DNA from: Streptomyces sp. JH14
GTDB taxonomy: Bacteria; Actinomycetota; Actinomycetes; Streptomycetales; Streptomycetaceae
NCBI RefSeq assembly: GCF_029428675.1
Contig: NZ_JAJNEL010000001.1
Span: 2,728,001 to 2,792,000, forward strand
DNA: 64,000 bases
Reading direction: 5' to 3'
Made by a program: the position numbers and the translations under genes
Shown here: positions 1 through 64,000 of the stretch, piece after piece
Position numbering within the stretch: position 1 is the first letter of the stretch
Layout of the letters: each line of letters begins with the position of its first letter
The notes under the pieces: generated by a model
Told to the model about the DNA's origin: nothing
Databases searched by the model: none
The model's input: the letters and a program-made list of their open reading frames with translations, nothing else

Positions 1-885
<885 letters not shown>

Positions 886-917
886 TCAGGGAGAGGAGAG
901 CCCTCTTCTGCAGGGTC

Positions 918-1637
<720 letters not shown>

Positions 1638-1641
1638 TCAC

Positions 1642-1838
1642 CGACGCCTACGAGGTGAGCTGTCGGGTTCGGGCCTAGTGAGTTGCCCGGTCGCACGTCC
1701 TGGCGCGCGACTTCACCCCGAGCCGGTGCTGACGGTGTTTCGACCATCGGCCCCGGCGGCTTACCTGGGTCCCCCGCTCCTGCCTACGGCGCTTTACGCG
1801 TCTGTTCCCTTCGACCGACGGCAGGATTCGGCGTGACG
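1642..1838 (-). promoter_or_regulatory. c-di-AMP (ydaO/yuaA) riboswitch in the rpfA leader
   Basis: Read on the minus strand, the leader has the hallmark ydaO blocks in order: CGCCGAATCCTGC at the 5' end, GAGCGGGGGACCC, GGGGTGAAGTC, then CCCGAACCCGACAGCTCACC and CTCGTAGGCG at the 3' end, which closes the outer helix with the 5' CGCC. It ends about 13 bases before the rpfA start codon. In Streptomyces this class is known to repress rpf genes when c-di-AMP is high. The A/T-richer stretch 1839-2101 upstream should hold the promoter; I see no unambiguous -35/-10 pair in it. Confidence 0.9.
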
Positions 1839-2101
1839 ATCGACGGGGCCCGCGGTGCGAGCAGTTCCGACCGTAAACATAGCCAACCCCCATATTCAAA
1901 GATGGACATACCGGACAATCAGTCCTTACTTGCATCCGGCTCGTCAACGTTTTCGCAGGTCGGGGGTGATGCGGACGGACTCCGCAGGCGCGACACGCCA
2001 GTTGACGCAAAGAGACCCATGTCTCACTTACGCATAAGCGGACATAGGCCTCTGAACTACCCCTATTTTTGGGGCATTTTTAGCTGTTGATCAGACTGGT
2101 C

Positions 2102-3031
2102 TCAGTTCGCCTTCACATCGAGAGCGAGGCTCTGGCCAGGGAGAATGAGGTTCGGGTCGGCGCCGACGGCATCCTTGTTCACCTCATAGAGTGCGGGCCA
2201 CCCGCCGGGGACGTGATGTGCATCAGCAATCGCCCACAAGTTGTCGCCGGGCCGGACCTCGTAGGAGCCGTCGGCCGCCGGGGCACCCGCGTCACGCCCC
2301 TCGCCGTCCCCGCGGGAAGCATGGCGGCCCGATTCCCGGCCGTTGTCCGCCCCCGCGTCCTGGCCCAGTTCGGAGGCCGGCGCGCCGCGGTGCTTGCCGC
2401 CCGCCTCACTGCCGGAAGAGTCCGAGGAATCAACGGAGTCGGGCGATTCGGAGTAATTGGATGAATCAGACGTATCGGACGTCGGTTCGCTCGACTTCCT
2501 GTCCGATGTCTCGCCCGACGACTTCTTCGAGGCTTTCTCCGACGCCTTGGTGGACGACTTCGCGCCGTCCGACACGCTCGCCTCGTCGGACGCCTGCGCG
2601 CCCTCGGCCGGTTCGGCCGACGGCACGGTGCCCGGGTCGACGCCCGGCAGTGCCCCGTCCAGCGTGAGGCCGGAGATCACCGCACAGCTGGGCCATGCCG
2701 TCGGCCCCTGGTCGTCCAGGACCTTCTCGGCGATCGCTATCTGCTGCGAGCGGCTGGCGAGGTCGGCACGGGGGGCGTACGCCTCGCCTCCGTACGACTT
2801 CCAGGCGTCCTGCGAGAACTGGAGACCGCCGTAGAAGCCGTTGCCGAGGTCGGCACTCCACATGCCGCCGCTCTCGCACTCGGCGACCCGGTCCCAGGTC
2901 GTGGCGTCGGCCGCGTGCGCGCCGGCCGTGCCGAGCAGCGGGATGGCGATGGCCGAGCCGGTCACGCCTGCGGCGACGACGATGGCGGGTGCCTGACGAG
3001 GGCGACGGTGCCTGCCGTTCGCGGAGCCCAT
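2102..3031 (-). CDS. Second secreted Rpf-like transglycosylase with LysM domain
   Basis: A 309-residue paralogue of the neighbouring Rpf protein. It has a signal peptide ending near GAHAAD, an Rpf domain (VAECESGGMW with the catalytic Glu, then [14 protein letters not shown]), a long low-complexity Ser/Asp/Glu/Lys linker (about residues 135-235) and a C-terminal LysM domain (YEVRPGDNLWAIADAHHV). The start is ATG 3031 with a GGAAGG site; an in-frame upstream extension to 3229 lacks a signal peptide at its N-terminus and is rejected. Unlike rpfA it has no ydaO element, only a short leader with a candidate promoter, so its control is probably different. Confidence 0.9.
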   Translation of the reverse strand: MGSANGRHRRPRQAPAIVVAAGVTGSAIAIPLLGTAGAHAADATTWDRVAECESGGMWSADLGNGFYGGLQFSQDAWKSYGGEAYAPRADLASRSQQIAIAEKVLDDQGPTAWPSCAVISGLTLDGALPGVDPGTVPSAEPAEGAQASDEASVSDGAKSSTKASEKASKKSSGETSDRKSSEPTSDTSDSSNYSESPDSVDSSDSSGSEAGGKHRGAPASELGQDAGADNGRESGRHASRGDGEGRDAGAPAADGSYEVRPGDNLWAIADAHHVPGGWPALYEVNKDAVGADPNLILPGQSLALDVKAN

Positions 3032-3080
3032 GGGAGTGCCTTCCGTGTGACTGACAAAGTGACGGGTGCGTCGAACGGTG

Positions 3081-3110
3081 AACGTAGCCGCAGTCGAACG
3101 CTTGTCACAA
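3081..3110 (-). promoter_or_regulatory. Candidate promoter of the second Rpf gene
   Basis: On the minus strand TTGTGA (3110-3105) and TACGTT (3086-3081) are 18 bases apart, placing a start site about 45 bases before ATG 3031. It resembles a HrdB-type promoter but matches consensus only in part. Confidence 0.4.
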
Positions 3111-3137
3111 GTCGATGCAGCACAGATCACGTAAAAG

Positions 3138-4511
3138 TCACGGAGTTGACAGTGAGTCACCTTCGTCGGAGCGATGTCCGGGTTCGAACTCCACGGGAAG
3201 AGTGCGCAGTCCGCGCATGATGAGCCCACCGCGCCAGCGCAAATCGGTAGGTTCCCCTGCGAGCCGCAGGTCAGGCAGGCGTCTCAACAGAGTGGCGAGG
3301 GCCGCCTGGCCCTCCAGCCGGGCGAGCGGCGCCCCCAGACAGTAGTGAATGCCGTGCCCGTAACCGAGGTGCTGATTGTCACGCCGTGCGAGATCGAGCG
3401 TGTCGGGGTCCGCGAACCGTTCCGGGTCCCGGTCGGCGGCGGCGAGCACCACCAGTACGGGGTCGCCCGTCGCGATCCGCTGCCCGCCGAGCGTGAGCGG
3501 TTCGGTGGCGAACCGCCAGGTCGCCAGCTCCACCGGACCGTCGTAGCGCAGCAGTTCCTCGATGCCCGTCTCCAGCAGCCCCGTCTCCCCGGCGTCCAGC
3601 GAGCGCTGCAGCCGCTCCCGCTGCCCGGGGTTGCGCAGCAGCGCGTACACCCCGTTGCCGATGAGGTTGACCGTCGTCTCGAAGCCCGCGAAGAGGAGGA
3701 TGAAGGCCATGGCGGCGGCCTCGTTCTCGGTGAGGTGCTCGCCGTGGTCGCTGGCCCGGATCAGCCCCGAGATCAGATCGTCGCCGGGGTTCTCCCTTTT
3801 GCGGTGGATCAGTTCGGCGAGATAGCCGCGCATCTTCTTCACCGACCGGGCCACACCGCCGCGCGGCCCGCCGCCGTGGCGGATCATCATGCCCGCCCAG
3901 TCCCGGAAGTCGTCCTGGTCCTCGCGCGGCACGCCCAACAGATCGCAGATCGCGTAGATCGGGAGCGGGAACGCGAAGTCGTGGATGAGGTCCGCGCTCC
4001 CCTCCTCGATGAAGTTGTCGATGAGGCGGTCCGTCAGCTCCTGCACACGCGGCGCGAACTCCGCGACGCGGCGGGGTGTGAACGCCTTCGAGACCAGGCG
4101 GCGCAGCCGGGTGTGGTCGGGCGGATCGATGTTCAGCAGATGTGTCATCAGCTCCGCCTTGCGCTCGCCCGGGATGCCGGTCTTCCCCTTGGCGTGTGCC
4201 GGCTCGGCGTGGTGCGCCGGGTTCTTGGAGAGCCGGGTGTCGGCGAGGGCCTGCCGGGCGTCCGCGTACCGCGTCACGAGCCACGCCTCGACCCCGCTGG
4301 GCAGCGCGGTGCGGTGCACAGGGCTGTGCTCGCGCAGCCAGGCGTAGGCCGGGTACGGATCGGTGGCGAACTCCCATGTGAAGAGTTCGGGCGCACCGGG
4401 AGGGGCGTCGGCGGGGCGATCGGCAGGGCAGCCGGCGGCGTTGCCGGGAGACCGCTCGGCGGGGCTGTCTGCGGAGCTGCCGGTGGACCGGTCTGCGGGG
4501 CTGTCGTTCAC
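3138..4511 (-). CDS. Cytochrome P450
   Basis: A 457-residue soluble bacterial haem monooxygenase. Visible signatures are the I-helix oxygen-binding AGFETT (about residues 275-280), the K-helix ExxR within EELLRY, and the haem loop LGYGHGIHYCLG with the haem-ligand Cys391. The aromatic that is Phe in most P450s is Tyr here. The first roughly 35 residues are a Ser/Ala/Asp/Pro-rich tail of irregular repeats (SPADRS, SPAERS), which may not be part of the fold, so an internal start is possible. No ferredoxin or reductase gene is adjacent, so electrons must come from elsewhere. Nine bases separate it from mazG upstream, which suggests co-transcription. The substrate cannot be told. Confidence 0.9.
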   Translation of the reverse strand: MNDSPADRSTGSSADSPAERSPGNAAGCPADRPADAPPGAPELFTWEFATDPYPAYAWLREHSPVHRTALPSGVEAWLVTRYADARQALADTRLSKNPAHHAEPAHAKGKTGIPGERKAELMTHLLNIDPPDHTRLRRLVSKAFTPRRVAEFAPRVQELTDRLIDNFIEEGSADLIHDFAFPLPIYAICDLLGVPREDQDDFRDWAGMMIRHGGGPRGGVARSVKKMRGYLAELIHRKRENPGDDLISGLIRASDHGEHLTENEAAAMAFILLFAGFETTVNLIGNGVYALLRNPGQRERLQRSLDAGETGLLETGIEELLRYDGPVELATWRFATEPLTLGGQRIATGDPVLVVLAAADRDPERFADPDTLDLARRDNQHLGYGHGIHYCLGAPLARLEGQAALATLLRRLPDLRLAGEPTDLRWRGGLIMRGLRTLPVEFEPGHRSDEGDSLSTP

Positions 4512-4520
4512 CCCCTGACG

Positions 4521-5495
4521 TTATCCGTTGGCCTCCGCGGCAAGAATCGCGTCCCGGTAGGCACGGCCCGCTGCGCGCAGGGCGGCCTCGGGGTCGGTGC
4601 CGTCCCGTTCCGCGCGTACGGCGAGGGCGAGGAGCTCGTACCCGATGCCGTCGCCCGCCGGGAGCGCCACATCGAGTCCCGCGGTACGCACCCGCCCGGC
4701 CAGCTTCGCCGCCAGCGCCAGACCGGGCTGGCCGAGCGGCACGCCTTCGGTGACCGATGCGCGCTGCTTCTCGATGGCCTTGGTGCGCAGCCAGTGCGCG
4801 TGCACGTCCTCCGGGGTCTCGGCGGTCTCGTCGCCGAAGACATGCGGATGGCGGTGGATCAGCTTCTCGACGAGGGTGGCCGCGACGTCGTCCACGGAGA
4901 ACGGCTCGGCTCCGTCCTCGGGGCGGCCTTCCTCCGCGATCCTGGCGTGGAAGACGACCTGGAGCAGTACGTCCCCGAGTTCCTCGCGCAGCTCGTCGCG
5001 GTCGCCGTCCTCGATCGCCTCGACCAGTTCGTACGCCTCCTCGATGGCGTACTTCGCGAGCCCCTGGTGGGTCTGCTGCGACGTCCAGGGGCACTCGGCC
5101 CTGATCCGGTCCATGACCTGGACCAGATCGAGGAGCCGGGCGCCCGGCAGGTCGTAGGAGCCGGGCAGCAGCTCCAGGTTCGGCATCCGGACCCGGCCCG
5201 AGCCGGCCAGCCGGGCCAGACCGTCGGTCAGCGGCTGGTTGCCCTCGCCGCCGGTCAGGACCACGACGGTCCGGCCGCCCGCGCAGGCGTCGACGAGCTC
5301 CTGCGCGGTGGGCGCGGCGTGCGCGACCGGGACACCCGCCTCGCGCAGATAGGGCAGCTGGGGGTGGTCCGGCTCGGCGCAGAGCACCCGGTCGGCGGCG
5401 TGCAGCGTCTGCCAGGCCGGCCAGGACAGCAGTCCGGGCGCGACCCGGTGGCTGGCGGTGAGCAGGACGATACGACCGGGATCTTCAGCGTTCAC
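4521..5495 (-). CDS. mazG: Nucleoside triphosphate pyrophosphohydrolase MazG
   Basis: MazG hydrolyses (d)NTPs to NMP and pyrophosphate, for housecleaning of aberrant nucleotides. This 324-residue protein has an N-terminal remnant resembling a tetrapyrrole-methylase-type domain (to about residue 105), then the MazG core from about residue 115: PWTSQQTHQGLAKYAIEEAY and REELGDVLLQVVFHA supply the metal-binding acidic EExxE...ExxD pattern, and a second half-repeat lies near VDDVAATLVEKLIHRHPHVF. The start is GTG 5495, preceded by a GGTGGG site. It lies upstream of the P450 gene and downstream of the SurA-like lipoprotein gene on one strand. Confidence 0.93.
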   Translation of the reverse strand: MNAEDPGRIVLLTASHRVAPGLLSWPAWQTLHAADRVLCAEPDHPQLPYLREAGVPVAHAAPTAQELVDACAGGRTVVVLTGGEGNQPLTDGLARLAGSGRVRMPNLELLPGSYDLPGARLLDLVQVMDRIRAECPWTSQQTHQGLAKYAIEEAYELVEAIEDGDRDELREELGDVLLQVVFHARIAEEGRPEDGAEPFSVDDVAATLVEKLIHRHPHVFGDETAETPEDVHAHWLRTKAIEKQRASVTEGVPLGQPGLALAAKLAGRVRTAGLDVALPAGDGIGYELLALAVRAERDGTDPEAALRAAGRAYRDAILAAEANG

Positions 5496-5508
5496 CCCAC
5501 CAACCTAC

Positions 5509-6165
5509 CTACGCGCCGGCGGCGGTCTCCTGCTGGGCGGGCTTGGTGACCTGGGTGATCCACGGGGCCTTGAAGTCGGCGAGCTGGGTCTGCTTGTTGT
5601 TCCAGGTGCCGAAGCGCGGGTTGACGTCGATGTGCAGCGACGTCGACGCAGCGGTGAGCGCCTTGCTGATGGCCGCCACTCCGTCGGGGGTCTGCAGGTC
5701 GGCGCCGAGCGAGTCGGCCAGCTTCTGCACCTGGATCTGCTCCCGCAGAGCGGCGTCGATCTGGTTGGGGGCCAGCCAGCTCGCCGTGAGCAGCTGCTGC
5801 TGCCACGCCTTCTCTCCACCGCTCTGCGCGGCCTGTGCCTGCCGCATCTCCTGGATCTCCTTGCGGCTGACCGTCACGCCCGCGTCCGCCGAGGCCTTAT
5901 CCAGGATCCGGTCGAAGATCAGTCCGTGCAGCTTGGCCCGGCCGAGCTGCCCGGACTTGCTGATCAGCTGGACCGAATCGTCGGAGTCGCCCTGCGCGGT
6001 GCGTACGTCCGCCACCTGCGCCTGCACGGTGGACACCTCGATCCGGTCGCCGCCGACCACGGCTGCGGCACCTGGGTGGGCCTGGCTGCCGCAGGCGGAG
6101 AGCAGCGGCGCCGCGATGAGCGTGGCAGCGGAGACGACGAGCGCGGTGCGACGGCGGCGGTGCAA
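5509..6165 (-). CDS. SurA-N-like lipoprotein
   Basis: A 218-residue predicted lipoprotein. A basic start is followed by a hydrophobic segment and lipobox LLSACGS (Cys about residue 25), then GDRIEVSTVQAQVADVR typical of SurA/PrsA-type peptidyl-prolyl isomerase N-terminal chaperone domains. The catalytic isomerase domain is absent, so it is more likely a periplasm-side chaperone than an enzyme. TTG 6165 is preferred because GGGAGG precedes it by a proper distance; GTG 6201 in the same frame, adding 12 residues, is the alternative. It precedes mazG by 13 bases and may be in its operon. Confidence 0.8.
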   Translation of the reverse strand: MHRRRRTALVVSAATLIAAPLLSACGSQAHPGAAAVVGGDRIEVSTVQAQVADVRTAQGDSDDSVQLISKSGQLGRAKLHGLIFDRILDKASADAGVTVSRKEIQEMRQAQAAQSGGEKAWQQQLLTASWLAPNQIDAALREQIQVQKLADSLGADLQTPDGVAAISKALTAASTSLHIDVNPRFGTWNNKQTQLADFKAPWITQVTKPAQQETAAGA

Positions 6166-6303
6166 AGGAGCCTCCCGGGGAGAGATTGTGCGGCGGTGCA
6201 CAAGGCCTTGCGATGATCGATGTTAGGCAGTGGGCGTGATCCGGGCCACTGGTTCGACCAACGATTCGGGAGGAGTTGGGGATGTGGGCCCGATCCGGTG
6301 CAC

Positions 6304-6717
6304 TCAGCGCACCTGTTCGACCGCTTTCGGCCTCGCGTCCTGCCGCGTGTCCGGCCGCAGCATGATCGCGCGCGAGACCACGAAGGTGATCGGGATGGCC
6401 GCCAGCGCCGCGACCAGCGGCGCGTAGCGGCTGCTGAACCCCGCCCGGTCCACCAGCAGCCAGACGCCACCGGTCGTGATCACGAAATTGGCGGCGTTGG
6501 TGAGCGGGAAGAGCAGGAATTTCCGCCAGGTGGGACGTATCCGGTAGGTGAAGTACGAGTTCAGCAGAAACGACCCGATCATGCTGGACACGAACGCGAT
6601 CACATGCGCGGCCAGGTACGGCAGCACGGTCAGCAGAGCCAGGTAGCAGCCGTAGTACGTACCGGTGTTGACGACGCCGACGAGGGCGAAGCGCGCCATC
6701 TGAACCGTGACCTTCAT
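6304..6717 (-). CDS. GtrA family membrane protein
   Basis: A 137-residue protein with four hydrophobic helices and the GtrA-family pattern: FALVGVVNTGTYYGCYLALL at the start and SFLLNSYFTYRIR between helices two and three. GtrA proteins are thought to flip polyprenyl-phosphate-linked sugars across the membrane. Its ATG overlaps the stop of the upstream glycosyltransferase by four bases, so the pair is translationally coupled, which supports a joint role in making and moving a lipid-linked sugar. Confidence 0.88.
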   Translation of the reverse strand: MKVTVQMARFALVGVVNTGTYYGCYLALLTVLPYLAAHVIAFVSSMIGSFLLNSYFTYRIRPTWRKFLLFPLTNAANFVITTGGVWLLVDRAGFSSRYAPLVAALAAIPITFVVSRAIMLRPDTRQDARPKAVEQVR

Positions 6718-7673
6718 CGGCGTGCGAGCTCCCGGGTCCTCTGCTGATTCGGTACGCCGGTATTGGACGCCTTCACCAGGAAGTGCGGGCGCCGCTTCAC
6801 CTCGTAATAGATACGGCCCACGTACTCGCCGACCACGCCCACCATCACCATCTGCACACCGGCGAGCGCCGTGAGCACGACGATCAGCGTGACATAGCCG
6901 GGGGTGTCCACGCCTCGCACCAGGGCGACGCCGACGATCCAGGCGGCGTAGGCGAAGGCGAGGGACATCAGCGCCATCCCCAGGTACAGGGCGGCGCGCA
7001 GCGGCTTGTTGTTGAAGGAGAGCAGCCCGTCCAGCCCGTAGTTGAGAAGCTTCCCGAAGGTCCAGGCGGAGCGGCCCTGCTCACGGACCGCGTTCTCGTA
7101 GCCGAAGGTCGTCGTCCGGAATCCGACCCAGGCGAACAGGCCCTTGGAGAACCGGTTGTACTCGGTGAGTTCGAGGACGGCGTCGACGGTACGCCGGGAC
7201 AGCAGCCGGAAGTCGCCGACACCGTCGACCAGCTCCACGTCCACCAAGCGGTTGATCATCCAGTAGTAGGCGCGGGCGCTGAGGGTGCGGGTGACGCGGT
7301 CGCCCTTGCGGGTGCGGCGGGCGATCACCTGGTCGTAGCCTTGGGCGTGTTCCGCCAGCATGCGTCCGATGAGCTCGGGCGGGTGCTGGAGGTCGGCGTC
7401 CATGATGACGACCGCGTCGCCCTCGGCGTGCTGGAGACCGGCGAGCATGGCGGCCTCCTTGCCGAAGTTGCGGCTGAAGGAGAGGTACCGGGTCCGCGGG
7501 TCGACGGCCGCGAGTTCCTCCAGGATCGCAAGCGTGCGGTCGGCACTGCCGTCGTCGACGTAGACGAGCCGGAAGTCATGTCCCAGGCGCGTCATTTCGT
7601 CCGTGACGCGCTCATGGAAGCGTTCGAGGATCTCCTCCTCGTTGAAACAGGGCACTACCAGCGAGATCAGCAC
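6714..7673 (-). CDS. Polyprenol-phosphate glycosyltransferase, family 2 (GtrB/DPM1-like)
   Basis: A 319-residue GT-A enzyme expected to move a sugar from a nucleotide donor to undecaprenyl phosphate on the cytoplasmic face. It has SLVVPCFNEEE at the N-terminus, VDDGSADRT, the catalytic DADLQHPPE and SFSRNFGKEAAM, with two C-terminal membrane helices (from about residue 225) typical of GtrB/ArnC-like enzymes. GTG 7673 (VLISLVVPC) is preferred over the in-frame TTG 7694 because it has a GGTGGG site and fits family length. It is coupled by ATGA to GtrA and lies divergent from the YfhO gene. Confidence 0.9.
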   Translation of the reverse strand: MLISLVVPCFNEEEILERFHERVTDEMTRLGHDFRLVYVDDGSADRTLAILEELAAVDPRTRYLSFSRNFGKEAAMLAGLQHAEGDAVVIMDADLQHPPELIGRMLAEHAQGYDQVIARRTRKGDRVTRTLSARAYYWMINRLVDVELVDGVGDFRLLSRRTVDAVLELTEYNRFSKGLFAWVGFRTTTFGYENAVREQGRSAWTFGKLLNYGLDGLLSFNNKPLRAALYLGMALMSLAFAYAAWIVGVALVRGVDTPGYVTLIVVLTALAGVQMVMVGVVGEYVGRIYYEVKRRPHFLVKASNTGVPNQQRTRELARR

Positions 7674-7808
7674 ATGGGTATCCCACCCCGGCAACGGGGC
7701 CGGTCCGGAGGGTTGCAGATGGACAACGAGCGACCATCACATGAATTGAATGATTAAACGACCAATTCGACGCTGAGCATTGCTTTCGAGAATGCGATAT
7801 TCGTCCGC

Positions 7809-10355
7809 ATGCCGACCCTTCGCTCCCGTACGGCCGCACCCGCGCTCGCCGCACTGATCACCACGGCCGCCGTGTGCGCGGGCGACGCCGTGGCCCGCAC
7901 CTTTCCGTTCGGGCCGCGCACCCGCAGCGTCAATGACCTCGGCAACCAGTTCGTGCCGTTCCACGCCCGGCTCTGGGACCTGCTGCACGGGCGCGGCGAC
8001 GGCGGGGTGCTCCTGAACTGGTCGTCCGGGTACGGGACCAGCTTCCTGCCGGACCTCGGCACCTATCTGACCAGCCCGTTCGCACTGCTCGTGGGGGTGT
8101 TCCCGCGCGACCGCATCGACCTTGCGGTGTATGTGGTGACGGTGCTGAAGATGGCGGCGGCCGCGGCGGCCATGGCGTGGCTGCTGCCGGTGCTGCGGAG
8201 CGGTCGCCGGTGGGTGGCCGGGGTGCTGGGCGCCGCGTACGCGTTGTGCGGCTGGTCGGTCATCGAGGCGTCGTACAACCCGATGTGGCTGGACGGGCTG
8301 ATCGCCCTGCCGCTGCTCTGCCTGGCCGCTGAGTGGGCCCGGACCGGGCGCCACCGGGTGGTGGCGCCGCTGCTCGTCGCGATGGTGTGGACCGCCAACT
8401 TCTATACGGCGTACATGGCGACCCTGGGGGCCGCTCTGGTGCTGGTGGTGCGTCTGCTGACGGAGGGCGACAAGGGCAGGGCGGCGGTACGGGGGCTGGC
8501 GCGCGCGGTCGGGACCGTGCTGCTGGGGGTCGCTCTCGCGGCGCCCGTCCTGCTTCCCGTCTACCTGGGCACGAAACACGCCTACCCCGGCTGGGTCCGC
8601 ACCTTCCGGCCCGCGCCCTGGCCCGATGTGTTCGCCCGGCTGCTCCCCACCACGTACAGCTTCTTCACCCCCGCCCTCTTCCTGGCCACGGTCGCGCTGC
8701 TCCCGGCCTGCGCCCTCGTCTTCCACCGGCGGGTGCCGGGGCGCGAACGGTGGGCGTGGGTGGGGCTGGTGGCGTTGGTCGGCCTGTCCCTGCAGTGGAG
8801 GCCGACCCATCTGCTCTGGCACGCGTTCGCGACGCCCAACGGCAGTCCGTACCGGCAGACGTTCGTGTTCGCCGGTCTGGTCGTGATGGCCGCCTGGATC
8901 TCCCTCTCGTACGGACGGCCCGGACGCCGCGCCCTGATCGCCGGGTGCGGGGTGCTGGCGCTGGTCGCAGCGGGAGCGACCTTCAGCGACAAGGTCGAGA
9001 TCACGAACTGGGCGTACCTGTTGTTCGCGGCCGGTCTGGTGGCGACGGCCGCGGCGCTGGCTCTGCCCGGCCGGGGCCGCTGGGCGCCGGTCGCCGCCGT
9101 GCTGCTGGCCGGAGCGCTGGTGGGGCAGGCGGCGGCGACCACCGCGTTCGCCGACCGTCAGCGCGTGGCGAACCTCGACGACTACGCGCCGTGGGGCGAG
9201 CGGCAGAGCGTGGAGGCCGCCGCAGTGGCCGGCGCGGACGGCTGGCCCGCATACCGGACCGACCCCGGCGGGGAGCTGAGCACCTCCAACGATCCGCTGC
9301 TCGTGGGCGGTCAGGGCGCCGCGTACTACAGCAGCCTCACACCGGACGTGCTGACCCGCACGTTCGCCGCTCTCGGCGCCGGCTGGACGTCCAACGGCCG
9401 GGCCATGCACAGCCTGAACAACCCCGTCACCGACGCGATCTTCTCGGTCGGCGCGCGGGTGTACGGGCCACGCGACCCGCACCAGCAGACGAACATGCCG
9501 CCGGACGAACGGCCGGTGACGGTGACCCGGCAGGAGGTCCCGCCCCTGGTGACCGTGCGGCAGCCGGGCACGGCACCGTCGTTCGGCCGGTCGCCGTACC
9601 GCAATCAGGAGGCGCTGCTGGGCTCGCAGGTCTATACGGTGCCGCAGCAGACGCTCCGGAGGATGAGCGGGGGACCGGTCAAGGAGGCGGACCCGTACAC
9701 CTACATGGTGGGGCACGGCACCTACCAGCTGACCGCCCTCTGTCCGGCGGGCAGCGAGGCGTTCCTGTGGGCGCCCGGACTGTTCGGCTCGGCCCGGCTG
9801 GGCGATCGGCCGGACGCACAGGAGACCGAGATCCGCGGGCTGTTGCCGTCCCGGCGCGCGGCCATGGAATCGCTGGGGCGCGTGGCGGGCGGCGACGGGC
9901 AGGCCGCGGCCGGGAGCGTTCCGGTCGTCATCACTCTGACGTCCGCCCACACGGGAACCGTGCCGCACGAGTCCCTCGGCTGCCTGGACCGGGGCCGGCT
10001 GGCGAAGGCCGTGACCGGGCTGCAGCGCACAGGAGCGACATCCGTCCACGTCACCGACGACGGCATACGGGCCGAACTGCCGCCCGGCAGCCACGGAACC
10101 GTCGTGCTCGCCGCACCCCGGATCGCGGGCTGGAGCTGCCAGGGACACCCCGCCGACTCGTATCTGGGCCTGGTCGCGGTCCCGGTCCCCGCCCACACGA
10201 CCACCGTCGACTGCACGTTCCGGCCGCCCGGCCTGCGGGCGGGATCGGCGGCCGCGGCGGGCGGGCTGCTCGTCCTGATCGGGATGGGAGTGCGCGGAGC
10301 ACTGCTGCGCCGGCGCTCCAGGCGACGGGAGCTGGTGCTGGCGGGTCCGGACTGA
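7809..10355 (+). CDS. YfhO-family large membrane protein
   Basis: An 848-residue polytopic protein. The first roughly 480 residues hold about a dozen hydrophobic helices with GT-C-like features (the extracytoplasmic loop NDLGNQFVPFHARLWDLL and SYNPMWLDGLIALPLL). A large extracytoplasmic region of about 330 residues follows, then one last helix near 815-835 and a basic tail. In YfhO/YfhO-like GT-C proteins such folds transfer sugars from polyprenyl phosphate to extracellular acceptors such as teichoic acids. With the divergent glycosyltransferase/GtrA pair, this forms a plausible wall-glycosylation locus. The ribosome site is weak. The 253-base gap after it (10356-10608) shows no recognisable element. 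Confidence 0.85.
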   Translation: MPTLRSRTAAPALAALITTAAVCAGDAVARTFPFGPRTRSVNDLGNQFVPFHARLWDLLHGRGDGGVLLNWSSGYGTSFLPDLGTYLTSPFALLVGVFPRDRIDLAVYVVTVLKMAAAAAAMAWLLPVLRSGRRWVAGVLGAAYALCGWSVIEASYNPMWLDGLIALPLLCLAAEWARTGRHRVVAPLLVAMVWTANFYTAYMATLGAALVLVVRLLTEGDKGRAAVRGLARAVGTVLLGVALAAPVLLPVYLGTKHAYPGWVRTFRPAPWPDVFARLLPTTYSFFTPALFLATVALLPACALVFHRRVPGRERWAWVGLVALVGLSLQWRPTHLLWHAFATPNGSPYRQTFVFAGLVVMAAWISLSYGRPGRRALIAGCGVLALVAAGATFSDKVEITNWAYLLFAAGLVATAAALALPGRGRWAPVAAVLLAGALVGQAAATTAFADRQRVANLDDYAPWGERQSVEAAAVAGADGWPAYRTDPGGELSTSNDPLLVGGQGAAYYSSLTPDVLTRTFAALGAGWTSNGRAMHSLNNPVTDAIFSVGARVYGPRDPHQQTNMPPDERPVTVTRQEVPPLVTVRQPGTAPSFGRSPYRNQEALLGSQVYTVPQQTLRRMSGGPVKEADPYTYMVGHGTYQLTALCPAGSEAFLWAPGLFGSARLGDRPDAQETEIRGLLPSRRAAMESLGRVAGGDGQAAAGSVPVVITLTSAHTGTVPHESLGCLDRGRLAKAVTGLQRTGATSVHVTDDGIRAELPPGSHGTVVLAAPRIAGWSCQGHPADSYLGLVAVPVPAHTTTVDCTFRPPGLRAGSAAAAGGLLVLIGMGVRGALLRRRSRRRELVLAGPD

Positions 10356-10608
10356 CGGACCACCGCCGGTGCATGCGAGTGAGGTGAGGCCGGTGCCGGC
10401 GCCTCCGCCGGGACGCCGACCGGTGTTCCTGGTGCCGGCGGGTCCGGATGTCAGGCAGGCATGTCGACGGTGGGCCCGGCGGCTTGAGCGGCAGCGGCAG
10501 GGCGTCTGCCGTACGTGATGAACGAGGTGAGCCGGTGGCGCCTCCTCCGACCGGCCGGGCACCGACACGCCGGCCCGGATGTGATCGCGGCGGCAGCCGC
10601 GCGTCCGC

Positions 10609-12141
10609 TCAGCCCCCGCGGACCCGCACCTGGCGGTCGAGCTGGCGGCGCAGCTCCACCGGCAGCGGGTGGTGCGGCCCGTACATCCGCTCGGTGTCGT
10701 ACAGCAGCGCCTGGAGCTGCCCGCGCGCCGCCGCGTGGTCGCCGACCGCGAGCAGCAGATAGCCGATGCGCCGGCGGATCTCGAAGGAGCGGGCCGGGTC
10801 GTTGCCGGTCGCGTACTGGTTCTCGTAGTACGGCAGGACCGCGCGGTACTCCGCGAGTGCGGCCGCCGGTTCGCCCAGCTGTTCCAGGCACTGCGCCGCG
10901 TCGTAGCGGTACTGCAGCGTCTGCGTGTCGGCCGGGCCGGACTCCGCCGCCCGGTCGTCGGCGAGACGCCGCAGTTCGGGCAGGGCGCGGCGGTACTGCC
11001 CGTCGTCCATGAGCGTCGCCGCGTACTGCTTGCGCAGGATGCGGACCACCGGTGAGCCCTCGCCGTGCTGCTCGGCGGCGGCCGGAAGGATGCCGCCGAG
11101 GATGTCCACGGCCTGGGTGATCCGGCCCTGCCCGAGCAGCTGCTTCACCTCGTCGACGGCGGCCGCGACATCCGGCCGGGCGGGCATCGGCGCGGGCTGC
11201 GCGGCGGGCGGGGTGGTGACGCGGTCGGGCCACGGCGCGTGCGGCCGCAGGAAGGGGCGCGTCGGGTCGAGCGGGCCGGACGGCAGCCCGGTGGAGCGCG
11301 ACGGGAGGAGCGGGGTGAGGTGCTCGTACACCTCCTGGGCGCTCGCCGGGCGGTGCTGCGGGTCCTTGGCGAGCAGCCGCAGCACCAGCGCCTCGAGGGG
11401 CTCGGGGATCTCGGGCCGGATCTGACGGACCGGCAGCGGAGGCTCGTAGAGGTGGCGGTGCAGCACGCCGAGGGCCGTGGATCCGGAGAACGGCACGTCC
11501 CCGCTGAGCAGTTCGTGGAGGAGCACCCCGAGCGCGTACAGATCGGTGTACGGGCCGACGGCGCCGCCCATCGCCTGCTCGGGCGCCATGTAGGCAGGGG
11601 AGCCGATCGGGGTGCCGGTGTGGGTGAGGCGCGTCGTGTCGTTGTCCAGGACGGAGGCGACGCCCAGGTCCAGGACGGTGACCGTGCCGTCCGGGCGCAC
11701 CATCAGATTGCGGGGCTTGAGGTCGCGGTGGACGATCGGCACGGCGTGCACGGCGGAGAGCGCGGCGCAGAGCTGGGCGGCCACGGCGACGGACCACTGC
11801 CAGGGGTAAGGGTCGTGCTCGGCAAGATGGTCGGCGAGGTCGGAGCCCTCGACGTACTGCATGACGAGGAACAGGTCGTCGCCGTCATTGCCGGCGTCAT
11901 GGACGGTGACCAGGCCAGGATGGTCGACCTGGGCGGTGACCCGGCACTCGCGCACGAACCGGCGCCGCAGCTCGTCGACGGCGTCGCTGCCGGCGGGACC
12001 GGCGACCTTGTCGGGCCGGAGCAGCTTCACCGCGACCCGGCGGTCGAGGCGCTGGTCGTACGCCGTCCAGACCTGGCCCATGCCGCCCTGGCCGAGGATC
12101 GTCGCCAGTTCGTACCGCCCTGCGATGACGCGGCCGCTCAA
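10609..12141 (-). CDS. Serine/threonine protein kinase with C-terminal TPR-like region
   Basis: A 510-residue Hanks-type kinase: glycine loop GQGGMG at 17-22, ATP lysine K39 in VAVKLL, catalytic HRDLKPRN with Asp140, DLG in place of DFG, and the APE motif (PAYMAPEQAM). After the kinase domain (to about 265) comes a Pro-rich stretch, then helical TPR-like repeats to the end. No transmembrane segment is seen, so it is soluble. The start is TTG 12141, whose TTGA overlaps the stop of the upstream membrane-protein gene and which has an AAGGAGGAGGG site. The long in-frame extension upstream of this TTG is a shadow of that gene. Confidence 0.92.
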   Translation of the reverse strand: MSGRVIAGRYELATILGQGGMGQVWTAYDQRLDRRVAVKLLRPDKVAGPAGSDAVDELRRRFVRECRVTAQVDHPGLVTVHDAGNDGDDLFLVMQYVEGSDLADHLAEHDPYPWQWSVAVAAQLCAALSAVHAVPIVHRDLKPRNLMVRPDGTVTVLDLGVASVLDNDTTRLTHTGTPIGSPAYMAPEQAMGGAVGPYTDLYALGVLLHELLSGDVPFSGSTALGVLHRHLYEPPLPVRQIRPEIPEPLEALVLRLLAKDPQHRPASAQEVYEHLTPLLPSRSTGLPSGPLDPTRPFLRPHAPWPDRVTTPPAAQPAPMPARPDVAAAVDEVKQLLGQGRITQAVDILGGILPAAAEQHGEGSPVVRILRKQYAATLMDDGQYRRALPELRRLADDRAAESGPADTQTLQYRYDAAQCLEQLGEPAAALAEYRAVLPYYENQYATGNDPARSFEIRRRIGYLLLAVGDHAAARGQLQALLYDTERMYGPHHPLPVELRRQLDRQVRVRGG

Positions 12142-12770
12142 CGGCCCTCCTCCTTGCGAAGGTAGTCGCTCAGCTCGTCGAGCTCGGCGCGGACCTGGTC
12201 GATACGGTGCGGCGGGGTGGGTACCGCCGCGTGCTGCGGCCGGGGCGGCGTGCTGGGCTGTGCGGGCTGCGGCGGGGTCCCCGGCTGGTACCGGGGCGGC
12301 TGGGGCTGCGGATACTGCTGCGGCTGCACGGCCAGCGGCGGCTGCACGGGCACCGTCGGATACCCGTACCCCTGCACCGGCGGCACGTAGCCGCCGGTGA
12401 ACTGCTGCCTCGCGAGCTGCTCGTAGTGGCGGATGTCCGCTGTCAGGTAGTAGGCGCAGGCACCCAGCATCGCCAGGAACAGCAGAGGTATGAGGACGAA
12501 GTCGATGCCATTGGCCTCGGCGTTCTCGCCGTCCCTGCCGATGGTCGGCACGAGGACACAGATGAGCACGAAGCCGGCCCCGGTCAGCCACCAGTCGCTC
12601 GTCCTGCGGCGCACGATCGCGAGGCGCAGGAGCGGGGCCCACAGCAGCAGACCGATCGAGCCCACCGTGATCACGACGAACAGCACACGCATCGAGACGA
12701 TCCAGGCCCTGCTGGGCATCCGACGCGGCGGCATCGGCGTCGGCGTCGGTGGATGACCCGGGGCGTACAT
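12138..12770 (-). CDS. Small membrane protein with Pro/Gln-rich cytoplasmic tail, kinase-coupled
   Basis: A 210-residue protein of no family I recognise. After a Pro/Thr/Met-rich start there are hydrophobic helices around residues 20-45, 55-75 and 85-105, then a Pro/Gln/Tyr-rich segment (PVQPPLAVQPQQYPQPQPP) and a C-terminal helical stretch VRAELDELSDYLRKEEGR that may be a short coiled coil. The start is ATG 12770 with an AGGAG site. Its stop overlaps the TTG of the Ser/Thr kinase, so the two are translationally coupled and it may be the kinase's membrane partner or substrate. The 129 bases before it should carry the operon promoter. Confidence 0.8.
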   Translation of the reverse strand: MYAPGHPPTPTPMPPRRMPSRAWIVSMRVLFVVITVGSIGLLLWAPLLRLAIVRRRTSDWWLTGAGFVLICVLVPTIGRDGENAEANGIDFVLIPLLFLAMLGACAYYLTADIRHYEQLARQQFTGGYVPPVQGYGYPTVPVQPPLAVQPQQYPQPQPPRYQPGTPPQPAQPSTPPRPQHAAVPTPPHRIDQVRAELDELSDYLRKEEGR

Positions 12771-12899
12771 GGCTGCTCCTGGTACCTGGTGGGGAACGTG
12801 CTGGGCGCACCTGTCAGCGCGCGCAGATCTGGCTGACCTGAGCGTAAAGGGCGACACCGACAACGGTCCCGGGGTTGTACCGAACCGTTGTGGTTCGGC

Positions 12900-15092
12900 T
12901 CACTCCGGCGTGACCGTGCCGTCCGTCAGCCCGTCGTACATCCCCTGGACCAGCTGTCCGCCGAGCCGTCCGGCCAGCCGGAGCGCGTCCTCGAACGCGG
13001 CCAGAGCGCGGAACTGCGCCCCGTACCGCTGCTGTTCCGCGAGCGGCAGCCGCGGCAGCTGGAGGCGGCGGGCGTCGAGCCGGGTCGCGGTGGACGCATA
13101 GCTGCTGGCCTGCCGGTTGTTGGCCGTACCGCGCAGGAACCCGGCGAGGAACCACGGGTCGAGGGCGGCCGGATCGGGGCGCAGCAGCTGGAGGTTGCGG
13201 CCGAGCGCGGCGCCCGCGGTGGCCACGTCGATCACCCGGGCGACGGTGCCGCCGCCGAGGACGGGGACGACGACGTCACCGGGCTCGACGAGGACCGGTT
13301 CCTCGGGTGGCCCGTCGGCGGCCGCGGGGGCGGCGGGAAGCGTTCCGGACGGGGCGGTGGAGCCGAGGACGTCGTGCTCCGTGAGGACGGGGCCCTGTCC
13401 GGTGCCGGAGCCACCGGTACGGAGCTGGAGGGCGCCGGCCCGGGCAAGTTCACCGACGGTGGTGAGCGGCCAGCGGGCCGGGTCGGAGGGATCCGCGGGC
13501 GACGGGGTGAGGGCGGCGGTCTGCCGCAGCGTGTCGGTCAGCCGGGACCGTACATGGGTGAGTTCGGCGGGTCCGCCTCCGGCCGTCGGGGGCGGCAGAT
13601 GGCGGGCGGGGGCCAGGTCCACATCGTCGTCGAGGAGTTCGATGACGGGGACGACCCGGCTGACACCCGGCCGGTCCCGGCCCGTTCGGCCGGCGGTGCC
13701 GTCCGGCCCGGCGCCCGACCCGTTCCGCTCGGCCCGGTCGAACGGCTCCCAGGCGTCCAGCACCGCGCTGTGCACCGCCTGCCAGTCGAGCCGGTCGCGG
13801 CCGCCCGATGCGGGGGTGGCGGTGGCCGCGGAAGCCGGTTCGGCGGGCTCCGAGGTGTCCACGAGCAGCAGTTCGGGCGAGGGCCGGACACCGGCGCCCG
13901 GCTTGCGCAGCACCCAGAGGTGGAGCGGGATGCCGTACGGGGGTGCGGCGCCGGCCGGGAGGGCGACGACGGCACGCAGGGCGCCGCGGCGCAGCAGATC
14001 GGCACGGATCCGGCGGCCGGAACGGCGCGACGCGGCGGCCGGCGGCATCAGCAGGACGGCGGTGCCGCCGTCGCGCAGATGCGCCAGGGCATGCTGGACC
14101 CAGGCGAGTTCGGACTCGGTCCGGGCGGGGAAGCCGTACTCCCAGCGGGGGTCGTAGGCGAGCTCGTCGTGGCCCCAGTTGCGCTCGTTGAACGGCGGAT
14201 GGCAGAGCACGGCGTCCACGGTGAGCTGCGGGAACGCGTCGGCGCGCAGCGTGTCACCGGCCCGTACCGCGAGCGTGCAGCTCTCGGGGGCGGAGTTCAG
14301 GGCGAGGCGGAGTGCGCTGAGCGCGGCAAGGTCCGGGTCGGCGTCCTGCGCGTACAGGGCGGACGGACGGCTGACGGCGCGCAGCAGGGCGCCGGTGCCC
14401 GTCGCCGGGTCGAGAACCGTGCGGGCGGGCCGGGTGCCCGTCTCGACGAGGGCGGCCATCAGTTCGGCGAGGCCGGGCGGGGTGAGGGTGAACTGGCGGG
14501 GGTTGGCATCGAGCTGACGGCCGAGCAGGAACTCGAAGGCCTGGTGGGCGCCGGTCTCGGCGGCGAGTTCGGCGGCGGCGCGCAGAAGGGGGACGGACGG
14601 CAGGAGTTCGTCGCTGCCGGGAGCGCGCACGGCCCGCACACAGCCGGTTCCGCGGTCCGCCTGCGGTGACGTGCCCGGTGCCGTGTCCGGGGAAGCGGGG
14701 CCGAAGCGCGCGGTGAGCAGGTCGCTCAGGGCGAGGTGGAGTACCTCGGCCATCCGCTCGTCCGACACCGCGGTGGTCTCCAGCCAGGCGGTGGGCCTGT
14801 CCCGGACGTACAGCAGGGCGCAGCCGGTGTGGACGAGGGCGGGAACGGCGCCGGCGGGGTGGCCCGCCACCTGCTGCCAGACCCGTTCACGGAGCGGGAC
14901 CTCGGCGAGCTTCCCCTGGGCGCGCAGCCACTGTTCGACCTCGGGCAGGGCGAAGGACGGACTGGTCTCCGTGCCGCCGACGGGCCTGGGGAAGTCGGCG
15001 TGGCGGCGACGCCAGTTGCTGACGGCGGCGCGCCCCACTCCGGCGAGCCGGGCGATCCCGGCCGCGGTCACCTCTGTCGAGTTCTCCGGCAC
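12900..15092 (-). CDS. Orphan N6-adenine DNA methylase-like protein with altered motif IV
   Basis: A 730-residue protein in three parts. The N-terminus has a helix-turn-helix (IARLAGVGRAAVSNWRRRH), the centre a gamma-type N6-methylase fold, and the C-terminus a segment resembling the target-recognition half of type I specificity subunits (LPRLPLAEQQRYGAQFRAL). SAM-binding motif I is VLDPATGTGALL (about 222-233). Catalytic motif IV, normally [N/D/S]PP[Y/F], reads CHPPFN with His298. No nuclease or specificity gene is next to it, so this is not an obvious restriction system. It may be a regulatory DNA-binding protein or an enzyme with changed chemistry. ATG 15092 follows the divergent promoter region. 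Confidence 0.8.
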   Translation of the reverse strand: MPENSTEVTAAGIARLAGVGRAAVSNWRRRHADFPRPVGGTETSPSFALPEVEQWLRAQGKLAEVPLRERVWQQVAGHPAGAVPALVHTGCALLYVRDRPTAWLETTAVSDERMAEVLHLALSDLLTARFGPASPDTAPGTSPQADRGTGCVRAVRAPGSDELLPSVPLLRAAAELAAETGAHQAFEFLLGRQLDANPRQFTLTPPGLAELMAALVETGTRPARTVLDPATGTGALLRAVSRPSALYAQDADPDLAALSALRLALNSAPESCTLAVRAGDTLRADAFPQLTVDAVLCHPPFNERNWGHDELAYDPRWEYGFPARTESELAWVQHALAHLRDGGTAVLLMPPAAASRRSGRRIRADLLRRGALRAVVALPAGAAPPYGIPLHLWVLRKPGAGVRPSPELLLVDTSEPAEPASAATATPASGGRDRLDWQAVHSAVLDAWEPFDRAERNGSGAGPDGTAGRTGRDRPGVSRVVPVIELLDDDVDLAPARHLPPPTAGGGPAELTHVRSRLTDTLRQTAALTPSPADPSDPARWPLTTVGELARAGALQLRTGGSGTGQGPVLTEHDVLGSTAPSGTLPAAPAAADGPPEEPVLVEPGDVVVPVLGGGTVARVIDVATAGAALGRNLQLLRPDPAALDPWFLAGFLRGTANNRQASSYASTATRLDARRLQLPRLPLAEQQRYGAQFRALAAFEDALRLAGRLGGQLVQGMYDGLTDGTVTPE

Positions 15093-15221
15093 TGACTGTC
15101 TCCCTGGTCTGGGTGTCCTGGTCCTGATCCGTCCGCGCTGCCTGCTGTGTTGTCGAGCATACCGAGCTGTTCACGCGGAACCCATTCACAGCGTGCATGA
15201 ACCCGTCGCGTGTGAACGGTG

Positions 15222-15250
15222 TTGACTCGGTTCACAAGCTCTGCTGTTAT
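15222..15250 (+). promoter_or_regulatory. Candidate HrdB-like promoter of the DUF4190 gene
   Basis: TTGACT (15222-15227) and TGTTAT (15245-15250) are 17 bases apart, about 75 bases before ATG 15325. Three TTCAC words (15170, 15185, 15231) and one GTGAA (15212) surround or overlap it within the 232-base divergent gap shared with the methylase-like gene. Confidence 0.55.
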
Positions 15251-15324
15251 TGACCTGTCGCTACATCAGGTGGCGCAACAGACCGCTCACCACTCAATCC
15301 CTGCACATGCCGGAGGGCACAGCC

Positions 15325-16158
15325 ATGTCCCAGTTCACGCAGCCGCCGCAGTCCCCGCAGTCCCAGCAGCCGTACGCCCCCGCCCAGACGCCGGGCCTGC
15401 GTCCGGCCCGCAACGGGCTCGGCATCTCCGCGCTGATCCTCGGCATCATCGGCGCCGTCTCCGGCCTGATCCCGTTCTTCTTCTGGCTGGCGGGCATCCT
15501 CGGGGTCATCGCCCTGATCCTCGGCCTGGTCGGGCGGGGCCGCGCCAAGCGCGGCGAGGCCACCAACAAGGGCACGGCCACGTTCGGCGCCGTCCTCGGG
15601 CTGGTCGCGCTGATCCTCTCGGTGGTCGGTGCAGTGATCACCTTCAAGGCGGTGGACGACGCCGTGAACGACCTCAACAAGGCGGTGTCGGACACCACGG
15701 CGTCCGCAAAGCCGAAGGCGGGCGACGCGGGATCCACCGAGGACAAGGGCAAGGACAAGGACACCGGGAAGGCGCTGGAGGCCGGCGACTCGGCCGTGTA
15801 CGACGACGATCTGACGGTCACGGTCGGCGACGCGACGTCCTACGCCCCCGCCTCGTTCGCCGCCGGTCACACGAAGGGCAACCGGGCGTACCGGATCGCC
15901 GTCGTCATCGAGAACGCGGGCAAGGAGAAGTTCGACGCGGCGCTCGTCAACGTCGAGGCGCGGGCCGGCAAGGACGGTGTGAACGCCGAGCAGATCTTCG
16001 ACGGCAAGGTCGGCGAGGGCTTCAGCGGCACGGTCCTTCCGGGCAAGAAGGTCACGGTCCAGTTCGCCTTCGACGCCCCGGCGGACGCCAAGAACCTGAC
16101 CGTCGAGGTCAACCCCGGCTTCACCTACACCGCCACCCAGTGGGACCTGAAGCTGTAG
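15325..16158 (+). CDS. DUF4190 membrane protein with extracytoplasmic domain
   Basis: A 277-residue protein of unknown function. A Gln/Pro-rich cytoplasmic start leads to two membrane helices of the DUF4190 type (ISALILGIIGAVSGLIPFFF, then LGLVALILSVVGAVITF), a Lys/Asp/Gly-rich linker (about 125-160) and an immunoglobulin-like beta domain (DLTVTVGDATSYAP to the end) similar to DUF4352-type telokin-like folds. ATG 15325 is chosen for its GGAGG site; an earlier in-frame GTG/ATG adds only unconvincing sequence. A perfect hairpin follows the stop. Confidence 0.8.
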   Translation: MSQFTQPPQSPQSQQPYAPAQTPGLRPARNGLGISALILGIIGAVSGLIPFFFWLAGILGVIALILGLVGRGRAKRGEATNKGTATFGAVLGLVALILSVVGAVITFKAVDDAVNDLNKAVSDTTASAKPKAGDAGSTEDKGKDKDTGKALEAGDSAVYDDDLTVTVGDATSYAPASFAAGHTKGNRAYRIAVVIENAGKEKFDAALVNVEARAGKDGVNAEQIFDGKVGEGFSGTVLPGKKVTVQFAFDAPADAKNLTVEVNPGFTYTATQWDLKL

Positions 16159-16395
16159 AGCGCCCCGCCCCTGCCGGCCCCGGCCGGAGGTCCGCCGTGC
16201 GCCGTCCCGCCCGCGTCGCCGCCGCCGCTCCGCGCGCCGCACCGCACCGCCGAGGCCCTGGCTCTCACGGCCTGCGACCCGGTGTCCGCCCGGCAGCAGG
16301 ACACCGCCCCGTGCGCCCCGGCCGCCGGGTCCCGGCCGCGTTCCCCGTGGCCGACGGAGCGTTCACAGTGAAGAGAGCGGCCGGCCGGCATGTGC

Positions 16396-16421
16396 GGAAC
16401 CCGCCCACCCGGGCGGGTTCC
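16396..16421. terminator. Bidirectional hairpin between convergent genes
   Basis: GGAACCCGCCC and its exact complement form an 11-base stem around ACCC. It lies between the DUF4190 gene (+) and the GNAT-like gene (-), nine bases from the latter's stop, and could end both transcripts. The rest of 16159-16429 shows nothing else. Confidence 0.75.
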
Positions 16422-16429
16422 TGCCGTGT

Positions 16430-17176
16430 TCACACCCGGTGCCGCACCCACACATTGGGCTCCACGTAGACCGCGTACCCGTGCGCCACCGAACACTGCA
16501 CCGGCACCAGCGCCCCTGGCACCTCCACCGGACCGTCCTCGTCGAACGGCAGCCCGGTCCAGGACCGCCACCGCGCGAGGGAGCCGGACACCGTCATCGA
16601 CACCGGCGCCACCGCCTCGATCACCCCGCCCGCGCGCACATGGACACGCAGCCACGGGTCGTACGGGAGACCGTCCTGCGCCCGGGTCCGGCGGGCGTAC
16701 TCCTCCATCGGAACCGAGGCGTCCAGGTGCTTGGCGTTCGGCCGCACCGGAGCGACGACCTCCCGGAATCCGAGCCGTCCGGCGTTCTCCCGCATCGCGG
16801 CGACCATCCGCCCCGAAATCCCCTGACCCTGCAGACCCTTGGCGACGCAGATCTCGATCGCGCTGACCGTGTCCGGCGTACGCCCGTGCTGCAGGTCGGA
16901 GAACGCCCACAGCAGCACCTGGTCCCAGCCGCCCTCCGGCAACTCCCCGCGCCCCGGGGCGTGCAGTGCGAACGGCACGCTGTAGGCCCGTGCGACGACG
17001 GTGCCGTCCGGGTCCGTCGCGACGAGCGCGTACTCCGGGAAATCGACGGCGAGCCTCGGGTAGTTCGCCCACCCCACGAGATCCTCCAGGACGAACTCCG
17101 GCCAGGTTTCGGGCATCTCATACATGGGCCGGGCGAGCTCGGGGCGCGCGGCGAGGGTGGTGATCGTCAGCTCCAT
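16430..17176 (-). CDS. GNAT-like N-acetyltransferase
   Basis: A 248-residue protein with a GNAT core near the middle: EICVAKGLQGQGISGRMV carries the acetyl-CoA-binding QGxG/A motif and is followed by NAGRLGFREVVAPVRPNAK. The C-terminal third (SMTVSGSLARWRSWTGLPF) is typical of larger actinobacterial single-domain members. The acceptor is unknown. ATG 17176 (MELTITTL) with a GGGGTGG site is preferred to an in-frame start eight codons upstream. It converges on the DUF4190 gene. Confidence 0.75.
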   Translation of the reverse strand: MELTITTLAARPELARPMYEMPETWPEFVLEDLVGWANYPRLAVDFPEYALVATDPDGTVVARAYSVPFALHAPGRGELPEGGWDQVLLWAFSDLQHGRTPDTVSAIEICVAKGLQGQGISGRMVAAMRENAGRLGFREVVAPVRPNAKHLDASVPMEEYARRTRAQDGLPYDPWLRVHVRAGGVIEAVAPVSMTVSGSLARWRSWTGLPFDEDGPVEVPGALVPVQCSVAHGYAVYVEPNVWVRHRV

Positions 17177-17332
17177 CCACCCCACGCTAGGCGGGGGCAC
17201 CCGCGCCGGCCACCGTATTCAGCGGTGTGCGGACACGGCCGCGACCGAAACGGCCGGCCCGATCCGCATTCGGCGCCCCCGCACACCCACGCGCGCTCCC
17301 CCACCTCGGGACGGGCCCCCTCCGGGGCAGCG

Positions 17333-17947
17333 TCAGGACGGGGCAGGGCCGTCGGACGACGCGCTGCGGCGCGCGTAGTGGCGGGCCTGTCGTGCACGGT
17401 TTCCGCATGACGGCTTGCACCATTCCTGCCGTCCGTGGCTCCTGACGAAGTAGCGCACACAGCGGGGTGCGGTGCAGGCCCGCAGCTGCTCGCGCTGCGG
17501 ACCGCCCAGGAAGTCGATGGCGGCGCGGGCCAGAGCGGCGACCAGCCGCACGTGCGGATCGTTCTCGGTGGAGAAAAGCCGGGCCGTGGGGGCCCCTTCG
17601 GCGGGCCAGTCCAGTTGCGGGGCGACGAGTTCCCGGCCGGCAGCCGCATTGAGGTCGGCCAAGGCCTGGTCGACGGGCATGAGCCGATGGGCGTCCGCCG
17701 GGCTGGGGGGAGCCGGGCTGACCGTTCGGGCGAACAGCGTCCGGACGGCCCGCCGCAGTCCGATGATCCGGCTCCTCAGGTCCTCGTCGGCCGTGATGTC
17801 TCCGGCCGGGACGTGGCCGGCCAGCAGGTCGCTCTGCCGGTGAATCCAGCGGGTCGTTCCCTCGACCGTGGCGAGGTCGTCGGTGACGCCGCCGTTTCCG
17901 TCATGGCGGATCGTGCTCGCCAGTTCCAAAGCCGTCCAGCGCTCCAC
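17333..17947 (-). CDS. CGNR zinc-finger (ABATE-domain) putative regulator
   Basis: A 204-residue protein with the stress-induced ABATE-like N-terminal helical region and a C-terminal treble-clef CGNR finger: CTAPRCVRYFVRSHGRQEWC followed by KPSCGNRARQARHYAR. The cysteines pair as C-x4-C and C-x3-C, giving zinc binding, and the basic tail suits nucleic-acid contact. Members are predicted transcription regulators. The start is GTG 17947 with AGGGAGG; the longer upstream frame runs through the divergent gene's control region and is rejected. It is divergent from a metallophosphoesterase across a perfect inverted repeat. Confidence 0.85.
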   Translation of the reverse strand: MERWTALELASTIRHDGNGGVTDDLATVEGTTRWIHRQSDLLAGHVPAGDITADEDLRSRIIGLRRAVRTLFARTVSPAPPSPADAHRLMPVDQALADLNAAAGRELVAPQLDWPAEGAPTARLFSTENDPHVRLVAALARAAIDFLGGPQREQLRACTAPRCVRYFVRSHGRQEWCKPSCGNRARQARHYARRSASSDGPAPS

Positions 17948-18014
17948 AAGGCCTCCCTGTTCCTCCCGTGCCCGGTCGCCGGCCACTTGATCGCACCTGT
18001 AGGCACACCCTAAA

Positions 18015-18050
18015 GTCCCTAACGGAAAACTGAGAACTTCCGTTAGGGAC
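18015..18050. promoter_or_regulatory. Perfect 13-base inverted repeat in a divergent promoter region
   Basis: GTCCCTAACGGAA (18015-18027) and TTCCGTTAGGGAC (18038-18050) are exact complements with a 10-base spacer, midway between the CGNR gene (start 17947) and the phosphoesterase (start 18120). Position and symmetry suit an operator controlling both genes, perhaps bound by the CGNR protein. An mRNA hairpin is the alternative. Confidence 0.6.
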
Positions 18051-18119
18051 GGGGTGCGTACCCGCGCTCCGGGTCGGCATGCACCGCCGGCCGAGCCCGC
18101 CGCAGAAGGAGAGAGAACA

Positions 18120-18863
18120 GTGACGCTGTTGCTTGCACACATCAGTGATCTGCACCTGGACGGCAGCGAAAGGGCGACCGGGCGAGCCACCCGCGTCATG
18201 GACCATCTGCGGGCACTGCCCCGCCCGGTCGACGCTCTTCTGGTCACCGGAGACATCGCCGACCACGGCGAGGAGGCCGAATACGAGGAAGCGGCCCGCA
18301 TCCTCGCTGCCCCCTTCCCGGTGCTCACCTGCCCCGGCAACCACGATGTGCGCCAGGCCTACGGCAAGGTCCTGCTCGGGAAGGCGCCCGACGACGGCCC
18401 CGTCAACCGGGTCCACCACATCGCCGGCACCGCCGTCCTGATGTGCGACTCCACGATCCCGGGGAGGGACGAGGGACGCCTCGACGCCCGGACCCTCTCC
18501 TGGATCGACGCCACTCTCACCGAACTGCCGCAGGACTGCCCGGCGTTGATCGCCTTCCATCAGCCGCCGGTCGAACTCCACCACCCACTGCCCGACTCCG
18601 GGAGACTCGAACAGCCCGAGCAACTGGCCGCCCTGCTCGACGCACACCCGCAGGTGGCCGCCGTACTCACCGGCCATGCCCACACCGCAGCCGCCTCGGC
18701 CTTCGCCGCACGTCCGCTGATCGCCGCACCCGCCGTCACCTGGACGCTGCGCATGCCCTGGGAGGGCGGCCACGTCGCAGACCGCGACCAGCCACCCGGC
18801 CTCGCCTTTCACGTCCTGGGCGACGACCGGCGTCTGACCACTCACTTCCGCGTCGTGCTCTGA
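18120..18863 (+). CDS. Metallophosphoesterase (calcineurin-like)
   Basis: A 247-residue binuclear-metal phosphoesterase, close in size and pattern to the CpdA/Rv0805-type cyclic-nucleotide phosphodiesterases. All metal motifs are present: HISDLH (D-x-H), LVTGDIADH (GD), CPGNHD, the His in IAFHQPP, and TGHAH. GTG 18120 gives the family-length N-terminus VTLLLAHISDLH and has an AAGGAG site; the frame runs 22 codons further upstream but without support. The substrate is not certain. It is probably co-regulated with the divergent CGNR gene. Confidence 0.88.
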   Translation: MTLLLAHISDLHLDGSERATGRATRVMDHLRALPRPVDALLVTGDIADHGEEAEYEEAARILAAPFPVLTCPGNHDVRQAYGKVLLGKAPDDGPVNRVHHIAGTAVLMCDSTIPGRDEGRLDARTLSWIDATLTELPQDCPALIAFHQPPVELHHPLPDSGRLEQPEQLAALLDAHPQVAAVLTGHAHTAAASAFAARPLIAAPAVTWTLRMPWEGGHVADRDQPPGLAFHVLGDDRRLTTHFRVVL

Positions 18864-19047
18864 TCCCCGCGGTTCCTGGAGCTCCGGGGGCCGAGCGCCC
18901 CGGGGCCGGCGCCCGAAAGCTGCCCGGCTCAGGATGCTCGCCCTCACCCGCCGCATGGCCGCGCCGTGCAGCCGCAGGCCCGGAGCGATCAGAAGCCGGT
19001 CACGGGCCGCCGCCGGCCGACACGCCCCGGCCGGGACGTGCGGCTCC

Positions 19048-19818
19048 TCAACCGCCGCACTGGCGCAGCATCGCCTGCTTGTCCGGCGCAGTGACCGGCA
19101 TCGCGTACTTGATGACGACCTGGGCGAACCGGACCGCGTAGGCGCACCTGATCTGCTTGTTCGGCGGCAGCCAGGACGCGGGCCCGGAATCGCTCTTGGC
19201 GGAATTGGCCCGCCCCTCGACCGGGATCAGATTGAGCACATCATTGGCCAGCTGCTTGCGCTTGCTCTCCGGCCAGCGGGACGAGCCCATCTGCCAGCTG
19301 TACGACAGCGGCACCACGTGGTCGATCTGCACCTCGGCGGCCTTCGCCTTGCGCCACTCGATCGTCTTCCCGGTGTACGGATCGTGCAGCGTCAGGGCGA
19401 CGACCACACAGTCGGAGCCGGCCCGGAAGCGGAGGTTGCGGCCATCGCGATGCAGAAGATCGTTTCGCGTGTCGCACCCGTTCCTCGCCAGCGGCACCCC
19501 GTCCGCCGTGTCCATCCAGGCGTAGCCGAACTCGTCCCTCGCGTAACCGGTCTTCGGGCCGCGACCCTTGGTGGACACCTTCTCCACGATCTTCCGGGCG
19601 GCGGCCCGGTCCGCCTCGGTGGTGAGAGGCGCGAGCCCGGGCTTCGTACCGTCCGCGTTGGCCAGCGGGCTGACGCCGAAGCTGCCCGCCTGCTGCCCGC
19701 CGCCCGCCGATCCGCTGTCGCCGGCGGTCACGTCATCGGGGTCGCAGCCCGTCAGGGTCAGGACCGCGGCCGCACTCAGGGCGGGCAGCATCACTCGGTA
19801 CGCGCGGGGAGATATCAC
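19048..19818 (-). CDS. HNH-family nuclease-like lipoprotein (DUF1524)
   Basis: A 256-residue exported protein. A short basic start and hydrophobic stretch end in lipobox LTLTGCDP (Cys about residue 20). The mature part carries the DUF1524/HNH pattern: EVQIDHVVPLSYSW (D-H-V-V-P), then LANDVLNLIPVEGRANSAKSD with the conserved Asn residues, and WLPPNK. Such proteins are predicted secreted or surface-bound nucleases, common in Streptomyces. The start is GTG 19818 (VISPRAYRVML); longer in-frame extensions overlap the neighbouring gene. The 184 bases after its stop, facing the phosphoesterase, show no clear element. Confidence 0.85.
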   Translation of the reverse strand: MISPRAYRVMLPALSAAAVLTLTGCDPDDVTAGDSGSAGGGQQAGSFGVSPLANADGTKPGLAPLTTEADRAAARKIVEKVSTKGRGPKTGYARDEFGYAWMDTADGVPLARNGCDTRNDLLHRDGRNLRFRAGSDCVVVALTLHDPYTGKTIEWRKAKAAEVQIDHVVPLSYSWQMGSSRWPESKRKQLANDVLNLIPVEGRANSAKSDSGPASWLPPNKQIRCAYAVRFAQVVIKYAMPVTAPDKQAMLRQCGG

Positions 19819-19939
19819 TCGGGACCGTCCTGACGGGGAGAAAGCCGAACGCGGGAATCCTACGGACGTCTTCCCCGCCGACGGGCGTTCAAGGCCGCAA
19901 TGCGCGAGGGATGCGGCCCGCATCACACCGCGCCGCGTC

Positions 19940-20806
19940 TCACACCTTCCCGATGCCGAGCGTCGTCTCGGACGGCAGCAGCCCGGACCCGAGCGCCGCC
20001 ACCCACAGCGGCCCCAGCAGCTCCACCAGCCGCTCCCGCTCCCCCTCGCCGAGCGCCCGCCAGGGGGCGGCCGCCCGCTCGTCCGTCCGCCGCTCGACTT
20101 CGGCACGCAGCGCCCGGCCCGCCTCCGTCGCCGTACCGTCCTCCTCCAACAGCCCCCGCCCGGCCAGCCGTTCACGGGCCGCGTCCCACTCCTTGCCGCT
20201 CCACCCCCGGCTCGCGAACACCTCAGGGCGTGCGGCGCCGATGCCGGCGAACGAGACCAGCGACTCGACCGGGTCGAGTCCGGCTTCGGCGAGCGCGGCG
20301 ATGTGCCCGTCCCCGCGGTGTTCGCGCAGAACCGTCGCCGCGTGCCACAGCGCCGAATGCGGTTCGTCCGGCCACGGCAGGGCGGCGTTGGCCTCGGCCA
20401 GCGGACGGCCGGTCGCATCGGCGGCCTCCGCGACGCGCCGGGCGAGCGCGGCGGCCTCGGCGATCTCCGGGCCGGCGGCCTGTTCCCCGAGCAGCGCGCG
20501 GTACGCACGGTCGACCGCCCTCGCGCGGGCCGCGAGCACGGCGCCGGGAGAGGCGACGGACCAGGCGGCCGGAACGTGCTCCCGCACCATCTGCGGGCTG
20601 AAGCTGTAGAAGGTGTCGGCGACCCGCTCCGCGCCCACCGCCCCCAACGGCGCCGCGCGCCAGGCGAAGTAGCTGGGCCAGCGCTCATCGGTGCGGTAGC
20701 CGAGCGCGGCGGCCTCCTCGAAGACCTCCGGCGCGTAGTAGAGCACCGCGTGCAGGGGCTCCAGCAGGTGCCACATCTGACGTACGCGACCCAACTCTTC
20801 GGACAT
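19940..20806 (-). CDS. SCO6745-like helical protein
   Basis: A 288-residue all-helical protein without known motifs beyond the family's start MSEELGRVRQMWHLLEPLHA and the following YYAPEVFEEAAALGYR; it resembles actinobacterial SCO6745/SalK-type proteins of unknown function. The C-terminus (GRGLLEEDGTATEAGRALRA) looks like a winged-helix piece, so DNA binding is possible. The start is ATG 20806 with a GGAGGGCGGAG site. A TetR-type regulator is divergent from it, so it is a likely target of that regulator. Confidence 0.7.
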   Translation of the reverse strand: MSEELGRVRQMWHLLEPLHAVLYYAPEVFEEAAALGYRTDERWPSYFAWRAAPLGAVGAERVADTFYSFSPQMVREHVPAAWSVASPGAVLAARARAVDRAYRALLGEQAAGPEIAEAAALARRVAEAADATGRPLAEANAALPWPDEPHSALWHAATVLREHRGDGHIAALAEAGLDPVESLVSFAGIGAARPEVFASRGWSGKEWDAARERLAGRGLLEEDGTATEAGRALRAEVERRTDERAAAPWRALGEGERERLVELLGPLWVAALGSGLLPSETTLGIGKV

Positions 20807-20911
20807 GTCTCCGCCCTCCGGCCGTACCTGCATCTTGTCGCTGACTAGTTCTAGAGAATCCTCGCTCCCCATCAACTTGTCAATGACTAGATTCCGCGTA
20901 CTGTGCTGTCC

Positions 20912-21487
20912 ATGAGCAGCGAGCGCACCTACCACCACGGCGACCTGCGACGGGCCGTCCTCACCGCCGCACTCGACGTCATCCGCACCGAGGGCCCCGG
21001 CGCCCTGAGCCTGCGCGACCTGGCCCGCCGCGCCGGCGTCTCCCACGCCGCCCCCGCCCACCACTTCAAGGACCGCACGGGCCTGCTCACCGCCATCGCC
21101 GCCGAGGGGTACGGGCTCTTCGCCGACGCCCTCGCCGACGCTCCGGACCTGCGGGAGAGGGGCGTGCGCTACGTACGGTTCGCGACCGGCCACCCGGCGC
21201 ACTTCCAGGTGATGTTCCAGCCGGAGCTCCACCGCCCGGACGACCCGGAACTCCTCGCGGCGAAGGCCCGCGCGGCGCAGGCGCTGCGCGCGGGGGTCAC
21301 CGGCCTCGCCGCCGAGGGGCGCGGTGACGACCCGCGGCTCGCCGGCATCGCCGCCTGGTCCCTCGCCCACGGCTACGCCACCCTGCTCCTGAGCGGCAAT
21401 CTGGACGACCCGCTGGGCGACCGGAACTCCGAGGAGGTGTTCCGGTCGCTCGCCGGGCTGCTGTTCAGGACCCCAGAATCGTCGTGA
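20912..21487 (+). CDS. TetR-family regulator (WHG-type C-terminal domain)
   Basis: A 191-residue repressor-like protein. The N-terminal helix-turn-helix is LRDLARRAGVSHAAPAHHFKDRTGLLTAIA, and the C-terminal ligand domain has the pattern of TetR_C_33/WHG proteins. ATG 20912 gives MSSERTYHHGDLR; GTG 20903 is the alternative, and no strong ribosome site is seen, so it may be leaderless. The 105-base divergent gap has near-palindromic CTAGTTCTAGA and a related TGACTAGA, possible operator halves. Its 3' end overlaps the 3' end of mfd by 23 bases on the other strand. Confidence 0.88.
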   Translation: MSSERTYHHGDLRRAVLTAALDVIRTEGPGALSLRDLARRAGVSHAAPAHHFKDRTGLLTAIAAEGYGLFADALADAPDLRERGVRYVRFATGHPAHFQVMFQPELHRPDDPELLAAKARAAQALRAGVTGLAAEGRGDDPRLAGIAAWSLAHGYATLLLSGNLDDPLGDRNSEEVFRSLAGLLFRTPESS

Positions 21488-24400
21488 GGAACTCCCCGGT
21501 CCACGCCAGCAGTTCGCGGCCGACGACCGGCTTGCCGCCGATCTTTCCCGTGGTCGGGCGCGGCACCAGGATCTGGTGGAGGGCCGGCTTGATCACCGTC
21601 TTCGGGTAGAGGCGCTTCAGCCGCAGCTCCTGCGACTCGCGCAGCTCCACCGGGGCGAACCGGATGTTCGGGCCCTGGAGCACGATGTCGCCGACACCAC
21701 AGGCGCGGGCGAGCATCCGCAGGCCCGCGACCAGGAGGAGGTTCTCGACCGGCTCCGGGAGTTTGCCGTAGCGGTCGGTGAGTTCCTCGCGGACGGCCTT
21801 GATGTCGTCCTCCGTGGTGGCGGACGCGATCGCGCGGTACGCCTGCAGGCGCAGGCGCTCTCCGGGGGCGTAGTCGTGCGGGACGTGCGCGTCGACCGGG
21901 AGCTCGATCTTGACCTCCAGCGGCGGCTCCTCCTCGACACCGCCTTCGAGCGAGGCCCGGTAGTCGGCGACGGCCTCGCCGACCATGCGGACGTACAAGT
22001 CGAAGCCGACGCCCGCGATATGGCCGGACTGCTCGCCGCCCAGGAGGTTTCCGGCGCCGCGGATCTCCAGGTCCTTCATGGCCACGTACATGCCCGCGCC
22101 CATCTCGGTGTGCTGGGCGATCGTGGCCAGGCGCTCGTGGGCCGTCTCCGTGAGGGGCTTCTCCGGCGGGTACAGGAAGTACGCGTAGCCGCGCTCGCGG
22201 CCACGGCCGACACGGCCGCGCAGCTGGTGGAGCTGGGAGAGACCGAAGTTGTCGCCGCGCTCCACGATCAGGGTGTTGGCGTTGGAGATGTCGATGCCGG
22301 ACTCGACGATCGTCGTGGAGACGAGCACGTCGAACTTCTTCTCCCAGAAGTCGACGACGACCTGCTCCAGGGCCTGCTCCGACATCTGCCCGTGCGCCGT
22401 CGCGATCCGGGCCTCGGGGATGATCTCGCGCAGTCGCGCGGCCGCACGGTCGATGGACTCGACACGGTTGTGGATGTAGAACGCCTGCCCCTCACGCAGC
22501 AGTTCACGGCGGATGGCGGCACCGATCTGCTTCTCCTCGTACGGCCCGACGAAGGTCAGGACCGGGTGGCGCTCCTCGGGAGGGGTGGTGATCGTCGACA
22601 TCTCGCGGATGCCGGTGACGGCCATCTCGAGCGTCCGGGGGATCGGCGTCGCGGACATGGTCAGGACATCGACGTTGGCCCGCAGCTTCTTCAGCTGCTC
22701 CTTGTGTTCGACGCCGAACCGCTGCTCCTCGTCGACGATGACCAGCCCCAGGTCCTTGAACTTCGTCTCCGACGAGAACAGGCGGTGGGTGCCGATGACC
22801 AGGTCGACCGAGCCCTCGCGCAGGCCCTCCAGGGTCACCTTCGACTCGGAGTCGGACTGGAAGCGGCTGAGCGCCCGCACATTGACCGGGAATTGGGAGT
22901 AGCGCTCGGTGAACGTGCCGTAGTGCTGCTGGACCAGGAGCGTCGTGGGGACGAGGACGGCCACCTGCTTCCCGTCCTGCACCGCCTTGAACGCGGCGCG
23001 CACCGCGATCTCCGTCTTGCCGTAACCGACGTCGCCGCAGATCAGCCGGTCCATCGGAACCGACTTCTCCATGTCCTCCTTCACCTCGGCGATCGTGGTG
23101 AGCTGGTCCGGCGTCTCCGCGTACGGGAACGCGTCCTCCAGTTCGCGCTGCCACGGGGTGTCGGGGCCGAAGACATGGCCGGGCGCCGCCATCCGCGCCG
23201 AGTACAGCTTGATCAGGTCGGCGGCGATCTCCTTGACGGCCTTCTTGGCGCGCGCCTTGGTCTTCGTCCAGTCGGCACCGCCGAGCCGGTGCAGCGTGGG
23301 TGCCTCGCCACCGACGTACTTGGTCACCTGCTCCAGCTGGTCCGTCGGGATGTAGAGGCGGTCGCCGGGCTGGCCGCGCTTGGCGGGGGCGTACTCGACG
23401 AGGAGGTACTCACGGGTGGCGCCCTGCACCGTGCGCTGCACCATCTCGATGTAGCGGCCCACGCCGTGCTGCTCGTGGACGATGTAGTCGCCCGTCTCCA
23501 GCGTCAACGGGTCGATGGTCTTGCGGCGGCGGGCCGGCATCCGGCCCAGGTCCTTGGTGGCGGTGCGCTGACCGGTCAGGTCGGTCTCGGTGAGCACGGC
23601 GAGCTTCAGCACCGGGTCCACGAAGCCGTGGTCGATCGCACCGCACGAGACATGGACGACGGACGGCGCGATCTCCGCCAGGTCCGGGTCGAGACGGGCC
23701 GCGATGCCTTCGCCGCCGAGCACCTCGACGGTACGGGACGCGAGGCCCTGCCCCTCGGTGACGTACACCGTGCGCCAGCCGTCGGCGAGCCAGCCCTTGG
23801 TGTCGGCGAGCGCCCGCGCGGTGTCGCCGCGGTACGACTCCGGGGCGTGCATCGCAAGCTTCAGGGTGTCCTCGTCGAGCTCGGCGTCGGCCGCGAACGG
23901 CGAGACCGACCACCACATCATGTTCAGCTCACGGGCCCGGTCGCGGACGTCGGCGATCCCCCACAGGGAGGCCGCGCCGACATCGATGGGGGCCTCGCCG
24001 CCACCGGCCGTCGCCGCCCACGACGCCTGCAGGAACTCCTGGCTGGTGGCGACCAGGTCCGCCGCCCTGGTGCGGACCCGCTCCGGGTCGCAGACCAGCG
24101 CCATCGAACCCTTCGGCAACACGTCGAGCAGCAGCTCCATGTCGTCGACGAGGACCGGTGCGAGGGACTCCATGCCCTCCACCGCGATCCCTTCGGCGAT
24201 CTTGCCGAGCAGCTCGCCCAGTTCCGGGTGGAGTTCGGCGAGCGCGGCGGCCCGTTCGCGCACCTCGTCGGTCAGCAGCAGCTCGCGGCAGGGCGGCGCC
24301 CACAGCCCGTGCTCGGCGATCTCCAGCGACCGCTGGTCGGCGATCTTGAAGTAGCGGATCTCCTCGACGTCGTCGCCCCAGAACTCCACCCGCAGGGGGT

Positions 24401-24995
24401 GCTCCTCGGTCGGCGGGAAGACATCCAGGATGCCGCCGCGGACGGCGAACTCGCCGCGCTTCTCGACCAGTTCGACCCGGGAGTACGCGGCTGCCGCCAG
24501 CGCATCGACGGTCTTGCCGAGATCGGCGGCCTGACCGATGCGCAGCGCCACGGGCTCCAGGTCGCCGAGCCCCTTGACCTGCGGCTGCAGCACGGAGCGC
24601 ACCGGCGCGACGACGACGCTCACCGGGCCGGTCTCCGGGTCGTCGGCCCTCGGGTGCGCGAGCCGCCGCAGCACGGCCAGGCGGCGGCCCACCGTGTCCG
24701 AGCGCGGTGAGAGCCGCTCGTGCGGCAGGGTCTCCCAGGACGGGAACTCGGCGATGCTGTCCGGCGGCAGCAGCGTCCGCAGGGCCGCGGCCAGGTCCTC
24801 GGCCTCCCGCCCGGTCGCGGTCACGGCAAGCACCGTCCGCCCGGCCTCACGGGCCAGCGCGGCCACGGCGAAGGGGCGGGCGGCGGGCGGGCCGACGAGG
24901 TCGACATGCATGCGGTGGCCGTCGGTGGCGGCCTTCACCGCTTCGGCGAGTGCCGGGTCACGTACGACGGCATCCAGCAGACCGTGCAGGCTCAT
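21465..24995 (-). CDS. mfd: Transcription-repair coupling factor Mfd
   Basis: A 1176-residue DNA translocase that removes stalled RNA polymerase and recruits UvrA. The UvrB-like N-terminal module is followed by the RNA-polymerase-interacting domain (GDYIVHEQHGVGRYIEM, about residue 500), the SF2 helicase motor with Walker A GDVGYGKTE (about 653-661) and Walker B DEEQRFGVEHKE (about 753), the motif VI region QLRGRVGRGRERGYAYFLY, and the C-terminal TRCF domain. Length is normal. Start ATG 24995. It stands alone: two hairpins separate it from the ABC permease gene upstream, and it converges on the TetR gene. Confidence 0.97.
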   Translation of the reverse strand: MSLHGLLDAVVRDPALAEAVKAATDGHRMHVDLVGPPAARPFAVAALAREAGRTVLAVTATGREAEDLAAALRTLLPPDSIAEFPSWETLPHERLSPRSDTVGRRLAVLRRLAHPRADDPETGPVSVVVAPVRSVLQPQVKGLGDLEPVALRIGQAADLGKTVDALAAAAYSRVELVEKRGEFAVRGGILDVFPPTEEHPLRVEFWGDDVEEIRYFKIADQRSLEIAEHGLWAPPCRELLLTDEVRERAAALAELHPELGELLGKIAEGIAVEGMESLAPVLVDDMELLLDVLPKGSMALVCDPERVRTRAADLVATSQEFLQASWAATAGGGEAPIDVGAASLWGIADVRDRARELNMMWWSVSPFAADAELDEDTLKLAMHAPESYRGDTARALADTKGWLADGWRTVYVTEGQGLASRTVEVLGGEGIAARLDPDLAEIAPSVVHVSCGAIDHGFVDPVLKLAVLTETDLTGQRTATKDLGRMPARRRKTIDPLTLETGDYIVHEQHGVGRYIEMVQRTVQGATREYLLVEYAPAKRGQPGDRLYIPTDQLEQVTKYVGGEAPTLHRLGGADWTKTKARAKKAVKEIAADLIKLYSARMAAPGHVFGPDTPWQRELEDAFPYAETPDQLTTIAEVKEDMEKSVPMDRLICGDVGYGKTEIAVRAAFKAVQDGKQVAVLVPTTLLVQQHYGTFTERYSQFPVNVRALSRFQSDSESKVTLEGLREGSVDLVIGTHRLFSSETKFKDLGLVIVDEEQRFGVEHKEQLKKLRANVDVLTMSATPIPRTLEMAVTGIREMSTITTPPEERHPVLTFVGPYEEKQIGAAIRRELLREGQAFYIHNRVESIDRAAARLREIIPEARIATAHGQMSEQALEQVVVDFWEKKFDVLVSTTIVESGIDISNANTLIVERGDNFGLSQLHQLRGRVGRGRERGYAYFLYPPEKPLTETAHERLATIAQHTEMGAGMYVAMKDLEIRGAGNLLGGEQSGHIAGVGFDLYVRMVGEAVADYRASLEGGVEEEPPLEVKIELPVDAHVPHDYAPGERLRLQAYRAIASATTEDDIKAVREELTDRYGKLPEPVENLLLVAGLRMLARACGVGDIVLQGPNIRFAPVELRESQELRLKRLYPKTVIKPALHQILVPRPTTGKIGGKPVVGRELLAWTGEFLTTILGS

Positions 24996-25125
24996 GAAGC
25001 GCTTCCGTCCGGGTTACGAGGGCGAGGTTCCGGCAGCCGGCTGCTGCCAGGGGGCAACGCGAAGGGCCCGACACGTATCACGGGCCGGGGGTTCCCAGCG
25101 TACGACTCCCCTGTGACACCCGCGC

Positions 25126-25156
25126 CCGCAATCCGGCCCACCGGGCCGGATTGCGG
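25126..25156 (-). terminator. Perfect hairpin between the ABC permease and mfd
   Basis: CCGCAATCCGGCCC and its exact complement form a 14-base stem with a three-base loop, upstream of mfd and downstream of the permease on the minus strand. With the hairpin at 25234 it makes a double stop insulating mfd from the ABC operon. Otherwise the 24996-25301 gap holds only the mfd promoter, which I could not place. Confidence 0.6.
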
Positions 25157-25233
25157 CGCCGCCGGCACGTCCGCCTTCACCTGGGTGAACAAGTTTTCTC
25201 CCGGCGGGACGGCGCGCCGGGAGCCGCAACGCG

Positions 25234-25273
25234 TCCGGCCCCGGGGTGTTTGGAGGAACACCCCGGGGCCGGA
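25234..25273 (-). terminator. Terminator of the ABC transporter operon
   Basis: A perfect 17-base stem (25234-25250 with 25257-25273) and loop TGGAGG sit 28 bases beyond the permease stop at 25302. It is one of the longest perfect stems in the window. Confidence 0.85.
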
Positions 25274-25301
25274 TCCGTCATCCTACGTGGACCTGCGCCC
25301 G

Positions 25302-27887
25302 CTATTCGGTCGCGATCGCGTTCAGCACGTTCATCCGGCCCGCACGGAACGCCGGGACCAGGGCCGCGAACAGGCCGACGAAGGCCGAGCCGACGAAGAC
25401 CGTGAGAATCGTCGGCCACGGGATCTCCAGGACCTGGAGGCCCTCCAGGGCCAGCAGCTTCTGGGCCGCCGTGCCCCAGCCCATGCCCAGGCCGAGGCCG
25501 AGCAGGGCTCCGAAGAGGGCGATGACCACCGACTCCAGGCGGATCATGCGGCGCAGCTGGCGGCGGGAGAGGCCGATGGCGCGCAGCAGACCGATCTCAC
25601 GGGTCCGCTCGACCACCGACAGGGCCAGGGTGTTCACCACACCGAGCACCGCGACGATGATCGCGAGCGCCAGCAGACCGTAGACGATGTTCAGCAGCTG
25701 GCCGATCTGGTCCTTCAGGTCCTGCTTGAAGTCGGCCTGGTTCTGCACGCTGTACTGCGGGTACGCGGCGAGCGCGTCCTTGAGGGCGGCGTACGCCTCC
25801 TTCTCCTTGCCGTCCTGCGCCTCGGCGAACATGAGCATGTTCTTCGGCATCCTGTCGGCAGGGACGTACTTCTCGGCGGTCGTGATGTTGATGTACATCG
25901 CGCCCTTGTCGACGTTCGTGTCGTCCGAGGTGATCGCGGCGACCCTCAGCTTCGCCGTCTCCCCGTCCTTGAACGCGACGGTGATCCGGTCGCCGACCTC
26001 GACCTTGTGCCGGGTGGCGTACGCGTCGCCGACCGACATGGCGTCCTTGCCGTAGGCATCGGCCAGGTTCCCGGAGACCGTCTCCCGGCGCAGGTCTTCC
26101 TTGTACGTCGGGTCCGCGGCGACGACACCCTCGTCCTCGACCGCGCCGTCGGGGGCGGTGAGCTTGGCACCGACCGACTTGTAGTGGGTGATGTGCTCGA
26201 TACCCGGGACGGCCTCCAGCGCCTTCGCGGCCTGCGGCACGATCGGCTGGGGCGGGTTGCCGCTCGGCTGGACGATGAAGTCCACACCGACCGACCTGTC
26301 GAGCTCCTCGGTCGCCGAGGCGACCATCGACGAGCCGACGACGGAGAGGCAGGCGACCAGCGCGAGGCCGATCATCAGGGCCGCTCCGGTCGCTCCGGTA
26401 CGCCGCGGGTTGCGCAGCGCGTTGCGCTCCGCCATCCGTCCGACCGGGCCGAACATCCGCAGCACCACCGTGCTGAGCACCCGGACCACGAAGCCGGCCA
26501 GCAGCGGGCCGATCACGATGAAGCCGATCAGGGTGAAGACCACACCCACACCGAGGAAGAGCGATCCGTCGGTCGCCTCGTCGGCCTGCGCCGCGGTGTA
26601 CAGGGCGGCGCCACCGGCGGCCGTGAGGACCAGACCGATCAGGGCCCGTACCCGGCCGGCGCGCCCGTCCGCCGGGGTTCCGGCGTCGCGCAGGGCGGCC
26701 ATCGGGGAGATCTTCCCGGCCCGGCGGGCCGGGACGTACGCGGCGACGACGGTGACGATGACGCCGAGCGCCAGGCCGATCACCGGGGTCGTCCAGGCGA
26801 CGGTGAGGTCGTTGGTGGACAGCTCCATGCCCATGGCGCCCATGAGCTTCATCAGCCCGACGGCGAGTCCGATGCCCGCGCCGACACCGAGGACCGAGCC
26901 GACGATGCCGAGGAACAGCGCCTCGACCAGCACGGACCTGTTGACCTGCCTGCGGCTGGAGCCGATGGCCCGCATCAGGCCGATCTCACGGGTGCGCTGG
27001 GCGACCAGCATCGAGAAGGTGTTGACGATGAGGAAGATGCCGACGAGGAAGGCGATCCCGGCGAAGCCGAGCATCGCGTACTTCATCACGTCGAGGAAGG
27101 AGCCCATCGAGTCCTTGTTGGCGTCCGCGGCCTCCTGCTGGGTCTGGAGCTTGTACGCGGCGCTGTCGCCGAGGGCGGCGGCGACGTTCTTCTTCAACTG
27201 CGTGTCACTGACACCGGGTTCGGCGGTGACGGAGATGTGGGTGAAGACATCGGGCTTGCCGAGCAGCTTGGTCTGCGCGGTGGCGGTGTCGAGGTAGACG
27301 ACGGCCGCACCCGGGTTGGTGACCTTGAACGAGGCGATACCGCTGATTCTCGCCCTGATGTCGCCGGTGACGGCGATGGTGCGCAGCTCGTCACCGATCT
27401 TCAGGTGGTGCTTGTCCGCGGTGTCGGCGTCGACCATGACCTCGGTCGGTCCGCGCGGTGCGTGGCCGGAGGTGATCTCCATCGAACGCAGGTCGTTCTG
27501 CGTCCAGTTGCCCGCGATCGTCGGGGCGCCGGTCGAGGAGCCCATGTTCTTGTCGTGGCTGTCGACGACGGTGACGGACATGCTGGTGACCGCGCCCTCG
27601 GCGGTCTTCACCCCGTCCGCCTTCCCGGCCTGCTCGACGGCGGCTGCCGGCAGGGAGACCGGCTTGCCGCTCTGCGGCATGTCGTCGGCGCCCTGCGCGT
27701 TCCTGGGGCTGACGGTGACATCGGCCGAGGTCGCCGCGAACAGCTTGTCGAACGTGGTGTTCATCGTGTCGGTGAAGACGAGCGTGCCGCACACGAACGC
27801 CACCGACAGCAGGACCGCGACGGCGGAGAGCGCCATCCGCCCCTTGTGCGCGAAGAAGTTGCGCACCGAGGTCTTCCAGATGGTCAT
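25302..27887 (-). CDS. ABC transporter permease, FtsX/MacB type
   Basis: An 861-residue membrane protein: a first helix at about 18-38, a large extracytoplasmic domain (40-265), an FtsX-type three-helix block (270-400), more helices (about 415-500), a second MacB-like extracytoplasmic domain (500-730) and a final FtsX block ending in NVLNAIATE. The doubled architecture and the conserved TREIGLMRAIGSSRRQV and TREIGLLRAIGLSRRQL cytoplasmic loops are typical of actinobacterial exporters of this class. ATG 27887 overlaps the ATPase stop (ATGA). The cargo is unknown; lipid, peptide or antibiotic export are all possible. Confidence 0.93.
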   Translation of the reverse strand: MTIWKTSVRNFFAHKGRMALSAVAVLLSVAFVCGTLVFTDTMNTTFDKLFAATSADVTVSPRNAQGADDMPQSGKPVSLPAAAVEQAGKADGVKTAEGAVTSMSVTVVDSHDKNMGSSTGAPTIAGNWTQNDLRSMEITSGHAPRGPTEVMVDADTADKHHLKIGDELRTIAVTGDIRARISGIASFKVTNPGAAVVYLDTATAQTKLLGKPDVFTHISVTAEPGVSDTQLKKNVAAALGDSAAYKLQTQQEAADANKDSMGSFLDVMKYAMLGFAGIAFLVGIFLIVNTFSMLVAQRTREIGLMRAIGSSRRQVNRSVLVEALFLGIVGSVLGVGAGIGLAVGLMKLMGAMGMELSTNDLTVAWTTPVIGLALGVIVTVVAAYVPARRAGKISPMAALRDAGTPADGRAGRVRALIGLVLTAAGGAALYTAAQADEATDGSLFLGVGVVFTLIGFIVIGPLLAGFVVRVLSTVVLRMFGPVGRMAERNALRNPRRTGATGAALMIGLALVACLSVVGSSMVASATEELDRSVGVDFIVQPSGNPPQPIVPQAAKALEAVPGIEHITHYKSVGAKLTAPDGAVEDEGVVAADPTYKEDLRRETVSGNLADAYGKDAMSVGDAYATRHKVEVGDRITVAFKDGETAKLRVAAITSDDTNVDKGAMYINITTAEKYVPADRMPKNMLMFAEAQDGKEKEAYAALKDALAAYPQYSVQNQADFKQDLKDQIGQLLNIVYGLLALAIIVAVLGVVNTLALSVVERTREIGLLRAIGLSRRQLRRMIRLESVVIALFGALLGLGLGMGWGTAAQKLLALEGLQVLEIPWPTILTVFVGSAFVGLFAALVPAFRAGRMNVLNAIATE

Positions 27888-28672
27888 GACGTCCGCCCGC
27901 GTGCGTCGAAGTCCTTCATGCGGTCGAGGACCTGGTCGGCCGTCGGGTTCTGCATCTCGTCGACGATGCGCCCGTCCGCGAGGTACAGCACCCGGTCCGC
28001 GTAGGAGGCGGCCACCGGGTCGTGGGTGACCATGACGATGGTCTGGCCCAGCTCGTCGACGGACTTGCGCAGGAAGGTCAGCACCTCGGCGCCGGCCCGC
28101 GAGTCCAGATTCCCGGTGGGCTCGTCACCGAAGATGATCTCCGGCCGGGCGGCGAGTGCCCGGGCCACCGCGACCCGTTGCTGCTGGCCGCCGGACAGCT
28201 CCGTGGGCCGGTGCTTCAGCCGGTCGGCGAGGCCGACCGTCTCCACGACCTGCCGCAGCCAGCCGGCGTCGGGCCTACGGCCCGCGATGTCCATCGGCAG
28301 CGTGATGTTCTCCAGCGCATTGAGCGTCGGAAGCAGGTTGAACGCCTGGAAGATGAAGCCGATCCGGTCCCGGCGCAGCTGGGTGAGCTTCTTGTCCTTG
28401 AGCTTGGTGATCTCGGTCTCGTCGAGATGGATCTCGCCCGAGGTCACCGTGTCCAGACCGGCCAGGCAGTGCATCAGGGTCGACTTGCCGGAGCCGGACG
28501 GCCCCATGATCGCCGTGAACTGCCCGCGGACGATGTCCACATCGACATGGTCGAGCGCCACGACCCGGGTCTCCCCGGCCCCGTACGCCTTGACGACCTG
28601 CCGCGCCCGCGCAGCGACGGCCGTACGCCCTCCAGTGCCCCCGTGCCTGGGAATGGTTACAGCCGTTGTCAC
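27884..28672 (-). CDS. ABC transporter ATP-binding protein, MacB/LolD type
   Basis: A 262-residue ATPase: Walker A GPSGSGKST (57-65), Q-loop FIFQAFNLLP, signature LSGGQQQRV, Walker B IIFGDEPT and H-loop MVTHDP. The short LolD-like form pairs with FtsX-type permeases, matching the coupled permease gene downstream. GTG 28672 (VTTAVTIPR) has a clear AAGGAG; a longer in-frame reading to 28777 adds low-quality sequence. It reads away from an MFS exporter gene across a 428-base gap with two palindromes. Confidence 0.94.
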   Translation of the reverse strand: MTTAVTIPRHGGTGGRTAVAARARQVVKAYGAGETRVVALDHVDVDIVRGQFTAIMGPSGSGKSTLMHCLAGLDTVTSGEIHLDETEITKLKDKKLTQLRRDRIGFIFQAFNLLPTLNALENITLPMDIAGRRPDAGWLRQVVETVGLADRLKHRPTELSGGQQQRVAVARALAARPEIIFGDEPTGNLDSRAGAEVLTFLRKSVDELGQTIVMVTHDPVAASYADRVLYLADGRIVDEMQNPTADQVLDRMKDFDARGRTS

Positions 28673-28958
28673 GGTGATTCTCCTTGTGTCGGTCGATGCC
28701 TGTACGGCAGTTGATGCCGGTTGCGCCGGGTCGGACCCGGATGGCGGGCCGTGCCCGGAACGTCGTGGTGTACGCACTGAGTCTCGCGTCCGGAGGCGGT
28801 CCGGCGCGCTGGTGCCCAGTGCAGTCCTGGAGTGGGGTTTTCCCCACCCCGCCCCCTGCGGTCAGCCGCAATTGCGGCGTAGAACCACGTTAGGGAACCG
28901 CCTCCCGGCCCCACGTCCTCCGCCGGGAGGAACCGTCCCTGGGCAGAAGTGAGGAGCT

Positions 28959-29012
28959 ACCCCTAGGGGTCTGCGCCCCCGGGTGGAGGCGACTCTCAGG
29001 GACTCCACCCGG
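28959..29012. promoter_or_regulatory. Palindromes in the ABC/MFS divergent region
   Basis: Two symmetric elements lie in the 428-base gap between the ABC operon (-) and the MFS gene (+): a perfect 12-base palindrome ACCCCTAGGGGT (28959-28970), and a 10-base inverted repeat CCGGGTGGAG/CTCCACCCGG (28979-28988 and 29003-29012, spacer 14). Either may be an operator, and the second may fold in the MFS leader. No certain -35/-10 pair was found. Confidence 0.4.
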
Positions 29013-29100
29013 AGGTGGCGGCGGACCGTTCCGCCGCCCCGGCGCCGCAGCAGGTGAGACAGTGTCCCCGGGAAAGTACGTGCATAGGGAAGGGATCTTT

Positions 29101-30708
29101 GTGAACGGCGCGGGCGGCGGTACCGAAGCGATCTCCGGGTCCGGACTGGATCCGGCACCCTCCCCCACCGCGTCCCGGGGCCGCGGCCCGGTCGTGGCCG
29201 CGCTGATGCTCGGCATGGCCCTGGCGGCGATCGACGGCACCATCGTCTCCACCGCCGTCCCGCAGATCGTCGGCGATCTCGGCGGCTTCGCCGTCTTCTC
29301 CTGGCTCTTCTCCGGCTATCTGCTGGCCGTCACCGTCACCCTGCCGGTCTACGGCAAGCTCTCCGACACCTTCGGCCGCAAACCGGTCCTGATCGCCGGC
29401 ATCGTCCTGTTCCTCGCCGGCTCGGTCCTGTGCGCCGCCGCCTGGAGCATGGCCGCCCTGATCGCCTTCCGCGTCGTCCAGGGACTCGGCGGCGGCGCGC
29501 TGCAGGGCACGGTCCAGACGATCGCCGCCGACCTCTATCCGCTCAAGGAACGCCCCAGGATCCAGGCCAAGCTGTCCACCGTCTGGGCCACGTCCGCCGT
29601 CGCGGGGCCGGTGATCGGCGGACTCCTCGCGGCGTACGCGGACTGGCGCTGGATCTTCCTGATCAATCTGCCGGTCGGGGCGGTCGCCCTCTGGCTGGTC
29701 GTACGCCACCTCCAGGAACCCTCCCGCACCCGCCGCGCCCCCGGCGCACCCCGGCCCCGGATCGACTGGGCGGGCGCCCTCGCCGTGTTCGCCACCGGCG
29801 CCCTGCTGCTGACCGCGCTCGTGCAGGGCGGTGTCGCCTGGCCCTGGCTGTCGGCGCCGTCGCTCGGCCTGCTGGCCGCGAGCGCCGCCCTGGCCGCACT
29901 GACCGTCGTCATCGAGCGGCGCGCCGCCGACCCGGTCATCCCCGGCTGGGTGTGGCGGCGGCGGACCATCGCCTCGGTCAATCTGGCCCTGGGCGCGATG
30001 GGCCTGCTGATGGTCGCCCCCACCGTCTTCCTGCCGACGTACGCCCAGTCGGTCCTCGGACTCGGCCCGATCGCCGCCGGTTTCGTGCTCTCCGTGATGA
30101 CGCTGAGCTGGCCGGTCTCGGCGGCCCTGTCCAACCGGGTCTACAACCGCATCGGGTTCCGCCGTACCGCGATCATCGGCATGGGCGCCGCCCTGCTGAT
30201 CCTGCTGTCCTTCCCGCTGCTGCCGTATCCCGGCGAACCGTGGCAGCCCGCCCTGATCATGCTGCTGCTGGGTGCGGCGCTGGGGCTGTTCCAACTGCCC
30301 CTGATCGTGGGGGTCCAGTCGACGGTCGGCTGGTCCGAACGCGGTACGACGACGGCCTCCGTACTCTTCTGCCGGCAGGTCGGCCAGAGCCTGGGCGCCG
30401 CGCTGTTCGGGGCCGTCGCCAACGGCGTCCTCGCGAACCGGCTCACCGACGCGCCCGTCGCCGGACTGCCCGGCGACCTCGATGCGATCTCCCACGCGCT
30501 GGACGACCCGGGGGCGATCTCCGCCGCGGCAACGGACTATCTGCGGCGGGCCGTCGACGCGGCCGTCGACCAGGTCTACCTCGGGGCCGCGGCGGCCGCG
30601 GCGGTGGCTCTGCTGGTGCTGGTCTTCGTGGCGCCGCGGCGCTTCCCGGTCCTTGCCGAGGACACCGACGCCACCACCGAGAGCGCCGCCAAAGCACCAC
30701 GGGACTAG
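29101..30708 (+). CDS. MFS drug exporter, DHA2 (14-helix) type
   Basis: A 535-residue proton-driven exporter. The first helix holds LGMALAAIDGTIVSTAVPQI, the usual motif D1 of DHA2 pumps. The A motif appears as GKLSDTFGRKPV between helices 2 and 3, and motif C-like GPVIGGLLA follows in helix 5. About fourteen hydrophobic segments are counted. GTG 29101 with AAGGGA is chosen over GTG 29062. The substrate is unknown, and no regulator is adjacent. Confidence 0.92.
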   Translation: MNGAGGGTEAISGSGLDPAPSPTASRGRGPVVAALMLGMALAAIDGTIVSTAVPQIVGDLGGFAVFSWLFSGYLLAVTVTLPVYGKLSDTFGRKPVLIAGIVLFLAGSVLCAAAWSMAALIAFRVVQGLGGGALQGTVQTIAADLYPLKERPRIQAKLSTVWATSAVAGPVIGGLLAAYADWRWIFLINLPVGAVALWLVVRHLQEPSRTRRAPGAPRPRIDWAGALAVFATGALLLTALVQGGVAWPWLSAPSLGLLAASAALAALTVVIERRAADPVIPGWVWRRRTIASVNLALGAMGLLMVAPTVFLPTYAQSVLGLGPIAAGFVLSVMTLSWPVSAALSNRVYNRIGFRRTAIIGMGAALLILLSFPLLPYPGEPWQPALIMLLLGAALGLFQLPLIVGVQSTVGWSERGTTTASVLFCRQVGQSLGAALFGAVANGVLANRLTDAPVAGLPGDLDAISHALDDPGAISAAATDYLRRAVDAAVDQVYLGAAAAAAVALLVLVFVAPRRFPVLAEDTDATTESAAKAPRD

Positions 30709-30857
30709 ACATCTGAAGGGTTACCGTAGGTAGTTTCGGCCAACCCCTCCCCAGCGGAGATACTCGCTAGTAACGTACGCGCTTCCAACAGCGCGCACAC
30801 GCGCTTCTGCCTTGCAGTCCTTCCCCGGGCCCGAGCCATGCAAGGAGCAGCACCCTC

Positions 30858-31343
30858 ATGTCGTACGAGCCTCCGCACGCCTCCCCCTCCCAGCCGCCGC
30901 ACCGCCCCCGGTACCAGCCCCGCCACCAACGGCCGCAGCCCTCCCACCGGCCCCAGTACCAGCCTCCCCAGGACCCCGACTTCCTGCTGCCCTGGCAGAG
31001 TTCGGCGCCCGCGACCCCACGCCGGTGGCCGAATCCGCCCGTCACCCCCGTCCCCGCCCCCGGCCACCACAGCGACGTGCGCAGACTGCGCGCCGCCTAC
31101 CGCATACTGCGGCGCGGCGCGACGCTCACCGCGCTCGGTTTCTTCACGCTCTTCCTCCTGCTGTCCGGCTTCGCACCGGGTCTGATGACCCACCCCCTCG
31201 GCGGCGGCCTCACCACCGGGCTCGCGCTCGGACTGTGCCAGCTCCCGGTGACCCTGCTCGCGATCGCCCTGTACGAACGGACCGCCCGGCGCACGGTCGA
31301 TCCGCTCTCCGCCGAACTCCGCAGAACAGGAGGGACCCGATGA
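30858..31343 (+). CDS. DUF485 membrane protein, symporter partner
   Basis: A 161-residue protein: about 75 residues of Pro/Gln/His-rich cytoplasmic sequence, then the DUF485 domain with two helices (LGFFTLFLLLSGF and LALGLCQLPVTLLAIALYER). DUF485 proteins of the YjcH type accompany ActP-like solute:sodium symporters. ATG 30858 has AAGGAG, and the stop overlaps the symporter's ATG. The 149 bases before it, behind the MFS gene, should hold the promoter. Confidence 0.88.
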   Translation: MSYEPPHASPSQPPHRPRYQPRHQRPQPSHRPQYQPPQDPDFLLPWQSSAPATPRRWPNPPVTPVPAPGHHSDVRRLRAAYRILRRGATLTALGFFTLFLLLSGFAPGLMTHPLGGGLTTGLALGLCQLPVTLLAIALYERTARRTVDPLSAELRRTGGTR

Positions 31344-32962
31344 ACGGATTCAACGAGTCCGCAGAGACGATGTCCCTGGTGGCGTTCATCGCCGTGGCCA
31401 CCGTCACCCTGCTGCTCTGCGTGATGACCGGCCCGGACCGCGACGACCTCGACGAGTTCTACACCGGCTACCGCTCGCTCTCACCGATCCGCAACGGTCT
31501 CGCCATCGCCGGCGACTACCTCTCCGCCGCCACCCTCCTCGGCACCACCGGAATCATCGCCCTCACCGGATACGACGGGCTCGTGCTCGCCCTGAGCACC
31601 GCCCTCTCGCTCGTCCTGCTGATGTTCCTGCTGGCCGAACCCCTGCACAATGCGGGCCGGTTCACCATGGGCGACATACTCACCCGCCGCGCGCCCGGCC
31701 GCGCGGTCCGCATCGCCGCCTGTGGAGTCACCCTCGCCGCACTCGTCCCCCTGATGGTCGTACAGCTCGCGGGCAGCGGTGACCTGCTCGCGTTCATCCT
31801 GGGATTCGACAACTCCGGGTTCCGCACCGGCGCGATCATCGTGCTCGGAATCGTGATGATCAGCTATGCGGCGATCGGCGGAATGAAGGGCACCGCCCTC
31901 ATCCAGATCCTCAAGACGGTCTTCCTCGTCGCCGCCTGCCTCACCATCGCCGTACTCGTCATGAACCGCTACGACTGGTCCACCGGCGCACTCCTCGCAG
32001 CAGCACAGCACGGCAGCGGCGCCGGGGCCGCCTACCTCCACTCGGGGCTCCAGTTCGGCGGCAGCGGACTCGACATGGTCAGCTCCGAACTGACCGTGGT
32101 GCTCGGCGCCGCCTGCCTGCCGCACATCACCATGCGCATGTCGAGCGGCCGCAGCGCACAGGACGTCCGCCGCTCCCTGTCCTGGGCGATCTCCGTGGTC
32201 GTCGGACTCTGCCTGCTGCTCACCGTGATCGGCTTCGGCGCCGCGGCGCTCGTCGGCCACGACCTGATCGTCGCCGCCGGAGCCCAGGGCAACGGCGCGA
32301 TCCTGCAGGTCAGCGGGGCGGTCGCGGGCAGCAGTGGGCTCGGCGCACTGGTCGTCACGACCATGACGACAGCCATCTTCCTGACGCTGCTCGCCTCCGT
32401 CGCCGGCATGATCCTGGCCTGCGCGAACTCCCTCGCCCACGACCTGTTCGCCCACGGGCTGCACGGAACACGCAACCGGAACAAGGAACCGGTCGCGGGC
32501 CGCATCGAAATGGGCACGGCGCAAGGAGCCGCAGTCGCCGTCGGCCTGCTCGCGATCACTCTCGCGGTCCTCGCCCGGCACTGGAACCTCCAGGCGATGG
32601 TGACGCTCTCCTTCTGCGTCGGGGCGTCGGCACTGGCTCCCGCGCTCGTCTACAGCATGTTCTGGCGGCGCTACACCCGTACGGGCCTGCTCTGCACCCT
32701 CATCGGCGGCACCACCGCCGTATTCGTCCTGATCACCGGCACCAACCTGGTCTCCGGTTCCCCCGGCGCCGTCTTCCCCGGACACGACTTCAACTGGTTC
32801 CCGTTCACCACGACGGGCCTCGTCTCCATCCCGGTCGGCTTCCTGGCGGGCTGGCTGGGCACCGTACGCAGCCGGCGCACGGCCACCGAGGAACGCAGCC
32901 AGTACGAAGCCGTCGAACCGTGGATCCTGGCAGGCGCACCCCCGGCAGCGGCACGCCGCTGA
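31340..32962 (+). CDS. Solute:sodium symporter (ActP-like)
   Basis: A 540-residue protein with about 13 membrane helices of the LeuT-type SSS fold. ActP-like landmarks are the start ESAETMSLVAFIA, DEFYTGYRSLSPIRNGLAIA, GDYLSAATLLG in helix 1 and YAAIGGMKGTALIQILKT. The nearest characterised relatives carry acetate or other small monocarboxylates. It is coupled by ATGA to the DUF485 gene, like yjcH-actP. No acetyl-CoA synthetase is nearby, so the substrate is inferred from family only. Confidence 0.92.
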   Translation: MNGFNESAETMSLVAFIAVATVTLLLCVMTGPDRDDLDEFYTGYRSLSPIRNGLAIAGDYLSAATLLGTTGIIALTGYDGLVLALSTALSLVLLMFLLAEPLHNAGRFTMGDILTRRAPGRAVRIAACGVTLAALVPLMVVQLAGSGDLLAFILGFDNSGFRTGAIIVLGIVMISYAAIGGMKGTALIQILKTVFLVAACLTIAVLVMNRYDWSTGALLAAAQHGSGAGAAYLHSGLQFGGSGLDMVSSELTVVLGAACLPHITMRMSSGRSAQDVRRSLSWAISVVVGLCLLLTVIGFGAAALVGHDLIVAAGAQGNGAILQVSGAVAGSSGLGALVVTTMTTAIFLTLLASVAGMILACANSLAHDLFAHGLHGTRNRNKEPVAGRIEMGTAQGAAVAVGLLAITLAVLARHWNLQAMVTLSFCVGASALAPALVYSMFWRRYTRTGLLCTLIGGTTAVFVLITGTNLVSGSPGAVFPGHDFNWFPFTTTGLVSIPVGFLAGWLGTVRSRRTATEERSQYEAVEPWILAGAPPAAARR

Positions 32963-33080
32963 CCACCGCGCACCCGTGCACGGACCGGACGGGACCGGCC
33001 CACGCGCGGATCCCGTCCGCTCGGTCCCGCGACATCCGGCACCGCAACACCCGGCCCCGGGGCGCTCGATCCCGGGGCGC

Positions 33081-33974
33081 TCAGTCCCCCACCTGAGCCC
33101 CACGCCCGGTGAGCGCCGCGAGAGAGTTCCGTACATGCGTCATGTGCGCCTGGACCTCCTCGCGGCCCTCCTCGTGCTCCCGCAGGACCCGCTCCGTCTC
33201 CCGAACCACGCGCTCCTCACGCACCCGCGCCGCCGCGATCAGCTCCGCACCCTGCGCCTCGGCGTCCTCCTGGCCGTGCCGCGCCGCCTCCACCGTCTCC
33301 GCCAGCGCACGCCGCGCCTCGGCCAGACGGGCCTCCGCCTGCTCGGTCAGCGCGTCGAGGCGCACGGCCTGCGCCGCCTCGGCGTCGGAAAGCTCACGCT
33401 CGGCCGCCTGCCACCGCTCGCTGTGCTCCTGCTCCTGATGGGCCAGCACGCCCGCGGTGCGGCGGCGCGTCCCGGACATCGCGGCCTCCGCCTCGTCGCG
33501 CACCTCCGCAGCACCCGTGCGGGCCGCGGCAAGCATCTCGTCGGCGCTCCGCTGCGCGGCCGACACCGTCCGGTCGGCCTGCGCCTCGGCACCCGACCGG
33601 ATCGCGTCGGAGTCCGCACGGGCCGAGTCGCGAAGCGCACGCCCAGCCGCAGCCGCCGCGTCCCGCAGCACCTGCGCCTCCTCCAGCGCGGAACTGCGGA
33701 CCGCTTCCGCCTCCCCCTCGGCGAGCGACAGGATCTCCTGCGCCCGCTCACCGAGCGAGTCGTACGTCGGCGGAGCGAGCACAGCCACGGCCTCGGCCAG
33801 CCGGGCCGACTCGGCCTCCAGCTCCTCGGCCCGCGCGGTCAGCCGGGACAGCATCGCCCACGCCGCATCCCGCTCCGCCGACAGACCGGCCACGGTCCCG
33901 TCCACCTGCTCCGGGCGGTAGCCACGTCCGCGCACCGCGACGAAGCCATGCGCGGACACCGGTGCAGCACTCAT
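33081..33974 (-). CDS. Long coiled-coil protein (so-called cellulose-binding/DivIVA-like)
   Basis: A 297-residue protein, almost entirely Ala/Glu/Arg-rich heptads from about residue 25 to 280, so an extended cytoplasmic coiled coil. The start (MSAAPVSAHGFVAVRGRGYR, then PEQVDGTVAGLSAERDAAW) resembles the DivIVA N-terminal membrane-recruiting region. In Streptomyces such proteins, often mislabelled cellulose-binding, relate to the DivIVA/Scy/FilP polarity and cytoskeletal group. ATG 33974 has GGAGAG. It stands alone, in the same direction as the SUKH cluster gene upstream but behind a hairpin. Confidence 0.82.
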   Translation of the reverse strand: MSAAPVSAHGFVAVRGRGYRPEQVDGTVAGLSAERDAAWAMLSRLTARAEELEAESARLAEAVAVLAPPTYDSLGERAQEILSLAEGEAEAVRSSALEEAQVLRDAAAAAGRALRDSARADSDAIRSGAEAQADRTVSAAQRSADEMLAAARTGAAEVRDEAEAAMSGTRRRTAGVLAHQEQEHSERWQAAERELSDAEAAQAVRLDALTEQAEARLAEARRALAETVEAARHGQEDAEAQGAELIAAARVREERVVRETERVLREHEEGREEVQAHMTHVRNSLAALTGRGAQVGD

Positions 33975-34109
33975 CCTTGACGCCTCTCTCCGACTCTCCG
34001 ACCACCAAGCAATACGCCAAGGATGCGGCAATTAGCCGAGAAGTCCGAATCGTTTCGCTTCTTTCCGGACGGAAGCGACGGGTCTCACAGGACCGGCACG
34101 CACACAGAA

Positions 34110-34142
34110 AGGCGCCCGGCCCCTCACGGGGTCCGGGCGCCT
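34110..34142 (-). terminator. Terminator of the SUKH-4/deaminase operon
   Basis: AGGCGCCCGGCCCC pairs with GGGG-T-CCGGGCGCCT with a single bulged T, 19 bases past the stop at 34161. It isolates the coiled-coil gene. Confidence 0.75.
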
Positions 34143-34160
34143 CTCACACAGAACAGCAGG

Positions 34161-36713
34161 TCAGATCAGGCCGTCCCACATCTGCTCCAGCAGAACCGAC
34201 CACCAGCTCTCCGGCGACGCCAGCGCCGCCGCGTCCAGCGCCACCAGCTGCGCCTGGAAATCGACCGTCCAGCGACCCGCCTGCTCCGGATTCAGACCGA
34301 AACGCAGCCGCCACATCCGGCCCAGCAGCGCCATCGAACGCACGAACTCCGGCAGCCCGGTGTTCACGAACTGCGGCGGCACCGACTGCCCACCGGGACC
34401 CGCCTCGACCGGCACGGCCACGATGTTCGCCGTGCCGTACTGCACACAGATCGCCCGCCCGAAGTCGGACCCCATGACGAGATACGACCCCGCATCGGCA
34501 GCCGGCTGCACCTGCCGCTGCACAGCCAGCTCCGCCAGCGTCGGCACGACCGGCTGACCCGGCTGCGCCCAGAAGAACGGCCCGAAGTCGGCGGGCAGAC
34601 CCGCCCACACCAACGTCCGCGCCACGATCTCCGGCACCCCCTGCCGGGACACCGCACGCTGATCGAAACGGAGCACACCCTGCGGCCCGAAGGACTGCAG
34701 CAGCTCCTCCGCGACGGCCTCCGGTGGGATCGGCATCGTCGGCGGCATCTGCGGCAACGGGGCCCGCACCGGCGCCGGCCGCGCCGGACCGTCCGCCACC
34801 TGGTGCAGCTCGCCCTGGTGCGTGAGCAGATGCTGCATGCCCTGCTGACGGCTGGCGTGATCGGTGCCGTACGGAGCCACGCTGGTGATCCGGACCTGTG
34901 GCCAGGTCTCCCGGATCATCCGCGCGCAGTAGCCACCGGGCAGCTCGCACGACTCCAGCTCGGTGTGCAGCTCGATGACCTGCTGCGGCGGCACATTCAT
35001 GGCCCGCAGCTCGTGCAGCATCTGCCACTCGGGGTGCGGGGTGCCGGGCGCCGAGCGGCGGATCAACTGCTGCTCGCTGCCGTCGGGCGCGCGAAAACGC
35101 AGCACGGCCTGGTACCCGGGGCCGACGGTCGGCTGACCCGCCTGTGCCTGCGGATAGCCGTACGCCGGGGGCGGCGGGGTGTGCGGATTCGGCGGTACGG
35201 GACCGGCGGCGCCGACCGGCGGCACCCCGGGCGCACCGGGCGGACCCGGAGGCTGCGGAGCGGCCGGCCCGGCCTGGCCGGGACCCGCGAGCATCGTGGC
35301 GGCATGGTGCACACCGCCACCGGGCGGCGACGGGGGCGGCAGCGTGGAACCGGGCGGGCCGGAAGGCTGCGGAACACCGGGCGCACCGGGCGGACCCGGA
35401 GGCCGCGGCGCACTCGGACCACCCAGGCTCGGATCGGCCAGCACGGTCGCAGCGTGGTCGAAACCGCCACCGGGCGGCGGCGTCGAACCAGGAGGAACGG
35501 GCGGGCCGGAAGGCTGCGGAACACCGGGCGCACCCGGCGGACCCGGAGGCCGCGGCGCACTCGGACCACCCGGACCCGGATCGGCCAGCATCGTCGCGGC
35601 CTGGTCGAAACCGCCACCGGGCGGCGGCGTCGGACCAGGAGGAGCAGCAGGGGCAGGCGGCCCGGGAGGACCGGGCGGCTGAGGCGCACCCGGCGGACCG
35701 GCCTGCGAGACAAGCTGCGTCGGCACATAACCGCCCGCCGGAACACCGGGCGCACCCGGCCCCGAAGGCGGCGGCACCGGCGCACCCGGCCGGGCACCCG
35801 GCGTACCGGGAGCACCCGGCGGCGGCGGAGCCGTCGGACCGCCCCCACGCGCACCACGCGGCGGCCGCACGGCCTTGCTGGTCGCCGCATCCGCGATGTC
35901 ACCGCTCCCAGGACCGGCCGGCGCACCAGGACCCGGCGCACCCGGACCCTGCGGATTCAGCCCCGGAGCCACCGCCGTCCGCGGCAGCTGACTACCGCCG
36001 GACATCAGCGCGGTCGGCGCATCCGCCGACACCGCCGGCGGCGGAGCGCCTTCGTCATCGGCGCCCGAGAGCGGCGGCGCGAACACCGTCGCCGGCAGCT
36101 CGACCGCCCCGTCGTCGGAGTCCGCATTGGTGTCGGTCCCCGCCCACGGCGTCGACCCGCTCGGCGACGACGCCGGAACACCGTCCTGCGCCGTCGGCTC
36201 GTACGCGACCGGCCCACCAGGAGCCGACCACGGCGTCCCACCCGACGGCGCCCCCGAAGCATCCACAGCCTGAGGAGAAGCGGAGGAAGAAGACGGAGAA
36301 GGAGAGGGAGCCTCCCCCGAACGCTCCGCCCGGCGATCCGGAATCCCGAGCTTGTCCGCCGCCTCCTGGAGCCACTCCGGCGGACTCAACAGGAACGACG
36401 TCTGATTCAGATCGACACGCTGCGGCGGCTCCGGAGCCACCGGCGCCGCATCGACCGCGCCGTACTCCTCCTCGTACCGCCGTATCACCTCACCCACCGG
36501 CAACCCCGGCCACAACGTGGCCTCACCGCTGTCCCGCGCGATCACCAACCGCTGCCGGCCACCGTCCGAGACCGGACCCTCCGCACGGTCCTCGGCCCAC
36601 ACCACGAAACCCAGCTCGAACTCACGGACCCGCACCTCACGATGCTGATACGCGGGCACCTCACCGTTGACCCACTCGTCCGCCCGCTCCTGCGCCTGCG
36701 CGAAGGTCACCAT
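34161..36713 (-). CDS. Multidomain protein: N-terminal Imm35-like region, PPG linker, deaminase-like domain, SUKH-4
   Basis: An 850-residue protein. Residues 1-85 (EFELGFVVWAEDRA and LVIARDSGEATLWPGLPVGE) resemble YrhB/Imm35-type immunity domains. Residues about 85-525 are Pro/Gly/Ala-rich with imperfect repeats. About 530-640 fits the zinc-dependent nucleic-acid/nucleotide deaminase fold of polymorphic toxins: H560-P-E562 on the first helix, then C589-ELPGGY-C596 some 26 residues later, followed by RMIRETWPQVRITSV. The end, about 665-850, matches SUKH-4 (LPADFGPFFWAQPGQP). No signal peptide or export domain is seen. ATG 36713 with GGAGGGG, five bases after the SMI1 gene. Domain names come from pattern reading and need a profile search. 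Confidence 0.75.
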   Translation of the reverse strand: MVTFAQAQERADEWVNGEVPAYQHREVRVREFELGFVVWAEDRAEGPVSDGGRQRLVIARDSGEATLWPGLPVGEVIRRYEEEYGAVDAAPVAPEPPQRVDLNQTSFLLSPPEWLQEAADKLGIPDRRAERSGEAPSPSPSSSSASPQAVDASGAPSGGTPWSAPGGPVAYEPTAQDGVPASSPSGSTPWAGTDTNADSDDGAVELPATVFAPPLSGADDEGAPPPAVSADAPTALMSGGSQLPRTAVAPGLNPQGPGAPGPGAPAGPGSGDIADAATSKAVRPPRGARGGGPTAPPPPGAPGTPGARPGAPVPPPSGPGAPGVPAGGYVPTQLVSQAGPPGAPQPPGPPGPPAPAAPPGPTPPPGGGFDQAATMLADPGPGGPSAPRPPGPPGAPGVPQPSGPPVPPGSTPPPGGGFDHAATVLADPSLGGPSAPRPPGPPGAPGVPQPSGPPGSTLPPPSPPGGGVHHAATMLAGPGQAGPAAPQPPGPPGAPGVPPVGAAGPVPPNPHTPPPPAYGYPQAQAGQPTVGPGYQAVLRFRAPDGSEQQLIRRSAPGTPHPEWQMLHELRAMNVPPQQVIELHTELESCELPGGYCARMIRETWPQVRITSVAPYGTDHASRQQGMQHLLTHQGELHQVADGPARPAPVRAPLPQMPPTMPIPPEAVAEELLQSFGPQGVLRFDQRAVSRQGVPEIVARTLVWAGLPADFGPFFWAQPGQPVVPTLAELAVQRQVQPAADAGSYLVMGSDFGRAICVQYGTANIVAVPVEAGPGGQSVPPQFVNTGLPEFVRSMALLGRMWRLRFGLNPEQAGRWTVDFQAQLVALDAAALASPESWWSVLLEQMWDGLI
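35250..35690. repeat. Tandem repeats coding the PPG-rich linker
   Basis: A unit of about 147 bases recurs roughly three times. For example the blocks near 35352-35425 and 35499-35572 are almost identical. Each unit encodes GGG-F/V-x-x-AAT-M/V-LA-D/G-P, then GGPSAPRPPGPPGAPGV. Close identity between units points to recent slippage or gene conversion. Confidence 0.7.
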
Positions 36714-36718
36714 CGCGC

Positions 36719-37696
36719 TCACCCCTCCACCGGGACGGCGTACGCAAAGCCACCGTCCACCATCAGGTTCGCCACGGTCTCCAACTCCGGCGGATTGCCC
36801 GCCAACCGCTGCAGAAACGCGTCGAAGTCCGCACCGCACGGCAGCAACAGCCGGTCCACGCGCTCCTGCACACCCCAGCCGTCCCGATCCCGGGCATCGT
36901 CATACGCACAGAACCAGACCGAACCGACCCCGTCGCCCCGGACCTTCAGCGCGAGAATGCCGCCCTGAACGAAACCGACCCCCAGATAATCCTTGGTCAG
37001 ATGGTCCCGCAGGCACTTGTTCACATACACCAGGTCATTCACCGCGGCCTCATCGCGCACCGTGAAGAACGGCTGGTCGACCAGGAGACCCAGCTCCGCA
37101 TACAACGCCGCACCGACCGGAGCCGAACCACCCGCCGCCTTCAAGAACGAGCGATACGCACCCGGCAGCCGATACCCCAGATCCTCCTCCACACCCAGGA
37201 TCTGCTGCTCACCGACCGCCACCGACCCCTTCGGAAGCCGGAAGTGCGCAGGCCGGGTCTCCTGCAGCGGACGCGTACCCCGCTTGTTCTGATCGACCGC
37301 AGCCGTGGCCAGACCACCGTGATGCCGCAGCAACGCCTTGACCTCGACCGGAACGAGCTCCATCCGCCGGCCGCCCGGCACGTGATGCCAGGTCCAACCA
37401 TGCGGAGTGGCCACCGCCGGAATCGTGTCCCACAACTCATGACCGGCCGCCGCCAACGCCGCATTGGCCGAAACGTAATCGGTGAGCCTCAACTCATCCA
37501 CGCCGAAGCCCTGCGGAGGCTCCGCTATCTCGGCGGCGGCACGCGCATACGGCGCGAAAACCGGACAGCCGTTCTCGTCCACGCGCACACCCCTCGGGTG
37601 GCGCGACGCCCGGACCGGATCCGGGAAGTGCACGACCTGCCCGGCATAGGCCGCGTTCGGTGGCGCGGCTTGCTGCCCGAGCCGACCTGTCGTCAT
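36719..37696 (-). CDS. SMI1/KNR4 (SUKH-1) family protein
   Basis: A 325-residue cytoplasmic protein. The SUKH-1 signature lies in the C-terminal half: VEEDLGYRLPGAYRSFLKAAGG, and WFCAYDDARDRDGWG near the end. The first roughly 150 residues (SRHPRGVRVDENGCPVFAPY and YAR) are a lineage-specific N-terminal domain with a tRNA-synthetase-like or nuclease-toxin-fold flavour that I cannot assign. SUKH proteins are best known as immunity proteins against nuclease and deaminase toxins. ATG 37696 has AGGGGG. It lies five bases upstream of the SUKH-4/deaminase gene in one operon. Confidence 0.85.
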   Translation of the reverse strand: MTTGRLGQQAAPPNAAYAGQVVHFPDPVRASRHPRGVRVDENGCPVFAPYARAAAEIAEPPQGFGVDELRLTDYVSANAALAAAGHELWDTIPAVATPHGWTWHHVPGGRRMELVPVEVKALLRHHGGLATAAVDQNKRGTRPLQETRPAHFRLPKGSVAVGEQQILGVEEDLGYRLPGAYRSFLKAAGGSAPVGAALYAELGLLVDQPFFTVRDEAAVNDLVYVNKCLRDHLTKDYLGVGFVQGGILALKVRGDGVGSVWFCAYDDARDRDGWGVQERVDRLLLPCGADFDAFLQRLAGNPPELETVANLMVDGGFAYAVPVEG

Positions 37697-37824
37697 GGCG
37701 GTTGCCCCCTGCTGCGTCTGACCGATGAGGACCGACCTGCCCATGGGGGCGGTCCACGCACAGCCTATGCGGTGGCGCAACAGGGGGTCCCGCCCCTCCA
37801 CTTCACCCCCATCCCGATCACGAA

Positions 37825-37844
37825 CCGTCACGAGCCGGTGACGG
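37825..37844. promoter_or_regulatory. Inverted repeat in the SUKH/deaminase divergent region
   Basis: CCGTCAC and GTGACGG are exact complements with a six-base spacer, near the middle of the 301-base gap between the SMI1 gene (-) and the YwqJ-type gene (+). It is a candidate shared operator. No convincing promoter hexamers were found elsewhere in the gap. Confidence 0.4.
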
Positions 37845-37997
37845 AAAAGCGACGGTCCGGCCACTCCCCGCGACACGCAGACACGTTTCACCGCCCCAGC
37901 TTCCCCACCACCTGGCACATTTGGCAGGCTGTCACCGCAACCCGGGGACGTGCACACCTGCAGCTGCCGCTGCGGGCACGGGAGGGACATCCACACC

Positions 37998-38519
37998 ATG
38001 CACACAACACAAACAGTCACATCCGGGGACCCGCGCCTCAGCTGGAGCAGCACCGAGATCAGCCGCACACCCCGCCTGCACCACCGCCGCGACGGCATCC
38101 TGCCCGCCGTGGCCGCAGCGCTGTCCGTCCGCGGCGAGACACTGACCTGCACAGCGGGCAAAGGCGACCAACCGCCCGTACTCCACCCGCTCGTCCAGGA
38201 CTTCCTCGACACCCTCACCAGCAACCAGCGCGAACGCTTCACCGGCCGCTGCCCCGAAGCCATACTGCTCTCCCGACAACTCACCGCCGCCGAAACCGAA
38301 CGGTCCAAGCGCGCCCAGCGCAAACCGCTCACCAACGGCGAAGCCCGCCGCGCACTCAAACACGCACGGCTCACCGCACGCCGCATCCGCGAGGACGGCG
38401 ACCCCCTGCACGGCAGCTACGCACCACCCTGCCGCTCCTGCACGGCGATGCTCGCCCACTTCGGCGTACGCCCCGTCGACCTCACCACCAGCGCGGCAAC
38501 CACCGCCGAGAAGGGCTGA
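37998..38519 (+). CDS. YwqJ-type putative deaminase
   Basis: A 173-residue protein with the YwqJ-deaminase layout: ISRTPRLHHRRDGILPAVAA near the start, then FTGRCPEAILLSRQL giving a C85-x-E87 version of the H/C-x-E motif, and later YAPPCRSC giving P-C145-x-x-C148. Together these supply three zinc ligands and the catalytic Glu of the cytidine-deaminase fold. No toxin delivery domain is fused. ATG 37998 has GGAGGG upstream, a little far; GTG 37950 is possible but adds an unlikely Cys/His-rich tail. The SUKH-3 gene follows 10 bases later, the usual toxin-immunity order. Confidence 0.82.
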   Translation: MHTTQTVTSGDPRLSWSSTEISRTPRLHHRRDGILPAVAAALSVRGETLTCTAGKGDQPPVLHPLVQDFLDTLTSNQRERFTGRCPEAILLSRQLTAAETERSKRAQRKPLTNGEARRALKHARLTARRIREDGDPLHGSYAPPCRSCTAMLAHFGVRPVDLTTSAATTAEKG

Positions 38520-38529
38520 TCGCGCGCCG

Positions 38530-39078
38530 ATGCACGACCGAACCGACCAACCCGACCTGCCCGAACAGGCCGACCGCACCACCCACGCGGACCGCACCGC
38601 CACGACCACCCGCTTCCCCGCCGACGTCGACGCCGCCCTGCGCACAGCAGGCTGGCAGCCCGGCCGCTGGGACATCCGGCAAGCAGAGGAATGGGCCGAC
38701 GCACTGCGCGCCCACGCCTCCCCCGCCGGCCACCAGCACGCAGTCTTCCCCGCAGCCGTCGAGGCATGGGCCGAATTCGGCGGCCTGCACATCACCGCCG
38801 CCGCACCCGGGCGGCACATCGCCCCCGCCTCCGTACACATCGACCCACTCAGCGCCCTGCACATGGCCCGCACACTCGCCGACCTCGGACGAGCACTGGA
38901 AACCGAAGTCAGCCCGCTCGGTGAAGAAGGCGACGGACAGGCAGTCCTCGCCATCGACATCGAAGGACGCGTCTACAGCATCGACCACACCGGGGACTGG
39001 TACCTCGGCGCCGGCATCGACGAAGCACTGGCAACGCTGGTCGGAGGAATCCAGCCGGAACGGCTGACGACTGGCTGA
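38530..39078 (+). CDS. SUKH-3 family immunity-like protein
   Basis: A 182-residue protein fitting the SUKH-3 pattern: TTRFPADVDAALRTAGWQPG, then FPAAVEAWAEFGGL, and IEGRVYSIDHTGDWYLGAGI near the end. SUKH-3 members are commonly encoded beside YwqJ-type deaminase toxins as their immunity proteins, exactly the order seen here. The first roughly 28 residues are a Thr/Asp-rich tail. The ribosome site is weak and the gene follows within 10 bases, so coupling to the deaminase gene is likely. Confidence 0.85.
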   Translation: MHDRTDQPDLPEQADRTTHADRTATTTRFPADVDAALRTAGWQPGRWDIRQAEEWADALRAHASPAGHQHAVFPAAVEAWAEFGGLHITAAAPGRHIAPASVHIDPLSALHMARTLADLGRALETEVSPLGEEGDGQAVLAIDIEGRVYSIDHTGDWYLGAGIDEALATLVGGIQPERLTTG

Positions 39079-39086
39079 ACCACACC

Positions 39087-39121
39087 CCGGGCGGGCGCGA
39101 CGACAGACCACGCCCGCCCGG
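39087..39121. terminator. Hairpin between SUKH-3 and the histidine kinase gene
   Basis: CCGGGCGGGCG (39087-39097) and CGCCCGCCCGG (39111-39121) form a perfect 11-base stem with a 13-base loop between convergent genes, and could stop both transcripts. Confidence 0.7.
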
Positions 39122-39183
39122 CCGGCCACCCCGCCCGACGGGCCCGACAGGCCGCCCCGACCCCGCACAACCCCCGTCGCCCG

Positions 39184-40500
39184 CTACACCGGCCCCTGAT
39201 CCGGCAGCACCGCCGAAACCCGGAAACCACCCGCGTCCGTCGGCCCCGACACGAACACACCCCCCAGACCCAGCACCCGCTCCCGCATCCCCACCAGACC
39301 GTTACCACCGCTCGGCAGCCCCGCATCCGCCGCAGCGCCGTCCGACGGGCCGTTCTCCACCTGCATCGCAACCTCCGAACCACGATGCGCCAACCGCACC
39401 CACGTCCTCGCACCCGCCGCATGCTTGTGGACGTTCGTCAAAGCCTCCTGCACCACCCGGTACGCCGTCTGCTCCACCTCCGGCGCATACGGACGCACCT
39501 CACCGTCCACCGACAGCTCCACCGTCATCCCCGCCGCCCGGGACTGCCCGACCAGCACTTCCACCTCACGCAAACGCGGCCCGTCCTCCACAGCCGCCGC
39601 AGCCGCCGCAGCCGCCGCCCGGCCCACCGCCGCCAACGGCACCCGCGCCACCCGAGCCACCGCCGGATCACCCGTACGCAACACACCCAGCATCTCGCGC
39701 AACTCGGTCAACGCCTGCCGACCCATATCGCCGACCAACGCCGCGTTCCGCACCGCCTTCGCCGGATCCTTCGGCGCCACCGCCTGCAGCGCCGCCGCAT
39801 GCACCACCATCAAGCTCACCCGGTGCGCCACCACATCGTGCATCTCCCGCGCAATCCGCGTCCGCTCCTCCGTGCGCGCCCACTCCGCCCGCTCCTCCGC
39901 CCGATCCGCGAGCAGCGACAACTCCCGCTCCAACGAATCCGCCCGCTCCCGCAAGCTCTCCATCAGCCGGCGCCGCGCCCCTATGTAAAGACCGAACAGC
40001 ACCGGCGGGGCCGTCAGCCCCAACGACATCAGAAGGGACAGCACCGGCACGTACCAGTCACCGTGCCCCAGGTCCCCGGCGTGCACCGAGACACTCTGCT
40101 GCAACCGCACGTACGCGACGATGAACGTGCCCACCAAGGACATCCCCGTCAGCACCGCGGTGATCCTGCGCGGCACATCCGACGCGGCCAGCGTGTACAG
40201 ACCGACCAGGCCCATCAGATAGCCCATCTCCGCAGGCGTCGTCGCGATCGAGACCAGCACCACGGCGATCGGCCAGCGCCGCCGCACCACCAGCACGGAC
40301 CCTGCGAACAGCCCGAACACCACCCCGAAAGGCACCGGCACCCCGGCGTCCCCCGCGAAACGCACCCCCTCCAACACGCACTCCACCGCGGACAGCAGCG
40401 CCAGCCACACATCCAGGACGACACTGCGCCGTCGCTCCCACCACCCATAGCCGCGAGTGGTCGATCCCGCGCCTTCCCGGTGTTCCCCCGTTGCGGTCAT
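39184..40500 (-). CDS. Two-component sensor histidine kinase (HisKA_3 type), orphan
   Basis: A 438-residue NarL-type kinase. Five or six membrane helices fill about residues 25-170, followed by a short coiled coil, the dimerisation box IAREMHDVVAHRVSLMVVHA with phospho-acceptor His221, and the HATPase_c domain with YRVVQEALTNVHKHA and GNGLVGMRERV. A run of nine alanines (about 286-294) sits between the H-box and the ATPase domain. No response regulator lies next to it. ATG 40500 is preferred to a longer frame to 40617 because the helices start soon after. It converges on the SUKH-3 gene. Confidence 0.9.
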   Translation of the reverse strand: MTATGEHREGAGSTTRGYGWWERRRSVVLDVWLALLSAVECVLEGVRFAGDAGVPVPFGVVFGLFAGSVLVVRRRWPIAVVLVSIATTPAEMGYLMGLVGLYTLAASDVPRRITAVLTGMSLVGTFIVAYVRLQQSVSVHAGDLGHGDWYVPVLSLLMSLGLTAPPVLFGLYIGARRRLMESLRERADSLERELSLLADRAEERAEWARTEERTRIAREMHDVVAHRVSLMVVHAAALQAVAPKDPAKAVRNAALVGDMGRQALTELREMLGVLRTGDPAVARVARVPLAAVGRAAAAAAAAAVEDGPRLREVEVLVGQSRAAGMTVELSVDGEVRPYAPEVEQTAYRVVQEALTNVHKHAAGARTWVRLAHRGSEVAMQVENGPSDGAAADAGLPSGGNGLVGMRERVLGLGGVFVSGPTDAGGFRVSAVLPDQGPV

Positions 40501-40655
40501 GGCATCCAGACTACGGGCGGCCGCATCCCATTTTTGGGCGACCTGGACAGCACGTACCGCGTTCGAACGGCGACGAAATAAGCGACGATCGCCCGAAATG
40601 GCGAATCGACCGCTCATTCGACCCGGGCATCCGCATTCCGGACAACGCTTGATCC

Positions 40656-41516
40656 GTGACAGACATCACCAGCAAATACGCCGACTTCGAAGGCCTCCGC
40701 GAGCAGGCCGTCGCCCTGCGCCGCGAGGGCCTGAGCCTCCGGCAGATACGCGATCGGCTCCACGTCCACAACAACGACATCCTGAGCCGCCTGGTAAAGG
40801 GGGAACCCGCGCCGCAATGGACGAAGCGGCCGAACGCCAAGGACGACCTGCGAGAGAAGGCGCGAGGGCTACGACAGCAGGGCATGACCTACGACCAGAT
40901 CCAGGTGGAGCTGGGGTGCTCGAAGAGCTCGATCTCGCTGTGGGTGCGAGATCTACCCAAGCCGGAGCCCCGCTACACACCTGCGGAACAACTTGCCCTC
41001 ATGAACGCCGGCCTGGTCGAGCTGCGCACCTCACGGGAGAAGGAGCGGGAGGAAACCAAGCGCCTCGCGCGCGACGCCGTAGGTGAACTGTCGGACCGGG
41101 AACTCTTCCTTGCCGGAGTGACTCTGTACTGGGCCGAAGGCGCCAAGGACAAGACATACAGCAGGCGGGAAAGCCTCCAGTTCATCAACAGCGACCCGAA
41201 CGTGATCAAGCTCTACCTGCGCTGGCTCGACCTGCTGGAAGTCGCGCGGGACCGCATGCATATGCGAGTGAGCATCCATGAATCGGCGGACATCCCCGGA
41301 GCGGAGCGGTTCTGGGCAGAGTTGGCAGGGATCCCTACTTCTGCACTCAAGAAGACGACCCTGAAGAAGCACAACCCGAAGACGACGCGGAAGAACACCA
41401 CGGAGCGCTACCGAGGCTGTTTGATCATCTACGTGACCAAAAGCGCCGACATCTATCGTCGCGTAGAGGGGGCCTGGTACGGCATAGTGTTGGGTGCTGA
41501 TCCAGCGACCAGATGA
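40656..41516 (+). CDS. HTH protein with LAGLIDADG-like C-terminal region, next to tRNA-Gln
   Basis: A 286-residue protein. Two helix-turn-helix-like units appear at the N-terminus ([20 protein letters not shown] and [19 protein letters not shown], then [13 protein letters not shown]), similar to resolvase or homeodomain-type helices. The C-terminal half has [16 protein letters not shown], then [17 protein letters not shown] and [20 protein letters not shown], which recalls the helix-strand order of LAGLIDADG homing-endonuclease-like folds, though the acidic catalytic residue is not clear (E in WAEG). The start is GTG 40656 with no strong ribosome site. The stop is 24 bases before the tRNA, whose promoter must lie inside this gene. 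Confidence 0.6.
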
Positions 41517-41540
41517 AAATGTCCGGTTAGTTGGCTTTAT

Positions 41541-41612
41541 TCCCCCGTGGTGTAATTGGCAGCACAGTAGCTTTTGGTGCTATTTGTCCGGGTTCGAGTC
41601 CTGGCGGGGGAG
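41541..41612 (+). tRNA. tRNA-Gln (anticodon TTG)
   Basis: 72 bases. The acceptor stem TCCCCCG/CGGGGGA is closed, the anticodon stem GTAGC/GCTAT holds loop TTTTGGT with anticodon TTG at 41574-41576, and the T arm contains GGTTCGAGTCC. The 3' CCA is not encoded. A TTGGGT box at 41490, inside the upstream gene, may be its -35. A strong hairpin follows. Confidence 0.97.
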
Positions 41613-41619
41613 CATTCAC

Positions 41620-41654
41620 GTGCGGGCCCCGACCTCACCGGTCGGGGCCCGCAC
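41620..41654 (+). terminator. tRNA-Gln terminator
   Basis: A perfect 15-base stem (41620-41634 with 41640-41654) and five-base loop start eight bases after the tRNA. It also separates the tRNA from glmU. Confidence 0.85.
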
Positions 41655-41721
41655 TCATGTCCGCCCCGTACGCCCCCGGTATCCTTCGGGTGTCCACCAC
41701 CCAAAGCCGAAGGGCACATCT

Positions 41722-43170
41722 GTGAGCGTCCACAGCCCGGCAGCCGTCGTCGTCCTCGCAGCGGGTGAGGGCACCCGCATGAAGTCGAAGACCCCCAAGG
41801 TCCTGCACGAGATCTCCGGGCGCTCGCTCGTCGGACATGTCGTCACCGCCGCCCGCGAACTGGACCCCGAGCACCTCGTCGTGGTCGTGGGCCATGCGAG
41901 TGAGCAGGTCACCGCGCATCTCGCCACCGTCGACAGCCAGGTGCGGACGGCCTACCAGGCCGTTCAGGGCGGTACCGGCCACGCCGTTCGCGTCGCGCTC
42001 GAAGAGCTCGGCGGCGTCGTCGAGGGCACCGTGATCGTCGTCTGCGGCGACACCCCGCTGCTTTCCGGCGCCACGCTCACCGCGCTCGCGGCCACCCACT
42101 CGGCCGACGCCAACGCCGTCACCGTGCTGTCCGCGGAGGTCCCGGACGCCACGGGTTACGGCCGGATCGTCCGTGACGCGGCGAGCGGTGCGGTGACCGA
42201 GATCGTCGAGCACAAGGACGCGTCCGACTCCCAGCGCGCGATCCGTGAGATCAATTCCGGCGTGTTCGCGTTCGACGGGCGGCTGCTGGCGGACGCGCTC
42301 GGCAAGGTCCGTACCGACAACAGCCAGGGCGAGGAGTACCTCACCGATGTGCTGTCCATCCTGCGTGAGGCCGGGCACCGTGTCGGTGCCTCGGTCGCGG
42401 CCGACCACCGCGAGATTCTCGGGATCAACAACCGGGTGCAGCTCGCCCAGGCCCGTGCCCTGCTGAACCAGCGGTTGCTGGAGCGGGCGATGCTGGCGGG
42501 CGTGACTGTGGTGGACCCCGCGACGACGTCGATCGATGCCACGGTGACGTACGAGCAGGACGCGATCGTGCATCCGGGTACCCAGCTGCTGGGTACCACG
42601 CATCTGGCCGAGGACGCCGAGGTCGGCCCGAACAGCCGGCTGACGGACACGACCGTCCATGCGGGGGCACGTGTGGACAACACGGTCGCGGACGGGGCGG
42701 AGATCGGCCCGGGGGCGACGGTCGGTCCGTATGCGTACCTGCGTCCCGGTACGAGGCTCGGCGCGAGGTCGAAGGCCGGTACGTATGTGGAGATGAAGAA
42801 CACCACGATCGGCGAGGGCACGAAGGTGCCGCATCTGAGTTACGTGGGCGACGCGACGATCGGTGATCACACCAACATCGGTGCCGCGAGCGTCTTCGTG
42901 AACTACGACGGTGTGGCGAAGCACCACACGACGATCGGCTCCCACTGCCGGACCGGTTCGGACAATATGTTTGTGGCTCCTGTCACGGTCGGGGACGGCG
43001 TGTACACCGCTGCGGGCTCGGTCATCACCAAGGACGTGCCGCCCGGTTCGCTGGCTGTCGCCCGCGGCCAGCAAAGGAATATCGCGGGTTGGGTGGCTCG
43101 GAAGCGTCCGGGCAGCGCGGCTGCGCAGGCGGCTGAGGCCGCCGCGCAGGAAGCCGGCGAGGAAAGCTGA
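41722..43170 (+). CDS. glmU: Bifunctional GlcNAc-1-P uridyltransferase / GlcN-1-P acetyltransferase GlmU
   Basis: Makes UDP-GlcNAc for peptidoglycan: the C-terminal domain acetylates glucosamine-1-phosphate and the N-terminal domain adds UMP. The 482 residues show the nucleotidyltransferase loop [20 protein letters not shown], metal-site VVCGDTPLL and EEYLTDV, a linker helix, and the left-handed beta-helix with hexapeptide repeats and [18 protein letters not shown]-like active-site sequence ([14 protein letters not shown]). A Ser/Ala/Glu tail follows. The GTG 41722 start gives the standard N-terminus; the open frame extending back through the tRNA is not coding. Confidence 0.97.
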
Positions 43171-43289
43171 CCGGAAACGGCTGCGCCGCGCACGGCGTAC
43201 CGTGATAGATGCTCACCCCATTTCGGCTGGCTCGTTGCACATCGGACACATGCGTGCAGCGCCAGGAACACGTCTGAGGAGACTGTGCT

Positions 43290-44264
43290 GTGACCGGGAT
43301 CAAGACGACCGGCGAGAAGAAACTGATGTTCTTCTCCGGCCGCGCCCACCCCGAGCTGGCCGAGGAGGTTGCGCACCAGTTGGGTGTCGGCCTCGTGCCG
43401 ACGAAGGCCTTCGATTTCGCCAATGGTGAGATCTACGTCCGCTTCCAGGAGTCCGCCCGTGGCGCCGACTGCTTCCTGATCCAGAGCCACACGGCTCCGA
43501 TCAACAAGTGGATCATGGAGCAGTTGATCATGCTGGACGCGCTGAAGCGCGCGTCGGCCCGTTCGATCACGGTGATCGTGCCGTTCTACGGGTATGCCCG
43601 TCAGGACAAGAAGCACCGTGGCCGTGAGCCGATCTCGGCCCGTCTGGTCGCCGATCTGATGAAGACGGCGGGTGCGGACCGCATCCTCACGGTCGATCTG
43701 CACACCGACCAGATCCAGGGCTTCTTCGATGGTCCGGTCGATCACCTCTTCGCGCTGCCGATCCTCGCCGACTACGTCGGTGCGAAGGTCGACCGGTCGA
43801 AGCTGACGATCGTCTCCCCGGACGCCGGCCGTGTGCGGGTCGCGGACCGTTGGTGCGACCGTCTGGACGCCCCGCTGGCGATCGTGCACAAGCGCCGTGA
43901 CAAGGACGTCGCGAACCAGGTGACGGTCCACGAGGTCGTCGGTAACGTCAAGGGCCGGGTGTGTGTCCTGGTCGACGACATGATCGACACCGGTGGCACG
44001 ATCTGTGCCGCTGCCGACGCGCTGTTCGCGCATGGTGCCGAGGACGTCATAGTGACGGCGACGCATGGTGTGCTGTCGGGTCCGGCGGCGGACCGGCTGA
44101 AGAACTCGAAGGTCAGCGAGTTCGTGTTCACGGACACGCTGCCGACGCCGGGTGAGCTGGAGCTCGACAAGATCACGGTGCTGTCGATCGCGCCGACGAT
44201 CGCGCGTGCGGTGCGTGAGGTCTTCGAGGACGGTTCGGTGACGAGCCTCTTCGAGGAGCAGTAA
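43290..44264 (+). CDS. prs: Ribose-phosphate pyrophosphokinase
   Basis: Transfers pyrophosphate from ATP to ribose-5-phosphate, giving PRPP for nucleotide, His and Trp synthesis. This 324-residue class I enzyme shows KKLMFFSGRAHPELAEEVA at the start, the catalytic flexible loop region PFYGYARQDKKHRGREPIS, the metal/ribose site DRILTVDLHTDQIQGFFD and the PRPP-binding loop VLVDDMIDTGGTI. GTG 43290 follows a GAGGAGA site. The glmU-prs order is a conserved actinobacterial arrangement; the 119 bases between them hold no obvious terminator. Confidence 0.97.
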   Translation: MTGIKTTGEKKLMFFSGRAHPELAEEVAHQLGVGLVPTKAFDFANGEIYVRFQESARGADCFLIQSHTAPINKWIMEQLIMLDALKRASARSITVIVPFYGYARQDKKHRGREPISARLVADLMKTAGADRILTVDLHTDQIQGFFDGPVDHLFALPILADYVGAKVDRSKLTIVSPDAGRVRVADRWCDRLDAPLAIVHKRRDKDVANQVTVHEVVGNVKGRVCVLVDDMIDTGGTICAAADALFAHGAEDVIVTATHGVLSGPAADRLKNSKVSEFVFTDTLPTPGELELDKITVLSIAPTIARAVREVFEDGSVTSLFEEQ

Positions 44265-44288
44265 GCAGCACTGCGGAAAAGATCCACT

Positions 44289-44317
44289 TTGGGTGCGGCC
44301 TCCCCGCCGGGTAGACT
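44289..44317 (+). promoter_or_regulatory. Candidate HrdB-type promoter of rplY
   Basis: TTGGGT (44289-44294) and TAGACT (44312-44317) with a 17-base spacer, downstream of prs. The predicted leader to the rplY start is about 125 bases. Confidence 0.55.
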
Positions 44318-44446
44318 CAGCGAGTTGCTCGGCGAGGGAGGCCGTACTCATGGGTACGGCGGTCCGTTATCGACGCGCTCTTCGTAGCAGGCCTGTCGTG
44401 GGCCGGGTGACCATCCCGTTTTCGTCACCCCACGAGGAGTGCAGTC

Positions 44447-45034
44447 ATGGCCGAGATCAAGCTCGCCACCCAGCCCCGTTCCGAGTTCGGCAAGGGTGCT
44501 GCCCGCCGCGCCCGTCGTGACAACCAGGTTCCCGCGGTCGTCTACGGCCACGGCGCCGAGCCGGTCCACATCACGCTGCCGGCCCACGAGCTGCTGCTGG
44601 CGCTGCGTACCCCGAACGTTCTGATCGGCCTGGAGCTCGACGGCAAGAACGCGCTGGTCATCCCGAAGGCTGTGCAGCGCAACCCGCTCAAGGGCGACAT
44701 CGAGCACGTCGACCTGCTGACCGTCAAGCGCGGCGAGAAGGTCAACGTCGAGGTCGTGGTGCACGTCGAGGGTGAGCTGGCCCCGGGCGGCAACCTTCTC
44801 GAGTACGTGCAGAACACCCTGCTCGTCGAGGCCGAGGCCACCCACATCCCCGAGTCCGTCACGGTCTCCGTCGCGGGCCTGGACGCCGGTGACTCCATCC
44901 TCGCCAAGGACATCCCGCTGCCGTCCGGCTCGGTGCTGGCCGGCGACGAGGACGCTGTCGTCCTGCAGGTCGTCGCCGCGCAGGCCGAGGAGCCGACCGC
45001 CGAGTCGGCCGAGGCCGAGGGCGCCGAGGCCTGA
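44447..45034 (+). CDS. rplY: Ribosomal protein L25 / general stress protein Ctc
   Basis: 5S-rRNA-binding protein of the large subunit, in the long Ctc form: 195 residues with the L25 beta-barrel (about 1-95, including [20 protein letters not shown] and YGHG), the TL5/Ctc C-terminal domain ([20 protein letters not shown] onward) and an acidic Ala/Glu tail. ATG 44447 has a GAGGAG site. It lies between prs and pth, as in other actinobacteria. Confidence 0.96.
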
Positions 45035-45065
45035 GCCTCGCCCTTCACGCGTGACCTGCTTGACT

Positions 45066-45107
45066 GACGGGGCGGCGGTTCCTTCTCCGGGGACCTGCCG
45101 CCCCGTC
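45066..45107 (+). terminator. Hairpin after rplY
   Basis: GACGGGGCGGC (45066-45076) pairs perfectly with GCCGCCCCGTC (45097-45107) between rplY and pth. It may terminate or attenuate before pth. Confidence 0.65.
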
Positions 45108-45161
45108 GGCCTGTATCCGGGCCATCCGGAACCATCCGTACGCGAAGGAGACCGAGCGCAG

Positions 45162-45755
45162 ATGTCCGAAGCCACCGACCCCTGGCTCATCGTGGGCCTC
45201 GGCAATCCCGGTCCCGAGTATGCGGCGAACCGGCACAATGTCGGCTTCATGGTCGCCGATCTCCTCGCCGAGCGGATCGGCGGGAAGTTCAAGCGCGCTC
45301 AGAAGGCTCAGGCGCAGGTCGTCGAGGGCCGCATGGGCCCGCCCGGACCGGCCAACCGCCGGGTCATCCTGGCCAAGCCGATGTCGTACATGAACCTCTC
45401 CGGGGGTCCCGTCACCGCGCTCCGCGACTTCTACAAGGTGCCGACCGATCACATCGTGGCGATCCACGACGAGCTGGACATCGATTACGGGATGCTGCGG
45501 CTGAAGCTGGGCGGCGGCGACAACGGGCACAACGGACTCAAGTCGATGACCAAGTCGATGGGGTCCGACTACCACCGGATCCGGTTCGGGATCGGCCGCC
45601 CGCCGGGCCGGATGCAGGTCGCCGACTTCGTACTGAAGGATTTCTCGTCCACCGAGCGCAAGGAGCTCGGCTATCTCGTGGACCGGGCGGCGGATTCGGT
45701 GGAGTGTCTGCTGGCGGAGGGTCTTGAGCGCGCACAGAGCGCGTACAACTCATGA
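45162..45755 (+). CDS. pth: Peptidyl-tRNA hydrolase
   Basis: Releases peptides from peptidyl-tRNA dropped by the ribosome. The 197 residues show [19 protein letters not shown] with catalytic His25, [22 protein letters not shown] with the active-site Asp, and [15 protein letters not shown] 45162 follows AAGGAG. The frame is open further upstream but that part is a shadow of rplY and the leader. Confidence 0.97.
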
Positions 45756-45841
45756 GATAGCAGGGCGATCCCGGATCATTTCCGACCAGGGGCCGAGGTG
45801 AAGTTGACCGCAAGCGTTCGCCTGCCCAAGGATCGCTCCCC

Positions 45842-46312
45842 ATGAAGCGGAGCACCTCCCACCGCGCACTGCTCTACGGCCGCAGCGCCGCCCTGGGCTG
45901 CGTCGTCCTGCTGTTGCTCGTCGCGGGCGTCCTGTCGTCCTGGTCCTCGGCGCAGCACATCGTCCTCGCCAAGGGCCGTGAGCACGGCACGATGACGGTG
46001 ACCGGCTGCGGCGCGGACGTCTGTACGGGTTCGTTCGCCCCGGCCGACGATGCGACCGCGCGTGGGCGCGTGACGGTCGAGAAGTCCGTCGCGGTGCGGA
46101 AGGGCGGCAGGTATCCGGTCGTGGTGAAGCCCGGGACCGACGTTGTCGTGCGCACGGGGCTTCCGGGGTTTCTGCACTCCTGGGTGCCGCTCGGCGGCGC
46201 ACTGCTGCTCGCCGCCCTGATCATCGGCGGCGGTCTGCGGCTCACCCGGACCGCATGGGGAACCGGGATCGCGGGCGCGGTCCTGCTGGTGGCGACGTTC
46301 ATCGCCCTCTGA
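45842..46312 (+). CDS. Small membrane protein of unknown function
   Basis: A 156-residue protein: a first helix at about 13-32 (AALGCVVLLLLVAGVLSSW), an extracytoplasmic loop of about 75 residues with a possible disulfide (GCGADVCTGSF), then two close helices near the C-terminus (SWVPLGGALLLAALIIGGG and GIAGAVLLVATFIAL). I do not recognise the family. ATG 45842 is weakly supported. It follows pth in the same direction and may be read with it. Confidence 0.7.
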   Translation: MKRSTSHRALLYGRSAALGCVVLLLLVAGVLSSWSSAQHIVLAKGREHGTMTVTGCGADVCTGSFAPADDATARGRVTVEKSVAVRKGGRYPVVVKPGTDVVVRTGLPGFLHSWVPLGGALLLAALIIGGGLRLTRTAWGTGIAGAVLLVATFIAL

Positions 46313-46556
46313 GCTGTGCCCCGAGCCGCGCTCCGAGCGGCTCCCGGGCCGCGCTCGGGGCCCTTCCCCGGGACGCCCCGAGGCGCGGACTCCTGTGCGG
46401 GAGCTGTGTGTGCGCCCGATCGTTATCCGGAACCATTGGGGCAGAGCGAGGCACAGGGGGCGGATGTGAACACATCAACCTTGACTCGCTGAAGCAGCCA
46501 CAGGAAGCTGAGCCGTCCCCCCCACGGCATCCCTCATCTCTCACGTTGGACTGCCC

Positions 46557-47261
46557 ATGCGCATACTCATTCCCGCCGGCGCTCTGGTCACCGCGGTGAC
46601 CGCCTCGCTGCTGCTGGCACCTTCCGCCTCCGCGACGCCCAAGGGCGACAACGGCACGGTGAAGATCCACGACGCCAAGACCGGCGAGGAGCTTCGCAGG
46701 AACGAGCCGAAGGTCTGCTCCTTCTACCTCGACGCCTTCGGCTTCGACGCCACCCAGAAGGTCCAGTGGCACATCGAGGCCTGGGCCGACAACGACCTGG
46801 ACAAGGGCGAGACGGTCAAGACGGGCGCCTTCGCGCTCGATGGTTCCGGCCACGGCCGTACCACCGACATGACCCTGCCCGACGGCCAGTACAAGCTGTT
46901 CTGGAACTTCGAGGGCGAGAACGGCAAGGCCAAGCACAAGGTCTTCAAGAGCGACTGCGAGCCGGGCAAGCCCGGCGAGGAACCCACGAAGCCCGGTGAA
47001 GAGCCCACGAAGCCCGGCGAGGAGCCCTCGGCCACGCCGTCGACCGGCCCGTCCGCTCCCGGCGGCGAGCAGCCGTCCGGCGCCCCGTCGCCCTCGGAAA
47101 GCACCCCGGCCGGCGCTTCGGCCACCCAGGACGGCGCGTCCGGCAACCTCGCCGAGACCGGAAGCAGTGCCCCGGTCGGCATGTTGGCGGCGGTCGCCGT
47201 GGCGCTCGCCGCGGCCGGCGGCTTCCTGGTGATGCGCCGCCGCAGGGCTCAGCAGCACTGA
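46557..47261 (+). CDS. Sortase-anchored surface protein (LAETG)
   Basis: A 234-residue wall-anchored protein. A signal peptide ends near SASATPKG, followed by a beta-rich domain (about 28-140) with two cysteines (VCSFYL and KSDCEPG) that may form a disulfide, a linker with three near-perfect PGEEPTK repeats (seven codons each, around 46971-47030), a Ser/Pro/Ala stretch, then sorting motif LAETG, a hydrophobic helix and RRRRAQQH. LAxTG is the signal used by Streptomyces class E sortases. No sortase gene is in the window. The 244 bases upstream hold no element I can name. Confidence 0.88.
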   Translation: MRILIPAGALVTAVTASLLLAPSASATPKGDNGTVKIHDAKTGEELRRNEPKVCSFYLDAFGFDATQKVQWHIEAWADNDLDKGETVKTGAFALDGSGHGRTTDMTLPDGQYKLFWNFEGENGKAKHKVFKSDCEPGKPGEEPTKPGEEPTKPGEEPSATPSTGPSAPGGEQPSGAPSPSESTPAGASATQDGASGNLAETGSSAPVGMLAAVAVALAAAGGFLVMRRRRAQQH

Positions 47262-47275
47262 CGTCCGCGCAGCGA

Positions 47276-47309
47276 AGTGCCCCCACCGGATGCGTCCGGT
47301 GGGGGCACT
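47276..47309. terminator. Bidirectional terminator between the LAETG gene and ppc
   Basis: AGTGCCCCCACCGGA and its exact complement form a 15-base stem with loop TGCG, between the stop codons of convergent genes at 47261 and 47331. Confidence 0.9.
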
Positions 47310-47330
47310 GTCGTGCTGCGGGCGAGAAGG

Positions 47331-50060
<2,730 letters not shown>

Positions 50061-50345
50061 AGTGTGCGGCTCCTTGCAGCGGATGAGGAGGTGCGTGGTG
50101 AAGCGTCTCCCTACAAGGGTGGTGGCGGGAGACGGGTGGGCACGTCTGTCAGGGGGTCCGAGGGGGCCGCATGATGCGGTCACCCGCCCGGGAAAGCAGA
50201 GTGCGGACCGCGCTGTCCGACGGTTCCAGGATAGGTGTCGACGGCGTCGGCGCGGTTCGCGGCCCGCTCGGTGTTCCGTCGGGGCCCGGGGGCCGGCACC
50301 CGTCCGGTCGCGCTCTCGTGCTGCGGGCCTCCGCGCTGTCATACT

Positions 50346-50372
50346 TACGAAGCCGTAGGTTACGGATGCGTA
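50346..50372. promoter_or_regulatory. Tandem TACG-N4-CGTA palindromes before the desaturase operon
   Basis: TACGAAGCCGTA (50346-50357) and TACGGATGCGTA (50361-50372) have centres 15 bases apart, 44 bases before the desaturase start. They are a likely operator for the TetR regulator encoded at the end of the operon. The remaining 50061-50345 part of the ppc/desaturase gap shows nothing else clear. Confidence 0.6.
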
Positions 50373-50415
50373 GCCAGAGCTTTCCGTCGTACTCCTCACC
50401 CTCCAGGGGCTCCCC

Positions 50416-51402
50416 ATGAACACCACCCCCGACGTGATCGGCGACGCCCGGGCACCGGCGGCCGACGGTCCGGATCTCCCCTCCGCCACGCTCGGTGGCG
50501 ACAGCAAACGGTCGATCGAGCAGATCGCCCTGCTGCTGTTCATCGTGGTGCCGTTCGTGGCCCTGGTCGCGGCGGTGCCGCTGGCGTGGGGGCGCGGGGT
50601 GAGCTGGCTCGATCTGGGTCTGCTGGTCGCCATGTACTACATCGGCTGCCACGGCATCACGATCGGTTTCCACCGCTACTTCACCCATGGTGCGTTCAAG
50701 GCGAAGCGCCCGCTCCGTATCGCCCTGGCCGTCGCCGGGTCGCTCGCGGTGGAGGGGCCGCTGGTGCGCTGGGTGGCGGACCACCGCAAGCATCACCGTT
50801 TCTCCGACGCCGAGGGCGATCCGCACTCGCCGTGGCGGTTCGGGGAGTCGCTTCCGGCGCTCATGAAGGGCCTGTGGTGGGCGCACATCGGCTGGATGTT
50901 CGACGAGGAGCAGACGCCGCAGCACAAGTACGCCCCGGATCTGATCAAGGATCCGGCGATGCGCGGGGTCTCCCGTCACTTCCTCACGCTCACGATCGTC
51001 TCGCTGGCGGTTCCGCCGCTGGTCGGCGGTCTGGTGACGATGTCGTGGTGGGGTGCGGCAACGGCGTTCTTCTGGGGCTCGCTCGTACGGGTGGCGCTCC
51101 TGCACCACGTCACGTGGTCGATCAACTCGATCTGTCACGCGGTCGGCAAGCGCCCGTTCAAGTCCCGTGACCGGTCCGGGAACGTGTGGTGGCTGGCGGT
51201 CCTGTCCTGCGGAGAGTCGTGGCACAACCTGCACCATGCGGACCCGACGAGCGCCCGGCACGGGGTGCTGCGGGGCCAGGTCGACTCCAGTGCCCGGCTG
51301 ATCCGGTGGTTCGAGAAGCTCGGCTGGGCGTACGACGTGCGCTGGCCCGACGCGTCCCGGATCGACTCCCGGCGCAAGTCCGCACGGGCCGACGCGGCAT
51401 GA
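50416..51402 (+). CDS. Membrane acyl-CoA/acyl-lipid desaturase
   Basis: A 328-residue di-iron membrane desaturase, probably delta-9. The three histidine boxes are H86-RYFT-H91, H123-RK-H126-H127 and H270-NL-H273-H274, between four membrane helices. It introduces a double bond in acyl chains for membrane fluidity, with electrons from a ferredoxin system not encoded here. ATG 50416 follows a modest AGGGG site. The stop overlaps the ATG of a TetR gene, so regulator and enzyme are in one operon, behind tandem palindromes. Confidence 0.93.
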
Positions 51403-52085
51403 TTGACGGCGTGGCGACCGACGGCAGCACGAGCAGCGAGAAGAACCGGCCCTCCTCCACCCGGCGCACCCGACGCGTGCGGATGACGGGCAAGGAACGC
51501 CGCGAGCAACTGCTGGACATCGGCCGCACCCTTTTCGCCGACAAGGGTTTCGAAGGCACGTCGGTCGAGGAGATCGCCGCCCGCGCCGGTGTCTCCAAGC
51601 CGGTCGTGTACGAGCACTTCGGCGGCAAGGAGGGCCTGTACGCGGTGGTGGTCGACCGTGAGATGCGCCAGCTGCTCGACATGGTGACCAGCGCCCTGAC
51701 GGCGGGTCATCCGCGTGAGCTCCTGGAGCAGGCGGCGTTCGCGCTGCTCGATTACATCGAGACGTACACGGACGGCTTCCGCATCCTGGTCCGTGACTCT
51801 CCCGTCGCCCAGTCGACGGGCACGTTCGCGTCCCTGATCAGCGATATCGCCACCCAGGTGGAGGACATTCTGGGCCTGGAGTTCAAGGCCCGCGGCTTCG
51901 ACCCGAAGCTGGCGCCGCTGTACGCGCAGGCGCTGGTCGGCATGGTGGCGCTGACGGGTCAGTGGTGGCTGAACGTGCGCAAGCCGAAGAAGGCCGAGGT
52001 GGCGGCGCATCTGGTGAACCTGGCCTGGCACGGTCTGGAGAACCTGGAGTCGAAGCCGCGGCTGATCGGACACCGCAAGAGCTGA
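51399..52085 (+). CDS. TetR-family regulator of the desaturase operon
   Basis: A 228-residue regulator. After a basic, Ser/Thr-rich tail of about 28 residues comes the helix-turn-helix VEEIAARAGVSKPVVYEHFGGKEGL (24 to 26 bases of it are conserved TetR core), then a C-terminal domain with TYTDGFRILVRDSP. Being last in the desaturase operon and coupled by ATGA, it most likely senses acyl-CoA or membrane state and feeds back on the operon. The start is ATG 51399, or GTG 51411. Confidence 0.9.
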   Translation: MIDGVATDGSTSSEKNRPSSTRRTRRVRMTGKERREQLLDIGRTLFADKGFEGTSVEEIAARAGVSKPVVYEHFGGKEGLYAVVVDREMRQLLDMVTSALTAGHPRELLEQAAFALLDYIETYTDGFRILVRDSPVAQSTGTFASLISDIATQVEDILGLEFKARGFDPKLAPLYAQALVGMVALTGQWWLNVRKPKKAEVAAHLVNLAWHGLENLESKPRLIGHRKS

Positions 52086-52153
52086 GCGGTGCGGGGTGCC
52101 CGCCCGGCGCCCCGCGCGTCTGCGGCTTACGCGGCTTCTGCGGCCTTCGTACC

Positions 52154-52463
52154 GCCGCTCCGAACAGCAGGAACCCCGTTATTGCTCAATCGTTAAACCG
52201 CTTCGGTCCCGTGGGTCACAGCTGTAGAGTCTGCGACTATCCCGGGCACCGATTCACCATGCATGTAACGCATCTGTGAATCCGTTCGACCCGGTTCCAC
52301 CACTGACCCCTGGGGGGGGCTTTGTCTTCTGTGGAACCCACCCTGTCCGCGCCCGCGCGCCCGAAGCGCGCCCGCCGGATCGCGGCTTGCACCGCACTTG
52401 TTCTCTCGGCCGGCATGCTGCTGGCCGCCCCGGCCTCGGCCGATGCCACACCCGCACCGCACC
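52154..52463 (+). repeat. Direct repeat, copy A: leader plus signal-peptide region
   Basis: About 310 bases nearly identical to 54210-54517. The shared block includes TTATTGCTCAATCGTTAAAC, a TGTAGAGTCTG element that may be a -10 region, the G-tract before the start codon and the whole signal-peptide coding part. It covers the 52086-52321 gap and marks a tandem duplication. Confidence 0.88.
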
Positions 52464-54103
52464 GCACCGTGACCGAGAGGCCCACGTCCTCGACGGGCCT
52501 GCAGCCGACCCTGACCCTGCCGAAGCACACCGCCCGGAAGTCGAAGGCGGCAGCGGCGGAAGATGCGGGCGGCGCGGTCGTTGCGGCGAAGCCCCGTGCG
52601 GACTTCGACGACGACGGCTACTCCGACCTGATCTACCGGACGTACGACGCCGAACTCCTCATCTTGCCGAGCACCGCCGATCAGGCGCATGCGTTCGAGA
52701 TCCCCGGCAAGGCTCCGGACGTACACAAGGACGTCATTCCGGTCGGCGACCAGACGGGTGACGGGGTCGCGGACGTCCTGACCCTGTCGCCGTACGGCTC
52801 GCTCTCGTTCCATGCGGGCATGTCGGCGGCGGGCACCGGGAACTCGACCTGGACCGGCAAGGGCTGGCAGATCTACAACAAGGTGCTCTCGCCCGGTGAC
52901 CTGACCGGCGACGGACGGTCCGACCTGCTGGCCCGCACGCCTGCGGGCGAGCTGTACCTGTACGCGGCCACCGGCAACACGGCCGCCTCCCCCTTCTCCG
53001 CACGGGTGCTGATCGGTAAGGGCTGGGGCGCGTACGACCAGCTCATCGGGGCGAACGACGTTACCGGGGACGGCATCGCCGACCTCTACGGGCGGACCGT
53101 CTCCGGCGAGCTGTACTTCTACACGGGCACCGGCTCCACGGCAGCCCCGTTCACCGATCCCGACCACGTCGGGCGTGGCTGGAAGATCTACAACCAGGTC
53201 ATCGGCGTCGACGACCTGAACGGCGACGGCCGGGGCGACCTGCTCGGCCGCGCGGTCAACGGGGACGTCTACGTCTACCTCGCCACCGGCACCGGCGGCG
53301 AACTCGCGACGCGCGTGGCGAGCGGCACCGGTATGAACGTGGCATCGCTCATCGCCGGCACGGGCGGCGCCCCCGACCACGGCAAGAACGATCTCATCGG
53401 GCTCGACTCCGAGGGCACGCTCTGGGCCTACTGGTCGCTGAACAACGGCAAGCTGAGCCCGCGTGCCCGCTGGAGCGACGTGGGCGGGTGGAAGGGCTTC
53501 AAGCCCCTCGTCGCGTCCTCGCTCGCGGAGACCACCCTGGCCAGTCTGCTGGAGGTGTTCGACGGCGGGCTCTACAACTACACCTACTCGGACCGCGTTC
53601 ACCTGATGAGCAGCGCCTGGGGCAGCTACAACGTCACCGTCGGCCCCGGCGACCTGACCGGCGACGGCAAGGGTGACGTGCTGACCCGCGACACCGGCGG
53701 CTACCTGTACATCCATCCCGGCAACGGCACGGGCAGCGGTTTCGGTGCCCGCATCAAGGTCGGTGGTGGCTGGAACGTGTACAACACGATCATCGGCGCC
53801 GGCGACTTCACCGGTGACGGCCGCACCGACGTGGTGGCCCGCGACTCCGCGGGGGTGCTCAAGATGTACCGGGGCACCGGCGACAAGTACAGGCCGTTCC
53901 AGTCCCCGTTCCCCGTCGGCGGGGGCTGGAACACCTACACGAAGCTGGCCGCGCCCGGCGACCTCACCGGGGACGGCAAGGCCGACCTCGTCGGGGTCGA
54001 CCGCAACGGCAGCCTCTACCTCTACATCTCGAACGGCTCCGGCCAGTTCGCCGCCCCGGTCAGGCTCGGCGGCGGCTGGAACACGTACAGCATCCTGAAC
54101 TGA
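52322..54103 (+). CDS. Secreted FG-GAP/VCBS-repeat protein, copy A
   Basis: A 593-residue exported protein. The signal peptide ends near APASADATPAP, a Thr/Lys-rich stretch follows, then from about residue 95 a run of roughly nine repeats of about 50 residues each: W-x-x-YN, then GDLTGDGxxDLLAR and G-x-L-YLY. The D-x-x-x-D-G-x-x-D calcium loops suggest an integrin-alpha-like beta-propeller, for adhesion or carbohydrate binding outside the cell. The TTG 52322 start has a G-rich site just upstream; the upstream GTG at 52276 is out of frame because of an eight-G tract. It is a tandem paralogue of the next gene. Confidence 0.87.
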   Translation: MSSVEPTLSAPARPKRARRIAACTALVLSAGMLLAAPASADATPAPHRTVTERPTSSTGLQPTLTLPKHTARKSKAAAAEDAGGAVVAAKPRADFDDDGYSDLIYRTYDAELLILPSTADQAHAFEIPGKAPDVHKDVIPVGDQTGDGVADVLTLSPYGSLSFHAGMSAAGTGNSTWTGKGWQIYNKVLSPGDLTGDGRSDLLARTPAGELYLYAATGNTAASPFSARVLIGKGWGAYDQLIGANDVTGDGIADLYGRTVSGELYFYTGTGSTAAPFTDPDHVGRGWKIYNQVIGVDDLNGDGRGDLLGRAVNGDVYVYLATGTGGELATRVASGTGMNVASLIAGTGGAPDHGKNDLIGLDSEGTLWAYWSLNNGKLSPRARWSDVGGWKGFKPLVASSLAETTLASLLEVFDGGLYNYTYSDRVHLMSSAWGSYNVTVGPGDLTGDGKGDVLTRDTGGYLYIHPGNGTGSGFGARIKVGGGWNVYNTIIGAGDFTGDGRTDVVARDSAGVLKMYRGTGDKYRPFQSPFPVGGGWNTYTKLAAPGDLTGDGKADLVGVDRNGSLYLYISNGSGQFAAPVRLGGGWNTYSILN

Positions 54104-54120
54104 TCACCCCGCACCGCACA

Positions 54121-54158
54121 GAGCGCCCTGCGGCCGGGCTTCCGGCGGCAGGGCGCTC
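54121..54158 (+). terminator. Terminator of FG-GAP copy A
   Basis: GAGCGCCCTGC (54121-54131) and GCAGGGCGCTC (54148-54158) pair exactly, and the stem extends inward with one mismatch. The same hairpin follows copy B at 56154. Confidence 0.8.
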
Positions 54159-54209
54159 CTGCGTGCCGGCGCCGGGCTCATCCCGCCGGCTCCAGGAACT
54201 GCCGCCCGG

Positions 54210-54517
54210 CCGTTCCGAACGGCAGGAACCCCGTTATTACTCAATCGTTAAACCACTTCAGTCACGTGAGCCACAGCTGTAGAGTCTGTGGCTATCCCGG
54301 GCATTGATTCACCATGCATGTAAAGCATCCGTGAATCCGTTCGACCCGGTTCCACCACTTACCCCTGGGGGGGCTTTGTCTTCTGTGGAACCCGCCCTGT
54401 CCGCGCCCGCGCGCCCGAAGCGCGCACGCCGGATCGCGGCTTGCACCGCACTTGTTCTCTCGGCCGGCATGCTGCTGGCCGCCCCGGCTTCGGCCGATGC
54501 CACACCCGCACCGCACG
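54210..54517 (+). repeat. Direct repeat, copy B: leader plus signal-peptide region
   Basis: Matches 52154-52463 with a few substitutions and a G-tract of seven instead of eight. It fills the 54159-54375 gap and carries the promoter of the second paralogue. Confidence 0.88.
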
Positions 54518-56136
54518 TCCCGGCCGTCGAGCGGCCCGCGCAGCCCGGTCTCGACCGGCTGCCGACGCTCACGCTGCCGCAGCGCACCGCCAAGAAGTCC
54601 CCGGCCGCGCGTGTCGCGGGCGCGGCCGACGCGGTCATCCCGGCGAAGCCGCGTCAGGACGTGGACGACGACGGGTACAGCGACCTGATGGAACGCGGCA
54701 TCGACGGACAGCTGTACGTCTACCCGTCGACCGGTACCGGAAGCCACACCTACACGATCAACGGCGACTACGAGGAGCAGTCCAAGGACATCATCGCGCC
54801 GGGCGACCTCGACGGTGGCGGCCGTCCCGAGTTCTTCACCCTGTCGGCGACCGGCACCCTCTCGCTCTTCCAGAGCTGGGGGGCGGACAGCACCGGCTAC
54901 GCCACCTGGTCCGGCAAGGGCTGGCAGATCTACAACAAGGTCTTCGCTCCCGGCGACCTGAACGGCGACGGCCTGGGCGATGTCCTGGCCCGTACGCCGT
55001 CGGGTGAGCTGTACCTCTACACGACCACGGGCGCGGTCGACAGCAACCCGTTCAGGTCGCGGGTCAAGGTCGGCAGCGGCTGGGGCGTGTACGACCAGCT
55101 CGTCGGCGCGAACGACATGAACGGCGACGGCATCGGCGACCTGATCGCCCGTACGACCGCCGGCGAGCTGTACTTCTACGCCGGCACCGGCACCGCCGCG
55201 ACCCCGTTCAAGGGCCGGGTGAAGGTCGGCAACGGCTGGAACGCGTACAACCAGCTCATCGGGATCGACGACCAGACCGGCGACGGCCTGGCCGACCTCC
55301 TCGTGCGCACCCAGTCCGGCACGATGTACTACTACGAGTCGACCGGGTACGGCACCTTCCTCCCCCGCAGCACTTGGGGGACGAACTGGAACGTCGCATC
55401 GCTGTTCCTCGGAGCGGGCGGAAACCCCGACTTCGGCAAGAACGACCTGATGGGGCTGGACGGCAAGAACAACCTGTACTGGTACTACGCGAAGAACAAC
55501 GGGGCGCTCAGCGACCGCCAGCTCATCGACGCGTTCCCGTCGGGCCTCAGCTTCACACTGGCCTCGTCCTTCGACAAGGACGGCCAGTCCGACCTGCCGA
55601 TCGTGTACAAGGGCACGCTCTACAACGGCGAATACACGATCGGCAACGGCTGGGACATCTACAACAGCCTCGTCGGTCCGGGCGACCTGAGCGGCGACGG
55701 CAAGGGCGACCTGCTGGCGCGGGACCGGTCCGGCAACCTCTACCTGTACCGCGGCAACGGCACGGGCAGCGCGTTCGCCACCCGGATCAAGGTCGGTTCC
55801 GGCTGGGGTGCGTACAACAAGCTCCTCGGCGCGGGCGACTACACCGGTGACGGCCGCACGGACCTCCTGGCCCGCACCACCGGCGGCACCCTCTACCTGT
55901 ACGCGGGCACGGGCAACGCCTCCGCCCCGTTCAAGTCGCGGGTCTCCATCGGCGGCGGCTGGAACACCTACAACAAGCTCGCCGCACCCGGCGACATCAA
56001 CGGTGACGGCAAGGGCGACATCGTCGGCGTCAACTCCGCCGGCGACCTCTACCGCTACACCTCGACCGGAACCGGGAAGTTCGCGGCGAAGGTCCGGGTC
56101 GGCGGCGGCTGGAACACCTACCGCAACCTGTACTGA
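54376..56136 (+). CDS. Secreted FG-GAP/VCBS-repeat protein, copy B
   Basis: A 586-residue paralogue of the preceding gene. The signal peptide is the same, with a divergent linker (VPAVERPAQPGLDRLPTLTL), then the same series of roughly 50-residue propeller repeats (GDLNGDGLGDVLARTPSGEL; GDLSGDGKGDLLARDRSGNL). The middle blade near GNPDFGKNDLMGLDGKNNLY is the least regular in both copies. TTG 54376 is aligned with copy A; with seven Gs the frame is open upstream to 54304, so a longer N-terminus is possible here only. The role is probably extracellular calcium-dependent binding, with no catalytic motif seen. Confidence 0.86.
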   Translation: MSSVEPALSAPARPKRARRIAACTALVLSAGMLLAAPASADATPAPHVPAVERPAQPGLDRLPTLTLPQRTAKKSPAARVAGAADAVIPAKPRQDVDDDGYSDLMERGIDGQLYVYPSTGTGSHTYTINGDYEEQSKDIIAPGDLDGGGRPEFFTLSATGTLSLFQSWGADSTGYATWSGKGWQIYNKVFAPGDLNGDGLGDVLARTPSGELYLYTTTGAVDSNPFRSRVKVGSGWGVYDQLVGANDMNGDGIGDLIARTTAGELYFYAGTGTAATPFKGRVKVGNGWNAYNQLIGIDDQTGDGLADLLVRTQSGTMYYYESTGYGTFLPRSTWGTNWNVASLFLGAGGNPDFGKNDLMGLDGKNNLYWYYAKNNGALSDRQLIDAFPSGLSFTLASSFDKDGQSDLPIVYKGTLYNGEYTIGNGWDIYNSLVGPGDLSGDGKGDLLARDRSGNLYLYRGNGTGSAFATRIKVGSGWGAYNKLLGAGDYTGDGRTDLLARTTGGTLYLYAGTGNASAPFKSRVSIGGGWNTYNKLAAPGDINGDGKGDIVGVNSAGDLYRYTSTGTGKFAAKVRVGGGWNTYRNLY

Positions 56137-56153
56137 TCACCCCGCACCACACA

Positions 56154-56191
56154 GAGCGCCCTGCGGCCGGGCTTCCGGCGGCAGGGCGCTC
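56154..56191 (+). terminator. Terminator of FG-GAP copy B
   Basis: Same stem as at 54121, with 11 exact outer pairs; it lies before the convergent VOC gene. Confidence 0.8.
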
Positions 56192-56211
56192 CTGCGTGCC
56201 GGCGCCGGGGC

Positions 56212-56574
56212 TCATCCCGTCGGCTCCAGGAACTCCAGCCGGTTGCCCACCGGGTCGTGGGAGAAGAAGCGCCGGTGACCCGGCAGACCGGTGTCCCAGC
56301 GGACCTCCGCGCCGTGGGCCTCCAGCCGCGACGCGTACGCCTCGATGTCCGTGACGCGCAGACCGGGGTGCGCCTTCCTCGCCGGGCGGAAATCCTTCTC
56401 GACGCCCAGGTGGAGCTGGACCGGGCCCGCCTGGAACCAACAGCCGCCGCGGGCGGCCAGAGCGCCGGGCTTGGGCAGTTCGGTCATGCCGAGGGTGCCG
56501 ACGTAGTAGGCGCGCAGGAGGTCCTCCGCGCCTTCCGGGGCGGCGAGCTGTACGTGGTCGAGGGCGGCGATCAT
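56212..56574 (-). CDS. VOC-family (glyoxalase-like) protein
   Basis: A 120-residue protein of the vicinal-oxygen-chelate fold with two beta-alpha-beta modules: LDHVQLAAPEGAEDLLRAYY with a metal-ligand His, VQLHLGVEKDF, then RFFSHDPVGNRLEFLEPTG with the usual terminal Glu. It could be a lyase, dioxygenase or resistance-type binder. ATG 56574 overlaps the stop of the methyltransferase gene (ATGA), so the two are coupled. Confidence 0.88.
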   Translation of the reverse strand: MIAALDHVQLAAPEGAEDLLRAYYVGTLGMTELPKPGALAARGGCWFQAGPVQLHLGVEKDFRPARKAHPGLRVTDIEAYASRLEAHGAEVRWDTGLPGHRRFFSHDPVGNRLEFLEPTG

Positions 56575-57380
56575 CGGTTCTCCCGCCGGGACTTGTGCGC
56601 CACGGCGAAGATGCGGCGGAACGGGAAGACCGTGCCGTGCGGGCCCTTCGGGTACGCGGTGCGCAGTGCATCGCGGTATTCGGCGAGGAAGGCGTCCCTG
56701 GCCTGCGGGTCGTCCGCGAGCGCCGTCAGGACCGGGCGCAGACCGGTGCCCTTGACCCAGTCCAGGGCGGCGTCCTCACCCTGGAGAAGGTGGAGGTAGG
56801 TGGTCTCCCAGACGTCGGCGGTGATGCCGGGGGCGGTGAGGCGGTCGAGGTAGGCGGCGGGCGTCAGGACCGCGTCGCCGTGGCGCAGGATGCCGCCCAG
56901 ACGGGAGCGCCAGCGGGGCGAGTCGGCCAGTTCGCGCATCAGGACGTGGGTGGGCTGGTCGAAGTTGCCGGGGACCTGGAGGGCGAACGTGCCGCCGGGG
57001 GTGAGGGCGTCGAGCCAGGCCGGGAAGCGGTCCGCGTGGCCGGGGACCCACTGGAGGAGGGCGTTGGAGACGATCACGTCGAACGGCTCCTGCGGCGTCC
57101 AGGTCGTCGCGTCGGCCTCGGCGAAGTCCATGAGGGGGGTGGCGTGGGCCTGGGCCCGTTCCAGCATCTGGGGGGAGTTGTCGTAGCCGGTGATGCGGGC
57201 CCCGGGCCAGCGGTCGGCGAGGAGGGCCGTGACGTTGCCCGCTCCGCAGCCGAGGTCCGCGATGCGGGGTGCGGGGACGGCCGGGGGCTCGGGGATGCGG
57301 GCCAGGAGGTCGTGGAACGGGCGGGTGCGGTGGTCGGCGTGGCGCAGGTACTGCTGCGGGTCCCAGATGGGTGTCGTCAT
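56571..57380 (-). CDS. tam: Trans-aconitate 2-methyltransferase-like SAM enzyme
   Basis: A 269-residue class I methyltransferase. WDPQQYLRHADHRTRPFHDL is the typical Tam N-terminus, the SAM motif is IADLGCGAGNVTALL, and SNALLQWVPGH followed by QVPGNFDQPTH are Tam landmarks. Tam methylates trans-aconitate, an inhibitor of aconitase. ATG 57380. A MarR-type gene is divergent, with two CTTGA/TCAAG palindromes between, so control by that regulator is probable. Confidence 0.88.
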   Translation of the reverse strand: MTTPIWDPQQYLRHADHRTRPFHDLLARIPEPPAVPAPRIADLGCGAGNVTALLADRWPGARITGYDNSPQMLERAQAHATPLMDFAEADATTWTPQEPFDVIVSNALLQWVPGHADRFPAWLDALTPGGTFALQVPGNFDQPTHVLMRELADSPRWRSRLGGILRHGDAVLTPAAYLDRLTAPGITADVWETTYLHLLQGEDAALDWVKGTGLRPVLTALADDPQARDAFLAEYRDALRTAYPKGPHGTVFPFRRIFAVAHKSRRENR

Positions 57381-57404
57381 GCGGCAAGGATCACGGGGAA
57401 ACTA

Positions 57405-57432
57405 TCTTGATGTCAAGACACTTGAATTCAAG
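57405..57432. promoter_or_regulatory. Tandem MarR-type palindromes
   Basis: TCTTGATGTCAAGA (57405-57418) and CTTGAATTCAAG (57421-57432) are both perfect palindromes on CTTGA/TCAAG half-sites, with centres 15 bases apart, in the gap between tam and the MarR gene. The form is a classic MarR operator. Confidence 0.7.
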
Positions 57433-57468
57433 AGACTTCATGTCGACAGACCCTTTACACTGATCCAC

Positions 57469-57967
57469 ATGGAGGACGAGGTCGACCGACTGGTCGCAGC
57501 ATGGCGCCGCGAGCGCCCCGACCTCGACGTGGAACCGCTCGAGGTGCTCAGCCGCGTCTCGCGCCTCGCCCGTCACCTCGACCGGGCCCGCCGGATCGCC
57601 TTCGCCGAGCACAACCTCGAGCCGTGGGAGTTCGACGTACTGACGTCGCTGCGCCGCGCGGGCGCCCCGTACCAGCTCTCCCCCCGGCCAGCTGCTGACC
57701 CAGACCCTGGTCACCTCGGGCACGATGACCAACCGGATCGACCGGCTGACCAAGAAGAACCTCGTCGAGCGGCTCCCCGACCCCAGCGACCGGCGCGGTG
57801 TCCTCGTCCGGCTCACCGCCGAGGGGCGCGACAAGGCCGACCAGTCGCTGGCCGGGCTGCTCGCCCAGGAGCGGGCCATCCTGGGCGAACTCTCCCGCCA
57901 GCAGCGCGCCGAACTGGCATCGCTGCTACGCCAGTTGACCGCCCCGTTCGACAACGTCCCCGGCTAG
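57469..57967 (+). pseudogene. MarR-family regulator, frameshifted
   Basis: Two frames together read as one MarR protein of about 165 residues. From ATG 57469 comes MEDEVDRLVAAWRRERPDLD through YQLSP. After 57685 the frame shifts, and the second frame gives GQLLTQTLVTSGTMTNRIDR through RLPDPSDRRGVLVRLT, the winged-helix wing, to the stop at 57967. The break is at a run of six Cs (57680-57685) where five would keep the frame. It is either a true mutation or a base-calling error. Its 3' end overlaps the response-regulator gene on the other strand by 42 bases. Confidence 0.85.
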
Positions 57968-58702
57968 CTCGGCCGGTCCGACACCGGCCCGCCGGGCCAG
58001 GGCGACCGCGGCCAGGGTCGAGTGCACGCCCAGCTTCCCCAGCACGTTCTGCATATGCGTACGCACCGTGTGCGGGGACAGGAACAGCCGCTCCGCCACC
58101 GCCTTGCGGCCCAGTCCGGCCACCATGCAGCGCAGCACCTCGCGCTCGCGCGGGGTCAGCGACTCGACCAGCCGCTCGCTCTCGGTGCGGTGCTTGCGGG
58201 CCGCCGTCAGTTCCCGCAGCACGCCGGTGAGCAGCGCCGGCGGAAGGTGCGTCTCGTCGCGCAGCACCCCGCGGATGACCGTGAGCAGCCGCTGCAGCGA
58301 GCAGTCCTTGGCCACCCAGCCCGACGCTCCGGCCTGCAGTGCGAGCGCGGCCCGGCGCGCGTCGTCCTTCTCGGCGAGCACCACCGTACGGACGGACGGC
58401 TGGCCCGCACGGACCCCGGCGACCAGCGAGATCCCGTCGACCGGGGTGCTGTCGCCACTGCGCGGGACGGGGACCGGGCCCGGGACGGCGCGTCCGCCCG
58501 GCGACAGGATGCCCAGTTCGGCATCGACGAGGATCACGTCGTACGTGCGGCCTTCGGCGGCCGCGCGCTCCAGGCAGCGCAGCGCGGCGGGGCCGCTGCC
58601 CGCCGCGGCCACCTCGACGTCCGGCTCGGCCGCGAGGGCCGCCGCGAGCGATTCGGCAAAAATGCGGTGGTCGTCCACCACGAGAACCCGGATACGGACC
58701 AC
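57926..58702 (-). CDS. LuxR/NarL-type response regulator, orphan
   Basis: A 258-residue protein: receiver domain with VLVVDDHRIF and phospho-acceptor Asp in YDVILVDAEL, an unusual 25-residue insertion rich in Gly/Pro after it (SPGGRAVPGPVPVPRSGDST), then KDCSLQRLL and the C-terminal helix-turn-helix LTPREREVLRCMVAGLGRKA followed by VAERLFLSPHTVRTHMQNVL. No kinase is adjacent. GTG 58702 is used; GTG 58708 is two codons longer. It may pair with a remote kinase. Confidence 0.9.
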   Translation of the reverse strand: MVRIRVLVVDDHRIFAESLAAALAAEPDVEVAAAGSGPAALRCLERAAAEGRTYDVILVDAELGILSPGGRAVPGPVPVPRSGDSTPVDGISLVAGVRAGQPSVRTVVLAEKDDARRAALALQAGASGWVAKDCSLQRLLTVIRGVLRDETHLPPALLTGVLRELTAARKHRTESERLVESLTPREREVLRCMVAGLGRKAVAERLFLSPHTVRTHMQNVLGKLGVHSTLAAVALARRAGVGPAELAGDVVERGGQLA

Positions 58703-58979
58703 AGGCACCCCCAGCTGTGTCTGGCCCGGGGCCACACCCCCGGCACCCCGACGGGGCGGACAAGTGCGGGTACGACGCCCGGAGCGCTGAGGTGAACCGC
58801 AATGCCACGGCCGCCGCCGTGTGCCGGCTGCCACCCCGCCCCGGGCGTCGTACCCGACCGTCTCGTACCCCTGAATCAGCACCGGCCCCCACCGGTGCTG
58901 TGCATCAGCGTACGGCTGAGGGCCCGAAGCGGAAGGCAATTGACAGAACTGATGGACCTCGGTGTTTAGGGTGTGGTTC

Positions 58980-59423
58980 ATGTTTCGTCTTGAGACAGAA
59001 GTAGACAAAGATCGTCGTCTTCTGCTGGGTGAACGGCTGCACCACAGCAATACGGAGCGCTCGCCGCAGCTCCGCGCCCTGCTCGCCACACCGGCCGAGC
59101 ACGAACTCCCGCTGGAGGTGTGGGCGATGGACGGCCGGGGTGCGCTGGCCGGCGGGCTGACCGGACGCACCTGGGCCTACTGGCTCCATGTGGACCTGCT
59201 CTGGGTCGGCGAGGAGCATCGCGGCTCCGGACTCGGCTCGCAACTGCTCGCCGAGGCGGAGCGGGTGGCCGTGACGGACCGCGGCTGCACCCGCTCCCGG
59301 CTGGAGACCTGGGGGTTCCAGGCTCCCGGCTTCTACCGGAAGCGGGGGTACGAGGTGAGCGGGCAGATCGACGACTACCCGCCCGGAGTCACCGAGTTCA
59401 TCCTGACGAAGTCCTTCGGCTGA
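58980..59423 (+). CDS. GNAT-family N-acetyltransferase
   Basis: A 147-residue GNAT enzyme. HVDLLWVGEEHRGSGLGSQL carries the acetyl-CoA motif R-x-x-G-x-G, followed by LLAEAERVAVTDRGCTRSRL and FYRKRGYEVSGQIDDYPPG. The pattern resembles small aminoglycoside- or amine-acetylating members, but the acceptor is unknown. ATG 58980 gives MFRLETEVDKD and has an AGGGTG site. It converges on galK, 10 bases between stops. Confidence 0.88.
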   Translation: MFRLETEVDKDRRLLLGERLHHSNTERSPQLRALLATPAEHELPLEVWAMDGRGALAGGLTGRTWAYWLHVDLLWVGEEHRGSGLGSQLLAEAERVAVTDRGCTRSRLETWGFQAPGFYRKRGYEVSGQIDDYPPGVTEFILTKSFG

Positions 59424-59432
59424 CCGGCCGGC

Positions 59433-60611
59433 TCAGCCGGTGCGGCGGGCCCCGGCCGACGGGACCGCCGGGAAGACCCCGGGCGTCGCGTATCCCGCCG
59501 AAGTGAACGCCTCCAGCACCGACTTGGTGACCGCGTCCGCGTCGCTCTCCTCCACCAGCACGATCGCCGAGCCGCCGAAGCCGCCGCCGGTCATCCGCGC
59601 GCCGAGCGCCCCGGCCGCGTTCGCCGCGGAGACCACCAGGTCCAGTTCGGGGCAGGAGACCCGCAGATCGTCGCGGAGCGAGACATGGCCGGCCGTCAGG
59701 ACGGGGCCCGCGGCGCGCACATCGCCCGCGTCGAGCAGCGCGATGACCTGCTCCACCCGCGCGTTGTCGCTGACCACATGGCGTACGTACCGCACGACCG
59801 ACTCGTCCGCGCCGGCCTCGGCGAGGGTGTCGAGTGCGGCGCCGAGACCCTCGTACGGAAGGTCGCGCAGCGTCCCGATGCCGAGCGCCCGCGCGCCCGC
59901 CTCGCAGCCGGCCCGCCGCTCCGCGTACGCGCCGTCGCCCAGCTCGTGCTTGACCCGGGTGTCGACGACCAGCAGCCGCAGTCCGTGCGCGGGCAGGTCG
60001 AACGGGACCTGGCGCTGGGTCAGGTCGCGGGTGTCGAGGTGCAGGGCGTGGCCGTCGGTGCAGCAGGCCGACGCCATCTGGTCCATGACGCCGCACGGCA
60101 CGCCGACGAACGCGTTCTCGGCGTGCTGCGCCAGGACCGCCAGTTCGGAGGCGGACAGGCCGAGTCCGAAGAGGTCGTTGAGGGCGAGCGCGGTGACCAC
60201 TTCGAGGGCGGCGGACGAGGAGAGCCCGGCGCCGGTGGGAACGGTCGAGGTCAGCTGGATGTCCGCCCCGGTGACCGGGTGGCCGGCCTCGCGCAGCGCC
60301 CAGACGACCCCGGCCGGGTATGCCGCCCAGCCGTGTCCCGAGTGCGGGGCCAGCTCGTCGACGCGGAGCCGGACGACGCCGCCGGGCACGTCGGTGGAGT
60401 GCAGCCGCAGCTCTCCGTCGGTGCGGCGGGCGACGGCCGCGCGCGCGGTGTGCGGCAGCGCGAGCGGCATCACGAAACCGTCGTTGAAGTCGGTGTACTC
60501 ACCGATCAGGTTGACTCGGCCGGGCGCCGCCCAGACTCCTTCGGGGGCGGCGCCGTACAGCTCGGTGAAGGCGGTGACCAGCTCTGCGTTGTCGGCCGTG
60601 TGGTCGGTCAT
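59433..60611 (-). CDS. galK: Galactokinase
   Basis: Phosphorylates galactose at C1 in the Leloir pathway. The 392 residues show the GHMP signature [19 protein letters not shown], the ATP loop [14 protein letters not shown], and motif 3 [16 protein letters not shown] 60611 overlaps the galE stop. It is last gene of the galT-galE-galK operon. Confidence 0.97.
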
Positions 60612-61624
60612 GGCGCGGTGGGCTCCTCTCGGCGGGCGAACGTCCAGGCGTCGGTGACGATTCCGGCCAGGTCGGCGCGGGACGGCTGCCAGCCGAGCCG
60701 TTCCCTGGCGGTGGCGGCGGAGGCGACCAGCACGGCCGGGTCCCCGGCGCGGCGCGGGGCCGCGGTCTCGGGGACCGGGTGGCCGGTGACCTTGCGGACG
60801 GTCTCGATGACCTCGCGTACCGAGAAGCCGTTGCCGTTGCCGAGGTTGCAGATCAGGTGCTCGCCCGCGGTGGCCGCGTCCAGGGCCAGGAGGTGGGCCT
60901 CGGCGAGGTCCGCGACGTGGATGTAGTCGCGGACGCAGGTGCCGTCGGGGGTCGGGTAGTCGTCGCCGTAGACGGAGATCGACTCGCGCCGGCCGAGCGC
61001 GACCTGGAGGACGAGCGGGATGAGGTGCGACTCGGGGCTGTGCCGCTCTCCTTGGCTGCCGTAGGCGCCGGCCACGTTGAAGTAGCGCAGCGAGACGGCG
61101 GCCAGTCCGTGTGCGGCCGCCTGGCCGGTGATCATGTGGTCGACGGCGAGCTTCGTGGCGCCGTAGGGGCTGGTGGGCGCGGTCGGGTCGGACTCCGTGA
61201 TGGGGCTGGAGACCGGTTCGCCGTAGGTCGCGGCGGTGGAGGAGAAGACCAGGGTCCGCACCCCGGCGTCGCGCATCGCGGCGAGCAGCGCGGTCGTGCC
61301 GCCGACGTTGTTCACCCAGTACTTCTCGGGGTGGGCGACGGACTCGCCGACCTGGGAGTACGCGGCGAAGTGCAGCACCCCGTCGTAGGAGGCGTCCAGC
61401 CACGTGGCGGCGTCCTGGATGCGGCCCTCGATGAACTCGGCACCGGCCGGGACGCCCTCGCGGAACCCGGTCGACAGGTCGTCGAGGACGGTCACCCGGT
61501 GACCGGCCTCGAGCAGATGCGCGGCGACCACACTGCCGACGTAGCCTGCGCCGCCGGTGACCAGGTACTTCTTCCCGGGGCTGGGCAGGGGATCGCTCTG
61601 GACGTCGCTCTGGGGCTTGCTCAC
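60608..61624 (-). CDS. galE: UDP-glucose 4-epimerase
   Basis: Interconverts UDP-galactose and UDP-glucose with bound NAD. The 338 residues show [19 protein letters not shown], the catalytic SPYGATK (Tyr-x3-Lys), and [17 protein letters not shown] 61624 overlaps the galT stop, so galT, galE and galK are fully coupled. The first roughly 17 residues are an extra Ser/Pro/Asp tail. Confidence 0.97.
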
Positions 61625-62664
61625 TCGCTCGCTACCTCTCGCAGTCGCTGGGCCGCGGCCTCCGGCGGCACATCGTTGATGAACACACTCATGCCGGATT
61701 CGGAACCCGCGAGAAACTTCAGCTTGCCCGAGGTGCGTCGGATGGTGAAAAGCTCGAGGTGGAGCCCGAACTCCTCACGACCCGCAACCCCGAACGGCGC
61801 CTGGTGCCAGGCGGCGATGTACGGGGTCGGCGGCTCACCGGGGCCGAAGATCCGGTCGAATCGCCTCAAGAGTTCCAGATAGACCTGTGCGAACTCCGTG
61901 CGCGCGGCGTCGTCGAGTGCCCGCAGGTCGGGGACGCGGCGGCGCGGGTACAGATGGACCTCGTACGGCCAGTGGGCGGCGTACGGGACGAAGGCGACCC
62001 AGTGCTCGCCGGTCAGCACCACGCGGTCGCCGTCGGCCAGCTCGCGGGCCACGACGTCGTCGAAGAGATTGCCGCCGGTCCGCTCGCGGTGCGCCTCCAT
62101 CGAGCGGAGCATCAGCTCGGTGCGCGGGGTGACGAAGGGGTACGCGTAGATCTGCCCGTGCGGGTGGCCGAGGGTCACACCGATCTCCGCGCCCCGGTTC
62201 TCGAAGCAGAACACCTGCTTGACCTGCGGAAGCTCGGCGAGTTCGGCGGTGCGGTCGGTCCAGGCGCCGAGGACCAGGGTCGCCTGCTCCTCGGTGAGGC
62301 CGGCGAACGACGCGTCGTGGTCGGAGGTGAAGCAGACGACCTCGCAGCGGCCGGAGTCACCGGCGAGCGAGGGGAAGCGGTTCTCGAAGACGACCACGTC
62401 GTACTGGTCGTCGGGGATCTCGCTGAGCCGCCCGTCCCGCGACGGGCAGAGCGGGCACTCGTCGGCCGGCGGGTGGTACGTACGGCCCTGACGGTGCGAG
62501 GCGATGGCGACGCTGTCCCCGAGGAGGGGATCGCGGCGGATTTCGGAGGAGGTCGATACGGCGTCCAGCGGCCGCCGGTCGACGGCGTCCCGGACCACGT
62601 CGTCGCGGCTGTCGTAGTAGAGCAGCTCCCGGCCGTCGGCGAGCGTCGTAACCGTCTTCTTCAC
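61621..62664 (-). CDS. galT: Galactose-1-phosphate uridylyltransferase
   Basis: Swaps UMP between UDP-glucose and galactose-1-phosphate. The 347 residues show the zinc pair in ECPLCPS, and the active-site [12 protein letters not shown] with the nucleophilic His of HPH. The C-terminal half has [12 protein letters not shown] and the second metal site around [13 protein letters not shown] 62664 with GGAGG is preferred over an in-frame ATG at 62691. First gene of the gal operon. Confidence 0.97.
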
Positions 62665-62684
62665 CAGGTTCCTCCAAACATAAC

Positions 62685-62720
62685 CGCACACAACAAATCA
62701 CAAGCCAACACGCACGTCAA
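62685..62720 (-). promoter_or_regulatory. Candidate gal promoter/operator region
   Basis: Reading toward galT, TTGACG (62720-62715) is followed by GCTTGTGATTTGTTGTGTGC, which holds repeated TTGTG words of the kind bound by DeoR- or LacI-type sugar regulators. No good -10 hexamer was found, so promoter placement is uncertain. Confidence 0.35.
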
Positions 62721-62822
62721 TGCTCCGACACCACCGCATGTGACCCGGATCTCGCACGCGCCCACGCCCTCAAAGACGGTGATTCGCGCTCATGCGATCA
62801 CAATCCAACAAGGACCCCCAAA

Positions 62823-63292
62823 AAAGCGTGTCGGCGGCTGGGGCGGTCTGACCGGCTCGCCGGAGAACAGCCACGGCTCCGACTTCCTGTCCGCCCGGGG
62901 CGGTACGGGCATCGGTGACGCCAACCCGCTCGGCGCCAACTGGCTGACGATCGTCCTCGGCCTCGGCTTCGTGCTCTCCTTCGGCTACTGGACGACCGAC
63001 TTCGCCGAGGTGCAGCGCGCCCTGTCCGCGAAGAACCTGTCGGCCCCCGGCGCACGCCGCTGATCGCCGCGTTCCCCAAGATCTTCATCGTCTTCCTCGT
63101 GATGATCGCGGGCCTGGTCGCCGCCGTATTCGTACCGAAGATCGGCGCGCCGGATTCCGGTCTCACGTACAACGACGCCATCCCGCTGCTGATGCAGGAG
63201 CTGCTGCCCAACGGCGTGCTCGCGAGCCGGCCCTGCTCGGCTGGGGAGCGATCGTCCTCGCCGCCCTCTGCCACCTGCCCTACTCGGTCTGA
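62823..63292 (+). pseudogene. Degraded solute:sodium symporter
   Basis: Three pieces in three frames read as parts of one SSS symporter. KRVGGWGGLTGSPENSHG to TTDFAEVQRALSAKNLSA, then after a frameshift near 63050 PLIAAFPKIFIVFLVMIAGL to LTYNDAIPLLMQELLPNGVL, then after a jump near 63230 LLGWGAIVLAALCHLPYSV and a stop at 63292. The N-terminal five or so helices and several central helices are missing. It lies divergent from galT, so it may once have been a sugar symporter. Confidence 0.8.
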
Positions 63293-63306
63293 TCGGAGGC
63301 ATCGCC

Positions 63307-63579
63307 ATGTCCGACCTGCACAAGGAAGTCTCCGAACTGGAGCGCAAGTCCGCGACCGCGGCCCGCCTCTTCGACATCCGGCGGATCGTCGGCGGCCCCT
63401 TCGTGGTCTACGGAGTGATCGTCACGATCGCCGGGATCAACCCGTCCGACGCGGACCTGAAGAAGGCCGAGGGCGTCCACATCGACCTGTGGACCGGATT
63501 GGCCATGCTGGTCCTCGGGCTGTTCTTCCTGGTGCGGCTGAAGCTGCGCCCGGCCCGCGGACGCCGAAGACGGTCCTGA
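63307..63579 (+). CDS. Small two-helix membrane protein downstream of the symporter remnant
   Basis: A 90-residue protein: a charged amphipathic start (LHKEVSELERKSATAARLFD), then helices at about 30-47 (GGPFVVYGVIVTIAGI) and 62-78 (LWTGLAMLVLGLFFLVRLKL) and a basic tail. Family not recognised. ATG 63307 has GGAGG. It follows the symporter remnant by 14 bases and was probably its partner; it appears intact though the symporter is broken. Confidence 0.75.
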   Translation: MSDLHKEVSELERKSATAARLFDIRRIVGGPFVVYGVIVTIAGINPSDADLKKAEGVHIDLWTGLAMLVLGLFFLVRLKLRPARGRRRRS

Positions 63580-63616
63580 CGCCTGATCAGTCGAAACGCG
63601 CAGCAGGGGCCGGACG

Positions 63617-64000
63617 TCACTCGACGTCCGGCCCCTGCTGATTCGGGACCACCGCCGCCCGGTCCAGCAGCCCGGTGCGGGCCGCCAGCGCCGCCGCCTC
63701 CAGCCGGGAGCCGACGCCCAGCTTCATCAGCACCCGCTGCACATGCGTACGCGCGGTGCTCGGCGCGATGCGCATCCCGGCCGCGATCAGCCGGGTGTCC
63801 TCGCCCTCCGCGACCCGCACCAGGACCTCGATCTCGCGCGGCGTGAGCATCTGCAGCAGCCGCTGCCCCTCGTCGTCCGGCTGGACGGCCGGGTTGAGCA
63901 GCTCGGCGAAGGCGCCCTGCAGCAGTTGGGGTGCGATCGCCGCCTCCCCGGAGCGCGCCCTGACCATCGCGCGCTCGACCCCCTCGATCCGCTCGTCGTG
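63617..64000 (-). CDS. LuxR/NarL-type regulator, C-terminal part (runs off right edge)
   Basis: 128 codons remain before the stop at 63617. They contain the end of a receiver or linker region (HDERIEGVERAMVRARSGEA) and the complete helix-turn-helix LTPREIEVLVRVAEGEDTRL followed by IAAGMRIAPSTARTHVQRVL. The true start lies outside the window. It may be a response regulator, but the receiver is not visible. It converges on the small membrane protein gene. Confidence 0.88.
   Translation of the reverse strand, partial: HDERIEGVERAMVRARSGEAAIAPQLLQGAFAELLNPAVQPDDEGQRLLQMLTPREIEVLVRVAEGEDTRLIAAGMRIAPSTARTHVQRVLMKLGVGSRLEAAALAARTGLLDRAAVVPNQQGPDVE

What the first reader, a model, noticed from the sequence alone, without database searches (positions are those of the whole stretch)
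34161..36713. Toxin-like deaminase and SUKH-4 immunity domain fused in one polypeptide
Seen: H560-P-E562 followed 26 residues later by C589, with C596 after a six-residue gap, then a SUKH-4 domain. The usual zinc pair is C-x-x-C, so C-x6-C is a variant. Toxin and immunity fused in one chain suggests self-inhibition or a sensor that is released by a trigger.
Basis: partly seen in the sequence, partly recalled or inferred. Interest (0 to 1): 0.65.

Follow-up and report, generated by a model that had tools for sequence, protein, structure and literature searches.

The report
Streptomyces deaminase fused to SUKH-4 domain
Most Streptomyces-family genomes examined appear to carry one long protein that joins a toxin-type deaminase, with its presumed zinc-binding residues intact, to the kind of domain that normally neutralises such toxins; it looks like a tamed, self-restrained enzyme rather than a weapon, but no activity has been measured.

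Summary
Confirmed. Minus strand 34161-36713 encodes 850 aa: a weakly Imm35-like N-terminal domain, a long Pro/Ala/Gly-rich arm, a PF14440 (XOO_2897-type) deaminase (531-631) and SUKH-4 (668-844). H560, E562, C589 and C596 are invariant in 124 of 124 distinct orthologues. C-x6-C is the branch's norm (8 of 8 reversed-order fusions); eight T7SS-type toxins have C-x5-C or C-x8-C. The gene does not meet the tests for a polymorphic toxin. It is near-core and vertically kept: strong match in 184 of 199 Streptomyces and 192 of 200 Streptomycetaceae genomes. It sits in a four-gene island (66 of 80 loci; the other 14 are short on the upstream side): a WHH-nuclease--SUKH-1 fusion upstream and a divergent YwqJ deaminase + SUKH-3 pair. 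A sister family with the same domain order has lost the zinc cysteines (7 of 7), so the fusion does not need them; their retention here argues for catalysis. Deaminase and SUKH-4 trees show the same groups. Best reading: an intracellular deaminase held off in cis by its SUKH-4 domain, with the N-terminal domain and Thr-motif arm as candidate input. Cis-inhibition, trigger, substrate and zinc binding are inferred, not shown.

The parts
34161..36713 (-). 850-aa gene: NTD -- Pro/Ala/Gly arm -- XOO_2897-type deaminase -- SUKH-4
   Evidence: ORF and translation; Pfam; 129 orthologous ORFs
36453..36713 (-). N-terminal domain, residues 1-87, weakly Imm35-like, predicted a-b-b-b-b-a
   Evidence: 29 orthologues aligned; 0 of 29 match Imm35, but 3 of 12 members of the wider alignment A5 do, best E 0.0033, the window's own not; hhalign 79.6%; AF2 mean pLDDT 75.5 over residues 1-100
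35139..36452 (-). Pro/Ala/Gly-rich arm, residues 88-525, with recurring Thr motifs such as AATMLA, ATVFAPP, PTALM, PTQLV
   Evidence: A[AE]T[MVIL][LF]A in 75 of 78 linkers over 250 aa, mean 2.1 copies, against 0.3% of shuffles; motifs were picked from the same, related sequences
34821..35123 (-). Deaminase domain, residues 531-631 (PF14440)
   Evidence: E 3.2e-36; matches to solved deaminases, best Foldseek E 4.4e-3, best VIA Z 7.2
35028..35036 (-). Codons of H560-P561-E562 (zinc ligand and catalytic glutamate by analogy)
   Evidence: invariant in 124 of 124; codons checked
34926..34949 (-). Codons C589 to C596 (C-x6-C, zinc ligands by analogy)
   Evidence: invariant in 124 of 124; codons checked
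34182..34712 (-). SUKH-4 domain, residues 668-844 (PF14435)
   Evidence: E 4.8e-45; the only SUKH-4 match found in the window's genome
36719..37696 (-). Upstream gene, probably co-transcribed (5 nt between its stop and the deaminase ATG): WHH/colicin-DNase-like nuclease fused to SUKH-1, 325 aa
   Evidence: Pfam WHH 4.1e-14, Colicin-DNase 2.2e-9, SMI1_KNR4 1.3e-9; H104 and H105 each in 67 of 68 orthologues; gap checked
37950..38519 (+). Divergent YwqJ-like deaminase (likely start 37998), C101-P-E103 and C161-x2-C164
   Evidence: Pfam PF14431 9.2e-30; of rows covering the site, C101 and E103 59 of 59, C161 59 of 62, C164 61 of 63
38530..39078 (+). SUKH-3 immunity-type protein, neighbour of YwqJ
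   Evidence: Pfam PF14433 1.5e-57
37760..37842 (-). Conserved elements upstream of the nuclease/deaminase operon: GTCA-N7-GTGAC-N5-GTnA (37817-37842) and TAGGCTGT (37760-37767)
   Evidence: 58 of 67 and 65 of 67 upstream regions; coordinates

Best explanation
This is a domesticated, probably intracellular deaminase of Streptomycetaceae that carries its own restraint. The deaminase domain is expected to bind one zinc through H560, C589 and C596, use E562 for catalysis, and act on a nucleic acid or nucleotide. The SUKH-4 domain at the C-terminus, which elsewhere is encoded as a separate immunity-type gene right after toxins with the same kind of deaminase, binds it in cis and keeps it off. The weakly Imm35-like N-terminal domain and the long arm with recurring Thr motifs are the candidate input side: a partner, phosphorylation or cleavage could displace SUKH-4. 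It is probably made from an operon with a second toxin-like enzyme tied to a SUKH domain (WHH nuclease--SUKH-1), next to a YwqJ deaminase with SUKH-3. Shown: architecture, conservation, island, branch history. Inferred: catalysis, cis-inhibition, trigger, substrate, intracellular action.
For: Both domains are far above Pfam cut-offs. Site residues invariant in 124 of 124 distinct orthologues. A sister family with the same NTD--deaminase--SUKH-4 order has lost both cysteines in 7 of 7 and the histidine in 6 of 7, so the fusion survives without the zinc site and its retention here points to catalysis. Purifying selection: dN 0.004-0.124 against dS 0.33-0.73 in the deaminase part, 15 pairs. Near-core: match at E 3.1e-29 or better in 184 of 199 Streptomyces genomes, strong match in 192 of 200 Streptomycetaceae genomes. 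Four-gene island in 66 of 80 loci. Deaminase and SUKH-4 trees give the same four groups. No secretion domain in Pfam and no hydrophobic N-terminus. Solved deaminases head the fold matches.
Against: No activity, zinc binding or inhibition was measured. The structure model is moderate and tells nothing about how the two domains sit. Zinc ligands can be kept for folding. Eight of 200 Streptomycetaceae genomes lack a clear intact core copy: three of genus g237, four of g240 (which have only reversed-order or toxin-type copies) and G646, where the copy is broken across frames. 13 of 199 Streptomyces genomes have no match and two only a weak one, though 10 of the 13 are drafts of 540 or more contigs. 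The Imm35 link is weak and the Thr motifs were picked by eye. Most of the 192 were judged by score, not inspected one by one.
Confidence: 0.5

Rival explanations
1. Immunity or decoy protein. The deaminase part is bait or a pairing surface, and SUKH-4 (with the Imm35-like NTD) neutralises incoming XOO_2897-type toxins, as in polyimmunity proteins.
For: A sister family with the same architecture is dead by sequence. Mobile Streptomyces cassettes carry WXG100--XOO_2897 proteins that could be the targets. PMC3482391 describes polyimmunity proteins with SUKH as a common part (passages); PMC7159879 mentions inactive enzyme versions acting as decoys (passages).
Against: All four site residues are kept in 124 of 124, which a decoy need not keep, as the dead sister family shows. 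An antidote to fast-changing toxins would be expected to change too; this one is conserved.
Confidence: 0.2
2. A constitutive housekeeping enzyme for nucleotides or RNA. The SUKH-4 domain is a scaffold or regulator, and the deaminase is not toxic even when freed.
For: Near-universal in the family and under purifying selection. SUKH domains also serve non-immunity roles in eukaryotes (established knowledge, Smi1/Knr4; from no call).
Against: The nearest relatives found lie beside toxin/immunity genes, and the island holds two further toxin-type enzymes, each with a SUKH partner.
Confidence: 0.18
3. A delivered effector that travels with its own immunity domain and is freed in the target cell.
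For: Related deaminases are parts of WXG100 proteins; the long Pro-rich arm could be a delivery spacer.
Against: No WXG100 or other secretion domain in Pfam at E up to 1, no hydrophobic N-terminal segment, the toxin-type domain is not C-terminal, and the domain does not vary between related species.
Confidence: 0.1
4. A decaying toxin relic.
For: Only the existence of the dead sister family and of one broken copy in a low-completeness assembly, G646.
Against: Open frames, invariant site residues and low dN/dS in the orthologues.
Confidence: 0.02

Closest known systems
XOO_2897-like deaminase domains, PF14440
   Same: Same domain family, HxE plus two cysteines; WXG100-type proteins with this domain occur in Streptomyces, in the three plasmid loci examined with a SUKH-4 gene right after them.
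   Different: There the domain ends a WXG100-type protein with C-x5-C or C-x8-C in the 8 examined. Here it is internal, C-x6-C, followed by SUKH-4 in the same chain, and conserved across a family.
SUKH-4 immunity proteins, PF14435
   Same: Complete domain, E 4.8e-45.
   Different: A free gene in the toxin loci; here the C-terminal part of the enzyme's own chain, and in the tree all 36 fused copies stand apart from the 12 free ones, 100/96.
Polyimmunity proteins and SUKH fusions (Zhang et al. 2012, PMC3482391, passages seen)
   Same: SUKH joined to other conflict-system domains; its table notes occasional fusions of SUKH to toxins, e.g. Tox-GHH, and lists XOO2897 and YwqJ deaminases with SUKH.
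   Different: The passages I saw do not describe a deaminase--SUKH-4 chain kept as a near-core gene with its active site intact.
UmbC1 umbrella toxin of S. coelicolor (PMC11062931, passages seen)
   Same: A Streptomyces deaminase-type toxin domain, reported there to cause C-G to T-A mutations.
   Different: A secreted particle toxin with a separate Imm1-family immunity protein; I did not compare its deaminase with this one.

Membership tests
XOO_2897-like deaminase (PF14440) | Profile match above the curated cut-off over the whole domain | tested here: met
   123.9 bits against a cut-off of 27, profile positions 1-100 of 101
XOO_2897-like deaminase (PF14440) | HxE and two cysteines of the deaminase zinc site | tested here: met
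   124 of 124 distinct orthologues
XOO_2897-like deaminase (PF14440) | Cytidine-deaminase fold | tested here: inconclusive
   Foldseek best E 4.4e-3, none at 1e-3, top 28 rows all deaminases; VIA best Z 7.2, none at 8, 47 of the 50 rows shown are deaminase or RibD entries by title; model mean pLDDT 61
XOO_2897-like deaminase (PF14440) | Zinc binding and deaminase activity | not testable with these tools
   needs protein
SUKH-4 immunity (PF14435) | Profile match above cut-off | tested here: met
   154.3 bits against 25.5, profile positions 3-179 of 179
SUKH-4 immunity (PF14435) | Neutralises a cognate toxin | not testable with these tools
   needs protein or cells
Polymorphic toxin system | N-terminal trafficking domain or secretion signal | tested here: not met
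   none in Pfam at E up to 1; highest 19-residue hydropathy in the first 60 residues -0.03
Polymorphic toxin system | C-terminal toxin domain with a separate immunity gene after it | tested here: not met
   deaminase is internal and SUKH-4 is in the same chain
Polymorphic toxin system | Variation of the toxin domain between related strains | tested here: not met
   deaminase part 85-99% identical in 15 species pairs; near-core. Strains of one species were not compared
Polyimmunity protein | Two or more immunity domains in one chain | tested here: inconclusive
   SUKH-4 clear; NTD only weakly Imm35-like: 0 of 29, 3 of 12 at best E 0.0033, hhalign 79.6%

The most novel reading that the evidence does not exclude
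Streptomycetaceae keep, in their near-core genome, an intracellular island of toxin-type enzymes each tied to its own SUKH antidote (two in the same chain, one as a neighbouring gene). It would be a built-in, signal-released nucleic-acid attack device for development, programmed hyphal death or phage defence, with the N-terminal domain and Thr-motif arm of the deaminase as a switch.
Probability: 0.3. Interest if true: 0.85.

Novelty: new variant of a known kind. Interest (0 to 1): 0.6.

Why it matters
Toxin and antidote domains are usually separate and fast-changing. Here they are one chain, kept with an intact active site across a bacterial family, beside a second such fusion. A sister family that is dead by sequence and a reversed-order family serve as natural controls. 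If the deaminase is active and held in cis, Streptomyces would offer a clean system for how weapons are tamed into cell-own switches, and a naturally caged deaminase.

Tried and rejected
Rejected: decaying relic; canonical polymorphic toxin (no trafficking domain, not C-terminal, not variable in the species compared); C-x6-C as a private oddity.

Led nowhere: NCBIfam gave nothing for the deaminase--SUKH-4 at E up to 1 or for WHH--SUKH-1, YwqJ and SUKH-3 at 0.1; PADLOC gave nothing at 0.01 for these four or three plasmid proteins. No convincing sequence relative among solved structures: best E 0.51 for the deaminase--SUKH-4 part, 0.92 and none for the NTD. Foldseek on the NTD model: best E 0.09, rows of mixed kinds. 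The VIA table for the main model covers only the deaminase part; SUKH-4 was barely tested there. The motif GTCAC-N6-GTGAC-N5-GTNAC with one mismatch has three places in the genome; at the two others I saw no obviously related gene. A plasmid search found only 4 records, all Streptomyces, of which I examined 3. One viral-collection locus came back.

Papers: nine searches; in their listings and the passages I opened I saw no description of this fusion, and 'SUKH-4' with 'Streptomyces' gave 0 papers. Iyer et al. 2011 (deaminase fold) and Zhang et al. 2011 (SUKH) are not held and may mention such fusions.

Weak spots in my own counts: the deaminase tree warns of long branches meeting between dead family and core; core+dead has 92/73 and the reversed group 81/66 there, against 96/94 and 94/88 in the SUKH-4 tree. 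Core rows in both trees are 21 picked by me. A linker range printed contains an impossible negative value (a mis-paired row); for the arm I use only, which drop linkers of 100 and 250 aa or less. One search compares 54 of the 81 YwqJ genomes, those whose deaminase place I had in the listing. A note in the notebook gives the motif-to-TAGGCTGT distance as 64-65 bp; that is the commonest value, the window's own is 75.
Full report
What is there. The minus-strand ORF 36713-34161 encodes 850 aa. Pfam finds a PF14440 XOO_2897-type deaminase at 531-631 (E 3.2e-36) and a PF14435 SUKH-4 domain at 668-844 (E 4.8e-45) and nothing else at E up to 1. The chain also has a conserved N-terminal domain of about 87 residues and an arm of about 440 residues rich in Pro, Ala and Gly.

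Conservation. In 129 orthologous ORFs (124 distinct, the window's own included; my cut-off 130 bits, four lower relatives set aside) every one reads HPE-x26-C-x6-C; H560, P561, E562, H583, E585, C589, C596, Y615 and G616 are invariant. In 79 distinct ORFs of the 80 named loci, 324-329 residues follow from the start of the deaminase to the stop, the window having 325, so by length the SUKH-4 part is always fused; 37 of them were aligned through it, the window included. In 15 pairs dN is 0.004-0.124 and dS 0.33-0.73 in the deaminase part, 0.021-0.143 and 0.34-0.87 in SUKH-4 (rough in such GC-rich genes).

Distribution. PF14440 matches occur in 186 of 199 Streptomyces genomes, 184 of them at E 3.1e-29 or better, and in 198 of 200 Streptomycetaceae genomes, 17 of 17 genera. 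In 193 of the 200 the best match is at E 1.2e-28 or better; I count 192, leaving out G646, whose best copy in a later search is a reversed-order fusion and whose core copy is broken across frames in a 76% complete assembly. The seven others are three genomes of g237 and four of g240. All four g240 genomes hold a reversed-order fusion, three of them also a toxin-type copy with a free SUKH-4 ORF; in g237 two genomes have no match and one has a weak match in a 3954-residue open frame. Of the 13 Streptomyces genomes without a match, 10 have 540 or more contigs, and three have 2, 60 and 120; the latter are better candidates for true loss. Most genomes were judged by score, not one by one. In a phylum-wide sample 14 of 396 matched, 12 of the window's genus and 2 weakly, below cut-off. 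In a class-wide sample with my own profile 34 of 296 matched, 28 of the window's genus and 6 of two other families, f89 and f90. YwqJ (PF14431) matches in 81 of 81 Streptomycetaceae genomes, 17 of 17 genera, g237 and g240 included.

The island. Immediately upstream, 5 nt between its stop and the ATG of the deaminase gene, lies a 325-aa fusion of a WHH/colicin-DNase-like nuclease with SUKH-1; divergently there is a YwqJ deaminase followed by SUKH-3. All four genes are found in 66 of 80 loci; the other 14 are loci with little or no DNA on the upstream side. In 54 genomes for which I had both places, 48 have deaminase and YwqJ on one contig, all 48 divergent, 47 within 10 kb and one 31 kb apart. 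Site residues are kept in the neighbours too: WHH H104 and H105 in 67 of 68 each; YwqJ C101 and E103 in 59 of 59, C161 in 59 of 62, C164 in 61 of 63 of the rows covering them.

Relatives that act as controls. A plasmid search gave 4 records, all Streptomyces. The three examined hold a WXG100-like protein with a C-terminal PF14440 domain, a SUKH-4 gene right after it, and, a little upstream, a short fusion in the reverse order, SUKH-4 then deaminase, and a further gene with weak WD40 matches (two) or NTPase-type matches (one). A viral-collection contig and Streptomyces chromosomes have similar sets. Of the 8 toxin-type proteins, 7 were scanned and all 7 have WXG100_2 above cut-off. The 8 reversed fusions keep HxE and C-x6-C; the 8 toxins keep HxE, with C-x5-C in 5 and C-x8-C in 3; a further short member, L098, has C-x6-C. 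Seven proteins have the same NTD--deaminase--SUKH-4 order but lack the long arm; both cysteines are lost in 7 of 7, the histidine in 6 of 7, the glutamate in none. Four come from family f89 (unnamed), three from two genomes of the window's genus. These are the ones I fetched, not a census.

Trees. In a tree of 44 deaminase domains the four groups (core 21, picked from 124; dead 7; reversed 8; toxin 8) each form one side of a branch. All fused forms stand apart from the toxins at 100/99; core with dead has 92/73 and a long-branch warning, reversed 81/66. The SUKH-4 tree of 48 rows gives the same scheme: free against fused at 100/96, core plus dead at 96/94, reversed 94/88. So the two domains appear to have diverged together whatever their order, as expected of a cognate pair. 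Core branches are short; toxin branches long.

Structure. AF2 on residues 526-850 with 37 sequences, all at least 83% identical to the query, gave mean pLDDT 61.3 and pTM 0.50. The order of elements fits a deaminase: HPE at the start of the first helix, C589 after the third strand, C596 at the start of the next helix; the loop between the cysteines is under pLDDT 50. Foldseek gave no hit at E 1e-3, but its top 28 rows are APOBEC, cytidine, blasticidin-S or DddA deaminases. VIA-align gave Z up to 7.2, none at 8; 47 of the 50 rows shown are deaminase or RibD entries by title, and the tool warns that such Z may mean only a common arrangement.

N-terminal domain and arm. The NTD is shared with the dead family, 35-46% identical. 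None of 29 core members matches Imm35; 3 of 12 in the wider alignment do, best E 0.0033, the window's own not; a profile comparison with five Streptomyces Imm35-type proteins gives 79.6%. AF2 gives a-b-b-b-b-a at mean pLDDT 75.5; no convincing fold match. The arm varies in length but keeps short Thr motifs: the AATMLA type in 75 of 78 linkers, about two copies each, TSFLLxPPEWL in 66, ATVFAPP in 62, PTALM in 54, PTQLV in 51, DxADAATSKA in 50, YEPTAxxGV in 31, against near zero in shuffles. The patterns were picked from these related sequences, so the contrast shows conservation, not function; that they are phosphorylation or docking sites is my guess.

How it most likely works. Kept active site, kept partner domain, no recognised export signal, an operon with another enzyme tied to a SUKH domain: the simplest account is a deaminase used inside the producing cell and restrained in cis by its SUKH-4 domain, with the NTD and arm as input. 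That SUKH-4 restrains it is inferred from its place beside free toxins of the same family; trigger and substrate are unknown. The main rival is an immunity or decoy protein; the dead sister family may be just that, but the core gene keeps what a decoy could lose.

Known or new. PMC3482391 (passages) lists XOO2897 and YwqJ deaminases with SUKH, describes polyimmunity proteins and notes occasional SUKH--toxin fusions. PMC9846239 (one passage) calls XOO_2897 a predicted effector. PMC11062931 (passages) reports a deaminase toxin in S. coelicolor umbrella particles with a separate immunity protein. PMC7159879 (passages) mentions inactive enzymes as decoys. The two 2011 papers that I recall as defining these families could not be read. 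I therefore file it as a new variant of a known kind.

Noticed in passing
L138, L139, L140, L147, L172, L173, L177, L178: A recurring Streptomyces set: WXG100--XOO_2897 deaminase protein (WXG100_2 in 7 of 7 scanned), free SUKH-4-type ORF(s) and a reversed SUKH-4--deaminase fusion; in the three plasmid loci also a gene with weak WD40 or NTPase-type matches.
   Followed up: partly
L168-L171, L174-L176: A family with the same NTD--deaminase--SUKH-4 order whose zinc cysteines are gone in 7 of 7: candidate pseudo-deaminases, in actinomycete family f89 and two genomes of the window's genus.
   Followed up: partly
window 36719-37696 (-): A second toxin--immunity fusion, WHH nuclease with SUKH-1, conserved beside the deaminase gene.
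   Followed up: partly
window 37817-37842 and 37760-37767 (-): Operator-like GTCA-N7-GTGAC-N5-GTnA in 58 of 67 upstream regions and TAGGCTGT (-10-like) in 65 of 67; the regulator is unknown.
   Followed up: partly
window 33081-34031 (-): Coiled-coil-like protein with a weak DivIVA match, below cut-off; a relative was found in 75 of the 80 loci.
   Followed up: no
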